Source: Actinospica robiniae DSM 44927
GTDB taxonomy: Bacteria; Actinomycetota; Actinomycetes; Streptomycetales; Catenulisporaceae
Reading direction: 5' to 3'
Length of the DNA: 64,000 nucleotides
Assembly (NCBI RefSeq): GCF_000504285.1
Contig: NZ_KI632511.1
Span: forward strand, 7,980,154-8,044,153
Shown here: positions 1 through 64,000 of the stretch, in pieces
How the letters are laid out: the number at the start of each line of letters is the position of its first letter
How positions within the stretch are numbered: position 1 is the stretch's first letter
Notes under the pieces: model-generated
The model's database searches: none
What the model was told of the DNA's origin: nothing
What the model saw: only the letters and a program-made list of their open reading frames with translations
Program-made: the position numbers and the translations under genes

Positions 1-2
1 GG

Positions 3-2351
3 CAGAACTTCACGCCGTCGATGAACGGCAACTTCGAGGGCGGATACCAGGAGAACAGCGAGTTCTACCCGGTCGCGATCATGCAGTGCGCGGGGACGGA
101 CCCGGTCGCCTCGTTCCCGGACTTCAACTGCAACACCCTGGTGGTCAGCCAGTCGACGGCCACCCAGGACGGCACCGCGGTGGAGAGCTACACGCGCAGC
201 GGGACGTCGCAGGAGCCGACCGACTGCCTGGCCGTGCAGCCGGCGGACTCGGTCTGCGGCACCGGCTACGCCGACATCCAGGTGCAGACGAAGGAGCAGG
301 ACGCGGCTCTCGGCTGCGACCAGACGCACCCCTGCTCGATCGTGGTGATCCCGTCGTTCGGCGGCGATCCCTACACGCCGAATTGCGAGGACCACACCGA
401 CGACTACCAGGACGCGACCTGGGCCCTGGACCAGTTCCGGCCCTGGATGCGGGTCTGCGGGTGGAACGACGCGATCACGGTGCCGATCTCCTTCGCGCCG
501 ATCCCGTCGACCTACTGCCCGGCGAAGGACTACGCCTTCACCGCCGCCGGCTCCTCCATGCTGGAGAAGGCGATGGGGCAGTGGCAGCCGTCCTGGTGCC
601 AGTCCGGCGGCGGCACGGACCAGGTGGACTTCGACTACGACTCCGGGATCGGCGAGTACCAGGCCCGCGAGCAGTTCCTCTCCGGCGGCCAGGCCGTGAC
701 CAGCACCGTGGACACGGCGCTGGTGACCGATCCGGCCTCGACCTCGGCGACCGCGGGCTCGTCCCGGAAGTTCACCTACGCGCCGATCGCGACCACCGCG
801 ATATCAATCGCCTACTACATCGACAGCGACACCACGCAGGAGCCGGTCACCGACATCAAGCTGGACGCGCGGCTCGTGGCGAAGCTGCTCACCGAGTCCT
901 ACTCGCTCCAGTTCGGCGGCTGCCCGGCCGGCCAGCAGAAGGAGACCGCCGCCTGCGACCCGGCGGTGGGCGGGAACTGGCCGACCATCTTCAGCGATCC
1001 GGAGTTCTACCAGCTCAATCCGCAGTACACGCCGGACGACTTCCTGCTGACCGGCAACGACGCGGTCGACGGCGCGTTCCTGCCCATGGTGGTGTCCGGC
1101 GAGAGCGACCTGACCTGGGAGCTGACCCGCTGGGTCGCCTCCGACCCGGATGCGCAGGCGTTCCTCGAGGGCAAGCCGGATCCGTGGGGCATGCACGTCA
1201 ACACGAACTACGAGAAGTTCGCCTACCCGCTCAACAGCTTCGTCGTCCAGGACCTCGGCTGGACCGACCCGAACGGGCTGAACGAGCCGCTCTACAAGAC
1301 GATGCAGGAGGCGTGGGCCCCGGTCACCGGCGTGGACAACGTCGCGGCCGACCTGGCCGAGTGGCAGAGCAGCGACTTCCAGTTCGCCGCCACCTGCCCG
1401 AACACCACCAGCGCGGCCTTTCCGCCGTGCCCGGACGGCATCGCGCCGAACAACCCGCGGGCACCGGTGGAGGACTTCCCGCACCGCGCCCTGTTCGCGG
1501 TGATGGACTCGGGCACCGCCTCGGCCTTCCGCTTCCCGACCGCCGAGCTGGTCAACGCGGCGGGCAACGCGGAGGCGCCGACCACGGCGGCGATGTCCGC
1601 TGCCGTCACCGCGATGAAGACCAATCCCGACGGCGTCACGCAGTACCAGGACTTCACCGCCACCGCGGCGAACGCCTATCCGCTCACTGAGGTGCAGTAC
1701 GCGATGGTGCCGACCTGCGGCCTGAGTTCGGCCAAGGCGAGCGCGATCGCGAACTTCCTTACCGACGCGGCCGATTCGCAGACCTACGGCGTCGCCCTCG
1801 GCCAGCTTCCGCCGTGGGGCGGGTACCTGGCGCTGAGCCCGGCCCAGCAGCGAAAGACGCTCGCGGCGGCTTCGGCGGTGCGCGCGCAGAGCTGCAAGAC
1901 CGTCGGCGGTGACACGACCGTCAGCGGCAAGTCGGCCGGCAGCGGCGGCGGGGGCGTTCCGACGGGCGGTACCGGCGGTGGAACCGGCGCCGGCGCGGGC
2001 GCCGGCAGTTCCCCGAGTGCTTCGGCCGCGGCGAGCACCGCCGCGTCGAGCGCCGCGTCCGTCCCGGCCTCGCCCACCCCGATCGGCTTCGGCGACAAGG
2101 CCGCCGACTCCAGCGACGACGCCAAGGTGATCCTGCCGATCGCGCTGGCCGTGGGTGCGTTGCTGGCCGTCGGCGGGCCGCTCGCCTACGCCTTCGGCAC
2201 CGGGAACCTGCGCCGTCCGCGGCTGCGCCCGCCCTGGCGCGGGTCCTCGGCGGCGGGCGCGGCTGGCGCGGCGGGCGACGGGACCGGCGAGGCGCCCGGC
2301 GAGCCCTTCTCGTCGCAGGACCCTGCGGGCGGTGACGACCTCGATGGCTGA
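3..2351 (+). CDS. PstS-like phosphate-binding protein, membrane anchored, 5' partial
   Basis: The frame is open from the window edge, so the start lies upstream; more than 780 residues are visible. The middle section (ATTAISIAYYI, then DIKLDARLVAKLLTESY) aligns by eye with the PstS segment that precedes the IFTGxxxxW region, so this is probably a periplasmic-binding-protein fold for phosphate. The C-terminus is a Gly/Ser/Ala linker, one hydrophobic segment (VILPIALAVGALLAVGGPLAY, coded at about 2128-2190) and a basic tail, so the protein should sit on the outer face held by a C-terminal helix. It overlaps pstC by 8 bp, which implies one operon. It is much longer than an ordinary PstS (about 350 residues). 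Phosphate specificity is inferred mainly from the neighbours. Confidence 0.75.
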   Translation, partial: QNFTPSMNGNFEGGYQENSEFYPVAIMQCAGTDPVASFPDFNCNTLVVSQSTATQDGTAVESYTRSGTSQEPTDCLAVQPADSVCGTGYADIQVQTKEQDAALGCDQTHPCSIVVIPSFGGDPYTPNCEDHTDDYQDATWALDQFRPWMRVCGWNDAITVPISFAPIPSTYCPAKDYAFTAAGSSMLEKAMGQWQPSWCQSGGGTDQVDFDYDSGIGEYQAREQFLSGGQAVTSTVDTALVTDPASTSATAGSSRKFTYAPIATTAISIAYYIDSDTTQEPVTDIKLDARLVAKLLTESYSLQFGGCPAGQQKETAACDPAVGGNWPTIFSDPEFYQLNPQYTPDDFLLTGNDAVDGAFLPMVVSGESDLTWELTRWVASDPDAQAFLEGKPDPWGMHVNTNYEKFAYPLNSFVVQDLGWTDPNGLNEPLYKTMQEAWAPVTGVDNVAADLAEWQSSDFQFAATCPNTTSAAFPPCPDGIAPNNPRAPVEDFPHRALFAVMDSGTASAFRFPTAELVNAAGNAEAPTTAAMSAAVTAMKTNPDGVTQYQDFTATAANAYPLTEVQYAMVPTCGLSSAKASAIANFLTDAADSQTYGVALGQLPPWGGYLALSPAQQRKTLAAASAVRAQSCKTVGGDTTVSGKSAGSGGGGVPTGGTGGGTGAGAGAGSSPSASAAASTAASSAASVPASPTPIGFGDKAADSSDDAKVILPIALAVGALLAVGGPLAYAFGTGNLRRPRLRPPWRGSSAAGAAGAAGDGTGEAPGEPFSSQDPAGGDDLDG

Positions 2352-3363
2352 CACCACGCCCACCGAGGTGATCGGCCCGCCGGTCCCGTCCGGGCCGGCC
2401 GGAGCGGACGTCCCGCGCGTCATCGTGGCGCGGGTGACCGGCGCGGACCGGGCATTCCGGGCCCTGCTGCGCGGCGGTGGGCTCGCCGTGTTCGGGATCA
2501 CCGGGCTCATCGGCGGCTTCCTGGTGTTCCGGTCCTGGAGCACCTTCCGGGTGGCCGGCGGCAGGTTCTTCACCACCTCCACCTGGCTGATCGGCCCGAA
2601 CCGGTTCGGCATCGCCTCGGTGCTGCCCAACGGCATCGTGATCGCCCTGATCGCCCTGCTCATCGCAGTGCCCTGCGCGCTCACCACCGCCCTGTTCCTG
2701 TCCGAATACGCCCCGCACGCGCTCAAGCGCCCGCTGATCGCGCTGATCGACCTGATGGCCGCGATCCCGAGCATCGTCTACGCGCTCTGGGGCGTGTTCT
2801 TCCTGGAGCCGCGGATGCTCGGCCTGGCCCGCTGGCTCTCCGACCACGCCGGGTTCTTCCCCCCGTTCAAGGTCGTCGGCGGGGACATGCAGATCCTGTT
2901 CGAGTTCTCGCCGTTCATCGCCGGGGTGGTGGTCTCGCTGATGGTCATCCCGATCGTCACCTCGATCTCCCGCGAGGTCTTCGCCCAGGCCCCGCCGGGC
3001 GAACGGGAGGGCGCCTACGCGCTCGGCGCGAGCCGCTGGGGCATGATCCGCACGGTGGTGCTGCCGTACGGGCGCGGCGGGATGATCGGCGCGATCATGC
3101 TCGGCTTCGGCCGGGCGATGGGCGAGACCATCGTGATCGCGCTGGTCGTCTCGCCGGTCTACCAGTTCAACTGGCACGTCCTGCACACCGGCGGCCTGTC
3201 CATCCCCAGCCTGATCGCGCTGTGGTACGGCGAGTCCTCGCCCGCGATGCTCTCCGCGCTGATGGCCGCCGGGCTGGTCCTGTTCCTGCTCACCCTGGCC
3301 GTGAACGCGCTGGCCGGCGTGATCATCACCGGTTCGCGCTCCGGCGCGCAGAGCGCGGACTGA
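2344..3363 (+). CDS. pstC: Phosphate ABC transporter permease PstC
   Basis: A 339-residue inner-membrane permease of the high-affinity phosphate importer. About six hydrophobic helices are visible, for example GIVIALIALLIAVPCALTTA and IVYALWGVFF. The EAA coupling loop that contacts the ATPase reads REGAYALGASRWGMIRTVVLP-like and is followed by a GFGRAMGET stretch typical of PstC. The ATG at 2344 was chosen because it overlaps the stop of the upstream binding protein by 8 bp and follows a GGTGACGACC stretch. The long in-frame extension upstream of it is only shadow coding of that gene. PstC forms the channel together with PstA. Confidence 0.95.
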   Translation: MADTTPTEVIGPPVPSGPAGADVPRVIVARVTGADRAFRALLRGGGLAVFGITGLIGGFLVFRSWSTFRVAGGRFFTTSTWLIGPNRFGIASVLPNGIVIALIALLIAVPCALTTALFLSEYAPHALKRPLIALIDLMAAIPSIVYALWGVFFLEPRMLGLARWLSDHAGFFPPFKVVGGDMQILFEFSPFIAGVVVSLMVIPIVTSISREVFAQAPPGEREGAYALGASRWGMIRTVVLPYGRGGMIGAIMLGFGRAMGETIVIALVVSPVYQFNWHVLHTGGLSIPSLIALWYGESSPAMLSALMAAGLVLFLLTLAVNALAGVIITGSRSGAQSAD

Positions 3364-3374
3364 GAGGCACCGCC

Positions 3375-4595
3375 ATGACGGACATCTCCGCCGCCCCGCG
3401 CTTGGCGCCCGCCGCGCCTCCCGCGCCGCGGCAGCCCGCCGGGCCCGGCCCGGACCCGGATCGCGCCCGCCGCCTCCGGCGCCGGACGTTCACCGTGGAC
3501 GGCGTCTGCGCCGTGCTGGGATCGCTCTTCGGCTCCTTCGGCCTGGTCTGGCTGGTCTACGAACGGATCCTGCCGTTCACCGGCGCCGCCGGGTTCCTGC
3601 TGGCCTGGTACGCGGTGTTCCTGCTTGTGCTCGGCACGGTGACCGCGATGGTCTGGGGCGCGCGCGCCGTGGTGGACCGGATCGCCGCGACGCTGATGGC
3701 CACCCTCGGGCTGATCATCCTCGCCCTGATCATCGATCAGATCGCCTATGTCACCTTCACCGGCCGGCACGCGCTGTTCCACGGCAACCTCTTCACCCAG
3801 GTGATGGCGTTCACCGGCCCCGACGATCCGCTCACCAGCGGCGGCGTGCAACACGCCGTCGTCGGATCGGTCGAGCAGATGGCCATCGCCACCGCGATCG
3901 CGGTCCCGCTGGGGATCCTGGCCGCGCTCTTCCTGGTGGAGGTCGGCGGACCGATGGCCCGGCCGGTGCGCTCCCTGATCGAGGCGATGACCTCGCTCCC
4001 GGAGATCATCGCGGGTCTGTTCATCCTCGCCCTGGTGGTGCTCACCTTCGGGGTGCCCAAGAGCGGCTTCGCCGCCGCGCTCGCGCTGACCGTGATGATG
4101 ATCCCGTACGTGGCGCGCTCCTCCGAGGTCATGCTCCGGCTGGTCCCGCGCAGCCTGCGCGAGGCCTCGTACGCGCTCGGGGCGAGCCAGTGGCGCACGG
4201 TGTGGAACGTGGTGCTGCCCACCGCCCGGTCGGGGCTGACCACCGCGGTCGTGCTCGGCATGGCCCGGGCGATCGGCGAGACCGCGCCGCTGCTGCTGGT
4301 GGACGGGCTGAACAACTACATGAACGCCGATCCGTTCCACGACTGGCAGACCAGCCTGCCGCTGTTCATCTTCGAGTACGTCCGCGAACCGCAGACGGTC
4401 ATGCGGGAGCGGGCCTTCGCCGCCGCGGTGGTGCTGATGGCGCTGGTCCTGGTCCTGTTCACGATCGCCCGGCTGTTCGGCGGCAAGGCCCCGGGCGAGC
4501 TGACCCGACGCCAGCGCCGCCGCGCGGCCCGCGACCGTGCCCTGGCCGCGGCCGAACGGGCCCGCGAGGAAGGAGGCGGCCATGTCGCCGCATAG
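3375..4595 (+). CDS. pstA: Phosphate ABC transporter permease PstA
   Basis: A 406-residue permease, longer than the usual ~290 because of a Pro/Ala-rich N-terminus and about three extra hydrophobic helices before the core. The core has the EAA loop (REASYALGASQWRTVWNVVLP-like), then ARAIGETAPLLLV, diagnostic of PstA. The start at 3375 follows GAGAGGCACCGCC, 11 bp after the pstC stop. The C-terminal tail is Arg/Ala-rich and cytoplasmic. It is the second channel subunit of the Pst importer; the adjacent pstS overlaps it by 14 bp. Confidence 0.95.
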   Translation: MTDISAAPRLAPAAPPAPRQPAGPGPDPDRARRLRRRTFTVDGVCAVLGSLFGSFGLVWLVYERILPFTGAAGFLLAWYAVFLLVLGTVTAMVWGARAVVDRIAATLMATLGLIILALIIDQIAYVTFTGRHALFHGNLFTQVMAFTGPDDPLTSGGVQHAVVGSVEQMAIATAIAVPLGILAALFLVEVGGPMARPVRSLIEAMTSLPEIIAGLFILALVVLTFGVPKSGFAAALALTVMMIPYVARSSEVMLRLVPRSLREASYALGASQWRTVWNVVLPTARSGLTTAVVLGMARAIGETAPLLLVDGLNNYMNADPFHDWQTSLPLFIFEYVREPQTVMRERAFAAAVVLMALVLVLFTIARLFGGKAPGELTRRQRRRAARDRALAAAERAREEGGGHVAA

Positions 4596-6207
4596 GATTC
4601 GACGGCTCGGCCTCGTACTGGTCGCGGCCCTGGCCACGCTGGGGTTCGGGCTCTTCCCGGCCGCGCCGGCCTCGGCCGCGAGCTACGTGCCCCTCGACGG
4701 CGACGGCTCCTCCTGGGCACAGCCGGCCATCCAGCAGTGGTCCCGGGACATCGCGGTCCAGGACGGGATCCACATCAACTACACCGGCGACGGCTCGGCG
4801 CAGGGCCGGGAGAACTTCGCCGTGCACCTGAACGACTTCGCCGGGTCCGACATCGCGTTCCTCACCACGCCGGATCCGTTCGGCGCGGGCTTCGAGGCGG
4901 TGCAGTGGAACTACTCGTACATCCCGATCGTGGCGGGCGGCACCACGTTCATCTACAACCTGCACATCGGCGGCCGGACGGTGACCGATCTGCGGCTGTC
5001 CGGCCAGACCCTCGCCAAGATCTTCACCGGCGCCGTCACCAACTGGGACGATCCCGCGATCACGCACGACTACGGCGCTCCGCTGCCCAGCGAGCCGATC
5101 ACGGTGGTGACCCGCTCGGACGGGTCCGGCGCCAGCTACATGTTCACCCGGTGGCTCTCGAAGCAGTACCCGTCGATGTGGAACGCGTTCTGCGCGGCCC
5201 ACGGCGGCCCGAATCCCTGCGGCCCGACCGAGTTCTACCCGGGCTTCGGCGACTCCGTGCAGAAGAACGGCTCGGACCAGATGGCCACCTTCCTTTCCTC
5301 CCCGAGCAGTGAGGGCGCGATCGGCTACGACGAGTACGCCTACGCGATCAACTACGGCCTGCACGCAGTGAAGATGCTCAACGCGGCCGGCTACTACACC
5401 CTGCCGACGGCCTCGAACGTGGCGATCGCCTTGCAGGCGGCCGTGATCGACGAGAACCCGAACGACGCCGACTTCCTGATGCAGAATCTTGACAAGGTCT
5501 ACACGAACCCTGATCCACGCGCCTATCCGCTCTCGAGCTACAGCTACCTGATCATCCCGCGCGACACCGGGAAGGGCTCGCTGGTGCCGGACTGGACAAG
5601 TGTCAAGGGCATGACGCTCAGTACCTGGCTCAATTACGTGCTCTGCGGCGCGCAGGCCAGTGCGGGCCAGCTCGGCTACTCACCGCTGCCGAAGAACCTG
5701 GTCAACGGCGGGTTCCTCCAGGTCGATCACCTGCCCGGGCATATCGCGACGCCCGACCCGGCGAAGCTGATGGGATGTAAGAACCCGAACTACTCCGACG
5801 GCGTCGACTACCTCAAGAACGCGCCGTACCCGAGCAGATGCGACTTCCACACCGAGCCGCTCGACTGCACCACCGGCGGCGGGGGCGGCTCGGGCTCGGG
5901 CGGCGGCGGTTCGGGCGGCGGCTCCGGCAACGGCGCGGGCGGCGGCGCGGGCGCCGGTGCGTCGGCGGGCGCGCGGGCCGGCGGCACGGCCGAAGCCGGC
6001 GGCGCGCAGGGCGGCGTCGGCGGATCGGGCGGCAGCTCGGGCGGATCGCCCTCCGCGCAGCCGATCTACGCCGAACCGGTCGCGGTGGCCTCACGGCCCC
6101 AGCAGCAGACCGGGACGGCACTGGCCACCGTGCTGCTGATCATCGCGGCCGTGGCCGCGCCGGCGTTCGCCGGGGCGTGGGTCCAACGACGCAGGAAGCG
6201 AGGCTGA
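4582..6207 (+). CDS. pstS: Phosphate-binding protein PstS with C-terminal membrane anchor
   Basis: A 541-residue extracellular phosphate receptor. Residues 1-32 form a Sec signal peptide ending near PASAAS, with no lipobox cysteine. Ligand-site segments typical of PstS are DGDGSSWAQPAIQQW near the mature N-terminus, IFTGAVTNWDD, and RSDGSGASYMFTRWL. From about residue 430 a long Gly/Ser/Ala linker runs to a hydrophobic helix (ALATVLLIIAAVAAPAFAGAW) and a basic RRRKRG end, so the protein is tethered by its C-terminus instead of by lipid. The ATG at 4582 is preceded by AAGGAGGCGGC and overlaps pstA, which implies translational coupling. Confidence 0.93.
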   Translation: MSPHRIRRLGLVLVAALATLGFGLFPAAPASAASYVPLDGDGSSWAQPAIQQWSRDIAVQDGIHINYTGDGSAQGRENFAVHLNDFAGSDIAFLTTPDPFGAGFEAVQWNYSYIPIVAGGTTFIYNLHIGGRTVTDLRLSGQTLAKIFTGAVTNWDDPAITHDYGAPLPSEPITVVTRSDGSGASYMFTRWLSKQYPSMWNAFCAAHGGPNPCGPTEFYPGFGDSVQKNGSDQMATFLSSPSSEGAIGYDEYAYAINYGLHAVKMLNAAGYYTLPTASNVAIALQAAVIDENPNDADFLMQNLDKVYTNPDPRAYPLSSYSYLIIPRDTGKGSLVPDWTSVKGMTLSTWLNYVLCGAQASAGQLGYSPLPKNLVNGGFLQVDHLPGHIATPDPAKLMGCKNPNYSDGVDYLKNAPYPSRCDFHTEPLDCTTGGGGGSGSGGGGSGGGSGNGAGGGAGAGASAGARAGGTAEAGGAQGGVGGSGGSSGGSPSAQPIYAEPVAVASRPQQQTGTALATVLLIIAAVAAPAFAGAWVQRRRKRG

Positions 6208-6210
6208 CCC

Positions 6211-7176
6211 ATGGCTCTGCCGGAAATCCTCGAATCCGAGGCCGGGCCCGAGCCCGGCGTCCCGGACCAGGCCGTGCCAGAAGCGCGGCGGGTCAAGGCG
6301 CCGCGGCCGCCCGCCCGGCCCCGCCCGTCTCGGCGGCCGCGCCCCGAACGCACTCCGGTGCGGCGCCCGGCGGTGCTGGTCGCAGGGCTCGTACTTTCCG
6401 GGTTCGCCCTGCTGGTGCTCGGTTTCTTCGTGTACCTCTACGGCCTGTCCGGGCTCAGCGAGCAGCGTGCGCAGAGCGTGCTGTACAAGACCTTCGCGGG
6501 AGAACTCGGGCAGGCCACGGCGCCGACCGGGGCCACCGCCGACGGAGCGCCGGTGGCGATCCTGGCCATCCCGAGCCTCGGTATCTCCGACCTCGTCGTC
6601 GTCGAGGGCACCGGTTCCGGGGATCTGACGCACGGTCCCGGGCACCTGCGCTCGAGCGTGCTGCCGGGACAGGCCGGGGTGAGCGTCGTCTACGGGCGGG
6701 TGCTCACCTACGGCGATCCGTTCGCGCATCTGATGCGGCTGCAACGCGGCGACAAAATCACGGTGACGACCGGGCAGGGGACCTCGACGTACACGGTCGA
6801 ATCCTTCGGTACGAACGCGGTGCCTCCACCCGATCCGACGCCGAACCGGCTGGTGCTCGAGACCGCCGACAGCGCGATCTTCCCGAGCCGGAACAGCACG
6901 GTCGAGGTCAGCGCGGATCTCTCCTCGGCCGCGCAGCCGACACCCCCGTCCCGGCCCGCGACCGCGCCGCGGGAGTACGCGCTCGCCGGAGACGCCGACG
7001 CCGTCGTGCCGGCCGTGTTCTGGGCCCAAGCGCTGGTCCTGGTGCTGCTCGGCGGCGTCTTCGCGGCCCGCCGCTGGTCGCGCTGGCCCGCTCTGCTGTG
7101 CGCGGCGCCGGCGGCGTTCGCGCTGGCGTGGGCCGTGTACGAGAACCTCTCGCTGCTGTTGCCGAACCTCTACTGA
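6211..7176 (+). CDS. Sortase-fold membrane protein lacking catalytic residues
   Basis: A 321-residue protein with a basic N-terminus, one helix (residues 53-77), an extracellular sortase-like beta domain (about 110-235) and two C-terminal helices. The domain follows class E sortase order: AILAIPSLGI, then HGPGHLRSSVLPGQAG, then VVYGRVLTYGDPF, then RLVLETADS. In active enzymes the third motif is GHRxTHGxPF and the fourth is LTLxTC. Here the His position is Arg163, the Cys position is Ala219, and the closing catalytic Arg is missing from VEVSADL. It is therefore unlikely to be a transpeptidase. Its place between pstS and pstB, 3 bp from each neighbour, suggests an accessory role in the transporter. 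The function is unknown. Confidence 0.75.
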   Translation: MALPEILESEAGPEPGVPDQAVPEARRVKAPRPPARPRPSRRPRPERTPVRRPAVLVAGLVLSGFALLVLGFFVYLYGLSGLSEQRAQSVLYKTFAGELGQATAPTGATADGAPVAILAIPSLGISDLVVVEGTGSGDLTHGPGHLRSSVLPGQAGVSVVYGRVLTYGDPFAHLMRLQRGDKITVTTGQGTSTYTVESFGTNAVPPPDPTPNRLVLETADSAIFPSRNSTVEVSADLSSAAQPTPPSRPATAPREYALAGDADAVVPAVFWAQALVLVLLGGVFAARRWSRWPALLCAAPAAFALAWAVYENLSLLLPNLY

Positions 7177-7188
7177 GGAATGGGGAGA

Positions 7189-8025
7189 ATGAGCACTCTG
7201 AATGAGACGGCGCTGCCGGCCCCCGCGCCCGCACCGGCCTTCGCCGAGGGCCCGGCCCCGGCCGGACTCGAGACCCGCGCGGTCTCGGCCTGGTTCGGCG
7301 ACCACAAGGTGCTCGAGCGGGTGTCGCTGAGCATGGAACCCGGCCGGGTCACCGCGCTGATCGGCCCCTCGGGCTGCGGAAAGTCCACCTACCTGCGGGT
7401 TCTCAACCGGATGCACGAGATGGTGCGCGGCGCCGCGCTGGCCGGGGAGGTCCTTCTCGGCGGCGAGGACGTCTACGACCGGGCTGCCCGGCCCGCCGAC
7501 GTGCGCAAACGCATTGGAATGGTGTTCCAGAAGCCCAACCCGTTCCCGGCCATGACGATCTACGAGAACGTGGCCAGCGGCCTCAAGCTGGCCGGGATCA
7601 AGGTCGGGGACCGGGACGCGGTGGTCGAGGACGCGCTGCGGCGGGCCGGGCTGTGGAACGAGGTGCAGCGGCGCCTGCGCACCCCGGGAGGCGCCCTGTC
7701 CGGCGGTCAGCAGCAGCGGCTGTGCATCGCCCGGTCCCTCGCCGTGGCCCCGGACGTGCTGTTGATGGACGAGCCGTGCTCGGCGCTGGACCCGACCTCG
7801 ACCAGGCGGATCGAGGAGACGATCGCCGAGCTCGACGGCCAGGTCACCATCGTCATCGTGACGCACAACATGCAGCAGGCGGCCCGGGTCAGCCGCAACT
7901 GCGCGTTCTTCCTGGCCGGGGAGGACCAGCCCGGCCGCGTGGTCGAGGCCGGCCCGACCGAGCGGATCTTCGGCGACCCGGCCGACCCGCGCACCGCCGA
8001 CTACATCCACGGCCGCTTCGGCTGA
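7189..8025 (+). CDS. pstB: Phosphate ABC transporter ATPase PstB
   Basis: The cytoplasmic ATPase of the Pst importer, about 278 residues. It has Walker [10 protein letters not shown], the Q-loop with VFQKPNPFP typical of PstB, the signature [15 protein letters not shown], Walker [13 protein letters not shown] and switch His in IVTHN. An Ala/Pro-rich N-terminal extension of about 25 residues precedes the domain. Two starts are possible, ATG 7180 and ATG 7189; 7189 sits 10 nt after a GAGG and is preferred. It is the last gene of the operon and converges on the lytic gene at 8143. Confidence 0.95.
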
Positions 8026-8057
8026 GCCCGCGCCGGGCTGCCCGGCGCACGAAAAAG

Positions 8058-8099
8058 GCCTCCCCGGGTCCGTCCGACGTCGGACGGACCCGGGGAGGC
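8058..8099 (-). terminator. Strong terminator between pstB and the lytic gene
   Basis: A perfect 42-nt palindrome (21 bp per arm, centre CG at 8078/8079) lies between two convergent genes. On the minus strand it is followed by GGCC-TTTTT-C (five A residues at 8052-8056 on the plus strand), the form of an intrinsic terminator for the gene ending at 8143. The same stem may also stop read-through from pstB, although no U-tract follows on that side. Confidence 0.85.
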
Positions 8100-8142
8100 T
8101 GCGCGCACGGCGCTGTGCGGCTCGGAAGCAATCGTCAACTGA

Positions 8143-9048
8143 TCACGAAGAGTGCATGATCGTGTACACGATGTGCTTGGCCTGGTCCTGCCACTGCGAG
8201 TACAGCGAGCCGTTGAAGGAGCGCTGGACGTCCTGAGCGGCGGTGTGCAGCGACATGTCCTGGTAGTTCGACGGCAGGCTCTTGAGGAACGCCTTGGCCG
8301 CGTACGTCGGCGTGGTCAGCTCGGACGGCGAGCCCCAGCCGGTGGACGGACGCTGCTGGAACAGGCCCAGCGAGTCGTGGTCGACCGCTACGTTCAGGTT
8401 GTGCAGCTTCGACTCCTGCATGGCGGTGGCCACGGCGATGGTCGACGCGTACGGCGAGAGGTTCATGTTCTCGGCCGCGTGCACGATCGTGGTGGCGTTC
8501 TCCCACTGCGCGGAGGTCAGGCTGATGTGGCTCTGGGAGCCCTGCTCCGACGTCGGGGATATGTCCCCCATCGAGACGCTCGCGTAGGGGTTCGACGGCG
8601 TCGTCTTGGTCGACTCGGTCGAGGACCGCGTGCTGCTCTGCGTCTCGGTCTGCGCCGGGGCCTGCGCCGGAGCCTGGGCCGCCTTCGAGGCGGTCGCGCC
8701 GGGCTGGACGGTGGAGGTCACGGCGGCCGGGCTGGTCGCGGCGGCGGCCTGCGCGTCGCCCGCGCCGGAGGTGGCCAGCGGCACGATCGCGACGCCGACG
8801 GCGGCGACGGCCAGGGCCGCGGCGGGGAAGCGCTTGGTCGCGGCGGGCTTGTGCTTCTCGACCATGGCGCTACCGGACTGGTAGCCCTTAGTGGCCGCGG
8901 CACTACCGGACTGGTAGCCCTTGGCGACCGCGGCGCTACCGGACTGGTAGCCCTTGGCCAGGGCGGAGCTGCCGCTCTGGTAGGCGGTACGGAAGGGGAT
9001 ACGGGAGATCAGGTCGCGCGTGAACGCACGGGGGGTGTTCGAAGACAC
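8143..9048 (-). CDS. Secreted lysozyme-fold (transglycosylase-like) protein with YQSGS repeats
   Basis: A 301-residue protein starting at GTG 9048. The N-terminal 60 residues carry four copies of an ~11-residue repeat (YQSGSAAxAKG), then a basic stretch and a hydrophobic export helix (FPAAALAVAAVGVAIVPLA). A Ser/Thr/Gln/Ala-rich linker leads to a C-terminal domain of about 120 residues with AVATAMQESKL (the glutamate is the likely catalytic acid) and SLGLFQQRPSTGWG, typical of actinobacterial lysozyme-like wall hydrolases. The gene lies behind a c-di-AMP riboswitch, as such wall-lytic genes do in other actinomycetes. Enzymatic activity is inferred. A paralogue lies next to it at 9477. Confidence 0.75.
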   Translation of the reverse strand: MSSNTPRAFTRDLISRIPFRTAYQSGSSALAKGYQSGSAAVAKGYQSGSAAATKGYQSGSAMVEKHKPAATKRFPAAALAVAAVGVAIVPLATSGAGDAQAAAATSPAAVTSTVQPGATASKAAQAPAQAPAQTETQSSTRSSTESTKTTPSNPYASVSMGDISPTSEQGSQSHISLTSAQWENATTIVHAAENMNLSPYASTIAVATAMQESKLHNLNVAVDHDSLGLFQQRPSTGWGSPSELTTPTYAAKAFLKSLPSNYQDMSLHTAAQDVQRSFNGSLYSQWQDQAKHIVYTIMHSS

Positions 9049-9071
9049 GATGAACGAAGCCTCTCCTTCGG

Positions 9072-9271
9072 CCGCCTACCGGGTTAGCTGACGGGTTCGG
9101 GCGGAAGGTGAGTTTGCGCCCTACGGCCCCGATCGAGGCGTCACTCAGCGCACGGCTAGGGTCGCCGTCCGTGAGTTTCGTCTGATGTGAGGGCCGATTC
9201 ACCCCGGGGGACCGGGCGCACGGTGCGCCACGGAGATTGGGTCCCCGGCTCCGGGAACGGATGCGGCGGTT
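9072..9271 (-). ncRNA. c-di-AMP (ydaO-yuaA) riboswitch
   Basis: Read on the minus strand, the leader contains GGAGCCGGGGACCCA, then GGGGTGAATCGG, and at its 3' end CCGAACCCGTCAGCTAACC followed by GGTAGGCGG, the conserved blocks of the ydaO class. The 5' CCGCC and 3' GGCGG can pair as P1. It ends about 23 nt before the GTG start, in a GAAGGAGAGG ribosome site. Binding of c-di-AMP would be expected to lower expression of the lytic protein. The outer limits are approximate. Confidence 0.88.
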
Positions 9272-9404
9272 CGGTGACCGCTGCTCCGCCCTGTCGGACT
9301 CGGCGGGTACGTCCGGTGCGCGGTTCGGATTCCACGGCGTCGGCCGGATGTACAACATCGACCATAGCGGCGTTTCCGGCAGTTGTCACAAATCGCCCAA
9401 AATA

Positions 9405-9438
9405 CGGCAGAGCGTGACTGAAGAGTCACGCTCTGCCG
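9405..9438 (-). terminator. Intrinsic terminator after second lytic gene
   Basis: A 15-bp perfect stem (9405-9419 with 9424-9438) with loop GAAG; on the minus strand it is followed by TATTTTGGG. It lies about 40 bp downstream of the stop of the gene at 9477-10283 and upstream of the riboswitch of the next gene, so it isolates the two paralogues. Confidence 0.85.
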
Positions 9439-9476
9439 AGAAAACCGAGTGCCGACGGGCGAATCCGGGCCGTCGG

Positions 9477-10283
9477 TCAGGCCGGGGCCTTGCCGTTCAT
9501 GATGTCGTAGACCATGGTCGTGGCCTGCGACTGCCACTGTGCGTAGGCGGTCGGATACCCGGAGCGCTGCACGTCCTGGGCCGCCTCCCACAGGTAGATG
9601 CTCATGTAGTCCGGCGCGTCCTTGTCGAGCGCGGCGAGGAAGGCGTTGGCCGCGTACGTCGGGGTGGTCAGCTGGGAGGTGGTGCCCCAGCCCTGCGAGG
9701 GACGCTGCTGGAAGAGGCCGAGCGAGTCCGCGTTGGTGGCGGTGGTCAGGTTGATCAGCCGCGACTCCTGGATCGCGGTGGCCACGGCCACCACGGCGGC
9801 GTACGCGTGCATCCCGCGCTTTTCCACCGTCGCGACTATCGTCTTCGCGTTCTCCCACTGGTCCGCGCTCGGGGTGAACGTGTTCTGCGTTCCGTAGAAG
9901 GCCACCGGCTCCAGGGTGCCCCAGGACACTGAGGCGTACGGGCTGGTCTTGGTGTGGGTCGGCGTCGCGCTGGCCGAAGCGGAGGCGCTCGCGCTGGCCG
10001 AGGTCTTCACGCTGGACGCGCTGACGCTGGGCGAGGCGACCGCGGTCGGCGCGCTGCTCGCCTGCTGGGCCGGCACCAGGTCCGCCATGGCCGGATTGGG
10101 AGTGGTCGCCGGGGACGCCTCGCCCAGCGCCATCGCCGCCGCCACGCCGCCCGGTCCGCCGACCACCGTGCCCGCCAGGGCCGCGACCGTGATCGCCGGG
10201 TACTTGCGCATCCACGACCCGTTCGGGTCGGAGCGAGTGATCGGACTCTGACTCCCGTGCTTCGACTTGCTGTGACTGCCCAC
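9477..10283 (-). CDS. Secreted lysozyme-fold (transglycosylase-like) protein, paralogue
   Basis: A 268-residue paralogue of the downstream neighbour, GTG start at 10283. A basic N-terminus and hydrophobic export segment (PAITVAALAGTVVGGPGGVAA) are followed by a Ser/Ala/Thr-rich linker with an (SA)n run. The C-terminal domain carries AVATAIQESRLINL (probable catalytic Glu) and DSLGLFQQRPSQGWG, with a closing WQSQATTMVYDIM. It lacks the YQSGS repeats of its neighbour. It has its own c-di-AMP riboswitch and terminator, so it is regulated separately but by the same signal. Peptidoglycan cleavage is inferred from the fold. Confidence 0.75.
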   Translation of the reverse strand: MGSHSKSKHGSQSPITRSDPNGSWMRKYPAITVAALAGTVVGGPGGVAAAMALGEASPATTPNPAMADLVPAQQASSAPTAVASPSVSASSVKTSASASASASASATPTHTKTSPYASVSWGTLEPVAFYGTQNTFTPSADQWENAKTIVATVEKRGMHAYAAVVAVATAIQESRLINLTTATNADSLGLFQQRPSQGWGTTSQLTTPTYAANAFLAALDKDAPDYMSIYLWEAAQDVQRSGYPTAYAQWQSQATTMVYDIMNGKAPA

Positions 10284-10307
10284 GGTCCGCTTACGGCCCT
10301 CTCCCTC

Positions 10308-10440
10308 GTCCGCCTACCGGGTTAGCTGACGGGTTCGGGCGGAAAGAGACGCCCTACGCTCCGGTTCCGGAGCGATTCACCCCGCGGCGGGGAGCACCGA
10401 AGTGGGTCCCCGGCTCCACTCGCGTGGACTCGGCGGTCAC
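10308..10440 (-). ncRNA. c-di-AMP (ydaO-yuaA) riboswitch
   Basis: The minus strand carries GACCGCCGAGTCC, GGAGCCGGGGACCCAC, GGGGTGAATCGC and the 3' block CCGAACCCGTCAGCTAACC-GGTAGGCGG. The 5' CCGCC and 3' GGCGG can form P1. It is shorter (about 130 nt) than the sister riboswitch because a variable arm is reduced. A GAGGGAGAGGG ribosome site and the GTG start follow within 25 nt. Confidence 0.88.
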
Positions 10441-10633
10441 ATCCGGTGTCGCACGGTCGCGACATCCGCCGGATGTGTTGGCCCCAGAACCTAACAGATC
10501 GAACGGCCCCATGTCACCGTTTCGTCTCAGCCTTGCCACTGCTTTGACTCGGCGTGAGATACGCCTTACCGGCGCGCGATCCGGCGGCAGGTCGGGCCGC
10601 GGCCGTGCGCCACCGCCCGTTAACCTGGGTGTC

Positions 10634-11098
10634 GTGAACGCCGAACCGACCGGAGCCCCGGACCGCGGCCAGAGCCAGGCCGACCCCCAGGAGATCGCCC
10701 GGCTGCGCGTGGCCATCGGCCGGCTGCACCGGCGCATGGTCCAGCACACCGCCGGAGATCTGACGTTCTCCCAGACCTCGGCGCTGGTCGCGGTGGAGAA
10801 GCTCGGGCCGATCCGGCTCGGCGAGCTCGCCGCCCGGGAGCGGGTGGCCGCGCCCTCGATGACCCGCACCGTGGCCGGGCTGGTCGAGGCCGGGCTGCTG
10901 CACCGGGCCGGGGACCCGCAGGACGGGCGCTCCTACCTGCTGAGCATCACCGACCAGGGCCGCGGCTTCCTCGAGGCGCTGCGCACCGAGCGCTCGGCCG
11001 TGCTGGCCGCGGGCATCGCCCAGCTCGGCCCGGTCGAGCTGGACGTGCTGCGCCGGGCGCTGCCGGTGCTCGAGCACCTGGCCGAACGAGAGTCCTGA
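10634..11098 (+). CDS. MarR-family transcriptional regulator
   Basis: A 154-residue winged-helix repressor-type protein. The DNA-binding part is visible as LTFSQTSALVAVEKLGPIRL, LAARERVAAPSMTRTVAGL (recognition helix) and the wing DPQDGRSYLLSIT, the usual MarR DxRS motif. The GTG at 10634 fits the domain length, and a TAACCT hexamer 7 nt upstream would suit a leaderless transcript; the longer upstream frame lacks family similarity. The ligand and targets are not evident. Confidence 0.85.
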   Translation: MNAEPTGAPDRGQSQADPQEIARLRVAIGRLHRRMVQHTAGDLTFSQTSALVAVEKLGPIRLGELAARERVAAPSMTRTVAGLVEAGLLHRAGDPQDGRSYLLSITDQGRGFLEALRTERSAVLAAGIAQLGPVELDVLRRALPVLEHLAERES

Positions 11099-11187
11099 TA
11101 CGCCGCCGGCGCGCCGTGGCGCGCCCGCGCCGCGCCGTCGGCCACCCCGGCCACGCCCCGGCCGGGAACCGGTGGCAGGATGGCGGC

Positions 11188-11370
11188 ATGGACGTGCAGG
11201 AACAGAACGCGGCCGGCGCCGAGGAACCCGTCGAGGAGTGGCCGCCGCGCGAGTGGCGCGAGACCACCCGTGCCGCCGGCCACAAGCAGGCGCTCTACGT
11301 CAGCGTGGCCATGCTGGTCATGTTCGGCGCGCTGACGCTCCTGGCGATCTGGGCCTCGCACCACGGCTGA
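11188..11370 (+). CDS. Small single-helix membrane protein
   Basis: A 60-residue protein: acidic Glu/Pro/Trp-rich N-terminus (EEPVEEWPPREWRETTRA) followed by one hydrophobic helix (ALYVSVAMLVMFGALTLLAIW) and a short HHG end. The ATG at 11188 is preceded by CAGGAT six bases upstream, consistent with a leaderless start. No function is recognised. It lies 89 bp after the MarR gene on the same strand. Confidence 0.6.
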   Translation: MDVQEQNAAGAEEPVEEWPPREWRETTRAAGHKQALYVSVAMLVMFGALTLLAIWASHHG

Positions 11371-11380
11371 CCGCGCCGCC

Positions 11381-11397
11381 GGGCCGGCCGCCGGCCC
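11381..11397. terminator. Possible GC-rich hairpin between convergent genes
   Basis: A 7-bp stem (GGGCCGG/CCGGCCC) with a 3-nt loop lies between the small membrane protein gene and serB, which converge. There is no U-tract, so it is only a candidate terminator. Confidence 0.35.
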
Positions 11398-11421
11398 GAT
11401 GCCCCGCCGGCCCGGATCGGC

Positions 11422-12657
11422 CTACTGCGGCGCCTTGACCTGGCCGGCCTCCGTCAGCTCCGCGATCTCCTCGCCGGGAATGCCCAGCAGGAACAGGATC
11501 GTGTCCAGGAACGGCACGTTCACCGCCGTGTCCGCCTGCTCGCGCACCACCGGCTTGGCGTTGAACGCCACCCCGAGTCCGGCCGCGGCCAGCATGTCCA
11601 GGTCGTTCGCCCCGTCGCCGATGGCGACCGTCTCGCTCAGCGGCACGCCGGCCGCCGAGGCGAACCGGCGCAGCGCGGCGGCCTTGCCGGGCCGGTCCAC
11701 GATCGGGCCCACCACCTTGCCGGTCAGCCGGCCGTCCACCACCTCGAGCGTGTTCGCGGCCGCGTAGTCCAGCTCGAGATCGGCCGCGAGCAGGTCGGTG
11801 ATCTGGGTGAAGCCGCCGGAGACGATCGCGACCTGGTAGCCGAGCCGCTTGAGCGTGCGCACCAGGGTGCGGGCGCCGGGGGTGTAGCGCACCTGCCCGC
11901 GCACCTTGGCGAAGACCTCCTCGGGCAGCCCCTCGAGCAGCGCCACCCTCGCCCGCAGCGAGGCGGCGAAGTCCATCTCCCCGCGCATCGCCTCGGCCGT
12001 CACCCGGGCCACCTCGTCGAGGCAGCCGGCGTGCTCGGCGAGCAGCTCGATCACCTCGTCCTGGATCAGCGTGGAGTCCACGTCCATCACCACCAGGTGC
12101 TTGGCCCGGCGGGCGAGCCCGGCGCGCTGCACCGCGACGTCCGCGCCGCAGGCCGCGGCCTCCGGGGCCAGCCGGCGCCGCAGCTCCAGCGGGTCCACCC
12201 CGGACACGTCCAGCTCGATCGCGGTCACCGGGTACTTCGCCAGCCGCACGATCCGGTCGATGTTGCCGCCCGCGTCCGCCAGCGCCCGGGCCATCCGGCC
12301 CATCGCGGACGGGCTGAGCGGGGAACCGAGCACGGTCACCCGGCTGCGCCCGACCCCGCGCGGCTGGTTGTCCCCGACCCCCTCCTTGACCTCCACGCCC
12401 AGCTTCCACTCCGCCCCCCAGCGGTGCAGCGCAATCCGCAGCTCGGTGTCGTCCCAGGCCGGCGGGGCGGTGAGCAACACGCCCAGGACCAGCCGGCCGC
12501 GCAGCACGATCTGCTCCACGTCGCTGACCTCTATGTCGCTTCCGCCCGATCCGTGCTCCTCGATCACAGCGAACAACGACGCGGTCACTCCGGGCCGATC
12601 CGCGCCGAACACCAGGACCCGCAGCGTGCGCCCGTGGCGCGTCACCTCTTGTTCCAC
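11422..12657 (-). CDS. serB: Phosphoserine phosphatase SerB with ACT domains
   Basis: A 411-residue enzyme hydrolysing O-phosphoserine to serine, the last step of serine synthesis. The N-terminal ~180 residues form one or two ACT-type regulatory domains (LRVLVFGADRPGVTASLFA). The HAD catalytic domain begins at MDVDSTLIQD (residues 191-200; nucleophile Asp in DVDST), with SGGFTQITDLL as motif II and IGDGANDLDML as motif IV. The GTG at 12657 lies 6 nt after TACCTT on the minus strand, which suggests a leaderless mRNA. The arrangement is as in mycobacterial SerB2. Confidence 0.93.
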   Translation of the reverse strand: MEQEVTRHGRTLRVLVFGADRPGVTASLFAVIEEHGSGGSDIEVSDVEQIVLRGRLVLGVLLTAPPAWDDTELRIALHRWGAEWKLGVEVKEGVGDNQPRGVGRSRVTVLGSPLSPSAMGRMARALADAGGNIDRIVRLAKYPVTAIELDVSGVDPLELRRRLAPEAAACGADVAVQRAGLARRAKHLVVMDVDSTLIQDEVIELLAEHAGCLDEVARVTAEAMRGEMDFAASLRARVALLEGLPEEVFAKVRGQVRYTPGARTLVRTLKRLGYQVAIVSGGFTQITDLLAADLELDYAAANTLEVVDGRLTGKVVGPIVDRPGKAAALRRFASAAGVPLSETVAIGDGANDLDMLAAAGLGVAFNAKPVVREQADTAVNVPFLDTILFLLGIPGEEIAELTEAGQVKAPQ

Positions 12658-12663
12658 CGGGCC

Positions 12664-12697
12664 AAGGTACCGAAGCGGGGCCGCGGCCAGGTAAGTT
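12664..12697. promoter_or_regulatory. Overlapping divergent leaderless promoters (serB / ABC ATPase)
   Basis: The two divergent starts are 47 bp apart. On the minus strand TACCTT (12669-12664) lies 6 nt before the serB GTG; on the plus strand TAAGTT (12692-12697) lies 7 nt before the ATPase ATG. Both fit the TAnnnT -10 placed 6-8 nt before the start of leaderless actinobacterial genes. No good -35 was found on either side. Confidence 0.5.
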
Positions 12698-12704
12698 TGG
12701 CCAC

Positions 12705-13487
12705 ATGACGGACGTGCTTGATCTGGTCGACGTGACGGTGGTGCGGGACGGCAAGAAGCTGCTCGCCGGGATCGATTGGCGAATCGCCGACGGGGAACGG
12801 TGGGTCCTACTCGGACCCAACGGCGCCGGCAAGACGACCCTGCTGCAGATCATCGCGGCGCAGATGCATCCGACCGCGGGCAGCGCGACCGTGCTCGGCG
12901 GCGCACTCGGCAAGATCGACGTGTTCGAGCTGCGCACCCGGATCGGCCTGAGCTCGGCCTCGCTGGACGGGCGCATCCCCGGCCGGGAGAAGGTGCGCGA
13001 CGTGGTGCTCACCGCCGCGTACGGCAAGATGGCGCGCTTCCGCGAGGACTACGAGGACGCCGACACCGGCCGGGCCGAGGACCTGCTCTCCTGGTGGGGC
13101 CTCGAGGGCTTCGCCGAGCGCACCTTCGGCACCCTCTCCAGCGGCGAGCGCAAGCGCGCCCTGGTCGCCAGGGCCCTGATGACCGACCCGGAGCTGCTGC
13201 TGCTCGACGAGCCGGCCTCCGGCCTCGACCTCGGCGGCCGCGAGGACCTGGTGCGCCGGCTGGCCAACCACGCGGCCGATCCGGCCTCGCCGGTGACCGT
13301 GCTGGTGACCCACCACGTGGAGGAGATCCCGCCGGGCTTCACCCACGCGATGCTGCTGCGCGGCGGTTCGATCGTCGCCTCCGGGCCCTCCGAGCTCACC
13401 CTGACCTCGGAGAACCTCAGCGCCACCTACGGCATCCCGCTGCACGTGCAGACGTACGAAGGCCGCTACTACGCCCGCGGGCTGTGA
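12705..13487 (+). CDS. ABC transporter ATP-binding protein
   Basis: A 260-residue ABC ATPase: Walker A GPNGAGKTT, signature TLSSGERKRALVARAL, Walker B LLLDEPASGLD and switch LVTHHVEEIP. The atypical signature (SSGE) and the GREKVRDVVLTAAYG insert resemble the stand-alone ATPases related to iron-chelate systems that actinomycetes often encode without a permease. No membrane partner is present on either side, so its substrate and role are unknown. Confidence 0.85.
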   Translation: MTDVLDLVDVTVVRDGKKLLAGIDWRIADGERWVLLGPNGAGKTTLLQIIAAQMHPTAGSATVLGGALGKIDVFELRTRIGLSSASLDGRIPGREKVRDVVLTAAYGKMARFREDYEDADTGRAEDLLSWWGLEGFAERTFGTLSSGERKRALVARALMTDPELLLLDEPASGLDLGGREDLVRRLANHAADPASPVTVLVTHHVEEIPPGFTHAMLLRGGSIVASGPSELTLTSENLSATYGIPLHVQTYEGRYYARGL

Positions 13488-13589
13488 GCCGCCGCGCGGA
13501 TGCGCACCTTGACATGACTCCGGCCGCCCGGCCGGTGGCGGGCCGGGGCGGGATGCCCGAAGGCTGCTGACGGGGCGTCAACCACCGGC

Positions 13590-13595
13590 TACCAT
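13590..13595 (+). promoter_or_regulatory. Leaderless promoter of the nfeD-like gene
   Basis: CTGACG (13567-13572), a 17-nt spacer, TACCAT (13590-13595) and an ATG six bases later at 13602. This is a standard -35/-10 geometry with transcription starting at or next to the initiation codon. Confidence 0.5.
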
Positions 13596-13601
13596 GGCGG
13601 C

Positions 13602-14039
13602 ATGGGGTCGGTGGCCACGCTGCACAGCTGGGAATGGTGGCTGCTGGCCGCCGTCCTGCTGCTGCTCGGCGAGGCCGCGACCAACGCGCTCGTCTTCCTG
13701 ATGCCGTTCGGCGGCGCGGTGGTCGCCGCGGTCCTGGCCGCCTTCGGCGTGCCCTGGTACGGGCAGCTGCCCGCCTTCGCCGTGGTCACCATCGGCCTGC
13801 TCGCCTTCCTCCGGCCCGTCGCCGTGCGCCGGCAGGCCGGTCCCGGCCTGCGCACCGGCGCGGCCGCGCTGGTCGGCCAAGAGGCGCTGGTGACCGAGCG
13901 GGTGGACGCCCACCGCGGCCGGATACGGCTGGACGGGCAGATCTGGAGCGCCCGCACGCTGGACTCGGAGGGCGTGTTCGAGGCCGGAGAAGCCGTGCAC
14001 GTCGCGGCGATCGACGGCGCCACCGCGGTGGTGGTGTAA
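13602..14039 (+). CDS. NfeD-like membrane protein
   Basis: A 145-residue protein with two or three hydrophobic helices (WWLLAAVLLLLGEAATNALVF, FGGAVVAAVLAAFGV, LPAFAVVTIGLLAFL) and a small C-terminal OB-fold domain (TGAAALVGQEALVTERVD ... GEAVHVAAIDGATAVVV). This is the NfeD pattern. It sits 58 bp upstream of an SPFH-domain gene, the classical NfeD-SPFH pairing in which the two act together in membrane microdomains. Confidence 0.88.
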   Translation: MGSVATLHSWEWWLLAAVLLLLGEAATNALVFLMPFGGAVVAAVLAAFGVPWYGQLPAFAVVTIGLLAFLRPVAVRRQAGPGLRTGAAALVGQEALVTERVDAHRGRIRLDGQIWSARTLDSEGVFEAGEAVHVAAIDGATAVVV

Positions 14040-14097
14040 TCGTGCCCGTATCCGCACCGTGCGGCGGCACGCTTCAGTGGGGAGGAACGAGGCGCTG

Positions 14098-15159
14098 ATG
14101 AGCACATTCGAAGCCGTCGTCTTCGTGGTCGTGGTCGTGGCCGCCGTGGTCTTCTACGTCTACCGCGCCATCCGCGTGGTGCCGCAGGCGACCGCCGCGG
14201 TGATCGAGCGGTTCGGCCGGTACAAGCGGACCCTGGAGCCCGGGCTGCGCTTCCTGGTGCCGGGGGCGGACCGGGTGCGGGCCACGGTCGACCTGCGCGA
14301 GCAGGTGATGCCGTTCCCGCCGCAGGAGGTCATCACCGAGGACAACCTGCTCGTCTACATCGACTGGGTCGTCTACTTCCAGGTGATCGACCCGCGCCGG
14401 GCCACCTACGAGATCCAGAACTTCGTGCAGGCCATCGAGTACCTGGTCTCCACCACGCTGCGCAACATCATCGGCGGCATGGACCTCGAGGCCACCCTGA
14501 CCAGCCGGGACGAGGTCAACCGGCAGCTGCGCGACGTGCTCGACAGCGAGACCGGACGGTGGGGGATCCGGGTGAGCCGGGTGGAGCTGCGCACGATCCA
14601 GCCGAACCGGGACATCACCGAGGCGATGGAGAAGCAGGTGCGGGCCGAGCGGGAGCGGCGCGCGACCATCCTGTCGGCCGAGGGCGTCAAGCAGGCCGAG
14701 ATCCTGCGGGCCGAGGGCGAGCGGCAGTCGATGATCCTCAAGGCCGAGGGCGAGGCCAAGGCCGCGGCGCTGCGCGCGGACGGCGAGGCGAGCGCGATCT
14801 CCAAGACCTTCAAGGCGATCCACGACGGCAACGCCGACCAGAAGCTGCTGAGCTACCAGTACCTGCAGATGCTGCCGAAGATCGCCGACGGCAACGCGAG
14901 CAAGCTGTGGATCGTGCCGAGCGAGCTGGGCAAGGCGGTCGAGGGGATCGGCAACGCGTTCAGCAACGCGACCGGCGGCGGCGGCGGCCTGCCGGCCTCG
15001 CCGCTCTCGGCCGCGCCGCCGGAGGTCGAGGACGGCGAGCAGGCCGCCGCGCTGCCCCCGGCCCAGCGCAGCGGCCCCCCGGCCGCGCCCGCCCCGGCCG
15101 ACCGGCCCTCGGGCCGCCGCAACTCCCCGAACGACGTGCTCTTCCGCCGGGACGAGTAG
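14098..15159 (+). CDS. SPFH/Band 7 family protein
   Basis: A 353-residue membrane-anchored SPFH protein. It has an N-terminal helix (AVVFVVVVVAAVVFYVYRAI), then the Band 7 domain (about 25-200; ERFGRYKRTLEPGLRFLVP, DWVVYFQVIDPRRATYEI), then an Ala/Glu/Arg coiled coil (KQVRAERERRATILSAEGVK) and a Pro/Ala-rich tail. The ATG at 14098 is preceded by GGGGAGGAACGAGGC; the longer frame back to 14059 has no domain. It pairs with the upstream NfeD-like protein and probably oligomerises as a membrane scaffold. Confidence 0.9.
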   Translation: MSTFEAVVFVVVVVAAVVFYVYRAIRVVPQATAAVIERFGRYKRTLEPGLRFLVPGADRVRATVDLREQVMPFPPQEVITEDNLLVYIDWVVYFQVIDPRRATYEIQNFVQAIEYLVSTTLRNIIGGMDLEATLTSRDEVNRQLRDVLDSETGRWGIRVSRVELRTIQPNRDITEAMEKQVRAERERRATILSAEGVKQAEILRAEGERQSMILKAEGEAKAAALRADGEASAISKTFKAIHDGNADQKLLSYQYLQMLPKIADGNASKLWIVPSELGKAVEGIGNAFSNATGGGGGLPASPLSAAPPEVEDGEQAAALPPAQRSGPPAAPAPADRPSGRRNSPNDVLFRRDE

Positions 15160-15255
15160 CCGGCCGGCCCGCGCGGCGTCCCGAGGGGCGGAACGGGCGT
15201 CTTGATGCGTGGAAAGTAAGGAGCGGTCCCCGGTTGGGCCAGTAGGCTCAGCCGG

Positions 15256-16032
15256 GTGACCGCAGCTCATGACCTCGCGGAGTACTCCGCGATCTTCGGC
15301 GCCGGAATGGCCGCCGGCGTGATGAACACCGTCGTCGGCTCCGGCACCCTGCTGACCTTCCCGACGCTGCTGGCCTTCGGCTACAGCCCGGTGCTGGCGA
15401 ACGTCTCGAACACCATCGGCCTGGTCCCCGGCTCGTTCTCCGGCGCCTACGGTTACCGGGCCGAGCTGGCCGGGCAGCGTCGCAGGACCCTCATCCTGAG
15501 CACGGCCTCGGTGCTCGGCGGCGTGCTGGGCGCGATACTCCTGCTGAACCTGCCCGCCTCGGCGTTCAACGGGATCGTGCCGGCGCTGATCGCGCTCGCG
15601 CTGGTGCTGGTCGTGCTCCAGCCCCGGGTCGGCGCCTGGGTGGCCCGGAGACGGGCCGAGAAGGGCACCGTGGACCGGCCGGGCGGCGGGCCGCTGCTGT
15701 GGGCCGGGGTGTTCGCCACCGGCGTCTACGGCGGCTACTTCGGCGCCGCGCAGGGCGTGCTGCTGCTGGCGTTGCTGGGCATCGCCTTCACCGACTCGCT
15801 GCAGCGGATAAACGCGGTCAAGAACATCCTGGCGGGCCTCGTCAACGGCGTGGCCGCGGTGCTGTTCATCGCGCTCAGCCACGTCTCGTGGACCGCGGCC
15901 GGGCTGATCGCGGCCGGTTCGGTGCTCGGCGGCCAGATCGGCGCGAAGGTCGGGCGGAAGCTGCCGCCGATCGCGTTGCGCGCGCTGATCGTGTGCGTCG
16001 GCGTCGCGGCGATCATCAAGCTGCTGGTCTGA
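15256..16032 (+). CDS. TauE/SafE family sulfite exporter-like permease
   Basis: A 258-residue membrane protein with about eight hydrophobic segments in two repeats, each opening with a Gly-rich motif (GMAAGVMNTVVGSGTLLTFP; GVYGGYFGAAQGVLLLALLG), as in the TauE/SafE (DUF81) family. The GTG at 15256 follows TAGGCT by 7 nt, again suggesting leaderless translation. The family exports sulfite, sulfonates or related anions. The substrate here is not shown by context. Confidence 0.85.
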   Translation: MTAAHDLAEYSAIFGAGMAAGVMNTVVGSGTLLTFPTLLAFGYSPVLANVSNTIGLVPGSFSGAYGYRAELAGQRRRTLILSTASVLGGVLGAILLLNLPASAFNGIVPALIALALVLVVLQPRVGAWVARRRAEKGTVDRPGGGPLLWAGVFATGVYGGYFGAAQGVLLLALLGIAFTDSLQRINAVKNILAGLVNGVAAVLFIALSHVSWTAAGLIAAGSVLGGQIGAKVGRKLPPIALRALIVCVGVAAIIKLLV

Positions 16033-16053
16033 TCCGGCGCCGGCGCTCGGCGC

Positions 16054-16905
16054 TTACTGCACCTTGAACGACAGGCCGCAGGCGTTGCCGGCATAGGCCG
16101 TGTCGGCGGAAAGCCCGGGCACCGCCGAGCCGGCCGCCAGCGCGAGGTAGTCGAGCCCCAGCTTGCGCAGCGGCGCGTCGGCGACCTGGCTCTTGCCCGC
16201 CGCCTTGATCAGGGCCTTGCCGAGGGTCGCCTGCGCGGCCGGCCCGCGTCCAGAGCCCTGATACGCGTAGACGGCGTTGGCGCCCGCGTAGCAGCCGGGA
16301 TCGGAGCGGGCGGAGAGCGTGGTGCGCTGCGGGAGGGCCGGCACCGGATCGATCCGGTGCTTGTGGATCGCGAACGCGATGCCGCCGATCAGCACCACCC
16401 ACACCAGGCTGCAGCAGAGCCCGATGACCGCCTTGTCCCGCCCGCGTTTGCGGCCCGGCCCGGTCTCGGCGATCGCGGCGAGCCCGACGAACAGGTTGAT
16501 CGGCAGCCAGCCGCCGAGGATCCCGATCCACAGCGCGGCCCTCGCCTTGCCGCTCTCGCCCGTCTCCGGCCCGGTGTAGACCTGCGCGCCGTAGCCGTAG
16601 CTCAGACCCGGCGAGAACGCGGGCGGCGCGGCGTCGTGCAGCGGCGGCGGGGTGAGCGGATAGGGCGTCGGCTCGGCGAACGGGTGCGGCTGGATCGCGT
16701 GCTGCACCTGGCCGTAGTCCGGGATCCGGTCGTGGTCCGTCACCTGCCCGTAATCGGGCACGGCCGGGGCGACCGGCGGGTTGAAGGGCGACATCGGCAC
16801 ATGGCTGTACGCCGGCTCGTCCTGCGCTTCCAGCGAGTCGCCCCAGTTCAGGGACGAGGGCGGAAGGGAATCAGCCGACTGGTGCGGATTCTGATACGAC
16901 GCCAT
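16054..16905 (-). CDS. DUF4190-like membrane protein with proline-rich N-terminus
   Basis: About 283 residues. The N-terminal ~125 residues are disordered and rich in Pro, Tyr, His and Ala. Two hydrophobic segments follow (ALWIGILGGWLPINLFVGLAAIA and VIGLCCSLVWVVLIGGIAFAI), spaced as in DUF4190 proteins, and then an external domain with cysteines (DPGCYAG, GNACGLSFKV). ATG 16905 (MASYQNPHQ) is preferred; ATG 16917 in the same frame is possible. No function is recognised. Confidence 0.65.
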   Translation of the reverse strand: MASYQNPHQSADSLPPSSLNWGDSLEAQDEPAYSHVPMSPFNPPVAPAVPDYGQVTDHDRIPDYGQVQHAIQPHPFAEPTPYPLTPPPLHDAAPPAFSPGLSYGYGAQVYTGPETGESGKARAALWIGILGGWLPINLFVGLAAIAETGPGRKRGRDKAVIGLCCSLVWVVLIGGIAFAIHKHRIDPVPALPQRTTLSARSDPGCYAGANAVYAYQGSGRGPAAQATLGKALIKAAGKSQVADAPLRKLGLDYLALAAGSAVPGLSADTAYAGNACGLSFKVQ

Positions 16906-16981
16906 GGCGACGCCCATCCTATGGCCTCTACGACGCCGTATACACCCTGCGGGGCGGCGAAAACCGAGCGTCTACTGCGCG

Positions 16982-17983
16982 TTGATGATCGGCTGAGTGG
17001 TTGTGGGGCGTGGTGGCTGGTCGGGTCGGGGTGGTTGTCGGGGTGAGGGCGGGCGCTTCGCGCCGCCCGGTTTCGTTTGCCCACCCGCCCACCCGTTGCG
17101 TTGGTGGGGCGTCCTGCGGTTTCAAGATCGAAAGGCGCCGCTGGCGGGCCCTTCCCTCGGAGAGTGCCGGGGTTGGTGGGGTGCTGGCGTTGGCGGGGCG
17201 GGTTGGGGTTCGGGGTGGTGGGGTTGCGGGTGTGTGCTCTCTCCTCGGTTGGTCCCCGGAGGCAATCAGGGACCTGCCGGGAGCTCAAGCGGCGGCGGCT
17301 TCCGTTGATGCTGGATCTTGCATCGCGCCGCTTGACCTCCCGGCAGAACCCTGATCGGGCTTCGCCTGCCCGACCGAGGAGAGAACCCACCCCCTGGGGA
17401 GCGGTGCGAGCTGCGCTCGGGCCGAGTCCCGGCCCGTGGCCCGGTCGTGCTTGATGTCGAATTCTGCATCGCCCTAGTGCGATCGACCCGATCCCAGACC
17501 TCACGGCAGAATTCCGCAGGCCAGCCATGCTCGGCACGGATGAATTCTGCATCGTCCTGGTCCGATCCACCCGGGGCTCACGCACTGCACAGGATCGCGC
17601 GGCCCGGTCGCACCCCGAGGGGAACTCCTGCACCGCTTTCGGCCACACCCCTGACGCCATCTGCTCAGCCACCCCGTCCGCCACCCCTCCCGTCACAAGC
17701 CCCGATCCCCGTACTCTTCCATGCTAGACGCCACTACCGACAAAAGCCGTGTAGCCGACTTTCACCGGATAAGCAAAAATACTGGAGATTTCCGGGCACT
17801 TACGCGTGTTCCCCGACGCTAAAAGAGGAGAGAGCACACCCCCGGCACCCAACCAGCCCGCCCCGCCAACGTAACGGGTGGGCGGTCAGGCGAAACGGAC
17901 GACGCGAAGCGGCCGCCCTCACCCCGATGACCACCCCGACCCGGCAAGCCATCACGCCCCAGGGACGTTCAGCCGGTCATCAA
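16982..17983. repeat. 1-kb non-coding repeat element with inverted ends
   Basis: No supported gene lies between 16918 and 17989. The ends are inverted copies of each other over roughly 120 bp: TTGATGATCGGCTGA at 16982 onward, and TTGATGACCGGCTGA read on the minus strand from 17983, each continuing into a G-rich block, a GCGGGCGCTTCGC/GCGGCCGCTTCGC block and CCCACCCGTTG/ACGTTGG. Inside are a 145-bp palindrome (17239-17383) and degenerate repeats of GAATTCTGCATCG-type sequence. The right end lies 7 bp from the methyltransferase stop. Related sequence recurs at 22493-29073. Confidence 0.6.
17239..17383. repeat. 145-bp imperfect palindrome, copy A
   Basis: It begins CTCTCCTCGG and ends CCGAGGAGAG, with inner arms CTGCCGGGAGCTCAAGCGGC and GCCGCTTGACCTCCCGGCAG around a variable loop. 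The two copies of the same palindrome at 24282 and 27138 are more like each other than like this one. It could fold into one long hairpin in DNA or RNA. Confidence 0.8.
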
Positions 17984-17989
17984 TTCGCT

Positions 17990-18781
17990 CTAGATCTTCG
18001 AGGTCCAGTAGATGTCGGTGACGTACGGGATCTCGATCCGTTCGCCGCTGGTGTCCGGGAAGCGGTCGAGCACGGCGACCAGTTCCGCGCGCACCTGCTC
18101 GCGCGAGGGCTCGTCCAGGGTGCTGATCCGGCTGGAGGTGAGCGCTTGGCCGAGCACGCCGTCGCGGTCGGTCAGGTAGGGGTTGGGCACCTGTGCTGAG
18201 GCGAGCTTCTGCCAGCCGGCGCGCGGCTCGAAGGCGGCGCGCCAGGATCCGTCGGTGTGCACCGGCACCTCGTCGGTGCGCCATTCCCGGTAGACCCGCG
18301 AGTACGCGGCGACCCACGGCACCGAGACGTCCAGGGTGTTCCAGATCAGGCCGAGCCGGCCGTCCGGGCCGGTGACGCGCTCGATCTCGGTCAGTGCGGC
18401 GGGGCCGTCGAACCAGTGCCAGGCCTGCGCGGCCACCACCGCGTCGACCGCGCCGGACTCCAGACCGGTCGCCTCGGCCACCCCGTCCACCGCGGTGACC
18501 TGCGGCAGCAGCTCGGTCAACCGGTCGCGCATGGCCGCCACCGGCTCCACCGCGACCACCTGGGCGCCGGTCAGGGCGAGGAGCCGGGTGAACTTCCCGG
18601 TGCCCGCGCCGAGGTCGGCCACCCGCCGCCCGGGCTTGAGATCGAGGGCGTCCGCGAGCAGCGCGAGGGCCCGGGTCGGGTACGAGGGCCGGACCCGTTC
18701 GTAGGCCTGCGCGGCAAGGTGGTAGCCGGCTTGCGCGGCGTGGTGGATGGCCACGGTGATGAACCTAGCATCACCGATCAT
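17990..18781 (-). CDS. Class I SAM-dependent methyltransferase
   Basis: About 263 residues. The SAM-binding motif I is VADLGAGTGKFTRLLA, followed by VVAVEPVAAMRDRL and a post-motif WHWFDGPAALTEIERV, the pattern of the Methyltransf_11 (UbiE-like) group. An N-terminal AQAYERVRPSYP segment is typical of small-molecule methyltransferases of this type in actinomycetes. ATG 18781 (MIGDARFIT) was chosen; the frame extends further upstream without family features. The substrate is unknown. It is divergent from cobN, 116 bp away. Confidence 0.82.
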   Translation of the reverse strand: MIGDARFITVAIHHAAQAGYHLAAQAYERVRPSYPTRALALLADALDLKPGRRVADLGAGTGKFTRLLALTGAQVVAVEPVAAMRDRLTELLPQVTAVDGVAEATGLESGAVDAVVAAQAWHWFDGPAALTEIERVTGPDGRLGLIWNTLDVSVPWVAAYSRVYREWRTDEVPVHTDGSWRAAFEPRAGWQKLASAQVPNPYLTDRDGVLGQALTSSRISTLDEPSREQVRAELVAVLDRFPDTSGERIEIPYVTDIYWTSKI

Positions 18782-18897
18782 GATTTGAGCGTATTGAACG
18801 GTGGCTTGCGCACGGCTACACGGTGACAATCCGATAAACCCCGCGCCGATGCGTAGACTCCGGGGCAGACCAGTGCCGTCGAACGGGAAGATTTCGG

Positions 18898-22500
<3,603 letters not shown>

Positions 22501-22606
22501 TGCATCGCGTCGGTGCTCGTCGGCTCTGGTGGCCTGTCGTGGTGGGGTGGTCGTGGTGGTGGGGGCGGCCGCTTCGCTCCGCCCGTTTCGTTTGCCCACC
22601 CGTTAC

Positions 22607-22858
22607 CTTTTACGTGTCCCCGCAATGGGGGCGCCTGGCCTCCGGGCCCGGTATGGCTCTGCCACCCTGCCGTGTCTATGGCCTTGGGCGTGTTGCCGCC
22701 GGGTTTTGGAGCACTGCCTGACCGCTGATAAGGGGCCTGGTCCGCATCCCGTGCCCGGCGCAACGCCGGGCGTTTTCTCGGGGCGGCCTGTGTAACGTGG
22801 TTGCCGGCTGCGGTGCGATGGTCGAGGCCAGGGCCATGCGAAGTAGAAGGCGGCGAGC
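22607..22858 (+). ncRNA. Candidate bridge-RNA region of IS110 copy 1
   Basis: A 252-nt non-coding left end, repeated in copy 2. IS110-group elements are known to transcribe a bridge RNA from the end upstream of the recombinase gene. Stems are visible: GCCCGGCG-CAA-CGCCGGGC followed by GTTTT (about 22753-22775) and CCCCGCAATGGGGG near the left end. GTAACG at 22792-22797 is complementary to CGTTAC of the target, which could belong to a target-binding loop. The RNA itself is inferred, not shown. Confidence 0.45.
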
Positions 22859-24058
22859 GTGTACGACACCAGCGGTATCGGGGTCTTCCTCGGCCTGGAC
22901 GTGGGCAAGGGCGAGCACCACGCCCACGGGCTGACCCCGGCCGGCAAGACCGTCTACGACAAGCGCCTGCCGAACACCGAACCGAAACTGCGCGCCCTGT
23001 TCGAGAAGCTGATCGCGAAGTTCGCCACCGTCCTGGTGATCGTCGATCAGCCCGCGAACATCGGCGCGCTGCCGCTGAGCGTCGCCCGCGACGTCGGCTG
23101 CCAGGTCGCCTACCTGCCCGGCCTGGCCATGCGCCGCGCCGCGGACCTCTACGAGGGCGAGGCCAAGACCGACGCCCGCGACGCCGCCGTGATCGCCGAC
23201 GTCGCCCGCACCGCACCCAGGGCGCTGCGCACCCTGACCGTGCTCGATGAGACCGAGGCGGAACTGGCCATGCTCGTCGGGTTCGACCAGGACCTCGCGG
23301 GCGAGTCGACCCGCACCTCCAATCGGCTGCGCGGCCTGCTCACCCAGATCCACCCCTCCCTCGAACGCGTCCTGGGCCCACGCATCCAGCACCAGGCCGT
23401 CCTCGCGCTACTCGCCCGGTACGGCTCCCCTGAACTGCTCGCCGAGGCCGGCACCCGACGCATCGTCAAACTCCTGAAACCCCTGGCCCCGCGCCTGGCC
23501 GAGCGCCTGGCCGAGGAGATCGCCGAGGCCCTCGCAGAACAGACGGTCGTGGTGCCCGGCACCCGGGCCGCAGCCCTCGTCATCCCCTCCCTCGCCCGCC
23601 AGCTGACCGAGATCCTCGCCCAACGCCGCACGCTCGAGGGACAGCTCAGTGCCCTGCTGGAGGCCCACCCTCTTTCCCCGCTCCTGACCTCGATGCCCGG
23701 CATCGGGATCAGGACCGCCGCGACCATCCTGACCACCGTCGGCGACGCCGCCACCTTCCCCACCGCCGACCACCTCGCCTCCTACGCAGGACTTGCCCCG
23801 GTCACCAAGTCCTCCGGCAGCTCCATCCGCGGCGAACACGCACCCAGACGCGGAAACCGGCAGCTCAAACGCGCCATGTTCCTCTCCGCCTTCGCCGCCC
23901 TGGCCGACCCCGACTCCCGCGCCTACTACGACAAACACCGCGCCGCAGGCAAAACCCACACCCAAGCAATCATCCGCCTCGCCCGCAGACGCATCAACGT
24001 CCTCCACGCCATGCTCCGCAACGCCACGCTCTACACGCCCCACACCGCCACCACATAA
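22859..24058 (+). CDS. IS110-family transposase (DEDD recombinase), copy 1
   Basis: A 399-residue recombinase. The N-terminal RuvC-like DEDD domain shows FLGLDVGKGEHHAHGLTPAG (first Asp), VIVDQPANIGALP and KTDARDAAVIADVA. The C-terminal Transposase_20 domain shows LLTSMPGIGIRTAATILTTVGD and the serine-bearing SYAGLAPVTKSSGSS region. The start is GTG 22859. The protein is identical to that of the copy at 27508-28707 on the opposite strand, so one is a recent duplicate or the two are kept alike by gene conversion. The gene appears intact. Confidence 0.95.
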   Translation: MYDTSGIGVFLGLDVGKGEHHAHGLTPAGKTVYDKRLPNTEPKLRALFEKLIAKFATVLVIVDQPANIGALPLSVARDVGCQVAYLPGLAMRRAADLYEGEAKTDARDAAVIADVARTAPRALRTLTVLDETEAELAMLVGFDQDLAGESTRTSNRLRGLLTQIHPSLERVLGPRIQHQAVLALLARYGSPELLAEAGTRRIVKLLKPLAPRLAERLAEEIAEALAEQTVVVPGTRAAALVIPSLARQLTEILAQRRTLEGQLSALLEAHPLSPLLTSMPGIGIRTAATILTTVGDAATFPTADHLASYAGLAPVTKSSGSSIRGEHAPRRGNRQLKRAMFLSAFAALADPDSRAYYDKHRAAGKTHTQAIIRLARRRINVLHAMLRNATLYTPHTATT

Positions 24059-24281
24059 CCCGAGCAACACCCACCCACATGCCCGTTACAGCGAGCAGCC
24101 CAGACTTGACGGAAGACATAGGGGCACGCCCACCCGTTACGTTGGCGGACGAGCTGCGGTTTCAAGATCGAAAGTCGCCGCTGGCAGGCCCTTCCCTCGG
24201 AGAGAGATGCCGGGGTCTGTGGGGTGCTGACGTCGGCGGGGCGGACTGGGGTTCGGGATGGTGGGGTTGCGGGGGTGTGCT

Positions 24282-24426
24282 CTCTCCTCGGTCGGTCCCC
24301 GGAGGCAATCAGGAACCTGCCGGGAGGTCAAGCGGCGGTGACTTGGGCTGATGCTCGATTGTGCATCGCGCCGCTTGACCTCCCGGCAGAACCCTGATCG
24401 GGCTTCGCCTGCCCGACCGAGGAGAG
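24282..24426. repeat. 145-bp imperfect palindrome, copy B
   Basis: Starts CTCTCCTCGG and ends CCGAGGAGAG; inner arms CCTGCCGGGAGGTCAAGCGG and CCGCTTGACCTCCCGGCAG. The matching right-arm copy is 27138-27284. The MITE-like insertion starts 10 bp downstream. Confidence 0.82.
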
Positions 24427-24435
24427 AGCCCACCC

Positions 24436-24674
24436 CAATGTCGTTCGGTTCAGTTCCATGATCGTTGGTGCAGTGCCGATGAACTGCGTCGATGGCTATG
24501 TTCGATCGTTAACGCGTTCGTCAGTGGCTGACTACCGCTGTGTAGCCGGCTCTGGCGGCAAGCGACCAGTAGCCTGCGTGCGCTGCAGCGGTTGACGTGC
24601 GCCGATGCCCCTTGGTCATTACGCGCGCCGCGTTGCGTGCGGCGCGGCATGCCCGTTTGAACCGAACGACATTG
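24436..24674. mobile_element. 239-bp MITE-like element
   Basis: Terminal inverted repeats of 17 bp, CAATGTCGTTCGGTTCA at 24436-24452 and its exact complement at 24658-24674. It is flanked by a 10-bp direct repeat, GAGCCCACCC, at 24426-24435 and 24675-24684. The right arm has the unoccupied site, with the 10-bp target once, at about 27128-27138. It contains no open reading frame of note. The CAATG ends and 10-bp target duplication resemble IS4-family transposition, so a related transposase may have moved it. Confidence 0.85.
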
Positions 24675-24871
24675 GAGCCCACCCCCTGAGGGTCCGGTGC
24701 GAGCTGCGCTCGGCCCGAGACCCGTGGCCCGGTTCATGTCGGATCCCGCACCACCCTGACGCGAACCCCCGGATCCCCAAGCCAACGCTCCATGCGGAAT
24801 CTGACATCACCCTGTGCCGATCGCCCGATTCGTGGGCTTTGCGGTAGGTGCCCGGCGGGCCGGCCGTGCCC

Positions 24872-26495
24872 CAATGCCGCTCAGCGTAGTGGGATCATGC
24901 TTGTGACCTGTGTGTTCGTGCGGTGATTGGTGGGGCGTTACGGTCGGGGGGTGTCGCATAGTGCTGTGGAGGGCCTGTCGGGCCGTTTGACGGATCATGT
25001 GTCGGTCGGGTTGTTGGCGGCGGCGGTGCCGCGTGTGGTGATCGATGACGCGGTGGCGGAGTTCGGCAGGGGTGCGAAGCGGGCGGATGCGAAGCTTCCG
25101 GCGCATGTCATGGTGTATTTCGCGATGGCGATGGCGTTGTTCGCGGACGAGGACTATCAGGAGGTCCTGACCCGGTTGACCGAGGTCCTGAAGGATTGGG
25201 GGCGTTGGGACGCCGGGTGGGAGTGTCCCGGGTCGGGCGGGATCACCCAGGCGCGCAAGCGTCTGGGTTCTGACGTGGTCCGGGAGGTGTTCGAGCAGGT
25301 TGCGCAGCCGGTGGCGGGGATGCTGACGCGGGGGGCGTGGCTGGCGGGCAGGCGGATGGTCTCGATCGACGGGTTCGAGTGGGATGTGCCGGACAGTGCG
25401 GCGAACGCGGGGTACTTCGGGTACGCCGGTTCGGGCGGCAACCGGTCGGCGTTCCCGAAGATGCGGGTGGTGACGTTGGTCGAGTGCGGCTCGCGGGCTC
25501 CGATCGGCGCGGACGCGGGGCCGTGCGGCGGCAAGGGCAGCGGGGAGCAGTCCGCGGCGCGTCGGCTCTACCGGTTCCTCGACCAGGACATGCTGTTGTT
25601 GGCCGATCGCAACTTCTACTCGTTCGCCGACTGGTGTCAGGCGTCGCAGACGGGTGCTGAGCTGCTGTGGCGCCTGGGTGACACGATTGCGCTGCCGCTG
25701 GTCGCCAAGCTCGGGGACGGCTCGTACACCTCGGTGGTGTTCGCGTCGCGTACCTCGGCGAAGGTCCGTGAGCAGGTCCTGGCGGCGGCTCGGGCGGGGG
25801 CGGATCTGGAGGAGTTCGAGGATCGCGCGCGGCTGGTTCGGGTGGTGGAGTACGAGGTGGCGGACCGGGGCACCGCTGGGGAGCGGGAGCTGTTTTGCCT
25901 GCTGACGACGCTGCTGGATGCGCGCAGTGCCCCGGCCGCGCTGCTGGCGGCGGGATATCACGAGCGGTGGGAGCACGAGCAGGCGAACGCGCAGGCCAAG
26001 ACGGTTCTACGGGGACCGGGGAAGGTCATGCGGTCCCAGAGCCCTGACATGGTGATCCAGGAGCTCTACGGCTACCTGCTCACCCACTATGCGATCAACT
26101 CCCTGATCTGTCGGGCCGCGACCGAGGCGGACATCGACCCGGACCGGGTGAAGTTCACCAACGCGGTCCGCATCATCCGCCGCCGGATCGATGATCCGGC
26201 GGCCTTTTCCCCCTGAGGGCCTGGCGGCCCTGCTCGAGCGGTTCAACACGGAGATCACCGCACCGCGCGAGCTGCATCGCGAGCGGCGCCACCGTTCCTA
26301 CCCGCGCGTGGTCAAACGGGCACGTCACAACCAGTACGCCGTGAAGAAGGCCACTGATGTCGGGGTACGCCACGCCGGGCCGCCGACCCTACGCATCGCC
26401 AACCTCCCGCCGGCACGCCAAGTGCTGCATCCGGGACGGATCAGCACGGGAAACCTCGAACTCACCGCATGATCAATCTACCGTGAGCGGCATTG
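24872..26495 (+). mobile_element. IS4-family insertion sequence
   Basis: A 1624-bp element with ends CAATGCCGCTCA and TGAGCGGCATTG, flanked by a 10-bp direct repeat GGCCGTGCCC (24862-24871 and 26496-26505). The end sequence resembles the TAATGCCGATCA end of IS4 itself. The matching part of the right arm (about 26885-26910, minus strand) runs through without the insertion. The transposase within is frameshifted. Confidence 0.85.
24951..26472 (+). pseudogene. IS4-family transposase, frameshifted
   Basis: The first frame (to the stop at 26214-26216) encodes a DDE transposase of about 420 residues: RMVSIDGFEWDVPD carries the first Asp, DQDMLLLADRNFYS the second, and YHERWEHEQANAQAK is the Y-x2-R-x3-E-x6-K signature of IS4. 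The conserved C-terminus (PEGLAALLERFNTEI ... HRSYPRVVKRARHNQYAVKK) continues in another frame from the TTTTCCCCC run near 26205-26213. Removing one C would restore a protein of about 506 residues. GTG 24951 is the likely start. A programmed shift on the run is possible but unproven. Confidence 0.8.
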
Positions 26496-26525
26496 GGCCG
26501 TGCCCGGTGTGGGATTTCGCATGAG

Positions 26526-26869
26526 GTGGAATTTCACTTCGGCGTTCCGGTCTGTTCTTCTCTCTTCCTCCAACGCTCGGAAACGCCCGCAAGTTCCCCG
26601 GAAATGTCTCGGGCTTTTCTTATCTCATGATCCCACAAATGTCGTACGCGTGCCTTTTGTCGGCGTCGCCGTCTAGAATAGAAACATAGAAGGGATATCG
26701 GGTCTGTGGCAGGAGGGGGCATGAGACGGATGGCTGCGTGGGTGGCGCCACCCACAGTCGGCGACGATGCTGGACCTGGCCAGCGGCCGCCCTCGCCCGC
26801 GCATGATGTCAGGCGGGAAGCCCCAGGCAGTATTGCGCACGGCATGACCCACACCATCCACCACGAATA
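26526..26869. other. Gene-free centre between inverted arms
   Basis: The spacer between the two repeat arms. It is lower in GC than its surroundings around 26570-26700 (ATAGAAACATAGAAGGG-like stretches) and has no open frame with recognisable similarity on either strand. A short hairpin GGTGGCGCCACC lies at about 26740-26751. It may be decayed mobile DNA. Confidence 0.4.
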
Positions 26870-26947
26870 ATGCGAAATTCCACACCGAGCGCGGCTGGCC
26901 CGCCGGCACCTACCGCAAGGCCCAAGGATCGAGCAATCGAATGAGGG

Positions 26948-27082
26948 CGATGTCAGATTCCGCATGGGCGCGAGTTCGAGGATCGGAGCGATCGGCGCAG
27001 GGTGATGTCAGATTCCGCATGGAGCGTTGGCTTGGGGATCCCGGGGGTTCGCGTCAGGGTGATGCGGGATTCGACATGAACC
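26948..27082. repeat. Degenerate ~56-bp tandem repeats
   Basis: Three units begin GATGTCAGATTCCGCATGG (26949), GATGTCAGATTCCGCATGG (27004) and GATGCGGGATTCGACATGA (27061), spaced 55 and 57 bp. Each core is itself roughly palindromic. Related cores occur in the left arm (about 24735-24805, reversed) and in the 17.4-kb element. Confidence 0.6.
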
Positions 27083-27137
27083 GGGCCACGGGTCTCGGGC
27101 CGAGCGCAGCTCGCACCGGACCCTCAGGGGGTGGGCT

Positions 27138-27284
27138 CTCTCCTCGGTCGGGCAGGCGAAGCCCGATCAGGGTTCTGCCGGGAGGTCAAGCGGCGCGATG
27201 CACAATCGAGCATCAGCCCAAGTCACCGCCGCTTCGACCTCCCGGCAGGTTCCTGATTCGCCGTCCGGGACCGACCGAGGAGAG
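27138..27284. repeat. 147-bp imperfect palindrome, copy C
   Basis: The inverted copy of palindrome B; starts CTCTCCTCGG and ends CCGAGGAGAG. It differs from B by small changes near the loop and by an extra C in GCTTCGACC. The unoccupied MITE target lies at its left edge. Confidence 0.8.
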
Positions 27285-27507
27285 AGCACACCCCCGCAAC
27301 CCCACCATCCCGAACCCCAGTCCGCCCCGCCGACGTCAGCACCCCACAGACCCCGGCATCTCTCTCCGAGGGAAGGGCCTGCCAGCGGCGACTTTCGATC
27401 TTGAAACCGCAGCTCGTCCGCCAACGTAACGGGTGGGCGTGCCCCTATGTCTTCCGTCAAGTCTGGGCTGCTCGCTGTAACGGGCATGTGGGTGGGTGTT
27501 GCTCGGG

Positions 27508-28707
27508 TTATGTGGTGGCGGTGTGGGGCGTGTAGAGCGTGGCGTTGCGGAGCATGGCGTGGAGGACGTTGATGCGTCTGCGGGCGAGGCGGATGATTGC
27601 TTGGGTGTGGGTTTTGCCTGCGGCGCGGTGTTTGTCGTAGTAGGCGCGGGAGTCGGGGTCGGCCAGGGCGGCGAAGGCGGAGAGGAACATGGCGCGTTTG
27701 AGCTGCCGGTTTCCGCGTCTGGGTGCGTGTTCGCCGCGGATGGAGCTGCCGGAGGACTTGGTGACCGGGGCAAGTCCTGCGTAGGAGGCGAGGTGGTCGG
27801 CGGTGGGGAAGGTGGCGGCGTCGCCGACGGTGGTCAGGATGGTCGCGGCGGTCCTGATCCCGATGCCGGGCATCGAGGTCAGGAGCGGGGAAAGAGGGTG
27901 GGCCTCCAGCAGGGCACTGAGCTGTCCCTCGAGCGTGCGGCGTTGGGCGAGGATCTCGGTCAGCTGGCGGGCGAGGGAGGGGATGACGAGGGCTGCGGCC
28001 CGGGTGCCGGGCACCACGACCGTCTGTTCTGCGAGGGCCTCGGCGATCTCCTCGGCCAGGCGCTCGGCCAGGCGCGGGGCCAGGGGTTTCAGGAGTTTGA
28101 CGATGCGTCGGGTGCCGGCCTCGGCGAGCAGTTCAGGGGAGCCGTACCGGGCGAGTAGCGCGAGGACGGCCTGGTGCTGGATGCGTGGGCCCAGGACGCG
28201 TTCGAGGGAGGGGTGGATCTGGGTGAGCAGGCCGCGCAGCCGATTGGAGGTGCGGGTCGACTCGCCCGCGAGGTCCTGGTCGAACCCGACGAGCATGGCC
28301 AGTTCCGCCTCGGTCTCATCGAGCACGGTCAGGGTGCGCAGCGCCCTGGGTGCGGTGCGGGCGACGTCGGCGATCACGGCGGCGTCGCGGGCGTCGGTCT
28401 TGGCCTCGCCCTCGTAGAGGTCCGCGGCGCGGCGCATGGCCAGGCCGGGCAGGTAGGCGACCTGGCAGCCGACGTCGCGGGCGACGCTCAGCGGCAGCGC
28501 GCCGATGTTCGCGGGCTGATCGACGATCACCAGGACGGTGGCGAACTTCGCGATCAGCTTCTCGAACAGGGCGCGCAGTTTCGGTTCGGTGTTCGGCAGG
28601 CGCTTGTCGTAGACGGTCTTGCCGGCCGGGGTCAGCCCGTGGGCGTGGTGCTCGCCCTTGCCCACGTCCAGGCCGAGGAAGACCCCGATACCGCTGGTGT
28701 CGTACAC
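27508..28707 (-). CDS. IS110-family transposase (DEDD recombinase), copy 2
   Basis: A 399-residue protein identical to the product of 22859-24058, with the same GTG start and intact DEDD and Transposase_20 regions (GLDVGKGEHHAHG; KTDARDAAVIADV; SMPGIGIRTAATIL). It is oriented toward copy 1, so recombination between them would invert the 24.1-27.4 kb segment. Confidence 0.95.
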   Translation of the reverse strand: MYDTSGIGVFLGLDVGKGEHHAHGLTPAGKTVYDKRLPNTEPKLRALFEKLIAKFATVLVIVDQPANIGALPLSVARDVGCQVAYLPGLAMRRAADLYEGEAKTDARDAAVIADVARTAPRALRTLTVLDETEAELAMLVGFDQDLAGESTRTSNRLRGLLTQIHPSLERVLGPRIQHQAVLALLARYGSPELLAEAGTRRIVKLLKPLAPRLAERLAEEIAEALAEQTVVVPGTRAAALVIPSLARQLTEILAQRRTLEGQLSALLEAHPLSPLLTSMPGIGIRTAATILTTVGDAATFPTADHLASYAGLAPVTKSSGSSIRGEHAPRRGNRQLKRAMFLSAFAALADPDSRAYYDKHRAAGKTHTQAIIRLARRRINVLHAMLRNATLYTPHTATT

Positions 28708-28959
28708 GCTCGCCGCCTTCTACTTCGCATGGCCCTGGCCTCGACCATCGCACCGCAGCCGGCAACCACGTTACACAGGCCGCCCCGAGAAAACGCCCGG
28801 CGTTGCGCCGGGCACGGGATGCGGACCAGGCCCCTTATCAGCGGTCAGGCAGTGCTCCAAAACCCGGCGGCAACACGCCCAAGGCCATAGACACGGCAGG
28901 GTGGCAGAGCCATACCGGGCCCGGAGGCCAGGCGCCCCCATTGCGGGGACACGTAAAAG
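28708..28959 (-). ncRNA. Candidate bridge-RNA region of IS110 copy 2
   Basis: The 252-nt non-coding end upstream of transposase copy 2, a repeat of 22607-22858 with the same GC-rich hairpin followed by a T-run and the same GTAACG motif. Confidence 0.45.
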
Positions 28960-29103
28960 GTAACGGGTGGGCAAACGAAACGGGCGGAGCGAAGCGGCCG
29001 CCCCCACCACCACGACCACCCCACCACGACAGGCCACCAGAGCCGACGCGTACCGGCTCGATGCATCAATCAGCATGAGGTTTCCGGGCGCCCGCCACCG
29101 GGC

Positions 29104-29604
29104 TCACTCCATCAGCTCGTAGACGCGCAGGCCGCGCGAATTGAGTCTTCCTTCCTCCCACCCGAAGCCCAGCCGCCGTGCGACCCGCTGTGACACGGCG
29201 TTCTCCGGCCGGATCAACGCGAGCACCGGCAGCGCCCCGTGCCCGGCCGCGCCGCGGACCTCCAGCGCCGCCTGCGTCGCCTCGACCGCGTAGCCCTTGC
29301 CCCGCTCGGAGGCGACGATGTGGTAGTAGACGTTCAGGTTGTCGGTGCTGTCGAGCGATCCGAACCGTACCCCGGCGATCCCGATCGCGGGCCCGAGGCC
29401 GTCGCCCAGCCGCACCAGGTGGTAGCCGATGCCTTCGTTCGCCCAGTCGGTGCCGAACTTGCCCATCGCCTCCGTCAGGAACGGTGTCGGCCACGGCGCG
29501 TCCGAGGCACGTTCCGTCTCGGTGCGGTTGTCGCTGAGCTCGTAGAAGAACGCTGCGTCGTCGGTGCTGAGCGGTGCCAGGGTCAGGTGCGCGGTTGTCA
29601 GCAT
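29104..29604 (-). CDS. GNAT-family N-acetyltransferase (RimJ-like)
   Basis: A 166-residue single GNAT domain. It opens LTTAHLTLAPLSTDDAAFFYEL, in the manner of RimJ/RimL-like enzymes, with the acetyl-CoA loop in ASERGKGYAVEATQAAL and the late motif PENAVSQRVARRLGFGWEE. The acceptor is not evident. It lies downstream of the permease on the same strand and ends 31 bp from the right arm of the inverted repeat. Confidence 0.85.
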   Translation of the reverse strand: MLTTAHLTLAPLSTDDAAFFYELSDNRTETERASDAPWPTPFLTEAMGKFGTDWANEGIGYHLVRLGDGLGPAIGIAGVRFGSLDSTDNLNVYYHIVASERGKGYAVEATQAALEVRGAAGHGALPVLALIRPENAVSQRVARRLGFGWEEGRLNSRGLRVYELME

Positions 29605-29676
29605 GGCGCGACGTTAACAGCCGTGCACGGGAAAGGCGCGCGAGTTACGCGGCCCCGTCAGATGATCCGAGGGACA

Positions 29677-31170
29677 CTAGCCCCGTAGGCGCGTCTTCCA
29701 TCCGAGCACCAGCGCGGCGGTGATCGGCACGATCAGCGCCACCGTCCAGCGGCCGATCGTCCCGCCGTTCACGCCCATCTCGACGATGACGAACAGCAGG
29801 AACGCGAGCGTGGCCAGCTCCGTCACCGGCGAGAAGAAGAGCCGGAACGCGGGCCGCTCCAGCTCCCCGCGCCGGGCCCGGCGGACGAACTCCAGGTGGC
29901 AGATCATGATCGTGCCCCAGGTGCAGATGATCCCGAGTGCGGCGACGTTGGTGACGATCTCGAAGGCCTCGCCGGGCAGCCAGGCATTGAACCCGACGCC
30001 GAGCAGCGCCACCCCCGCGGTCAGCAGGATCCCGCCGTAGGGCACGTGGTGGCGGCTCATCACCCCGGTGAACCGCGGCGCCGAGCCGGCCGCGGCCATC
30101 GAGCGCAGGATCCGGCCGGTCGAGTACAGGCCCGAGTTCAGGCTGGAGAGCGCCGCGGTGAGCACGACCAGGTTCATGATGCCGCCGGCCGCGGGCATCC
30201 CGAGCTTGCTGAACACCGTGACGAACGGCGATTCGTTGCCCGAGTAGTCGGTCCAGGGCAGCAGCAGCGTCAGCAGCACCACCGAGCCGACATAGAAGAT
30301 CGCGATCCGCCACATCACCGAGTTCACCGCCTTCGGCACGATCCGGCGCGGCTCGGCCGTCTCGCCCGCGGTGATGCCCACCAGCTCCACCGCCGCGTAC
30401 GCGAAGACCACGCTCTGCAGGATGGAGATGCAGGCCACGATCCCCTTCGGGAAGAACCCGCCGTTGGCGCTGATCACGTGCCAGCCCGGGGTCTCGCCGC
30501 CGATCGGCTGGCCGGCGATCAGCAGCCAGACGCCCACCAGCAGGAACGCCGTGATCGCGGTGACCTTGATGATGGCGAACCAGAACTCGGTCTCGCCGAA
30601 CATGCGCACCGAGATCAGGTTGACCGTCAGCACCACGGCCAGCGCGATGAACGCCAGCAGCCACTGCGGGACGCTGGTGAACGCCTGCCAGTAGTGCACG
30701 TACAGGGCACACGCCGTGATGTCGGCCATGCCGGTGGTGGACCAGTTCAACACGTACATCCAGCCGACGACGTACGCGCCGGACTCGCCGAGGAGCTCCC
30801 GGGCGTAGCTGACGAAGGATCCGGACGAGGGCCGGTGCACCACCAGCTCGCCGAGAGCGCGCACCACGAAGAACGCGAAGACACCCGCCACGGCGTAGGA
30901 CAGCGCCAGGCCGGGGCCGGCCTTCTGCAGGCTCACCCCCGCGCCGAGGAAGAGACCGGTGCCGATCGCCCCGCCGATCGCGATCATCCCGATGTGCCGC
31001 GGTTGCAGTGTCTTGGCGTATCCGGCGTCGCCCGTGTCGTCCGACTCGGACGAGGGACCGCCGACCTTCACCGCCGTCCGGACCGTCGGATCCGCTGCGG
31101 GGTCTCGCTCTGCCGGCTGTCGCACTCCAGCAAGCCTGGCATAACGGATATATCCGTCTGGACCGGACAC
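29677..31170 (-). CDS. Amino acid permease (APC family, AnsP/GabP-like)
   Basis: A transporter of up to 497 residues with about 12 hydrophobic helices. The first helix carries HIGMIAIGGAIGTGLFLGAG, the substrate-site signature of amino acid/proton symporters, followed by SSGSFVSYARELLGESGAYVVGWMY. The group includes asparagine, GABA and related permeases; the exact substrate cannot be read. The GTG at 31170 has no ribosome site; GTG 31125, behind CTGGA, is a credible alternative that would place the palindrome at 31144-31157 upstream of the gene. It follows dhaM by 31 bp on the same strand. Confidence 0.88.
   Translation of the reverse strand: MSGPDGYIRYARLAGVRQPAERDPAADPTVRTAVKVGGPSSESDDTGDAGYAKTLQPRHIGMIAIGGAIGTGLFLGAGVSLQKAGPGLALSYAVAGVFAFFVVRALGELVVHRPSSGSFVSYARELLGESGAYVVGWMYVLNWSTTGMADITACALYVHYWQAFTSVPQWLLAFIALAVVLTVNLISVRMFGETEFWFAIIKVTAITAFLLVGVWLLIAGQPIGGETPGWHVISANGGFFPKGIVACISILQSVVFAYAAVELVGITAGETAEPRRIVPKAVNSVMWRIAIFYVGSVVLLTLLLPWTDYSGNESPFVTVFSKLGMPAAGGIMNLVVLTAALSSLNSGLYSTGRILRSMAAAGSAPRFTGVMSRHHVPYGGILLTAGVALLGVGFNAWLPGEAFEIVTNVAALGIICTWGTIMICHLEFVRRARRGELERPAFRLFFSPVTELATLAFLLFVIVEMGVNGGTIGRWTVALIVPITAALVLGWKTRLRG
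31144..31157. promoter_or_regulatory. Palindrome ACGGATATATCCGT near permease start
   Basis: A perfect 14-bp palindrome, AT-rich at its centre in otherwise GC-rich DNA. If the permease starts at 31125 the site lies just upstream and could be an operator overlapping a promoter; if it starts at 31170 the site is coding. Confidence 0.35.
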
Positions 31171-31201
31171 GCCGTCCGCGCGAACCGGGGCTTACGTGCG
31201 T

Positions 31202-31627
31202 TCAGAGCTTGCGGAAAAGCCGCGCTTCCTCGGCCGCCGCGCGGACCGCTTGGAGGTCCCCGCCCGCGGACGCGGTGACCACCGCGGCCACGGCGCCCTC
31301 GACGAAGGGTGCGTCGGCCAGCACGGCTCCGGGCCGGTCAGGCTCATCGCCGACGCCCTCGTCCAGCAAGGTCTTGACGGTCAGCAGGGCGCTGCCGAGG
31401 TCGCCGAGCAGCAGCACGCCGGCGCCGCGGTCGGCTTCGCGCACGGCCTGCTCGATCCGGCCGTAGCTGGTGCCGAGGCTGCCGTCGTCCATGCCGCCGG
31501 CGGCGATCACCGGCACCTGGTCGCCGCCGAGTTCGCGCACGAGTTCGGCGAGACCTTCGGCGAGGCGCTCGCTGTGCGAGACAAGGACGACACCAACCAG
31601 CTTCACGGTGCCCGACCCTATCATCAC
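31202..31627 (-). CDS. dhaM: PTS-dependent dihydroxyacetone kinase, phosphotransferase subunit DhaM
   Basis: A 141-residue EIIA-man-like protein. It starts its fold at VKLVGVVLVSHSERLAEGLAEL, where the His of VSHS is the phosphorylated residue, and continues with GDLGSALLTVK. It carries phosphate from HPr to DhaL-bound ADP in PTS-driven dihydroxyacetone phosphorylation. It lacks the HPr and EI domains of long DhaM forms. ATG 31627 or GTG 31606 may be the start. It is the third gene of dhaKLM. Confidence 0.92.
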   Translation of the reverse strand: MMIGSGTVKLVGVVLVSHSERLAEGLAELVRELGGDQVPVIAAGGMDDGSLGTSYGRIEQAVREADRGAGVLLLGDLGSALLTVKTLLDEGVGDEPDRPGAVLADAPFVEGAVAAVVTASAGGDLQAVRAAAEEARLFRKL

Positions 31628-31708
31628 GACCTGGTCAGCGCGGCGTGTCGGGGTTGACTCCGGCGGCCGCAGGGTTTTGCGGGGTCCGCGGCACCGGCGG
31701 TGCGTCCG

Positions 31709-32350
31709 TCAGGCGGCGGCGTCGGCCAGGGTCCGCCACAGCAGCGCCGTCGAGACCGCGCCCGGATCCAGGTGGCCCTCGCTGCGTTCGCCGAGGTAAC
31801 TGGCCCGGCCCTTGCGCGCCCGCAGCGGAGCCGTCTCCTGCGCGCCCTCTTCGGCGGCGCGGGCCGCGAGGTCCAGCGCCTGGCCGGGCAGCAGGCCGTC
31901 CTCGGCGGCGGCCCGAAGTGCCTCGACCGCGGGAGTGAACGCGTCGAGCATCGTCTTGTCGCCGACGCTCGCGCCGCCCAGTCTCGCCAAGGCCTCGAGC
32001 CCGGCCGCGAACGCCGCCGCGAGGGCCGGCACGTCCGCCGACTCCGCGTCGCCCAGAGCCTTGCCGGCGGCACGGAAGACGCTGCCGTACAACGGCCCGG
32101 AGGCGCCGCCCACGGTCGAGATCAGCTGACGGCCGGTCAGCTGCAGCGTCGCTCCCGGCGTCGCCGGGGGCTCCTGCGCCAGCTTCGCGGCCACCGCGGC
32201 GAACCCGCGCTTGAGGTTCGTGCCGTGGTCCCCGTCGCCGATCGCCGAGTCGAGCTCGGTCAGCCGGGGCGCCTCCTTCGCCACGGCGTCGGCCGCGGCC
32301 GTGAGCCAGGCCACGAACAGCGCCGCGTCGAGTCCGTCTTTGTCCCGCAT
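31709..32350 (-). CDS. dhaL: Dihydroxyacetone kinase subunit DhaL
   Basis: A 213-residue ADP-binding subunit. Conserved metal-nucleotide segments are LDSAIGDGDHGTNLKRGF, GGASGPLYGSVF and SVGDKTMLDAFTPA. It transfers phosphate from DhaM to dihydroxyacetone bound on DhaK. The start is the ATG at 32350, 11 bp after the dhaK stop; the frame extends much further upstream but only across dhaK as a shadow. Confidence 0.94.
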   Translation of the reverse strand: MRDKDGLDAALFVAWLTAAADAVAKEAPRLTELDSAIGDGDHGTNLKRGFAAVAAKLAQEPPATPGATLQLTGRQLISTVGGASGPLYGSVFRAAGKALGDAESADVPALAAAFAAGLEALARLGGASVGDKTMLDAFTPAVEALRAAAEDGLLPGQALDLAARAAEEGAQETAPLRARKGRASYLGERSEGHLDPGAVSTALLWRTLADAAA

Positions 32351-32361
32351 CGTCACCTCGG

Positions 32362-33354
32362 TCACCGTCCCCACCGCAGCGCCGGCGTCTGCACCGGCGC
32401 GTCCCACAAAGCCACCAGTTCCGGTTCGGCCCGGCACACCGTCACCGAGAAGCCGGGCATGTCCAGGCTGGTGATGTAGTCGCCGACCAGGTTGCGCACC
32501 ACGCGCACGCCGCGCCGGTCCAGCGCCCGCACCACCTCCGCGTAGACGACGTAGAGCTCGAGCAGCGGGCTCGCGCCCATGCCGTTGAGCAGCACCATCG
32601 CGTCGCCGCGGAAGTCGAGGTCGGCGCACACCGCCTCCACCGCGATCTCGGCCAGCTCGCTCGCCGGGGCGTAGCGCGCGCGGCGGCGGCCGGGCTCGCC
32701 GTGGATGCCGACGCCGAGTTCGATCTCGTCCTCGCCCAGCTCGAAGCCGGGCCGGCCGGCGGCCGGCGTGGTGCACGGGCCGAGCGCGATCCCGAACGAG
32801 CGGCAGACCGCGTTCGTCCGTTCGGCCACCGCCGCCACCTCGTCCAGCCCGGCGCCGCGTTCCGCCGCGGCCCCCGCGTGCTTCTCCGCGAACAGGGTCG
32901 CGCCGGTGCCGCGCCGCCCGGCGGTGTAGAGCGAGTCCTCGACTGCGACGTCGTCGTCGATCAGCACCGAGCGGGAGGCGATGCCCTCGTCCTCGAGCAG
33001 ATCCGCGGCGAGCTGGAAGTTGAGCACGTCGCCGGTGTAGTTCTTCACCAGGAACAGCACCCCGCCGCCGGTGTCCGCGGCCTGCGCCGCGGCCAGCATC
33101 TGGTCCGGCACCGGCGAGGTGAACACCTCCCCGGGGCAGGCCGCGTCGAGCATGCCGAAACCGACGTAACCGGCGTGCAGGGGTTCGTGGCCTGATCCGC
33201 CGCCGGAGATCAGCGCGGGCTTGCCCGCGGCGCCCGGCTCGGCCCGAAGTACGATCCGCCGCTCGGCGTCCACCCGCAGGCCCGGGTGCGCGGCGGCGAG
33301 CCCGGCCAGGGCATCGGCGACCACCGTCTCCGGCGAGTTGATCAGCATCTTCAT
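32362..33354 (-). CDS. dhaK: Dihydroxyacetone kinase subunit DhaK
   Basis: A 330-residue subunit that binds dihydroxyacetone covalently. The glycine-rich ALISGGGSGHEPLHAGYVG and VFTSPVPDQM segments and the GVGIHGEPG motif, whose His forms the hemiaminal with substrate, are all present. It is the first gene of dhaKLM on the minus strand and is divergent from the cobalamin riboswitch. Confidence 0.95.
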   Translation of the reverse strand: MKMLINSPETVVADALAGLAAAHPGLRVDAERRIVLRAEPGAAGKPALISGGGSGHEPLHAGYVGFGMLDAACPGEVFTSPVPDQMLAAAQAADTGGGVLFLVKNYTGDVLNFQLAADLLEDEGIASRSVLIDDDVAVEDSLYTAGRRGTGATLFAEKHAGAAAERGAGLDEVAAVAERTNAVCRSFGIALGPCTTPAAGRPGFELGEDEIELGVGIHGEPGRRRARYAPASELAEIAVEAVCADLDFRGDAMVLLNGMGASPLLELYVVYAEVVRALDRRGVRVVRNLVGDYITSLDMPGFSVTVCRAEPELVALWDAPVQTPALRWGR

Positions 33355-33437
33355 GGTGCCCCATTCTGCCGTGCGGGCCCGGCGGCGCGGTAGGCGCCGC
33401 GTGCGCCGGATCGGCGCGCCGGGCGGTGCGGCTATGC

Positions 33438-33545
33438 TCTTACCCGTCGGCCCCGCAGGAATCCGGTGCGAATCCGGAACGGTCCCGCCACTGTCAGCCC
33501 CCGTACGCCGAGCGCGTCGCGGGCGAGTCAGGAACTGCGCCCGGC
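33438..33545 (+). ncRNA. Cobalamin (AdoCbl) riboswitch
   Basis: Contains GAATCCGGTGCGAATCCGG, then CGGTCCCGCCACTGT, and after a variable stem the B12-box-like GAGTCAGGAACTGCGCC, in the usual order for the cobalamin class. It lies 58-165 nt upstream of the chelatase gene at 33603 and probably represses the whole B12 operon when cobalamin is plentiful. The outer limits are approximate. Confidence 0.92.
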
Positions 33546-33602
33546 ACGTATGACTGTCGCTACGAACGGGCGTGGGCTCCCGGGTAGGAGTGGATCGGCG
33601 CT

Positions 33603-35717
33603 GTGCTGCGTTTCCCTTTTTCGGCCGTGCTCGGGCAGGACGAGCTGCGGCTTGCTTTGATCCTCAACGCGATCCATCCCGCCGTGGGCGGGGTGCTGGT
33701 GCGCGGCGAGAAGGGCACTGCCAAATCGACCATGGTGCGCGCGCTGGCCGCGGTGCTGCCGCAGGTCGAGGTCGTGCCCGGTTGCCGCTTCTCGTGCGAG
33801 CCGGCCGCGCCGGACGAGCAGTGCCCGGACGGGCCGCACGGCTCTGAGCCCGCCGGCGAGAGCGCGGCACTGCGGGCGGCGCGCCTGGTCGAACTGCCGG
33901 TCGGCGCGTCTGAAGATCGGCTCACCGGCGCCCTGGACCTCGAGCGCGCCCTCGGTCGCGGCGAGGCGGCGTTCCAGCCGGGGCTGCTGGCGGCCTCGCA
34001 CCGCGGTGTGCTGTACGTGGACGAAGTCAACCTGCTGCCGGACCACCTCGTCGACGTGCTGCTGGACGCGGCCGCGATGGGCGAGGCACACGTGGAGCGT
34101 GACGGCGTGTCAGTCCGGCACGCGGCCCGGTTCCTGCTGGTGGGCACGATGAACCCGGAGGAGGGCGAGCTGCGGCCGCAGCTGCTCGACCGCTTCGGCC
34201 TGACGGTGGACGTGGCGGCCAGCCGCGACCCGAAGCAGCGCGCCGAGGTGGTGCGCCGCCGTCTGGCGTACGAGGCGGATCCGGAGGGTTTCTGCGCGCG
34301 CTGGGACGAGGCGGACGCGGAGGTCGGCCGGCGGATAGCGGCTGCCCGCGCAGTGCTGCGGGCTGTGGAGCTGCCGGACGCGGAGCTGGAGCGGATCGCG
34401 CGGGTCTGCGCCGAGTTCGAAGTGGACGGCATGCGGGCGGACCTGGTGACCGCGCGCGCCGCGGTGGCGCTGGCCGCCTGGCGCGGCCGGCCGGCGGTGA
34501 CCGCCGAGGAGGTGCGCGACGCGGCGCGGCTCGCCCTGCCGCACCGCCGGCGCCGCAACCCCTTCGACGCGCCGGGGCTGGACGAGAAGCAGCTCGAGCA
34601 GGCGTGCGCGGATCCGGAGGGCGGCGGCGGCGGAGACGGGCCGGACGGCGGTCCGGGCGGCGCGGGACCTGACGGCGGCGGCGGTGAGGGCGGCGCCGGG
34701 AACGGCGGCGGCGAGGGCGGTCCGGGGCCGGATAACAGGCCCAACGCCCCGCGAGGGTCGGGGGCTGGTACTGATGACGGCGCTGGGAACCGACCCACGC
34801 CTCCGCCCCCTTCCGGCGACTCCGGTGCTGATGCGCCGTCAAAGGGAGGGCCCGGAGCCGGTGAGCAGGCTGCCGTCGCCGCCGGCGCGACGTATCGGAC
34901 GCGGCTTTTCGCGGTTCCGGGGGTCGGCGACGGGGTGCCGGGGCGACGGTCGGCTGGACGCTCGCGCGGGCGGGGGCGGACGGTCGGGGCCGAGCTGCCT
35001 GCTTCCGGCGGGACGTTCGGGCGAGTGATCCACTTTCCGGCGACGATGCGGGCGGCGGCTGTCCGACAGGCCGCAACCGCTACGTATCCAGTCGATCCGA
35101 CCGCGAGCCGCGGCGCTGCCCTCAGCTTCCTGCCTTCCGACCTGCGCACGGCGGTGCGGCGCGACCGTGAGGGCAACCTCGTCCTTTTCGCCGTCGACGC
35201 CTCCGGCTCCATGGCGGCACGCTCGCGCATGTCCGCCGTCAAAGGCGCCGTGCTCTCGCTCCTGCTCGACGCCTATCAGCGCCGCGACAAGGTCGGGCTG
35301 ATCACCTTCCGCGGCTCGTCCGCCACGCTCGTCCTGCCGCCCACCGGCTCCGTCGAGGCCGCGGCCGCGCGGCTCGCCGCCGTTCCGACCGGCGGGCGCA
35401 CGCCGCTCGCCTCGGGGCTGCTGCTCTCGCACACCGTCGTGCAGCGCGAGCGGTTGCGCGATCCGCGGCGGCGCGCGCTGCTCGTGCTGGTCACGGACGG
35501 GCGCGCGACCGGGTCGGGCACGGCTCTGGCCGACGCCCGGCGTGCCGCGGAACTGCTCGGGTCCGCCGGCGTGGCCTGCGTGGTCGTGGATTGCGAAACC
35601 GGGCCGGTGCGGCTGGGGCTGGCCGCAGACCTGGCCTTCCGGCTCGGCGGGGAGCACGTGCCGATGGGCTCGGTCTCCGCCGCGGCGCTCGACCACCTCG
35701 TGCGAAAGGCGGCCTGA
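33603..35717 (+). CDS. ChlI/ChlD-type chelatase subunit (putative cobaltochelatase)
   Basis: A 704-residue fusion of an AAA+ ATPase and a von Willebrand A domain, the motor partner of CobN in actinomycetes. Walker A is VRGEKGTAKSTMVRAL and Walker B is GVLYVDEVNLLPDHLVD. A Gly/Pro/Asp linker (about residues 335-440) separates it from the VWA domain, whose MIDAS is FAVDASGSMAAR and later LVTDGRATGSGT. The start GTG 33603 follows an AGGAG. It is the first gene under the cobalamin riboswitch. Magnesium chelation is a less likely role, given the B12 context. Confidence 0.92.
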   Translation: MLRFPFSAVLGQDELRLALILNAIHPAVGGVLVRGEKGTAKSTMVRALAAVLPQVEVVPGCRFSCEPAAPDEQCPDGPHGSEPAGESAALRAARLVELPVGASEDRLTGALDLERALGRGEAAFQPGLLAASHRGVLYVDEVNLLPDHLVDVLLDAAAMGEAHVERDGVSVRHAARFLLVGTMNPEEGELRPQLLDRFGLTVDVAASRDPKQRAEVVRRRLAYEADPEGFCARWDEADAEVGRRIAAARAVLRAVELPDAELERIARVCAEFEVDGMRADLVTARAAVALAAWRGRPAVTAEEVRDAARLALPHRRRRNPFDAPGLDEKQLEQACADPEGGGGGDGPDGGPGGAGPDGGGGEGGAGNGGGEGGPGPDNRPNAPRGSGAGTDDGAGNRPTPPPPSGDSGADAPSKGGPGAGEQAAVAAGATYRTRLFAVPGVGDGVPGRRSAGRSRGRGRTVGAELPASGGTFGRVIHFPATMRAAAVRQAATATYPVDPTASRGAALSFLPSDLRTAVRRDREGNLVLFAVDASGSMAARSRMSAVKGAVLSLLLDAYQRRDKVGLITFRGSSATLVLPPTGSVEAAAARLAAVPTGGRTPLASGLLLSHTVVQRERLRDPRRRALLVLVTDGRATGSGTALADARRAAELLGSAGVACVVVDCETGPVRLGLAADLAFRLGGEHVPMGSVSAAALDHLVRKAA

Positions 35718-35718
35718 C

Positions 35719-36339
35719 ATGCCCCAGGGCAAGCCCGTATACGTCCCGGAGGACGGCCTGACCACCCGTCAGCGCCGCGCGCTGCCGCTGACGGTGGTGC
35801 ACACCGGCCACGGCAAGGGCAAGACCACGGCCGCCTTCGGCCTGGCGCTGCGGGCGTGGAACGCCGGGTGGCCGATCGGGGTGTTCCAGTTCGTCAAGAG
35901 CGCGAAGTGGAAGATCGGCGAGGAGCCGGCGTTCAAGGCGCTCGGGGCTGTGCACGAGCAGACCGGGCAGGGCGCGCCGGTGGCCTGGCACAAGATGGGC
36001 GAGGGCTGGAGCTGGCTGATCCAGGACCTGCATTCGGACCCTGAATTGCAGGCGGACAACGCGCGGGCCGGCTGGGAGCAGATCAAGCGGGACCTTGCCG
36101 CCGAGACCTACCGGCTCTACCTGCTCGACGAGTTCACCTACCCGATGACCTGGGGCTGGGTGGACGTGGACGAGGTGGTCGCGGTGCTGCGCGCCCGGCC
36201 GGGGACCCAGCACGTGATCATCACCGGCCGCGATGCCGCGCCCGCGCTGCTCGAGTGCGCGGATCTGGTGACGGAGATGACGAAGGTCAAGCATCCGATG
36301 GACGCCGGGCGCAAGGGGCAGAAGGGCATCGAATGGTGA
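35719..36339 (+). CDS. cobO: Cob(I)yrinic acid a,c-diamide adenosyltransferase CobO
   Basis: A 206-residue corrinoid adenosyltransferase. The P-loop is VVHTGHGKGKTTAAFGLAL, used with inverted ATP orientation in this family, followed by GVFQFVKSAKWKIGEE and LYLLDEFTYPMTWGWVD. It attaches the 5'-deoxyadenosyl ligand to reduced corrinoid. The ATG at 35719 is directly behind the stop of the chelatase gene (TGAC-ATG). The length matches CobO (about 200). Confidence 0.96.
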   Translation: MPQGKPVYVPEDGLTTRQRRALPLTVVHTGHGKGKTTAAFGLALRAWNAGWPIGVFQFVKSAKWKIGEEPAFKALGAVHEQTGQGAPVAWHKMGEGWSWLIQDLHSDPELQADNARAGWEQIKRDLAAETYRLYLLDEFTYPMTWGWVDVDEVVAVLRARPGTQHVIITGRDAAPALLECADLVTEMTKVKHPMDAGRKGQKGIEW

Positions 36340-37736
36340 CGGTCTCCGCCGTGCCGCGGGTGCTGATCGCGGCACCGGCGTCCGGGCACGGGAAGACGAC
36401 GGTCGCCACCGGGCTGATCGCGGTGCTGGCGCGGCGGGGGCGGCGGGTGGCGCCGTTCAAGGTCGGGCCGGACTACATCGACCCGGGCTACCACGCGCTG
36501 GCCGCGGGCCGGCCGGGCCGGAACCTGGACCCCTTCCTGGTCGGCGAGTACCGGATGGTCGGTGTCTTCGGGCACGGCACCGCCGGCGCCGACATCGCCG
36601 TCATCGAGGGCGTGATGGGGCTGTACGACGGCGCTGTCGGACGCGGCGAGCTGGCTTCGAGTGCCCAGGTGGCCGTGCTGACCGGCTCGCCGGTGGTGCT
36701 GGTCGTGGACGCGACCGCGCAGGGGCGTTCGGTGGCCGCGCTGGTGGACGGGTTCCGCGGGTTCGACCGCCGGGTGCGGCTCGCCGGGGTCGTGCTCAAC
36801 CGGGTCGGGTCGGCGCGGCACCGCGAGATCCTGGCGGCGGCGCTGGAGGAGATCGGCGTTCCGCTGCTCGGGGTGCTGCATCGCAGCGACGCGGCGGCGA
36901 CTCCGTCCCGTCATCTCGGGCTGGTTCCGGCGGCCGAGCGGGCGCCGGACGCGCTGGCCACGGTGGACGCGCTGGCCGACCTGGTCGCCACGCACGTCGA
37001 CGTGGACCGGATCGAGCGGATCGCGGCGAGCGCGGCGCAGGTGGCCGCGGAGGAGACGTGGTCGCCGGAGCTCGCGATCGGCGAGCTCGGCGGCCCGGTG
37101 GCGTGCCGGACGCGCCCGGTGGTGGCGGTGGCCGGGGGCGCGGCGTTCACGTTCTCCTACGCGGAGCACGCCGAGCTGCTCAGGGCCGCCGGCGCCGAGG
37201 TCGTGTCGTTCGACCCGCTGCGGGACGAGGCGCTGCCTGACGGCACGTCGGCTGTGGTGATCGGCGGCGGTTTCCCGGAGGTCTACGCGTCGCAGCTGGC
37301 TGAGAACGCGGCGCTGCTCGGCGCCGTCCGACGGTTCGCGGACTCGGGCGGCGTGATCGCGGCCGAGTGCGCCGGGCTGCTGTACCTCGCCAAGAAGCTC
37401 GACGGCGTGCCGATGTGCGGGGTGGTGGACGCCGAGGCGCGGATGAGCGAGCGGCTGACGCTCGGGTACCGTGAGGCGGTGGCCGGCACGGACTCGGTGC
37501 TGAGCCCGACCGGCACGCGCGTGAACGGGCACGAGTTCCATCGCACGGTCCTGACACCTGGCTCCAGCCCTCAGCCGGCCTGGTTCTGGCGCGGCTCCGA
37601 GGGCGAGAAGGTCGCGGAGGGCTTCGGGGCCGGCCGCGTGCACGCCTCCTACCTGCACCTGCACTGGGCGGGAGCGCCGGAGATCCCGCGCCGCATCGTC
37701 GCCGCGGCCGCCGAGTACGCGGGTGATGCGGCATGA
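36333..37736 (+). CDS. cobB: Cobyrinic acid a,c-diamide synthase CobB/CbiA
   Basis: A 467-residue amidotransferase that converts the a and c acetate side chains to amides using glutamine and ATP. The N-terminal synthetase has APASGHGKTTVATGL and FKVGPDYIDPGYH; the C-terminal class I glutaminase has its nucleophile in VIAAECAGLLYL and VNGHEFHRTVL near the end. The start overlaps the cobO stop (ATGGTGA). Whether the substrate is cobyrinic or hydrogenobyrinic acid depends on when cobalt is inserted. Confidence 0.95.
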   Translation: MVTVSAVPRVLIAAPASGHGKTTVATGLIAVLARRGRRVAPFKVGPDYIDPGYHALAAGRPGRNLDPFLVGEYRMVGVFGHGTAGADIAVIEGVMGLYDGAVGRGELASSAQVAVLTGSPVVLVVDATAQGRSVAALVDGFRGFDRRVRLAGVVLNRVGSARHREILAAALEEIGVPLLGVLHRSDAAATPSRHLGLVPAAERAPDALATVDALADLVATHVDVDRIERIAASAAQVAAEETWSPELAIGELGGPVACRTRPVVAVAGGAAFTFSYAEHAELLRAAGAEVVSFDPLRDEALPDGTSAVVIGGGFPEVYASQLAENAALLGAVRRFADSGGVIAAECAGLLYLAKKLDGVPMCGVVDAEARMSERLTLGYREAVAGTDSVLSPTGTRVNGHEFHRTVLTPGSSPQPAWFWRGSEGEKVAEGFGAGRVHASYLHLHWAGAPEIPRRIVAAAAEYAGDAA

Positions 37737-38464
37737 GCAGGACGCTGATCGGCGTGGGTGTGGGCCCGGGAGATCCGGAACTGGTGACGCTCAAGGCGTT
37801 GCGGACATTGGGCGAAGCCGACGTGGTGTTCGCCCCGTCAACGGACCCTGATCGGCTCTCCAGGGCCGAGGAGATCGTGACCGAGGCGGCACACGTCGCC
37901 GTCCGCCGGCTGGTGTTCGCGCTCGACGACCGCGGTGGGGTGACCAAGCGGCGCTCCACTGCCTGGGACGACGCGGCCCGAGCGGTGCTGCAGGCTTTCG
38001 ACGACGGCGCCAGCCGCGTCGTGTTCGTCACGCTCGGCGATCCGAACGTCTACTCGACCTTCGGCTACCTCGCGCAGACGGTCGCCGCGGTGGACGCCTC
38101 GGTGCGGATCGAGACCGTCGCCGGGGTGACCGCGATGCAGGATCTTGCGGCGCGTGCGGCCGTGCGGCTGGCCGAGGGCCGCGAGTCGTTGACGCTCGTG
38201 CCCGCCACGGCCGGGCTGGCCGAAGTCACGTCTGCGCTGGAGGGCGGCGGCACAGTCGTCATCTACAAAGGCGGCCGGTCGATGCGCGAGCTCGTCGCGC
38301 TCGTCAAGGCGCGCGGCCGTGCGGCGGAGGCGGTGCTCGGCAGTGAACTCGGGCTTCCGGACGAGCGGATAGTGCCGTTGGCCGACTGGGACGAGGAACG
38401 CGCCTCGTATTTCACGACCCTGATCGTCCCCGCGGCGCGCCGGGGGAGAGGGAGAGCGCTGTGA
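37733..38464 (+). CDS. cobI: Precorrin-2 C20-methyltransferase CobI/CbiL
   Basis: A 243-residue SAM-dependent tetrapyrrole methylase. It begins LIGVGVGPGDPELVTLKALR, the family N-motif, and continues with VFVTLGDPNVYSTFGYL and ETVAGVTAMQDLAA. It adds the C20 methyl to (cobalt-)precorrin-2. The 4-bp ATGA overlap with cobB indicates translational coupling. Confidence 0.94.
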   Translation: MSRTLIGVGVGPGDPELVTLKALRTLGEADVVFAPSTDPDRLSRAEEIVTEAAHVAVRRLVFALDDRGGVTKRRSTAWDDAARAVLQAFDDGASRVVFVTLGDPNVYSTFGYLAQTVAAVDASVRIETVAGVTAMQDLAARAAVRLAEGRESLTLVPATAGLAEVTSALEGGGTVVIYKGGRSMRELVALVKARGRAAEAVLGSELGLPDERIVPLADWDEERASYFTTLIVPAARRGRGRAL

Positions 38465-39258
38465 GCGGCGGCAAGGTCACCTTCATCGGCGCGGGTCCGG
38501 GAGCCGCGGACCTGATCACCCTGCGCGGGGCGCGGGCGATCGGCGCGGCGGACATCGTGATCTGGGCTTCGAGCCTGGTCCAGGCCGAGATCCTGGAGCA
38601 CGCGCGCCCGGATGCGATCACGGTCGACTCCGCGGCGCTGCCGATCGAGGGTGTGCTGCCGTACTACGAGCAGGCCGCGCGTGAGGGACTGCTCGTCGCG
38701 CGGGTGCACTCGGGCGATCCGGCGCTGTGGGGCGCCGTGCAAGAGCAGTTGGAGCGGGCGCGGGCACTCGGCCTGGAGACGGAGATCGTCCCCGGCGTGT
38801 CCGCGTTCTCGGCCGTCGCGGCACTCGCGCAGCGCGAGCTGACCGTGCCCGAGGTGGCCCAGTCGGTCATCCTGACCCGGCTCGAGGGCGGGAAGACGCC
38901 GATGCCCTCCGGCGAGAGCATCCGCTCGTTCGCCGCGCACGGCACGACGATGGCGATCTTCCTGTCCGCCGCGCGCTGCGCCCGGCTGGCCGAGGAACTG
39001 GTGGCCGGCGGATACGAGGCCGACACGCCGGTGATCGTCGCCTCGCGGGCGACCTGGCCGGACGGCGAGCTGGTCGAGTGCACGATCGGCACGATGGCCG
39101 AGCAGGTGCGCGCCCGCAAGCTGTGGAAGCACACGCTGTTCCTGGTCGGCCCGGCCCTGGCCTCCTCCGGCACGCGCTCGCACCTCTACCACCCCGGGCA
39201 CTTCCACGAGCACCGTCGCGCGGATCCCGAGGCACGCCGGGCCTTGCGCGCGCGATGA
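38461..39258 (+). CDS. cobM: Precorrin-4 C11-methyltransferase CobM/CbiF
   Basis: A 265-residue tetrapyrrole methylase: FIGAGPGAADLITLRGARAI, then VARVHSGDPALWGAVQEQ, EIVPGVSAFSAVAAL and PMPSGESIRSFAAHGTTM, which is typical of CobM/CbiF. It methylates C11 of (cobalt-)precorrin-4. GTG start, 4-bp overlap with cobI. Confidence 0.95.
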   Translation: MSGGKVTFIGAGPGAADLITLRGARAIGAADIVIWASSLVQAEILEHARPDAITVDSAALPIEGVLPYYEQAAREGLLVARVHSGDPALWGAVQEQLERARALGLETEIVPGVSAFSAVAALAQRELTVPEVAQSVILTRLEGGKTPMPSGESIRSFAAHGTTMAIFLSAARCARLAEELVAGGYEADTPVIVASRATWPDGELVECTIGTMAEQVRARKLWKHTLFLVGPALASSGTRSHLYHPGHFHEHRRADPEARRALRAR

Positions 39259-40445
39259 ACGAACTGCGAGAACCGGATCTGCCGCGCACGATGAAGCAGC
39301 GCGACGGCAGGGCCCTGCGACCGGGCTGGACCACCGGCTCGTGCGCGACCGCCGCCGCGAAGGCCGCTGTTCTCGCGCTGGCCACCGGGGATCCGCAGCA
39401 CGAGGTGGAGATCGCGCTCCCGGGCAAGGACGGTGCGTGGACGCAGCGGGTCCGCTTCGCGGTCGAACACTGCGACGTGTCGCGGGCGAGCCGGGCCGAG
39501 GCGGTCGTGGTCAAGGACGCGGGCGACGATCCGGACGTGACGCACGGAGCACACCTGACCGCGACCGTCACGTGGCGGGACGCGCCGGGCCTGGAGCTCG
39601 ACGGCGGCGTCGGCGTGGGCGTGGTGACCAAGCCAGGGCTCGGCTTGGAGGTCGGCGGTCCGGCGATCAACCCCGTGCCGCGCGCGATGATCACGCGCGC
39701 GGTCGGCGAAGCGGTGGATCTCGCGGCGTGTGGCGTGCGAGTGGTGATCTCGGTGCCCGAGGGCGAGGTGATGGCGCGCAAGACCACGAACCGGCGGCTC
39801 GGGATCCTCGGCGGGATCTCGATCCTGGGCACGACCGGGATCGTGCGGCCGTTCTCCACCGCCGCGTGGCGTGCCTCAGTCGAGCAGGCCGTGAGTGTGC
39901 TGGCCGCGCAGGCCGGCGCCGCGCACGCAACCGCGGCAACGCTCGTGCTGTGCACCGGCGGTCGGACCGAGAAGGGCGCCATGGCGCTGCTGCCCGATCT
40001 GTCCGAGGTCAGCTTCGTGGAGGTGGGCGACTTCACCGGGGCCGCGCTGCGCCGCTGCGTCGAGCAGGGCGTGGGCCGGGTGGCGTTCGTCGGCATGATC
40101 GGGAAGCTGACGAAGCTCGCCTCCGGGATCCTGATGACCCACTACACCCGCTCCGCCGTCGACACCGACGTGCTCGGCGCCGTCACCGCCGAAGTGGTGC
40201 CACGGGGTTCGGCCCTGGAGGCACGGGTACGGCAGGCTCATACCGCGCGCCACGTATACGAGCTCTGGGATGCCGCCGGTGTGCTGGCGGAGTGCGGCGA
40301 CCTGCTGTGCGAGCGCGTGGCGGCGGTGCTGGAGCGCTTCGCCCGCGAGGAGTGCGGGGGCGCGATCGAGGCCCGGGTGGCGTTGGTGGACTTCAGCGGC
40401 CTGGGTCTGACGGGCATGAGCGAACGCTGGGGAGAGAGACGATGA
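39255..40445 (+). CDS. cbiD: Cobalt-precorrin-5B C1-methyltransferase CbiD
   Basis: A 396-residue enzyme recognised by RPGWTTGSCATAAAKAAV at the N-terminus, then VVVKDAGDDPDVTHGAHL, GEVMARKTTNRRLGILGG and ILGTTGIVRPFS. CbiD is the C1-methyltransferase of the anaerobic route, used instead of CobF. The ATG at 39255 overlaps the cobM stop by 4 bp. It marks this operon as anaerobic-type for ring contraction. Confidence 0.95.
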   Translation: MNELREPDLPRTMKQRDGRALRPGWTTGSCATAAAKAAVLALATGDPQHEVEIALPGKDGAWTQRVRFAVEHCDVSRASRAEAVVVKDAGDDPDVTHGAHLTATVTWRDAPGLELDGGVGVGVVTKPGLGLEVGGPAINPVPRAMITRAVGEAVDLAACGVRVVISVPEGEVMARKTTNRRLGILGGISILGTTGIVRPFSTAAWRASVEQAVSVLAAQAGAAHATAATLVLCTGGRTEKGAMALLPDLSEVSFVEVGDFTGAALRRCVEQGVGRVAFVGMIGKLTKLASGILMTHYTRSAVDTDVLGAVTAEVVPRGSALEARVRQAHTARHVYELWDAAGVLAECGDLLCERVAAVLERFAREECGGAIEARVALVDFSGLGLTGMSERWGERR

Positions 40446-41671
40446 GCTCAGGTGTGACGGTCATCGGCTGGGACGGTTCGCCGCTGGGTGCTCCCGCGCT
40501 GGCGGCACTGGCGGCGGCGACGCTGGTCGTGGGCGGGGCCCGGCATCTGGCTGCGGCCCCGGTGCCGGAATCCGCCCGCACGATCCGGCTCGGCGCGCTG
40601 GGGTCTGCGGTCGAGGCGATGCGCAAGCACGGCGGCCAGGCGGTGGTGCTGGCTTCAGGCGATCCCGGGTTCTTCGGGGTGGTGCGGCTGCTCCGTGCGG
40701 AGGGCTTGGCCATCGGACGGGTGATCCCGGCCGTGTCCTCGGTATCCGCGGCGTTCGCGGCGGCCGGCCTGGACTGGGACGACGCGGCGGTGGTCTCGGC
40801 TCACGGCTCGGCGGAGCGGGCCAGGAGCCTGCGGCGCGCGGTGAACGCCTGCCTGGCGCATCCCAAGGTCGCGGTGCTGACCGGACCCGGCGCCGGCGCA
40901 CGCGAATTGGCGGCCCGGCTGCTCGCATCAGGGCTCGAAGACGATGATCGGATCCTGTACGTGGCCGAGAATCTCGGCGCGCAGGAGGAGCGCGTGCGTG
41001 CCCTCCGGCTTGACGAGGCGGCGAAGGCGGAGGTCCTCGACCCGCACGTCGTGCTCTGCGTCGCACTGGGAGCTGAGCGGGCCGGAGCTGGCTGGCTGGC
41101 CGGTCCGGCCGGGGTTGACGCACCGAGGCCGTTGCCCGACGACGCCTTCGAGTACCGCGACGGCCAGATCACCAAGGAAGAGACGCGCGCGCTGATCGTC
41201 TCGCGGCTCGCGCCCGCCTTCGGCGACCTGGTCTGGGATCTCGGCGCCGGCTCGGGTTCCATCGGCGTCGAGTGCGCCCGCCACGGCGCGGCCGTGTTCG
41301 CGGTCGAACGCGACCCGGAGTCCTGCGCACGCATCAGGCGTAACGCGGCCGCACAAGAGCTGACAGGACTCTATATATATGAAGGCGATGCAGCGGAGGT
41401 CGTCGCGAGCCTTCCGGCCCCGGACGCAGTCTTCCTCGGCGGCGGTGGGATCGACGTCCTGCGCGCGGTGCTCGACCGTCGACCGCCGCGTCTGGTCGCC
41501 TCGTATGCCGCGCTCGAGCGGGCGAGCGAGGTGCTGCCGCTGCTCGCGAGCCACGGCTACGCGGCCGACGGGATGATGCACCAGGCCTCGCGACTCTCTC
41601 GGCTGCCCGACGGTACGCACCGGCTGGCCGCGCTCAACCCGGTGTTCCTGGTGTGGGGTGAGCTGCGGTGA
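40442..41671 (+). CDS. cobL: Precorrin-6Y C5,15-methyltransferase, CbiE-CbiT fusion (first copy)
   Basis: A 409-residue bifunctional enzyme. The CbiE-like methylase is residues 1-195 (TVIGWDGSPLG; VVLASGDPGFFGVVRLL; VIPAVSSVSAAFAAAGLDW) and the CbiT-like decarboxylating methyltransferase is 225-409 (DLVWDLGAGSGSIGVECARHG; AVERDPESCARI; AVFLGGGGID). It methylates C5 and C15 and decarboxylates the C12 acetate. ATGA overlap with cbiD. A second, longer copy is coded at 45005. Confidence 0.93.
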   Translation: MSSGVTVIGWDGSPLGAPALAALAAATLVVGGARHLAAAPVPESARTIRLGALGSAVEAMRKHGGQAVVLASGDPGFFGVVRLLRAEGLAIGRVIPAVSSVSAAFAAAGLDWDDAAVVSAHGSAERARSLRRAVNACLAHPKVAVLTGPGAGARELAARLLASGLEDDDRILYVAENLGAQEERVRALRLDEAAKAEVLDPHVVLCVALGAERAGAGWLAGPAGVDAPRPLPDDAFEYRDGQITKEETRALIVSRLAPAFGDLVWDLGAGSGSIGVECARHGAAVFAVERDPESCARIRRNAAAQELTGLYIYEGDAAEVVASLPAPDAVFLGGGGIDVLRAVLDRRPPRLVASYAALERASEVLPLLASHGYAADGMMHQASRLSRLPDGTHRLAALNPVFLVWGELR

Positions 41672-43191
41672 GCCGGATCGGCTGCGTCGCCGCGACCGAC
41701 TCGGGTCGTGAGGCGGCGGCATACCTGGCCGCGCTGTGGCCGGACGAGGTCGAGTTCGTGGACGAGGGCACGGTCGCGGCCTCGCTGCGGACCGTATTCG
41801 GGAGCTGCGACGCGGTGATCGCGTTCCTGGCGACCGGTGCGACGGTACGGATCCTCGCTCCGTCGCTCCGGCATAAGACCACGGACGCGCCAGTGGTGTG
41901 CGTCGATGAGGGCCGACGTTTCGCGATCGCGTTGCTCGGCGGGCACTACGGCGCGAACGACCTCGCCCGCCGGGTCGCCGGCGCGCTCGGCGCGGAGCCG
42001 GTGATCAGCAACGCCCGCGACGCCGCTGGCATCAGACCTCTGCCCCCGCTGCCGCGGCCCCGCCTCGTCGTCGGTGTCGGCGCCTCCCGGGGCGTGAGCG
42101 CGGACGAAGTGCTCGAGACCGTGGACGCTGCTTTGGGCCGTGGCGGCCTTGATCCGCGCGATGTCAGGGCCCTGGCAACGGTCGATCTCAAGGCTGACGA
42201 GACGGGCATCCTCGCGGCGGCTCGACTGCGCGCGTGGCCGCTACTGGTCCACCCGGCGGCCGAACTGGCCGACGTCGAGGTGCCCAACCCGTCAGCCGTG
42301 GTGCGTGCCGCGGCTGGGACGCCGTCGGTCGCCGAGGCCGCGGCGCGCTACGCCGGGCCGGGTCGTGCGCTGGGCCGAATGCTGGTCGAGAAGACGAAAT
42401 CACCGAGGGAGAACCCGATGGCGACCGCCGCCGTGGCAGCACACGACCCCACCGGCCGCGGACGGCTCGCCGTCATCGGTCTAGGCCCTGGCGCTCGCGA
42501 CCTGACCGCGCCTCGCGCGCTCGACGAGCTGCGCGGCGCCGAAGTGGTCGTGGGCCTGGACCAGTACGTCGACCAGATCAGGGATCTGCTGCCCGACGGC
42601 GTGCGGATCGAGGCGAGCGGCCTGGGCGCGGAGGAACGGCGTGCACGCAGCGCGGTCGAGCTCGCCAACGCCGGGCATCGAGTGGCACTGATCGGCTCCG
42701 GCGACGCGGGCGTGTACGCGATGGCGTCCCCGGCTCTCGACGATCCGGAAACCGAAGGCCTGGATGTCGTCTGCGTGCCCGGGATCACCGCCGCGACCGC
42801 CGCGTCGAACGTGCTCGGCGCCCCGCTCGGCCACGACCACTGCGCCATCTCGCTCTCCGACCTGCACACGCCCTGGCCGGTGATCGAGCGCCGCGTGCGT
42901 GCCGCCGCCGAGGGCGACTTCGTGGTCAGCTTCTACAACCCGCGCTCGGCCAAGCGCGACTGGCAGCTGCCGAAGGCACTGGCCGTCCTCGCCGAGCACC
43001 GGCCGGCCGAGACACCGATCGGGTGGGTGCGCGCCGCCGGACGGCCGGACCAGAGCCAGGGCCTGACCACGCTCGCCGGGTTCGACCCGGCCGTCGTCGA
43101 CATGTACACGACGGTGATCGTGGGCTGTTCCCAGTCCCGGATCGTGGCAGGCCGCTTCGTCACGCCCCGGGGCTACCGGTGGAAGGAGTGA
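41668..43191 (+). CDS. CbiG-CobJ fusion (ring-contraction enzymes)
   Basis: A 507-residue fusion. Residues 1-235 are CbiG (cobalt-precorrin-5A hydrolase; VIAFLATGATVRILAP, CVDEGRRFAIALLGGHYGAN, VGVGASRGVSADEVLE). Residues 260-507 are the C17-methyltransferase CobJ/CbiH (LAVIGLGPGARDLTAPRALD; RVALIGSGDAGVYAMA; VVSFYNPRSAKRDWQL). Joining the two steps of ring contraction and deacylation is known elsewhere. GTG start with a 4-bp overlap with the upstream gene. Confidence 0.93.
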   Translation: MSRIGCVAATDSGREAAAYLAALWPDEVEFVDEGTVAASLRTVFGSCDAVIAFLATGATVRILAPSLRHKTTDAPVVCVDEGRRFAIALLGGHYGANDLARRVAGALGAEPVISNARDAAGIRPLPPLPRPRLVVGVGASRGVSADEVLETVDAALGRGGLDPRDVRALATVDLKADETGILAAARLRAWPLLVHPAAELADVEVPNPSAVVRAAAGTPSVAEAAARYAGPGRALGRMLVEKTKSPRENPMATAAVAAHDPTGRGRLAVIGLGPGARDLTAPRALDELRGAEVVVGLDQYVDQIRDLLPDGVRIEASGLGAEERRARSAVELANAGHRVALIGSGDAGVYAMASPALDDPETEGLDVVCVPGITAATAASNVLGAPLGHDHCAISLSDLHTPWPVIERRVRAAAEGDFVVSFYNPRSAKRDWQLPKALAVLAEHRPAETPIGWVRAAGRPDQSQGLTTLAGFDPAVVDMYTTVIVGCSQSRIVAGRFVTPRGYRWKE

Positions 43192-43379
43192 CCGGGACCC
43201 CGGCCGTCGCCGAGATCGGAGCCTGCCAGGGCTGCGGCGGCTGCCTGCTCACCTGCCCCGAGCACGCGATCCGGCCGCACGGCGGGAGCCTGCTGGTGCG
43301 CGCCGACCTGTGCACCGGCTGCGGGCAGTGCCAGGAGATCTGCCCCGTGGATGCCATCGAGATGAAAGCCCGACCGTGA
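43188..43379 (+). CDS. Small 2[4Fe-4S] ferredoxin in the B12 operon
   Basis: A 63-residue protein with two clusters of the form CQGCGGCLLTCP and CTGCGQCQEICP, each four cysteines with the closing proline, as in bacterial 2[4Fe-4S] ferredoxins. The GTG at 43188 overlaps the CbiG-CobJ stop by 4 bp and the stop overlaps the cobH start, so it is coupled to both. It presumably supplies low-potential electrons to a step in corrin synthesis, such as cobalt or ring reduction. The partner is not known. Confidence 0.9.
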   Translation: MTGTPAVAEIGACQGCGGCLLTCPEHAIRPHGGSLLVRADLCTGCGQCQEICPVDAIEMKARP

Positions 43380-43990
43380 CCAGGACCGTCCATCCGATCG
43401 AGCAGGAGTCGTACGCGATCCTGCGCCGCCTGCTGGCGCAACGCCATCCCGGCGCGGTAGCCCGCACCCCGCTGGCCCGCGCCGTGCTTGAGCGGGTCGT
43501 GCACGCCAGCGCAGACCTCGAATACGCCGAGGATCTGGTGCTCCCGAGTGAGTCCGTGCTCGAAGACGCCGTCGTCGCGCTACGTGCCGGCGCGCCGGTG
43601 GTGGCGGACGTGGCGATGGTCGCCGCGGGAATCACGCGCCGCCGATCCCTCTGCCACATCACGGATCCACGAGCAGTAGACCTGGCCGCAGAACTCGGAG
43701 TCACCCGGTCGGCCGCGGCGATGCGGCTCGCGGCCGAAGAAGCCGGGCCTGGCGCCGTATACGTGGTCGGATGCGCTCCGACGGCTTTGTTCGAACTCAT
43801 CGACGGTGCCGAGCGCTACCGTCCGCTGCTCGTGCTCGGGCTACCGGTCGGCTTCGTCGGCGCCGTCGAATCGAAGCAGGCGCTGCGGGAGAGCGGACTG
43901 CCGGCGGTGAGCAACCGCTCGGGCAAGGGCGGCTCCGCCGTCGCCGCCGCCGGGCTCAATGCCCTGCTTTACCAGGAGGTAGATAAGTGA
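43376..43990 (+). CDS. cobH: Precorrin-8X methylmutase CobH/CbiC
   Basis: A 204-residue isomerase that moves a methyl group from C11 to C12. Typical blocks are IEQESYAILRRLL, RVVHASADLEYAEDLVL (active-site His), VVADVAMVAAGITRRR and GLPVGFVGAVESKQALRES near the end. GTG start at 43376, overlapping the ferredoxin stop; 4-bp overlap with cbiX downstream. Confidence 0.95.
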   Translation: MTRTVHPIEQESYAILRRLLAQRHPGAVARTPLARAVLERVVHASADLEYAEDLVLPSESVLEDAVVALRAGAPVVADVAMVAAGITRRRSLCHITDPRAVDLAAELGVTRSAAAMRLAAEEAGPGAVYVVGCAPTALFELIDGAERYRPLLVLGLPVGFVGAVESKQALRESGLPAVSNRSGKGGSAVAAAGLNALLYQEVDK

Positions 43991-45039
43991 GTGCCCTGCT
44001 GATAGTCGGTCACGGCACGCGCGACGACGAGGGCGCCGAACAGTTTCGTGCCTTCGTACGGCGGGTGGAGCGCCGAGCCACGCGCGAAGGCGTGGCCGAC
44101 GCCGTCGCGGGCGGCTTCATCGAACTCTCCCCGCCGCCGCTCAAGGACGCCGTGGCCGGGCTGGTCGATGCCGGGCACCGCAACCTGACGGCCGTCCCGC
44201 TGATCCTGCTCGCCGCCGGACACGCCAAGGGCGACATCCCGGCCGCGCTCGCCCGCGAACGCGAGCGTCACCCCGGCCTGCGCACCCGGCTGGGCCGACC
44301 GCTCGGTCCGCACCCGGTCATCCTCGACCTGCTGCGAGACCGACTCGAAGAGCACGCCACCGACGAGAGCCCCGACGCCGTGCTGCTCGTCGGCCGCGGC
44401 ACGACCGACCCGGACGCGAACGCCGACCTGTACCGGGCCGCCCGGCTGCTGTGGGAGACCACGCGGCACCTCGGCGTGCGCGAGGTCGAGCCCGCCTTCG
44501 TGTCGCTGGCGGAACCCTCCGTCGCCCAGGGGCTGGACCGGCTGCGCGCGCTCGGGGCCAGACGCGTCGTCGCACTGCCGTTCTTCCTCTTCCCCGGCGT
44601 CCTGCCGACCCGCATCCACGCCCAGACGCGCGAGTGGGCCGACCGGCACGAGGACACGGCCGTGACGGTCGCCGACGTCATCGGGGACTGCGACGCCCTG
44701 GTCGGCCTGGTGCTCGAGCGCTATCTCGAGGCGGACGGCCGCGGTCCGGCCGCGCCCGGGATGAACTGCGACGCCTGCGTCTACCGGATCGCGCTGCCCG
44801 GCTTCGAGGCGAGGGTCGGCCAGCCGCAGCATCCGCACGACCACCCCGACGACCCGGCCCACGCGCACGGCCGCCACGACCACCCGCTCCACCACGCGCA
44901 CCAGGCCGCGCCCGGCTCCGCCCGGTTGGCGCGGCATGCGGCGGAATCGCCGGTTTCCGGCCCGGAGGGAGCACAACCGACGGTCGTGGGAGGATCGGAC
45001 CGCTATGGGTACGCACGAGAACGGCCCGCCGCGCCGTGA
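43987..45039 (+). CDS. cbiX: Sirohydrochlorin cobaltochelatase CbiX with His-rich tail
   Basis: A 350-residue chelatase with two CbiX half-domains: LLIVGHGTRDDEGAEQFRAF and VPLILLAAGHAKGDIPAAL (metal-site His residues), then AVLLVGRGTTDPDANADLY. It inserts cobalt early, into sirohydrochlorin. After PGMNCDACVYR, a CxxC that may bind metal or an Fe-S cluster, the last ~80 residues are His/Asp-rich (HPHDHPDDPAHAHGRHDH), a probable metal reservoir. Part of the C-terminal coding region overlaps the next gene's start. Confidence 0.92.
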   Translation: MSALLIVGHGTRDDEGAEQFRAFVRRVERRATREGVADAVAGGFIELSPPPLKDAVAGLVDAGHRNLTAVPLILLAAGHAKGDIPAALARERERHPGLRTRLGRPLGPHPVILDLLRDRLEEHATDESPDAVLLVGRGTTDPDANADLYRAARLLWETTRHLGVREVEPAFVSLAEPSVAQGLDRLRALGARRVVALPFFLFPGVLPTRIHAQTREWADRHEDTAVTVADVIGDCDALVGLVLERYLEADGRGPAAPGMNCDACVYRIALPGFEARVGQPQHPHDHPDDPAHAHGRHDHPLHHAHQAAPGSARLARHAAESPVSGPEGAQPTVVGGSDRYGYARERPAAP

Positions 45040-46402
45040 GCCGTCGGGCGCCGCGAAGCCGCGGGTGACGGTCACCGTCATCGGCTTCGACGGCTCCCCG
45101 CCCGGCCCCGCCGCCCGCCGCGCCCTCGCCGCGGCCACCCTCGTGGTCGGCAACATCCGCCACCTCGACGCGCTCCCGGTGCCCGAGACCGCGCGGCGGA
45201 TCTACATGGGCGGGCTCGGTCCGGCGCTGACCCGGCTGGCCCTGCACGACGGGCCGGCCGTGGTGGTCGCCTCCGGCGACCCGGGATACTTCGGCGTGGT
45301 CCGCGCCCTGCGCGACCAGGGGCTGCGGGTGCGCACCGTCCCCGCCGTCTCCTCCATCGCCAGCGCGTTCGGCCGGATCGGCCTGGCCTGGGAGGACGCC
45401 CTGGTCGTGGCGGTCGATCCGCCCGCCGACGGCAGCGACGGCTCCTCCCGCGAGCCCGGCAAGGTGCGTACCGGCGGACGCGCGGCCAAGGACGGCGGGT
45501 TCAGCGCCGGCCACGGCGCCAGCCTGCGCGCGGCGGCCAACCTGTGCCGCGCCTACCCGAAGGTGGCCGTGCTCACCGGCGAGGGCGCGGGGCCGCGGGA
45601 GCTGGCCGCGGAGCTGCTCGGCCCGGACAAGTCCGGACCGGCGCGCACGCTCGTGGTCGCGCAACGGCTCGGCGAGCCCGAGGAGTCGGTGGAGTGGCTC
45701 AGCCTGGACGAGGCGGCCGACCGGCACATCTGGGGCGACCCGTGCGTGGTGCTGTGCCTGGACGAGGCGCAGGTGCTCGCCCCCGGCGCGCTCGGCGGGC
45801 TGCCGGTGCCGCTGGCCGGCTGGGCCGGCCCGGCCGGCGGCTGGGCCTCGCCCGACAACGCCTTCGTCTACCGCTCCGGCCGGGTGCTCGCGGCCGAGGC
45901 GCGCGCCCTGGTGCTCGCCCGGCTCGCCCCGCGCCCCGGCACCCTGGTGTGGGACCTGGGCGCCGGCTCGGGCTCCGTGGGCATCGAGTGCGCCCGGCTC
46001 GGCGCGGCCGTGATCGCGGTCGAGCGCGACCCGGACTCGTGCGAGCGGATCGACCTCAACGCGACGATGCATCAGGTCCGGATCCGGGTGGTGCGCGGCC
46101 AGGCGCCGGAGGCGCTGCTCGACCTGCCGCAGCCGGACGGGGTCTTCCTCGGCGGCGGCGGCGCGGACGTCGCCCGGGCCGCGGTCGGCCGCGACCCGCG
46201 GATCGTGGTCGCCGCGATGACCGCGATCGACCGCGTCGCCGAGATCAAGACCGCGCTGCGCGGCGAAGGCGGCCCCGGCAAGTCCCGCCGCCGCGTCGAC
46301 GGCGCCCTGATCCAGTCCTCCCGCCTGGTCTCCCTCCCCGGCGACGCCCACCGCTTCGCCGCGCAGGACCCGGTCTTCGTGCTCTGGAGCGAGCGCGCGT
46401 AG
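45005..46402 (+). CDS. Second CbiE-CbiT fusion (precorrin-6Y methyltransferase-like)
   Basis: A 465-residue paralogue of the product of 40442-41671. The CbiE part has TVIGFDGSPPGPAARRAL and VVVASGDPGYFGVVRAL; the CbiT part has LVWDLGAGSGSVGIECARLG and AVERDPDSCERIDLNATM. An insert of about 35 polar residues (DPPADGSDGSSREPGKVRTG region, residues ~138-172) sits in the CbiE half and is missing from the first copy. ATG 45005 overlaps the end of cbiX by 35 bp. Why two copies are kept is not evident. Confidence 0.88.
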   Translation: MGTHENGPPRREPSGAAKPRVTVTVIGFDGSPPGPAARRALAAATLVVGNIRHLDALPVPETARRIYMGGLGPALTRLALHDGPAVVVASGDPGYFGVVRALRDQGLRVRTVPAVSSIASAFGRIGLAWEDALVVAVDPPADGSDGSSREPGKVRTGGRAAKDGGFSAGHGASLRAAANLCRAYPKVAVLTGEGAGPRELAAELLGPDKSGPARTLVVAQRLGEPEESVEWLSLDEAADRHIWGDPCVVLCLDEAQVLAPGALGGLPVPLAGWAGPAGGWASPDNAFVYRSGRVLAAEARALVLARLAPRPGTLVWDLGAGSGSVGIECARLGAAVIAVERDPDSCERIDLNATMHQVRIRVVRGQAPEALLDLPQPDGVFLGGGGADVARAAVGRDPRIVVAAMTAIDRVAEIKTALRGEGGPGKSRRRVDGALIQSSRLVSLPGDAHRFAAQDPVFVLWSERA

Positions 46403-46791
46403 CCATCGGCGGCAGGCGTCTGACCGCCCGTCAGCCGACGGTCCCACGAGGAATCAGTCGTCTTCGCCGCCTCCGCTCCGTGGCGCGGCGTAGGGGCGCG
46501 GAATCGAGCAGAGCGCGTCTGGGCGCCACGTCCATCGGAAGGGTGGCGTGCGTCACTCGCTCGGCCTGTTGACGGCTTTCCGGCGCCTGCGCAGGGGCTG
46601 GCGCCGGGCCTGCGCGCGCCCCGGCGGGAGCGCCGTCGCGATGACGGGGGGTCCGGGTTCCCGGTAGGGTACGTGATCGCCCCGCCGCCGCTGGCGGGGG
46701 ATCCGTCAGTCCGCACGGGTCGTTCGGGGGGCAAGGCACACGCGCTCACCGAGAGCGCGGTTCGACCGTGGACAGGGAACGAGGAGGCACG
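46403..46791 (+). other. 389-bp gene-free region before the BluB-CobT gene
   Basis: No open frame of substance on either strand. A TAGGGT (about 46664-46669), preceded by a TGACG-type hexamer, could be a promoter for the downstream gene, which would then have a leader of about 115 nt. No riboswitch consensus was recognised. Confidence 0.3.
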
Positions 46792-49700
46792 ATGACCGGC
46801 ACCGACGAGTTCGGCCGCGAGCTGGACGCGCAGGGGTACGAGCGCGCCGCCGGCGGCGAGAACGTGGTCAGGCCGGAGCGTGCCGCAGCCCCCGGGCCGC
46901 GGGCGCCGCAGCCCGCCGTGCCGAGCCCGCTGCCCCCGTCCCCGCGGCTGCCCTCGGCGAGTGACGCGCCCTGGGTCGCTGGCGGCTCCATCGGCTACGC
47001 GGAGGCCGTGTTCGGGCAGAACGCGCCGCTGGCCGCCCGGCCCGGCCCGGGCGGGGCGCACCCGGCCGGCCACGACGCGCCGACCACCGAGTTCTTCCCC
47101 GGCGCCATCTTCGACGCGGGCGAGCCGGAGGACTACCAGGTCCCGCCGCCGGCCGCGTCCTACCCGCAGGCCCCGGTCCCGCCCGTGATGAATCAGGGCC
47201 CGTCGATGCCGCTGGGCCAGCCCGGCGGGCAGAGCCACTCGGTGCCGTTCGCCGCGCCGATGCCGCCGCAGGACCCTGAGCTGCCCGAGCCGCAGGGCTA
47301 CGAGCCCGGCTACGACCCGCTGGCCGGCTCGCTCGGCGGGTCATCCGGTTCCTGGTCGGCCGCGCCGCCGCGGGCGGCCCAGGCGGGCCTCGGCTCCTCC
47401 GGCGCGCACGACGTGGCCGCCCGCCCGGCCGTGCCCGCGCAGCCGATGCCCGGACCCGAGCCGCTGCCCGGCCGCGGCGCCGGGCGGGAGAGCATGGCGC
47501 CCCCGCGGCGCCGGGTCTCCCCGCCGCCGCAGCCGCAGCCGGGCCAGCCCGCCCCGGCGCATCCGCAGGTCCCGCAGCAGCCCCAGCCCGAGCCGCCGGC
47601 CCCGGTGCCGGCCCGGCCGCGCCCGGCCGCGGCGGTGCCCGCGCCGCGCCTGCCCGAGCACTCCTCGCAGGACCTGCCGGTGCTGCCGCCGGTCGCCCCG
47701 CTCGTGCCGACGGCCGCGGCCGCCCCGGCCGCCCCGCCGGCGGTCGAGGAGGCGTCGCAGGACGCTGACGAGATGGTGGTGCCCTGGCAGGCGGTCGCCC
47801 CGGCCGCGGGGCCGGGCTTCCCCGGCCAGGCCGGCCCGCGCGGCACCGGCACCCGCCGCCGCCCGGCCGCCGACCCGGCCCAGGCCGCGGTGCCGGAGCC
47901 GCTCGCGGCGCCGCAGCCGGTGCTGCTCGACCCCGAGCCGGAGGACGAGGAGGACTACGCCGAGGCGGCGTACCAGGACCCGGGCTACGACGAGGCGCCG
48001 TACCGGGACGAGCCGGACGACGCAGAGTACGACGACGTCCCCGCGCCGCCGCGGCAGCAGGTTCCGCCGCAGCCGCCGCAGGCCGTGCAGCCGCCCGCGC
48101 CCCAGCCGCCGGCACCCGTGCAGCCGCCGGCACCCGTGCAGCCGCCGGCACCCGTGCAGCCGCCGGCCCCGCAGCCGCAGGTTCCGCAGCAGCAGCCCGA
48201 GCCCCAGCCCGAGCCGCCCGCTCCGGCCCCGGCTCCGGTGCGCACCCGTCCCGCCGCCAAGCAGGCCGCCGCGCGTCCGGCGGCCCCGCAGCCGCAGCCG
48301 CAGCCCGCGCCGGTGCCCGCGCAGCCGCCGGCCCCGCCGCAGCCGCAGCCGCCCGCCACCGTCCCGCAGGCGGTGCGCACGCCGCAGCCCGCCGCCCCGT
48401 CCGTGGCCGCCCGCGCGCCGCAGCCGGCCGGGCGCCGCCCGGCCCGGGCCAAGGCCCCGGCCGAGCCGCAGCCGGCGCAGCAGAGCCCTGAGACCGCCCC
48501 GGCCGAGGCCCGCGACCGCGCCCCCGGCTACACCGAGGACGCGCTCGAGGCGGTCTACCGGGTCATCCACGAGCGGCGCGACATCCGCAACGACTTCCTG
48601 CCGGACGAGGTGCCCACCGAGGTGCTCACCCGGATCCTGGAGGCCGCGCACACCGCCCCCTCGGTCGGCTTCTCCCAGCCCTGGGACTTCCTGGTGCTGC
48701 GCGACACCGAGCGCCGCCAGGAGGTGCACGACCTCGCCGCCCGGCAGCGCCGCGCCTACGCCGCCTCGCTGCCCAAGGCCCGGGCCAAGGCGTTCGCCGC
48801 GCTCAAGATCGAGGCGATCCTGGACACCCCGGTCAACATCGTCGTGACCTGCGATCCCACCCGGGGCGGGCGGCACACCCTGGGCCGCTACACCCAGCCG
48901 ATGATGGCGCCGTTCTCCACCTGCCTGGCGGTGGAGAACCTGTGGCTGGCCGCCCGGGCCGAGGGCCTGGGCGTGGGCTGGGTCTCCTTCTTCGACGAGC
49001 GCGAGCTCGCCGAGACCCTCGGCCTGCCGCCGCACCTGCAGATCGTGGCGTACCTGTGCGTCGGCTACGTCCGGCGCTTCCCGGGCGAGCCGGAGCTGTC
49101 CGGGGCCGGCTGGGCCCGGCGCCGCCCGCTGGCCTGGGCCGTGCACGAGGAGGACTTCGGCCGCCGGGTGCTGCCCGGCGGCGAGCCGGTCTCGCTGCTC
49201 GACGCGACCGTGGACGCGGTGCGCGGCCTGGACGAGGACGCCGCCTCGGCCGCCCGGGAGCGGCAGGGCCGGATGACCAAGCCGCCGGGCTCGCTCGGCA
49301 TGCTCGAGACCGTCGCCGAGCAGCTGGCCGGCCTGAGCGGCCAGTGCCCGCCGCCGATGCCGGAGCCCGCGGCGCTGGCCGTGTTCGCCGCGGACCACGG
49401 CGTGCACGCGCAGGGGGTCACCCCGTGGCCGAAGGAGGTCACCGCGCAGATGGTGTCCAACTTCCTGGCCGGCGGCGCGGTGGTCAACGCCTTCGCCAAG
49501 CAGGTCGGCGCCGAGGTGTGCGTGGTCGACGTGGGCGTGGCCGCGCACCTGGGCGACGCCGCGGGCCTGGTGCCGCGCAAGATCCGGATGGGCACCGACG
49601 ACATGACCCAGGGCCCCGCGATGTCGCGCGAGGAGGCGCTGGACGCGATCGAGGCCGGCATCGAGACCGCGCGCGACCTGGTGGCCGCGGGCAACCGCTG

Positions 49701-50283
49701 CCTGCTGACCGGGGACATGGGCATCGCCAACACCACCGCCTCGGCCGCCCTGATCGCCGCGTTCACCGGCGCCTCGCCGGCCCAGGTGACCGGCTACGGC
49801 ACCGGCATCGACGAGCAGACCTACGCGCACAAGGTGGAGATCGTGCGCCGGGCGCTGCAGCTGCACCGCCCGGACCCGCAGGACCCGATCGGCGTGCTGG
49901 CCGCGTTCGGCGGGCTCGAGCACGCGGCACTGGCCGGGTTCATCCTGGGCGGCGCGGCGCTGCGGGTCCCGATCATCCTGGACGGGGTGATCGCGGGCGC
50001 GGCGGCGCTGGTGGCGCAGGCGATCGCGCCGGAGTCGACGGCGGCCTGCGTGGCCGGCCACCGCTCGGCCGAGCCGGGGCACGCGCTGGCGCTGGAGGCG
50101 CTCGGCATCCACCCGCTGATCGACCTCGAGCTGCGGCTCGGCGAGGGCTCCGGCGCGGTGCTGGCGCTGCCGCTGGTGGCCGCGGCCGTCCGGGCGCTGC
50201 GCGAGGTGGCCACCTTCGACGCGGCCGGCGTGGCCGACGCGAGCGCGTCCGCGGTGGCGCCGACGGAGCGGGACCGCCACTAG
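46792..50283 (+). CDS. cobT: BluB-CobT fusion: DMB synthase and NaMN:DMB phosphoribosyltransferase
   Basis: A 1163-residue protein. Residues 1-580 are low complexity (Pro, Gln, Ala, Glu; repeats of PAPVQPP) and probably disordered. Residues 583-800 form a BluB nitroreductase-like domain (VIHERRDIRNDFLPDEVP, HTAPSVGFSQPWDFLV, GVGWVSFFDE) that makes 5,6-dimethylbenzimidazole from FMNH2. Residues 803-1163 are CobT (LAVFAADHGVHAQGVTPWP, TGDMGIANTTASAAL, LRLGEGSGAVLALPL with the catalytic Glu), which activates that base. ATG 46792 follows GAGGAGGCAC. Such fusions occur in streptomycetes. Confidence 0.93.
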   Translation: MTGTDEFGRELDAQGYERAAGGENVVRPERAAAPGPRAPQPAVPSPLPPSPRLPSASDAPWVAGGSIGYAEAVFGQNAPLAARPGPGGAHPAGHDAPTTEFFPGAIFDAGEPEDYQVPPPAASYPQAPVPPVMNQGPSMPLGQPGGQSHSVPFAAPMPPQDPELPEPQGYEPGYDPLAGSLGGSSGSWSAAPPRAAQAGLGSSGAHDVAARPAVPAQPMPGPEPLPGRGAGRESMAPPRRRVSPPPQPQPGQPAPAHPQVPQQPQPEPPAPVPARPRPAAAVPAPRLPEHSSQDLPVLPPVAPLVPTAAAAPAAPPAVEEASQDADEMVVPWQAVAPAAGPGFPGQAGPRGTGTRRRPAADPAQAAVPEPLAAPQPVLLDPEPEDEEDYAEAAYQDPGYDEAPYRDEPDDAEYDDVPAPPRQQVPPQPPQAVQPPAPQPPAPVQPPAPVQPPAPVQPPAPQPQVPQQQPEPQPEPPAPAPAPVRTRPAAKQAAARPAAPQPQPQPAPVPAQPPAPPQPQPPATVPQAVRTPQPAAPSVAARAPQPAGRRPARAKAPAEPQPAQQSPETAPAEARDRAPGYTEDALEAVYRVIHERRDIRNDFLPDEVPTEVLTRILEAAHTAPSVGFSQPWDFLVLRDTERRQEVHDLAARQRRAYAASLPKARAKAFAALKIEAILDTPVNIVVTCDPTRGGRHTLGRYTQPMMAPFSTCLAVENLWLAARAEGLGVGWVSFFDERELAETLGLPPHLQIVAYLCVGYVRRFPGEPELSGAGWARRRPLAWAVHEEDFGRRVLPGGEPVSLLDATVDAVRGLDEDAASAARERQGRMTKPPGSLGMLETVAEQLAGLSGQCPPPMPEPAALAVFAADHGVHAQGVTPWPKEVTAQMVSNFLAGGAVVNAFAKQVGAEVCVVDVGVAAHLGDAAGLVPRKIRMGTDDMTQGPAMSREEALDAIEAGIETARDLVAAGNRCLLTGDMGIANTTASAALIAAFTGASPAQVTGYGTGIDEQTYAHKVEIVRRALQLHRPDPQDPIGVLAAFGGLEHAALAGFILGGAALRVPIILDGVIAGAAALVAQAIAPESTAACVAGHRSAEPGHALALEALGIHPLIDLELRLGEGSGAVLALPLVAAAVRALREVATFDAAGVADASASAVAPTERDRH

Positions 50284-50361
50284 CGCGCGCCGCCGACATC
50301 CGGCTGTAACCGGCGGTGAGTACGCTCGTGGTGTCATCCTGAGGGAAGGGACCGAAAGCCA

Positions 50362-51603
50362 GTGACCACGCCTGACACCCCGTCCGAGGCTCCTGCCGGC
50401 GAGATCTACCCGCTCGGGCTGCGCCTGTCCGGCCGCCGGGTGGTGGTGGTCGGCGGCGGCCGGGTGGCCGCCCGCCGGATCGCCGGGCTGCTGCGGGCCG
50501 GCGCGCGGGTGCGTGTGGTGTCGCCCGAGGTCACCGCGGCGGTCGAGGGCTACGCGGCGGACGGCCACGTGGAGTGGGAGGCGCGGGCCTACCGGCCGGG
50601 CGACCTGGCCGAGGCCTGGTACGCGGTGGCCGCCACCGACGTGCCGGAGGTCAACGCCGCGGTCGTCGCGGAGGCCGAGCAGGCGCGGGTGTTCTGCTCC
50701 TGCGCGAGCGACGCGCAGGCCTCCACCGCCTGGACCCCGGCCTCGGGCGAGCACGGTGGCGTCATCGTGTCCGTACTCAGCTCCGGCCGCGCCGGGGCCG
50801 ATCCGCGCCGCACCGCCGTCCTGCGCGACGCGGTGCTGGAGTCGCTGCGCGAGGGCGTGCTGAGTGCGCCCCGCTTCCGGGACCGGGCCGCGGGCGTCGC
50901 CCTGGTCGGCGGCGGCCCGGGCGATCCCGACCTGATCACGGTGCGCGGGCGGCGGCTGCTGGCCGAGGCCGACGTGGTGGTGGCCGACCGGCTCGCCCCG
51001 CTCGGCCTGTTGGACGAGCTGCCCGCGGACGTCGAGATCGTGGACGCGTCGAAGATCCCTTACGGCCGGGCGATGGCCCAGGAGGAGATCAACCGGATCC
51101 TCATCGAGCGGGCCGAGGCCGGGAAGTTCGTGGTGCGGCTCAAGGGCGGCGACCCGTACGTGTTCGGCCGCGGGTTCGAGGAGCTCGAGGCCTGCGCCGA
51201 GGCCGGCGTGCCGGTGACCGTGGTGCCCGGGCTCAGCAGCTCGGTCGCGGTGCCGTCGCTGGCCGGGATCCCGGTGACCCACCGGGGCGTGGCACACGAG
51301 TTCACCGTGGTCTCCGGGCACGTCGCGCCCGGGCACCCGAAGTCGCTGGTGGACTGGACCGCCCTGGCCCGGCTGCGCGGCACCCTGGTGCTGCTGATGG
51401 CGGTGGAGCGGATCGGGCCGATCGCCGCGGCGCTGATCGACGGGGGCAAGGACCCTGATACGCCGGTGGCGGTGGTGCAGGACGGCTCGCGCCCGGGCGA
51501 GCGCCGGCTGCGCACGGTGCTGGGCGAGGTGGCCGAGCGGGTGGCGGCCGAGCGCATCGCCCCGCCCGCCATCGTGGTGGTCGGCGAGGTCGCAGGGTTC
51601 TGA
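50362..51603 (+). CDS. cobA: CysG-like uroporphyrinogen-III methyltransferase / precorrin-2 dehydrogenase
   Basis: A 413-residue bifunctional enzyme. Residues 15-165 form an NAD-binding Met8-like domain (RRVVVVGGGRVAARRIAGLL) that oxidises precorrin-2. Residues 175-413 are the C2,C7 methyltransferase (VALVGGGPGDPDLITVRGRR, VRLKGGDPYVFGRGFEE, PGLSSSVAVPSLAGIPVTHR). It makes precorrin-2/sirohydrochlorin, the entry to cobalamin, and also serves siroheme. Its oxidase half supplies the sirohydrochlorin that CbiX uses. GTG start at 50362. Confidence 0.93.
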   Translation: MTTPDTPSEAPAGEIYPLGLRLSGRRVVVVGGGRVAARRIAGLLRAGARVRVVSPEVTAAVEGYAADGHVEWEARAYRPGDLAEAWYAVAATDVPEVNAAVVAEAEQARVFCSCASDAQASTAWTPASGEHGGVIVSVLSSGRAGADPRRTAVLRDAVLESLREGVLSAPRFRDRAAGVALVGGGPGDPDLITVRGRRLLAEADVVVADRLAPLGLLDELPADVEIVDASKIPYGRAMAQEEINRILIERAEAGKFVVRLKGGDPYVFGRGFEELEACAEAGVPVTVVPGLSSSVAVPSLAGIPVTHRGVAHEFTVVSGHVAPGHPKSLVDWTALARLRGTLVLLMAVERIGPIAAALIDGGKDPDTPVAVVQDGSRPGERRLRTVLGEVAERVAAERIAPPAIVVVGEVAGF

Positions 51604-51934
51604 GCCGCTGCCCGGCGCACCCCGGCGGACCGGGCCGCGCCGGATCGATCAGGGGTGGGCGGAAACGGGCCGGAAACAACTGCGCCCCCTACTCCGGATC
51701 CGGTTAACGAAAACTTTGCATCGGCACCTACCCGGCGCCCGCGCGCGGCCTCGCGGCGCGCAGTCCCAGCTCACTGACACACGCGGCCCCGTTTTCGTGG
51801 CAAGAACCCTGATACGCAGGACTGGACCGGCGGTGACAACCGCCCGCCTGATTCGATACTGTTCCCCACGTTCCAGATCCAAGGTCCGCGGCGCGGGCCG
51901 CAGGCGTGTCAGCGTTTGAGGGTGGAGGCGTTCA
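51604..51934. other. Gene-free region before conservon 1
   Basis: 331 bp with no supported gene. An AT-richer stretch around 51703-51722 (CGGTTAACGAAAACTTTGCA) may belong to a promoter for the downstream operon. No repeat or riboswitch was recognised. Confidence 0.3.
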
Positions 51935-54508
51935 GTGGCCGTGCGCGCGGAGGGCGGAGCGGGTCGGGCCCACCGGACGGGCGTCGACCGCCTTGAGGCC
52001 GTCCCATTCCGGCGCAAGCTCGACATCCTGGTGGCCGCGCCGCTCGCCGGCGTGCTGCTGGCGCTGATCCCGCTGTCCTGGACCAGGTTCGACTCCGCGC
52101 GCGCCTGGAGCGCCGCGGCCGCGTCGATGACCCGTGCCGAGCAGATCAGCATTCTGATCAATGCGCTGGAGACCGAGCAGACCATCGCGCTGGGCCTGCA
52201 GGGGATGAGCGCCGTGCCCGGCTCGGCCACCTCCGAGGCGATCGCGCTCACCCAGCTGCGCACCGCCGCGGCGCAGACCGACCAGGCGGCCGCGACCCTG
52301 ACCGACGAGGTCGGCCAGGACCCGGGCTCCTCGCTCGGCCAGGCCATGTCCGAGGAGAGGTGGCTGGCCACCCTCTCCAACGGCGCCCGCGCCCTGGCCT
52401 CGGACCCCAAGGTGGCCAACAGCAGCCTGGTGCAGACCGCGTACTCCACCACGATCAGCGACCTCTACAGCGCGATCAACATGGACGCGCTCGCCGCCAA
52501 CGGCGGCACCGCCGCGTTCGACGAGGCCGAGCTCGACTTCCTCTACATGACCGATCTGACCGAGCACGACCGGGAGATCGGCCTGCTGGCCATGACCAAC
52601 TACGCCGACCAGGACCAGCTGAGCGGCTACATGACCGACCCGACCGGCAACGGCACCGACGCCGCCTCGCTGGACTGGGCCGACCTGAGCGTGGTCGAGC
52701 GCGAATACGGCGTGAGCCAGAACGAGGCCGCCCGGTTCCAGTCGCTCGCCTCCGGCCCCGACGGCCTGCAGTACGACGAGATCGTCGGCGACAGCGACGC
52801 GCGCTACATCGACGGCGTCCAGCAGGACATGGAGAGCCTGCTCCCGCACGCCGACCCGGGCTTCAACGTGGACCAGGTGCTGCTGCAGGACCAGTTCGGC
52901 GGCGGCGAAGGCCTCGGCCTGTGGCAGGCCTCGGTGGCCGTGGCCCGGGACCGCGCCCAGATGGAGGCGCAGGTCTCCTCGGACGTGGTGGCCACGGCCC
53001 GGAACCAGGCGCGGCTGCAGGCCTGGTTCGCGGCCGGCCTGGTGGCCGCGGCCGTCGCGTTGCTGCTGCTGCTGATCGTGCTCGAGATCAGGGTCCGCCG
53101 TTCCCTCGTGCGCCCGATGCTCCGGCTCACCCGGGCCGCCCGGCAGATCGCCGACGTCACCCGGGCCGACCTGGAACGGGTCGCGGACGAGGACGACGGC
53201 GCGGATCCCGGCGCGGCCCCGGTGTTCGAGACCGTGCCCGCGCTCAGCCGGGACGAGCTGGGCGACCTGGCCGAGGCGTTCAACCGGGTGCAGGACACCG
53301 CCTCGCGGGTGCTGGAACGGCAGATGGCGGTGCGGCGCAACACCGCCGAGATGTTCGGCAACGTCGGCCGGCGCATCCACAACCTGACCGGCCGTCAGCT
53401 GGCCCTGATCGACGCGGCCGAGCGCGAGGAGACCGACCCCTCGGTGCTCGAGCGGCTCTACCGGATCGACCACATCGCGGTGCGCCTGCAGCGCGGCGCG
53501 GACAGCCTGATGCTGCTGTCCAACGAGACCGAGCCCACCCTCGCCGACGCCCCGCTGCGGCTGACCGACGTGGTGCGCAGCGCGGTCGGCCGGGTCGAGG
53601 GCTACCAGCGGGTGGTCCTGTCGGCCGAGGGCGACGTGACCGTCTCCCCGGCCGCGGTGGGCGACCTGACCCTGATCGTGGCCGAGCTGGTGGAGAACGC
53701 GGTCTCCTTCTCCCCGGCCACCTCCTCCGTGGACATCGCGGTGCGGCCGGTCGGCTCCACCGCGGTGGTCGAGATCATCGACCACGGCGTGGGCATGACC
53801 GCGGCCCGGCTGGCCGAGGAGAACGCCCGGCTGGTCCGGCGCGAACGCCTCGACCTGGCCCCCAGCAAGGTGCTCGGCCTGTTCGTGGTCGGCCGCCTGG
53901 CCCGCCGCTCCGGCATCGGGGTGCGGCTGAGCGCGACCGCGGGCGGCGGGGTCACCGTGCGCCTGGACATCAGCCCGGACCTGCTCGCCTTCGACAGCCC
54001 GGAGCCGCCGCTGCGCCGGCGCGGCCCGTCCCGGGGCGCCCCGGTGCTCCCGGTGCTGCCGGAGCAGCGCGCCACCCTGGAGCAGGGCTCCGCCGTGGCG
54101 CTGCAGGAGCCGCGGCCGACCGGTCCGGAGCCGCGGACCGAGGAGCCGATCGCCGAGCCGGACGCGCTGCCGGTGCGCCGGCCGCGCGCGGGCCGCGCCG
54201 CCGCCCCCGGCGCCCCGGCCGGCGCTCCCGCGCCCGCCCCGGCCCGGGTGCCCGCCTTGGCCGAGGGCTCAGCGCCCGACGCCGTCCTGACCGCGTTGCC
54301 CCGCCGCACCCGCGCGAACGCCGCGCTGCGCGACGAGCCCGCACCCTCCGCCCCGGCCGCCCTGGCCCCCGCGCACGTACTCGACGCCGAAGCCGCCCGC
54401 GCGGCCGTGGAGGAGTTCGAAGCCGGGGTCGAGGAGGCCCTGCGCGTGTCGGCGCAGAACCTCTCCCCGCTCCGCGCCAGTGACGAACCGGAAGGATTAC
54501 GGCCGTGA
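51935..54508 (+). CDS. Conservon sensor kinase-like protein CvnA (copy 1)
   Basis: An 857-residue membrane protein. Helix 1 (about 30-49), an extracellular nitrate/nitrite-sensor-like helical domain (50-360), helix 2 (FAAGLVAAAVALLLLLIVLE), HAMP (about 388-465), a dimerisation region (VGRRIHNLTGRQLALIDAAE) and a HATPase domain (LIVAELVENAVSFSP N-box; IIDHGVGM G-box; GLFVVGRLARR). No standard phosphoacceptor H-box is evident. The last ~170 residues are Pro/Ala-rich and disordered. It heads a CvnABCD conservon, a module proposed to act like a bacterial G-protein-coupled complex. Confidence 0.9.
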   Translation: MAVRAEGGAGRAHRTGVDRLEAVPFRRKLDILVAAPLAGVLLALIPLSWTRFDSARAWSAAAASMTRAEQISILINALETEQTIALGLQGMSAVPGSATSEAIALTQLRTAAAQTDQAAATLTDEVGQDPGSSLGQAMSEERWLATLSNGARALASDPKVANSSLVQTAYSTTISDLYSAINMDALAANGGTAAFDEAELDFLYMTDLTEHDREIGLLAMTNYADQDQLSGYMTDPTGNGTDAASLDWADLSVVEREYGVSQNEAARFQSLASGPDGLQYDEIVGDSDARYIDGVQQDMESLLPHADPGFNVDQVLLQDQFGGGEGLGLWQASVAVARDRAQMEAQVSSDVVATARNQARLQAWFAAGLVAAAVALLLLLIVLEIRVRRSLVRPMLRLTRAARQIADVTRADLERVADEDDGADPGAAPVFETVPALSRDELGDLAEAFNRVQDTASRVLERQMAVRRNTAEMFGNVGRRIHNLTGRQLALIDAAEREETDPSVLERLYRIDHIAVRLQRGADSLMLLSNETEPTLADAPLRLTDVVRSAVGRVEGYQRVVLSAEGDVTVSPAAVGDLTLIVAELVENAVSFSPATSSVDIAVRPVGSTAVVEIIDHGVGMTAARLAEENARLVRRERLDLAPSKVLGLFVVGRLARRSGIGVRLSATAGGGVTVRLDISPDLLAFDSPEPPLRRRGPSRGAPVLPVLPEQRATLEQGSAVALQEPRPTGPEPRTEEPIAEPDALPVRRPRAGRAAAPGAPAGAPAPAPARVPALAEGSAPDAVLTALPRRTRANAALRDEPAPSAPAALAPAHVLDAEAARAAVEEFEAGVEEALRVSAQNLSPLRASDEPEGLRP

Positions 54509-54972
54509 TGAGCCCCAGTCAGACGCCCGAAGCCAGCACCGACCTGCGTACCGCCGCGGCCGACTTCACCTGGATGGTCAGCCGGTTCGCGGCCGAGACG
54601 GCCGGGGTCGCGGATGCGATCGCGGTCTCCTCCGACGGCCTGCTGATCGCGGTCTCGCGGCCGGAGGACCGGGCCTCGTCGGAGCGGCTGGCCGCGATCG
54701 TCTCCGGGCTGACCAGCCTGGCCGGCGGCGCCGCCGGCCACTACGGGCTGGGCCAGCTGCGCAAGGTCATCATCGACATGGAGGACGGGCACCTGCTGGT
54801 GTCCACCATCGGCAGCGGCTGCGTGCTCGGGGTGGTCACCGCGAAGGACGCGAAGCTGGGCAACGTCGCCTACGAGATGACGCTGTTCGGCAACCGGGTC
54901 GGCACGGTGCTCAGCCCGCAGCTGATCATGGAGTTGAAGAACTCGGTGACCGCCGCCGGAGTGACCACATGA
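54508..54972 (+). CDS. Roadblock/LC7 protein CvnB (copy 1)
   Basis: About 154 residues with a Roadblock/LC7 fold: FTWMVSRFAAETAGVADAIAVSSDGLLIA, then SGLTSLAGGAAGHYGLGQLR and DGHLLVSTIGSGCVLGVVT. It is typically the partner of the small GTPase CvnD. The ATG at 54508 overlaps the cvnA stop by one base (TGATG), with GGAAGGATTACGG as ribosome site. Its end overlaps cvnC by 4 bp. Confidence 0.92.
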   Translation: MSPSQTPEASTDLRTAAADFTWMVSRFAAETAGVADAIAVSSDGLLIAVSRPEDRASSERLAAIVSGLTSLAGGAAGHYGLGQLRKVIIDMEDGHLLVSTIGSGCVLGVVTAKDAKLGNVAYEMTLFGNRVGTVLSPQLIMELKNSVTAAGVTT

Positions 54973-55403
54973 GCGCCCCTGCGGGGGACGACAACAACAA
55001 CGGCGCGCGCGGGGGCGCGCGTCCCGCTACCGGGCCCGCGGGGGCGGCGCCCGGAGCGGTCAGGCCGTTCCTGCTGACCGAGGGCCGGGTTGTGGCCGCG
55101 GGGGCGGAATTGCCGATGGAGACCCAGGTGGTGGCCACCACCGAGGGCCTGCACCAACTGGGAGCCCTGGCCTTCGAACGCCGCGCCATCGTCGAGGCCT
55201 GTGGTACGCCGCTGTCCCTGGCCGAGCTCGCGGTGCGCCTGGGCCTGCACCTGAACGTGGTCCGAGTACTCGCGGGGGACCTGAGGGCCGGGCGGTTCCT
55301 CGCGGTGCACGAGCCGCAGGCCGCCCTCAACACCGACGTCGACGTCCTGCGAAGGGTCATCAATGGACTACGAGCCATACCCACCGGCGCCGGCCGCGCC
55401 TGA
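54969..55403 (+). CDS. DUF742 protein CvnC (copy 1)
   Basis: A 144-residue DUF742 protein. A Gly/Ala/Asn-rich N-terminus precedes the domain VRPFLLTEGRV, then TTEGLHQLGALAFERRAIVEAC and a winged-helix-like LSLAELAVRLGLHLNVVRVLAGDL. The third conservon component, function unresolved. Begins at the ATGA overlap with cvnB. Confidence 0.9.
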   Translation: MSAPAGDDNNNGARGGARPATGPAGAAPGAVRPFLLTEGRVVAAGAELPMETQVVATTEGLHQLGALAFERRAIVEACGTPLSLAELAVRLGLHLNVVRVLAGDLRAGRFLAVHEPQAALNTDVDVLRRVINGLRAIPTGAGRA

Positions 55404-55467
55404 GGCCGGTACCCGCGCCGGCGCTGCGAACTACACCCACCCCGCCCGCAGCCTTCCCGAGCTAGCA

Positions 55468-55473
55468 TAGGTT
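55468..55473 (+). promoter_or_regulatory. Possible leaderless promoter of cvnD copy 1
   Basis: TAGGTT ends 5 nt before the cvnD ATG at 55479, and TAGCAT lies 5 nt further up. This gene is separated from cvnC by 75 bp, unlike the overlapping genes before it, so separate transcription is plausible. Confidence 0.35.
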
Positions 55474-55478
55474 CGCCC

Positions 55479-56075
55479 ATGGACTTCCAAGCAGGCCCGC
55501 GCGCGCAGGCGGACGCCGCGCCCGCCCCGATGCCGGTCAAGATGGTCATCGCCGGCGGCTTCGGCGTCGGCAAGACCACCGCCGTCGCCTCGGTCTCCGA
55601 CGTGCCCCCGCTGACCACCGAGGCCGCCATCACCGAGGTGGCCGCCGGGGTCGACGACCTGTCGATGACTCCGCACAAGACCACCACCACCGTCGCCATG
55701 GACTTCGGCTCGGTGATGCTCGACCCGACCCTCAAGCTGTATCTGTTCGGCACGCCCGGCCAGGACCGCTTCGGCTTCATGTGGGATGACGTGACCGAGG
55801 GCGCGCTGGGCGCGCTCGTGGTCGTGGACAGCCGCAGACTCGAGGACTGCTTCCCGGCGGTGGACTACTTCGAGCGGCGCACCATGCCGTTCGCGGTGGC
55901 GGTCAACCGCTTCGCGGGCGCGGCCTCGCACCCGCTGGACGCGGTGCGCGAGGCGCTCGACGTGGAGCCGGGCGTGCCGGTGATCGAGTTCGACGCGCGC
56001 GATCCGGACTCGGTCCGCGACAGCCTCATCATCGTGCTCGAACTCGCTCTGGCCCGGGCCATGGCAGCCGCCTGA
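55479..56075 (+). CDS. Small GTPase-like ATP/GTP-binding protein CvnD (copy 1)
   Basis: A 198-residue Ras-like P-loop protein of the conservon type. G1 is VIAGGFGVGKTTAVASV, the switch region includes TEAAITEVAAGVDD and KTTTTVAMDFGSV, and G3 is LFGTPGQDRFGFMWDD. The G4 position reads VAVNRFAGA, where the paralogue at 57841 has VAVNHFDRA, so the Asp that usually selects guanine is replaced by Ala. It probably cycles on CvnB. Confidence 0.9.
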   Translation: MDFQAGPRAQADAAPAPMPVKMVIAGGFGVGKTTAVASVSDVPPLTTEAAITEVAAGVDDLSMTPHKTTTTVAMDFGSVMLDPTLKLYLFGTPGQDRFGFMWDDVTEGALGALVVVDSRRLEDCFPAVDYFERRTMPFAVAVNRFAGAASHPLDAVREALDVEPGVPVIEFDARDPDSVRDSLIIVLELALARAMAAA

Positions 56076-56192
56076 GATCCATCCTCCTCGCCCCACCACT
56101 CGTCCGGTCACTGGTCGTTCGACCACCCGAAGGGCGCGCCGAAAACGCCGCCGTACGGTGTGATCAGTGCGCCGGACGAGTATCAAGGAGGT

Positions 56193-57770
56193 ATGAGCTT
56201 CGAAGCATCGCGCCGCACCCCGTTAGCCCACGCCGAAGTCCTCGGACCCGCTGATCCGGCCGAGACCGCCTGCGTGACGGTGTACCTGCGCCGTCGCACG
56301 CCGCTGCCGCCCGCGGGCTCGATCGTGCTCACCCGCGAGGAGCTGCGCGAGGTGCACGGCGCCGACCCGGTCGAGTTCGAGGCCGTGCGCGCACACCTCG
56401 AGGCGGCCGGACTGCGCATCGTGCTCGCCGATCCCGGCTCGCGCCGGATCCAGGCCGAGGGCACCGTGGCGCGGCTGTCAGAGGTCTTCGACACCTCGGT
56501 GCACCACGCCCGGGTGCGGACCGCGCCGGGCGGGCCGGAGAGCTTCCGCTACCGCACCGGCGCCCTGTCGGTGCCCGAGGCCATCGCGCACGCCACCATC
56601 GCGGTCCTCGGCCTCGACACCCGCCCGCAGGCCCGGGCGCACTTCCGGATCCGGCCGCTGGCCGTCGGCGAGAGCGACTCCTACACGCCGCTGCAGGTCG
56701 GCTCCGCGTATAAGTTCCCTGAGGGCTACGACGGCTCCGGCCGCACCGTGGCGCTGATCGAGCTCGGCGGCGGGTACGACGACGCCGGACTGGCCCAGTA
56801 CTTCCGCGGCATCGGCGTGGCCGCGCCGACCGTGACCGCGGTGCCGGTCGACGGCGGCTCGAACGCCCCGACCGGGTCCGCCGACGGCCCGGACGGCGAG
56901 GTGCAGCTCGACATCGAGGTGGCCGGCGCGCTCGCCCCCGGCGCCGCGTTCGCGGTGTACTTCGCGCCGAACACGGACCAGGGCTTCGTGGACGCGATCG
57001 CCGACGCCGCGCACGCCAACCCGACCCCGACCGCGATCTCGATCAGCTGGGGCGGCCCGGAGGACAGCTGGACCGCGCAGTCCCGCCAGGCCCTCGACGC
57101 CGCCTGCGCGGACGCCGTCGCGCTGGGCGTGACGGTGCTGGCCGCCTCCGGCGACAACGGCTCGGCCGACGGCGAGAGCGACGGCAACGCCCACTGCGAC
57201 TTCCCGGCCTCCAGCCCGCATGTGCTCGCCTGCGGCGGCACCCGGCTGTCGGTGACCTCGGCCGGCGGCTACGGCGGCGAGACGGTGTGGAACGACGCGG
57301 CCGACGGGGGCGGGGCCACCGGCGGCGGGGTCAGCGCGTTCTTCCCGGTGCCGGATTGGCAGGCCCAGGCCGGGGTTCCGGGCAACGCCGACACCGGTTC
57401 GGCCGGCCGCGGCGTGCCCGACGTGTCCGGCAACGCCGACCCGGAGAGCGGCTACCAGGTCCTGGTGGACGGCCGGCAGATGGTCATCGGCGGCACCAGC
57501 GCGGTGGCGCCGCTGTGGGCCGCGCTGGTGGCCCGGATCGCCCAGCGGGCCGGCAGGCAGCTGGGCCTGATGCAGGCCGTGCTCTACAGCGGCGCGGCCG
57601 CGGGCGTGGCCCAGGGCGGGTTCCAGGACGTGACCGGCGGGGACAACGGCGGCTACCGGGCCGGGGCCGGCTGGGACGCCTGCACCGGCCTCGGCAGCCC
57701 CGACGGGACGGCGCTGGCCGGGCTCTTCGCCGGCGCGGGCGAGCCGCCGACGGTGGAGATCCTCGCGTAG
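56193..57770 (+). CDS. Sedolisin-type (S53) serine-carboxyl peptidase
   Basis: A 525-residue pro-kumamolisin-like peptidase. Residues 10-150 are the propeptide (VYLRRRTPLPPAGSIVLTRE; GTVARLSEVFDTSVHH). The catalytic domain begins near 165; GEVQLDIEVAGALAPGA (about 235-250) holds the Glu and Asp, and IGGTSAVAPLWAALVAR (about 430) the serine. The C-terminal FQDVTGGDNGGYRAG and GWDACTGLGSPDG segments form the calcium site. No N-terminal signal peptide is visible. ATG 56193 follows AAGGAGGT. It lies between two conservons, on the strand of the first. Confidence 0.9.
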   Translation: MSFEASRRTPLAHAEVLGPADPAETACVTVYLRRRTPLPPAGSIVLTREELREVHGADPVEFEAVRAHLEAAGLRIVLADPGSRRIQAEGTVARLSEVFDTSVHHARVRTAPGGPESFRYRTGALSVPEAIAHATIAVLGLDTRPQARAHFRIRPLAVGESDSYTPLQVGSAYKFPEGYDGSGRTVALIELGGGYDDAGLAQYFRGIGVAAPTVTAVPVDGGSNAPTGSADGPDGEVQLDIEVAGALAPGAAFAVYFAPNTDQGFVDAIADAAHANPTPTAISISWGGPEDSWTAQSRQALDAACADAVALGVTVLAASGDNGSADGESDGNAHCDFPASSPHVLACGGTRLSVTSAGGYGGETVWNDAADGGGATGGGVSAFFPVPDWQAQAGVPGNADTGSAGRGVPDVSGNADPESGYQVLVDGRQMVIGGTSAVAPLWAALVARIAQRAGRQLGLMQAVLYSGAAAGVAQGGFQDVTGGDNGGYRAGAGWDACTGLGSPDGTALAGLFAGAGEPPTVEILA

Positions 57771-57795
57771 CGGGCGCCGATCCGCGCCGCAGCAG

Positions 57796-57828
57796 CAGAG
57801 CCCTGACGCCTATGGCGTCAGGGCTCTG
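57796..57828. terminator. Hairpin between convergent sedolisin and cvnD2 genes
   Basis: A perfect 15-bp stem (CAGAGCCCTGACGCC and its complement) with a 3-nt TAT loop, placed 25 bp after the peptidase stop and 12 bp after the cvnD2 stop. No U-tract on either side; probably a bidirectional terminator of the GC-rich type. Confidence 0.75.
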
Positions 57829-57840
57829 GTCCGTCCCGGT

Positions 57841-58437
57841 TCATCCCGCGGCGGTGGCGGCGGCCCGGCCGGCGTGCCGTCGTCCGGCGTGCTCCACCAG
57901 CGCGATCAGCACCTCCTTGACCGAGGCCCGCTCCCGCGCGTCGCAGCTGACCACCGGCGTGCCCGAGTCCAGGTCCAGCGCCGTGGCCACGTGTTCGGGC
58001 TCGAACCTGCGGGCGCGGTCGAAGTGGTTGACCGCGACCAGGAACGGCACGTCCCGGCGCTCGAAGTAGTCCACCGCCGGGAAGCAGTCGGCCAGCCGGC
58101 GGGTGTCCGCCAGCACGATCGCGCCGAGCGCGCCCTGCGCCAGCTCGTCCCACAGGAACCAGAACCGGTCCTGGCCCGGGGTGCCGAACAGGTACAGCGC
58201 CAGGTCCTCGCGCAGCGAGATGCGCCCGAAGTCCATCGCGACGGTCGTCGTGCTCTTCGACTCGATCCCCTCGATCCGGTCCACCCCGCGCCCGGCGGTG
58301 GTCATCGCCTCCTCCGTGCGCAACGGCCGGATCTCGCTCACCGCGCCCACCAGCGTCGTCTTGCCCACGCCGAAACCCCCGGCCACCAAGATCTTCAGCG
58401 CGACGAAGTCCGCGCGGTCAGAGCGCGCGTAGTCCAT
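57841..58437 (-). CDS. Small GTPase-like ATP/GTP-binding protein CvnD (copy 2)
   Basis: A 198-residue protein with G1 LVAGGFGVGKTTLVGAVSE, KSTTTVAMDFGRI, G3 YLFGTPGQDRFWFLWDE and an intact G4-like VAVNHFDRA. Last gene of the second conservon; its start overlaps cvnC2 by 20 bp. The order on the minus strand is MHYT, CvnA, CvnB, CvnC, CvnD. Confidence 0.92.
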   Translation of the reverse strand: MDYARSDRADFVALKILVAGGFGVGKTTLVGAVSEIRPLRTEEAMTTAGRGVDRIEGIESKSTTTVAMDFGRISLREDLALYLFGTPGQDRFWFLWDELAQGALGAIVLADTRRLADCFPAVDYFERRDVPFLVAVNHFDRARRFEPEHVATALDLDSGTPVVSCDARERASVKEVLIALVEHAGRRHAGRAAATAAG

Positions 58438-58792
58438 CGATCACCTCCTGCAGCAGTCGCTCGTCCGGCAGCGCCGTCGGGCGCACCGGCCTGGTCACCC
58501 GGATGTGGCCGTAGTCGAGCAGGTCGGTCAGGATCACCCGGGTCACCCCGAGCGGCAGGTCGAGATCCGCGGCCAGGTCCGCGACCGAGCGCGGCCGGAT
58601 CCGGCAGAGCGTGAGCACCGCGGCCTGCTCGGGGCTGAGCATCGGGTCGCGGGCCGGGTCGTTCTCGGCCGTGACCAGGGAGAGCAGGTCCAGCAGCACC
58701 GGGGAGGGCCGGGCCCGGCCCCGGGTCAGGGCGTAGAGCCGCACCAGCGGCCCGGCCTGCTCGTCGTACCAGGAGGGGCGGTCGCTCGTCAC
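58418..58792 (-). CDS. DUF742 protein CvnC (copy 2)
   Basis: A 124-residue DUF742 protein: SWYDEQAGPLVRLYALTRGR, then LSPEQAAVLTLCRIRPRSVADLAADLDLP and VILTDLLDYGHIRV. GTG 58792 overlaps the cvnB2 stop by 4 bp (GTGA); the longer open frame upstream is a shadow of cvnB2. Confidence 0.9.
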   Translation of the reverse strand: MTSDRPSWYDEQAGPLVRLYALTRGRARPSPVLLDLLSLVTAENDPARDPMLSPEQAAVLTLCRIRPRSVADLAADLDLPLGVTRVILTDLLDYGHIRVTRPVRPTALPDERLLQEVIDGLRAL

Positions 58793-59214
58793 GGGGCCGA
58801 CGTCCGTCCGTCGCGGTCGAAGTCCTCGCGGACCGGGACGAACAGGTGCTCGCCGACCTGCTTGACCAGCCGGGCCATCTCGTAGGCCACCAGCCCGATG
58901 TCGCTGGCGGCCTCGGCGAACACGGCCAGGCACGCGCCCGAGCCGGCCGCCACCACGAACAGGAACCCGTCTTCGAACTCGACCATGCTCTGGCGTACCG
59001 CGCCCGCCCCGAACTGCCGGGTGGCGCCCTTGGCCAGCGAGTTGAAGCCGCTGGAGACCGCGGCCAGGTGCTCCCGGTCCTCCCGGCTCAGCCCGCGCGA
59101 GGAGGCGATGGCCAGGCCGTCGGTGGACAGGATCACGGCGTGCCGGATGGTCGGGGTGCGTGCCGTCAGCTCGTCGAGCAGCCAGCTGACCTCACTGGTG
59201 GTGGTGCCGGTCAC
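58789..59214 (-). CDS. Roadblock/LC7 protein CvnB (copy 2)
   Basis: A 141-residue Roadblock/LC7 protein: VSWLLDELTARTPTIRHAVI, LSTDGLAIASSRGL, VSSGFNSLAKGATRQFG and DGFLFVVAAGSGACLAVFA. GTG start at 59214, overlapping the cvnA2 stop by 4 bp. Expected partner of CvnD2. Confidence 0.92.
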   Translation of the reverse strand: MTGTTTSEVSWLLDELTARTPTIRHAVILSTDGLAIASSRGLSREDREHLAAVSSGFNSLAKGATRQFGAGAVRQSMVEFEDGFLFVVAAGSGACLAVFAEAASDIGLVAYEMARLVKQVGEHLFVPVREDFDRDGRTSAP

Positions 59215-61820
59215 CGGTTGTCATCCCCTTTCGTGTCGTGGTCCGCGGCCAGCGCCGGGCCGGGGGCTTCGGGCCCGGGGCCGGTGGGTGCGGCGGCAGG
59301 CGGCGGCTGTGCGGGCCCTTCGGCCCGGCCGCGGGTGAATCCGTGCTGGAAGGCGGCCATGGTGGCCCGGTTCTGGTCCGGATCGGGGCCCTGTGGTGCT
59401 CGTGCGGCCGGCTCGGCGGGCTCGTCCCGCTCCGGCTCGCGCCGCAGCTGCGGGGCCAGGCTCGCCTGCCGCACCCGGCGCGGCAGCCCGTCCGGGCCGA
59501 CGGCGGAGTGCGGGGGCGCGGCGCCGTCGGCGTCCGGGGAGAGCGGGATCAGCAGGTCGAAGGAGGTGACCGCCTCCCGCGCCGCGGGCGCGGGATGCCC
59601 GTTGGCGCGCGGCACCCGGGCCCGCGAGCCCGGGCCGGCCGGCTCCTCGCGGGTCTGCGGCCCGCGCCGCTGCTGGCGGCCGAGCCCGAACTCGAGCTCG
59701 AGGTCGAGATCGAGGTCGTCGAACCCGGGGGCGACGCGCTCGGGCTCCGCCACGCGGACGGGCTCCGGGGCCGGCTGCGGCGCGGCGGGACGCGGCTCGG
59801 CGTCCGCGGGCTCCGCGTCCCCGTCCGCGGCCCCCGGCGGCTGCATCACCGAGCTCGGGATCAGCACCACGGCCGTGATCCCGCCGTACGCCGACGGGCA
59901 CAGGCTCACCCGGATCTCGTGCCGGCGGGCCAGCCGGGAGACCACGAACAGGCCGAGCCGGTCGCTGTCGAACAGGTCGTCGCCGCTGGACTCGCCGATC
60001 CGCCGGTTCGCCTCGCGCAGCGCCTCCGGGCTCATGCCCAGGCCGCGGTCCTCGATCTCGATCGCGAAGCCGGAGCCGACCGGCTCGCCGCCGACCACCA
60101 CCCGGGTGTGCGGCGGAGAGAACGAGGTGGCGTTCTCCACCAGCTCGGCCAGCAGGTGGGTCAGGTCCGCGACCACCGGCCCGACCACCCGGGCCGGCGG
60201 CATCCGGCGCACCTCCACCCGCGGGTAGTCCTCCGCCTCGGCCGCGGCCGCGCGCACCACGTCGGTCAGCTCCACCGGGTGGCGCCAGGCCCGGCCCGGG
60301 GTCGCGCCGGACAGGATGATCAGGCCCTCGGCGTGCCGGCGCATCCGGGTGGCCAGGTGGTCGAGCCGGAACAGGTCCTCGAGGTGGTCCGGCTCCTCGA
60401 TCCGCCGCTCCATCGCGTCCAGCAGCGCCAGCTGACGGTGCACCAGCACCTGGCTGCGCCGGGCCAGGTTGAGGAAGACCCCGGACACCCCGGAGACCAC
60501 CTCGGCCCGCTCCACCGCAGCCCGGATCGCCGCGTGCGCGGCCACCGCGAGCGCGTCGGCCACCTGCCCGAGCTCGCCCGCGTCCGGGTCCAACGGCGGG
60601 GCCGGCCGCGGCGGGGTGACCACCTGCCCGGCCCGCAGCCGCGCCATGGTCTCCGGCAGCCGCCGCCCGGCCAGGTCGAGCGCGAAGTCGCGCAGCCCGT
60701 CCAGGTCGGTGACCAGCCGCCGGCCGATGCCGACCGAGATCACCAGGCTGACCACCAGCGCGACCAGACCGAGCATGACGCCGAGCCCTGAGCCGGTGGT
60801 CAGCAGCCGGCGGTACGGGTCGACCGGCGCGGGCATGGCCGCCGCGCGCTCGGTCTGGTCCAGCGCGTCCCGCACGGTCGGCGCCGACCCGGCCCACCCG
60901 CTGCGGACGGCCGGGCCGATCGCGCCCGCGCCGGGACCGGCCGCGAGCACCTCGTCCTGAACGCTCGTCAGCTCCTCGCCGGCCGCGTTCGAGGTCGGAT
61001 CCGCCACGTCGATCGTCGCCTTGCCGAGGGCAGCCCGCTCCTCGTAGACCGCGCCGACGAACTGGCGGTAGAGCGCGGGACTGAGCGTGTTCGCCGCGTA
61101 CGCCCCGGCCAGCGCCGAGTCCTGCAGCGCGAGCTGTTCGCGCGCCTCGGCCAGGGCGAGTGCGGCGCTCGCCGTCGCGGGCGCGCCCGGAGCCGAGGCC
61201 AGCGCGGACTGCACCGCGAACGAGTCCTGCACGACCTCGGCGTAGGCCTGATCGGCCCCGGCGGCCGAGATCGCGTGCCCGATCACCGCGGTGCGCACGG
61301 CGGTGAGCGCCGCGAACGACTTGGTGACCATGGCCAGACGGGCCGTCAGGTCGGGCGAGACGGCAGCGGCCGCCGCAGACGACTGCTCGGCGCCGAGGGT
61401 GAAGGCGCTCGCGGCGTTCCGGGTGGCCGCGCCGCGCTGCTCGAACGAGCCGGGATCCGCGGCGTCGTCCGCGAGGTACGCGTCGGCGGCGGAGCGCTCC
61501 TGGTCGAGCGCCAGCACGGCCTGGTCCAGCGGCGTGGACACGCTCTGGTCGAGCACGCGCAGCTCGGCCTGGGTGTAGGCCGCGCTGATCGTGTTGACGG
61601 AGGCGATGCCCCACAGCGCGGTGAGCGAGACGACCGGCAGCGCGAGCAGGCACACGATCCGGGCCCGCACGGTGTGCGGCGCGACCCGCATCCCGTGCCA
61701 GCCGCGGCCCCGGGCCCGGCCCTGGCCGGAGGGGGAGGCGCCGTCGGCCGGCCGGGCGTGGGCGGCCCGGCGGGCGGCGGGGCGGCGCAGGTCCCCGGCG
61801 GCGGTGGTCGGGGCGCTCAT
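59211..61820 (-). CDS. Conservon sensor kinase-like protein CvnA (copy 2)
   Basis: An 869-residue sensor. Helix 1 IVCLLALPVVSLTALWGIASV (about 55-75), an Ala-rich nitrate/nitrite-sensor-like extracellular domain, helix 2 (LGVMLGLVALVVSLVISVGIG, about 347-367), a HAMP-like region, the region RRSQVLVHRQLALLDAMERR and a HATPase domain (HLLAELVENATSFSPPHT; IEIEDRGLGM; GLFVVSRLARRHE). The Pro/Ala/Glu-rich C-terminus is likely disordered. Translationally coupled to the MHYT gene upstream and cvnB2 downstream. Confidence 0.9.
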   Translation of the reverse strand: MSAPTTAAGDLRRPAARRAAHARPADGASPSGQGRARGRGWHGMRVAPHTVRARIVCLLALPVVSLTALWGIASVNTISAAYTQAELRVLDQSVSTPLDQAVLALDQERSAADAYLADDAADPGSFEQRGAATRNAASAFTLGAEQSSAAAAAVSPDLTARLAMVTKSFAALTAVRTAVIGHAISAAGADQAYAEVVQDSFAVQSALASAPGAPATASAALALAEAREQLALQDSALAGAYAANTLSPALYRQFVGAVYEERAALGKATIDVADPTSNAAGEELTSVQDEVLAAGPGAGAIGPAVRSGWAGSAPTVRDALDQTERAAAMPAPVDPYRRLLTTGSGLGVMLGLVALVVSLVISVGIGRRLVTDLDGLRDFALDLAGRRLPETMARLRAGQVVTPPRPAPPLDPDAGELGQVADALAVAAHAAIRAAVERAEVVSGVSGVFLNLARRSQVLVHRQLALLDAMERRIEEPDHLEDLFRLDHLATRMRRHAEGLIILSGATPGRAWRHPVELTDVVRAAAAEAEDYPRVEVRRMPPARVVGPVVADLTHLLAELVENATSFSPPHTRVVVGGEPVGSGFAIEIEDRGLGMSPEALREANRRIGESSGDDLFDSDRLGLFVVSRLARRHEIRVSLCPSAYGGITAVVLIPSSVMQPPGAADGDAEPADAEPRPAAPQPAPEPVRVAEPERVAPGFDDLDLDLELEFGLGRQQRRGPQTREEPAGPGSRARVPRANGHPAPAAREAVTSFDLLIPLSPDADGAAPPHSAVGPDGLPRRVRQASLAPQLRREPERDEPAEPAARAPQGPDPDQNRATMAAFQHGFTRGRAEGPAQPPPAAAPTGPGPEAPGPALAADHDTKGDDNR

Positions 61821-62626
61821 CGGCGGCCCGACCCGTCGGCCGCGGCGCGCACGGGGACCGGGGCGGGTTCGGCCGCCTCCGGCCGGACCGGGCGCCGGCC
61901 GGTGTCGGAGAGCCCGACGTAGGCGGCCGTCAGGAACAGGTACGAGCCGAGGCCGACGGTGAGCGGGAAGATGAAGTCCATCGCGGTGGCGCCCGACGGC
62001 GGTGGCGCGCCCGGTACGACGTGCACCTGCACCGCCGCCATCCCGGTGTAGTGCATGGCGCTGACCGCGATGCCCATCACCAGGCTGGCGGCGAGCGAGG
62101 TGAGCGGGTTGCGGACGGTCAGCGAGGCCCAGAGCGCCGCGGTGGCGGCCACGGTCGCGATCGCCACCGAGCCGCCCACCTCCCAGGGCGCGTAGGAGAC
62201 GGACCCGTCCATGTGCACCGCGCCCATGCCCAGGTAGTGCATCGCGGCCACCCCGACCCCGGTGGCCAGGCCGCCGGCCGCCAGCGAGAGCGGCCGCCCC
62301 TGGCCGCGGGTGACCAGCAGCACGCCCAGGCCCACCACCACGATCGCCACCAGCAGGCTGGCCAGGGTGAGCAGGACGTCGTAGCGGATCTCGGTGCCGG
62401 CCACGGTGAAGCCGAGCATCGCCACGAAGTGCATGGTCCAGATGCCGGTGCCGATCGCCACCGCCGCGCTGACCAGCCAGTTGCGGCGGGAGCGCGAGCT
62501 GTTCGCGTGCACGGCCCGGACCGTGGCCCGCAGTCCCAGCGCACCTCCGACACAGGCCATCAGATAGGACAACACCGGGGTCAGCCAGCCGAACCCGGTC
62601 TCGCTGACCGTCCCCATCGAGCCCAT
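61817..62626 (-). CDS. MHYT-domain integral membrane sensor
   Basis: A 269-residue protein with seven predicted helices. Three MHYT motifs are visible: TMHFVAMLGF, AAMHYLGMGAVHM and SAMHYTGMAAVQV, which in this family are thought to bind a metal and sense a diatomic gas or redox state. The tail is Pro/Ala-rich. The stop overlaps the cvnA2 start by 4 bp, so the two are co-translated; it may feed a signal into this conservon. Confidence 0.9.
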   Translation of the reverse strand: MGSMGTVSETGFGWLTPVLSYLMACVGGALGLRATVRAVHANSSRSRRNWLVSAAVAIGTGIWTMHFVAMLGFTVAGTEIRYDVLLTLASLLVAIVVVGLGVLLVTRGQGRPLSLAAGGLATGVGVAAMHYLGMGAVHMDGSVSYAPWEVGGSVAIATVAATAALWASLTVRNPLTSLAASLVMGIAVSAMHYTGMAAVQVHVVPGAPPPSGATAMDFIFPLTVGLGSYLFLTAAYVGLSDTGRRPVRPEAAEPAPVPVRAAADGSGRR

Positions 62627-62639
62627 TGGCTACCCTTCG

Positions 62640-63055
62640 TGGTCATTTCGTTATCCGTGGCAGACCCCGACCATGCCATGGCGCGGGCCGCGCCGAGGGA
62701 GTTTTCCCAGAACTTTCCGGCATCTTGGGTCCCGCGCGCGCCTGGCGCGAAGCGGGCGTATACCTACCCTGAGCCACCGGGAAATGACGTACCGTGAGGC
62801 AGCGGCGGCGCGCGGCGCCCCGGCGCGGCGCCCGGGAGCGCGCTCCGGCGGCGGACGGTGCCGGCGTGGGTTTCCGACGTGTCGTCGGATCCCTGCGCCG
62901 TGCGCGCGTCCGGGGGAGGGACGGGCCGGACGCGACGCGCGGGCACGGCGCGCTACCCGCGGGCCGGGCGCGACGCACGGGTCTCAGGTGCCCCCCGCGC
63001 GCTCTCGTGCGCCCGCGTGCGCCGGAGCCGATCCGGCGTCAGGCGCGGCTCGGTG
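62640..63055. other. Gene-free region upstream of the MHYT-conservon operon
   Basis: About 415 bp of intergenic DNA, with only short GC-driven frames. It should hold the promoter of the minus-strand operon. No riboswitch, repeat or clear -10/-35 was recognised. Confidence 0.35.
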
Positions 63056-64000
63056 TCAGTGCAGGCCCTGGGCCAGCGGCAGCGTGCGGGCCAGCGCCAG
63101 GTGGTGCCGGCGGTCGCAGAATTCGATCACCGCGCCGCCGCTCTCCGCGGCCGCGTGCGCGCCGATCCGGGCCAGCTCCAGCTCGTGCGGGTCGTGCGCG
63201 GAGACGGTGACGAACCCGGCCGCGGCCACCTCGCCGTCCCGCCCGGTCGGCCCGAGCAGCACCGAGGCGGCCCCGCTCACCCCGGACGGCAGGAACCCGG
63301 CCGGCGCGGCCAGGTCGACGGCGCCGCCGAGCGTGCGCGGCCACTGCTTGACCCAGGCGGTCGCGTGCCACCAGGTCGCCGCGCGCGGCCCGGCCGAGCC
63401 GGTCAGCGCGCACCCGCGCGGGGCCCGGGCGTCGATCTCCTCCGGCTGCCAGACCGTCTCGGCGTGCCGCGGTCCGGCCAGCGGCCCGCGCCCGGGCAGC
63501 AGCAGCGAGCCGAGCAGGCCGGTGGCCGCGGCCCGGTCCAGCGGCACCAGCGGGCCGAGCCGGCCGCCGGTGGCGTCGTCCCGGCTCAGCTGGGTGTAGA
63601 CGTTCTGCGCGGCGCGGGTGGCCACCTGGGCCAGCCCCCGCTCGCCCTGGCACAGCTTGGCCGCGCGGCCGAGCAGCGCCGGGTGGTAGTGCAGCGCCAG
63701 CACCGCGTACGCCCGGGTACGCCCGACCGGTCCCGGCACCTGGTAGAGCAGCTGGATCCGGCGCACCGTGCCCGCCGCCGGCGGCACCCGCAGGCACTCG
63801 CCGAGCCGGGCCGCGAGGTCGCGCGTGTCGGTGCCGTGCAGCACGCTGGTGGCGATCTCGGCCACCGCGATCAGGTCGGTCCCGTGCGCCCCGGCGTGCA
63901 GCAGCAGGGCCGGCTCGAGCGCGCCCGGCGAACTCGGCAGCCAGTGCATCCCGCCCAGCCCGAACGGCTCCGGCCGACGCGCCGTCAGACCCGGCAGCCG
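63056..64000 (-). CDS. Hypothetical protein, 5' partial, possibly type VII secretion related
   Basis: At least 315 residues; the minus-strand frame stays open to the window edge, and the ATG at 63949 lies inside continuing coding sequence, so the start is beyond the window. There are no membrane segments. It reads like the cytosolic C-terminal part of a larger protein: LLLHAGAHGTDLIAVAEIATSVL, YAVLALHYHPALLGRAAKLC, ATWWHATAWVKQWPRTL and a closing HHLALARTLPLAQGL. The last motif recalls EccE/SCO6880-like secretion proteins of actinomycetes, but this is a weak impression; the function is not assigned. Confidence 0.5.
   Translation of the reverse strand, partial: RLPGLTARRPEPFGLGGMHWLPSSPGALEPALLLHAGAHGTDLIAVAEIATSVLHGTDTRDLAARLGECLRVPPAAGTVRRIQLLYQVPGPVGRTRAYAVLALHYHPALLGRAAKLCQGERGLAQVATRAAQNVYTQLSRDDATGGRLGPLVPLDRAAATGLLGSLLLPGRGPLAGPRHAETVWQPEEIDARAPRGCALTGSAGPRAATWWHATAWVKQWPRTLGGAVDLAAPAGFLPSGVSGAASVLLGPTGRDGEVAAAGFVTVSAHDPHELELARIGAHAAAESGGAVIEFCDRRHHLALARTLPLAQGLH

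Follow-up and report, generated by a model that had tools for sequence, protein, structure and literature searches.

The window—a 64,000-nucleotide stretch of the Actinospica robiniae DSM 44927 genome (G000:C1:7980154-8044153 of 9.9 Mb)—carries an operon for a Pst-type importer in which a sortase-fold protein of class E descent has lost its catalytic residues. Sortases are known as enzymes. In Actinomycetota this pseudo-sortase seems to have joined the Pst-type genes in a single recruitment; purifying selection maintains it, and a basic residue has become fixed where the catalytic His used to be. We consider it probable that it is a fixed, non-catalytic adaptor subunit of a PhoP-regulated, usually second, phosphate importer, with its groove holding a partner.

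The operon is tightly packed in the order S1, pstC, pstA, S2, pseudo-sortase and pstB (Table 1). The start of the pstC-type gene overlaps the S1 stop, and the S1 gene itself begins upstream of the window (by eye at L035:5628, 373 bases before window position 1; an L035 position minus 6000 gives the window position). The original prediction placed the pseudo-sortase gene 3 bp from both pstS and pstB, which is borne out by the gene ends (S2 stop ending at 6207 and pseudo-sortase start at 6211; pseudo-sortase stop ending at 7176 and first pstB ATG at 7180). Its further claims of three membrane segments and of membrane-tethered binding proteins also hold—the three predicted helices, the first of which runs past the membrane, are long enough to cross it, and both PstS-type proteins of the operon have a C-terminal hydrophobic segment. 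PstA scores above its curated cut-off (match at G000:C1:7983831-7984631). S2 (PF12849, 121.9 bits) stays under the curated PstS cut-off (TIGR00975, 181.3 bits versus 205), its RSDGSG loop nevertheless being intact; phosphate is therefore the likely, not the proven, substrate. Another pst set of the same genome, at 6146344-6148070, scores better, which makes the operon of the window an additional importer in A. robiniae.

Table 1. Genes of the importer operon in the window and landmarks of the pseudo-sortase.
Feature	Position	Strand	Remarks
S1	3..2351	+	Large PstS-fold protein, C-terminal TM, phosphate loop unconserved
pstC-type permease	2344..3363	+	Pfam BPD_transp_1; start by eye
pstA-type permease	3375..4595	+	TIGR00974, 217.9 bits (cut-off 193.45); start by eye
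S2	4582..6207	+	PstS-type phosphate-binding protein, intact RSDGSG loop, C-terminal TM
Pseudo-sortase gene	6211-7176	+	ORF, 321 aa
Pseudo-sortase, catalytic sites	residues 163, 219, 230		His to Arg163, Cys to Ala219, Arg to Thr230
Pseudo-sortase, helices	residues 53-100, 262-288, 291-315		C-terminal LLPN motif
pstB-type ABC ATPase	7180..8025 (alternative start 7189)	+	Pfam ABC_tran, 119.2 bits; starts by eye

Upstream of the window lies a gene for a third PstS-like protein (L035:3383-4531). In this third family, the motifs GSDTTQ, RPNGSG, DFARSS and PQxGSGTR replace the RSDGSGT loop. The stretch between this gene and S1 encodes a small protein (L035:4555-5469) that begins like a signal peptide and matches no Pfam family; it belongs to a family (U2) found in 17 of 98 mapped loci, in type I operons (see below). 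On the other side of the operon, the window encodes two adjoining related secreted proteins (8143-9048 and 9477-10283 (-)) that have LFQQRPSxGWG and LTTPTYAA in common; the former carries YQSGSA repeats near its N terminus.

The pseudo-sortase matches the Pfam sortase family (PF04203, 52.3 bits; cut-off, 26.6), and its best NCBIfam subfamily is the class E sortase NF033747, albeit at 73.4 bits, under the cut-off of 160. An AlphaFold2 model from 61 rows (pLDDT 90, pTM 0.80) places a barrel between helix 53-100 and the C-terminal helix pair. After a fold search with Foldseek, superposition by VIA-align gave Z 17.5 and 2.5 Å over 126 residues against Streptomyces avermitilis SrtE (5go6), Z 16.2 and 2.3 Å over 129 against S. 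coelicolor SrtE1 (5cuw), and Z 18.3 and 2.5 Å over 146 against a class D sortase (4d70). The predicted model thus superposes on sortases, in agreement with the class E fold that had been proposed.

Alignment with triad-intact class E sortases confirmed the proposed loss of all three catalytic residues, with His corresponding to Arg163, Cys to Ala219 and Arg to position 230 (Thr); the catalytic residues described for SrtE1 are His251, Cys320 and Arg329 (PMC5148588). For relatives, one genome per GTDB species was scanned with the first 20 copies as query, yielding 231, of which the best 80 were kept as named loci. The window, these 80 loci and 47 others provided 128 copies distinct over the aligned columns (two of 130 rows were identical and dropped). 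None of the 128 has His or Cys at the catalytic position. Position 163, which ranks 17th in conservation among 265 columns, carries Arg (123 copies) or Lys (5 copies); the residues at position 219 are A in 77, G in 23, S in 23, T in 3 and V in 2; and the Arg of position 230 is kept in three (L059, L095 and L205) and lost in 125. The C-terminal LLPN is nearly invariant (P in all 125 filled rows, N in 119). In 15 close pairs dN/dS ranged from 0.11 to 0.79. Recurrence of the triad loss in 128 distinct copies rules out an isolated sequencing or mutation event. That the protein is a decaying relic without function, as the vanished catalytic residues might suggest, is hardly credible, since the reading frames are open, columns of the alignment are invariant, dN/dS stays under 1 in 15/15 pairs and the gene neighbours last over the phylum.

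A triad-intact orthologue in a pst operon was sought among the relatives and none was found: no copy found in such an operon keeps His or Cys, the outcome that the original prediction implied. Every pst-type row with covered triad columns lacks the triad (71 alignment rows), and triad-intact rows fetched with flanks had no accepted pst neighbour; for the weaker matches listed, neighbours were inspected at 22 loci (L164-L183, L161 and L162). Among the candidates considered, L159 (G060) keeps Cys and Arg, has the C-terminal helices and ends in LLPANY; the end of its 3.5-kb contig truncates the gene on the 5′ side, in the stretch that would include the His region, and the contig has no pst-type match. 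L205 is linked to pst genes and keeps Arg only. An ABC ATPase match near L176, 2.9 kb away on the other strand, was counted as another ABC ATPase, as were those near L204, L206, L214 and L215 (approximately 1e-33 to 1e-36, versus 1e-120 for the pstB of L205).

The kept fold, including the strand around the old Cys, raises the question of whether the protein works as an enzyme through a different catalytic set, or as a substrate-presenting partner of a housekeeping sortase. Two copies (L060 and L063) have a His one residue past position 163, the old His position, and another sortase-like match exists in the A. robiniae genome (G000:C1:8154544-8154930). However, the variety of residues at position 219 means that no new nucleophile is fixed at the old Cys position, and inspection by eye of 34 S1 and 32 S2 tails revealed no LPXTG/LAXTG-type sorting signal. 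We regard this explanation as very unlikely; judged from the alignment, the absent nucleophile argues against transpeptidation.

The association with Pst-type genes is persistent. The closest named relative among the best 80 of 231 is from Actinospica durhamensis (77% identity); in this same set of 80, pst-type genes or S1 adjoin the pseudo-sortase in every locus and a same-strand pstB is present in 75. A pst-type or S1 neighbour also accompanies 43 of the 47 other distinct copies; for the four exceptions (L122-L125) the flanking sequence spans only 1.5 kb. Hosts include Streptomycetaceae, Catenulisporaceae, Micromonosporaceae (the pst-linked copies L077, L088 and L091 are from Actinoplanes), Pseudonocardiaceae, Nocardioidaceae, Microbacteriaceae and Micrococcaceae, together with one Nanopelagicales MAG and one Acidimicrobiia MAG. 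Among 197 genomes sampled evenly across the class, the pseudo-sortase was detected in 28 (E ≤1e-40, among the matches listed). Those listed below this threshold were class E sortases in which the match stops before the C-terminal helices, with few rows between.

The arrangement around this core varies. Many operons have other genes between the pseudo-sortase and pstB, or between it and S1, so the protein need not be in contact with the permease; in L157 and L059 the S1-pseudo-sortase pair lies on the strand opposite to the adjoining pst genes. A search of four ORF sets found no natural fusion that joins the pseudo-sortase to S1 or to a Pst or PstS-like gene. The operon maps are rough, as the gene caller missed some genes (for example, the pseudo-sortase in L035 and L021), and the 98 mapped loci include regions fetched twice (for example, L031 and L039). 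Among genomes of the same family (L021-L028, L022, L032, L033, L037 and L038), several have two paralogous pseudo-sortase operons that differ in layout: type II includes surface-protein genes and type I does not. For the pstC-type permease of type II operons, the match to the PstA model is broken into two, as though an insertion separated the pieces (G020:C10:9093-9977, G031:C10:158719-159603 and similar rows). Of 14 genomes searched, 12 encode a higher-scoring PstA at another site. The second PstA of G222, likewise at another site, scores lower, and in G168 the pseudo-sortase-linked PstA is the only one over the cut-off.

S1 is the steady companion of the pseudo-sortase. It was found in 73 of the 80 named loci (best 80 of 231), and in all seven misses the pseudo-sortase copy starts within 3.7 kb of the contig start. 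In the same 197 genomes S1 was detected in 28 (E ≤1e-30) and both proteins in 26 (among the matches listed). Of the two genomes with S1 only, G106 has a contig that ends 35 bases after the Ig-repeat gene following S1, and the G104 contig runs on for 0.9 kb past a WxLIP gene, a stretch that lacks a pseudo-sortase. Of the two with the pseudo-sortase and no S1 match at that threshold, G168 has a diverged S1 beside the copy and G055 a contig 3.5 kb long. Contig-cut pseudo-sortase fragments occur in two more of the 197 genomes (G097 and G088), neither with an S1 match. S1 is the direct neighbour of the pseudo-sortase in the early-branching rows L205, L095 and L157.

In the model of the S1 of the window (pLDDT 71 overall), residues 178-627 form a PstS fold that superposes on Mycobacterium tuberculosis PstS3 (4lvq; Z 32.2, 2.3 Å over 309). 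In a profile comparison, the S2 loop RSDGSG lies opposite SGESDL of S1; the RSDGSG loop is kept in the S2 consensus and absent from that of S1, which is therefore, as far as its residues tell, probably not an ordinary phosphate receptor. A C-terminal hydrophobic segment was present in 60 of 61 S1 and 30 of 32 S2 gene models tested. In L157, S1 has a further match, at 32.1 bits (cut-off, 25), to the neocarzinostatin family, an Ig-like domain.

A link to phosphate control is suggested at some of the operons. In S. coelicolor, the PHO box is reported to have GTTCACC-type direct repeats as its core (PMC9019756). We tested 40 of the 80 loci, the rest having no room upstream of the first recognised gene. 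PHO-type boxes with up to two mismatches were present at 12 of the 40 operon starts, compared with a mean of 0.19 and a maximum of 2 in first-order Markov shuffles, and in 1 of 40 control intervals inside the pseudo-sortase gene; the other 28 starts have no such box at the threshold used. In the A. robiniae operon, a two-mismatch box precedes the first gene by 133 bases; for this genome on its own the signal is weak, since 1.2 boxes with ≤3 mismatches are expected by chance in the 16-kb stretch. In the small genome G168, the cassette of S1, pseudo-sortase and PstS-like protein is divergent from the only pstA over the cut-off, phoU and (by eye) a sensor kinase gene are nearby, and a box with one mismatch lies approximately 100 bases before pstC.

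The original prediction left a choice between a structural and a ligand-sensing part of the transporter. As a sensor, the protein would bind an anion (phosphate or a phosphorylated wall polymer) at its old active site, where Arg or Lys stands for His, and report to the permease. The basic residue at position 163 in 128/128 copies, the Pho context in G168 and the boxes at part of the operon starts are compatible with such a role. The second basic residue, the catalytic Arg, is lost in 125/128, however, so no conserved anion pocket is evident from the sequence, and S2 already offers a phosphate loop; we judge a sensor unlikely. The structural role gains indirect support from the conserved location next to Pst genes and from the tight co-occurrence with S1.

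Some relatives add surface proteins to the operon. In type II operons, the interval from S1 to the pseudo-sortase, or the stretch right behind the latter, holds genes for the third PstS-like protein, for Ig-repeat (Big_3_5) proteins and, in 36 of 98 loci scanned (some regions twice), for a WxLIP-type protein. Of the 80 named loci (best 80 of 231), 31 have a WxLIP gene. In L077, one gene matches WxLIP_PGBD (PF06030) at 33.6 bits, above the cut-off of 27.3, and the neighbouring gene matches WxL at 21.6 bits, under the cut-off of 25; our in-house 'WxL' HMM mostly tracks Ig-repeat proteins, and its counts are not true WxL domain counts. WxL proteins are described as occurring almost entirely in Lactobacillales and Bacillales (PMC10599100), and the words actinobacteria, phosphate, sortase and transporter are absent from the main text of that paper. 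WxLIP-type and Ig-repeat surface proteins in actinobacterial Pst operons can be seen at L077:6559-9209 and in L068, L064, L060 and others.

Ig-repeat and WxLIP genes directly adjoin the pseudo-sortase in many relatives (WxLIP in the 31/80 named loci above), and sortases natively meet surface proteins at the membrane. The protein might accordingly serve as an assembly or export chaperone for the surface proteins of the locus (S1, Ig-repeat and WxLIP-like) and be no stable part of the importer. Yet no WxLIP/WxL-type gene was found in the operon of the window or at the early-branching L205 locus, where S1 and Pst genes are present all the same. We hold a chaperone to be rather unlikely.

To trace the origin of the family, 246 genomes of the phylum, mostly outside the class, were searched with the L159 fragment and twelve loci were fetched. 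Eight encode intact, extended, triad-intact proteins (L204, L206-L210, L212 and L215) with a two-helix C-terminal extension and an LP-containing tail; of the others, L214 is split by a stop, L213 and L211 are without the extension, and L205 is pst-linked (His to Arg, Cys to Ser, Arg kept; order S1, pseudo-sortase, pstC, pstA, pstB, pstS). No S1, PstS, PstC or PstA match was found in the 13–17 kb around the extended triad-intact sortases; L204, L206 and L215 have a weaker ABC ATPase match nearby. The tails of these sortases (LLPAAY, ALPGNY and LMPPNY) resemble a sorting motif and could be a built-in pseudosubstrate.

In a quick tree of 77 chosen rows (47 of the 128 distinct pseudo-sortases and 30 triad-intact sequences; triad columns removed), the 47 pst-type rows form one clade with one change of state (SH-aLRT 94). 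A starred branch (100) unites them with the eight extended active rows and L213, which is triad-intact without the extension and falls among the extended rows; several inner forks of the tree are unsettled. The deepest pst-type row is L205, and as this copy keeps Arg, the simplest reading is a single recruitment followed by stepwise loss of the triad. Many soil and water actinobacteria would accordingly owe a fixed structural part of a nutrient importer to a single, ancient conversion of an enzyme.

Four observations argue that the protein does a job: its fold, the basic residue fixed at position 163, the steady presence of S1 and the Pst genes. In the adaptor that we favour, the N-terminal helix and the two C-terminal helices would lie next to PstC/PstA, and a peptide or loop of a partner would be held, uncut, in the former substrate groove. 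This stretch would most likely come from S1 (the identity of the partner is a guess), which is the first candidate because it is the direct neighbour in the early-branching loci. The pseudo-sortase may thereby dock S1 and the anchored phosphate receptor S2 on the permease and, in relatives, the Ig-repeat/WxLIP surface proteins as well.

A bolder version, which we advance tentatively and think doubtful as it stands, is that the dead sortase and the loop-less PstS-fold protein form a permanent extracytoplasmic module, with the groove as a non-covalent clamp. The clamp might hold the LP-containing C-terminal tail of the pseudo-sortase itself or a membrane-edge stretch of S1. A wall-spanning receptor tree of S1, S2, the third PstS-like protein and the Ig/WxLIP proteins would then feed phosphate through the thick cell wall to the permease. 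If true, such a module would be a new kind of ABC importer.

We found neither a naturally dead sortase family nor a sortase in a phosphate importer or pst operon in the open-licence papers of PubMed Central that were searched. Here, a dead sortase has become a constant feature across much of a phylum, accompanied by another degenerate protein, in an otherwise well-described type of transporter. The family exemplifies an enzyme that has probably become a scaffold and whose active sisters and intermediate forms still exist. It also suggests that many actinobacteria supply a further Pst importer via a surface complex, with implications for how they scavenge phosphate and for the control of their physiology by phosphate.

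Compared with known systems, the operon shares pstC, pstA, pstB, a PstS with the RSDGSG loop and, at some operon starts, PHO-type boxes with the PstSCAB importer, to which it adds the pseudo-sortase, the loop-less PstS-fold S1 and often a third PstS-like protein. The WxL/WxLIP clusters of Lactobacillales and Bacillales resemble the operons of some relatives in having a WxLIP peptidoglycan-binding domain beside Ig-repeat proteins, whereas the latter are actinobacterial, belong to a Pst operon and have a WxL match under cut-off. The class E sortase SrtE (5cuw, 5go5/5go6 and NF033747) has the fold, the N-terminal membrane helix and the GPGH and YGxPF motifs in common with the pseudo-sortases, which take their tree position beside class E enzymes. 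In contrast to SrtE, the pseudo-sortases have lost the catalytic His, Cys and (in 125/128) Arg, sit with Pst genes and add two C-terminal membrane helices ending in LLPN; the copy of the window scores below the NCBIfam class E cut-off. The nearest active relatives are the extended class E sortases (L204, L206-L210, L212 and L215), which have the same extension with an LP-containing tail and, unlike the pseudo-sortases, keep the His-Cys-Arg triad.
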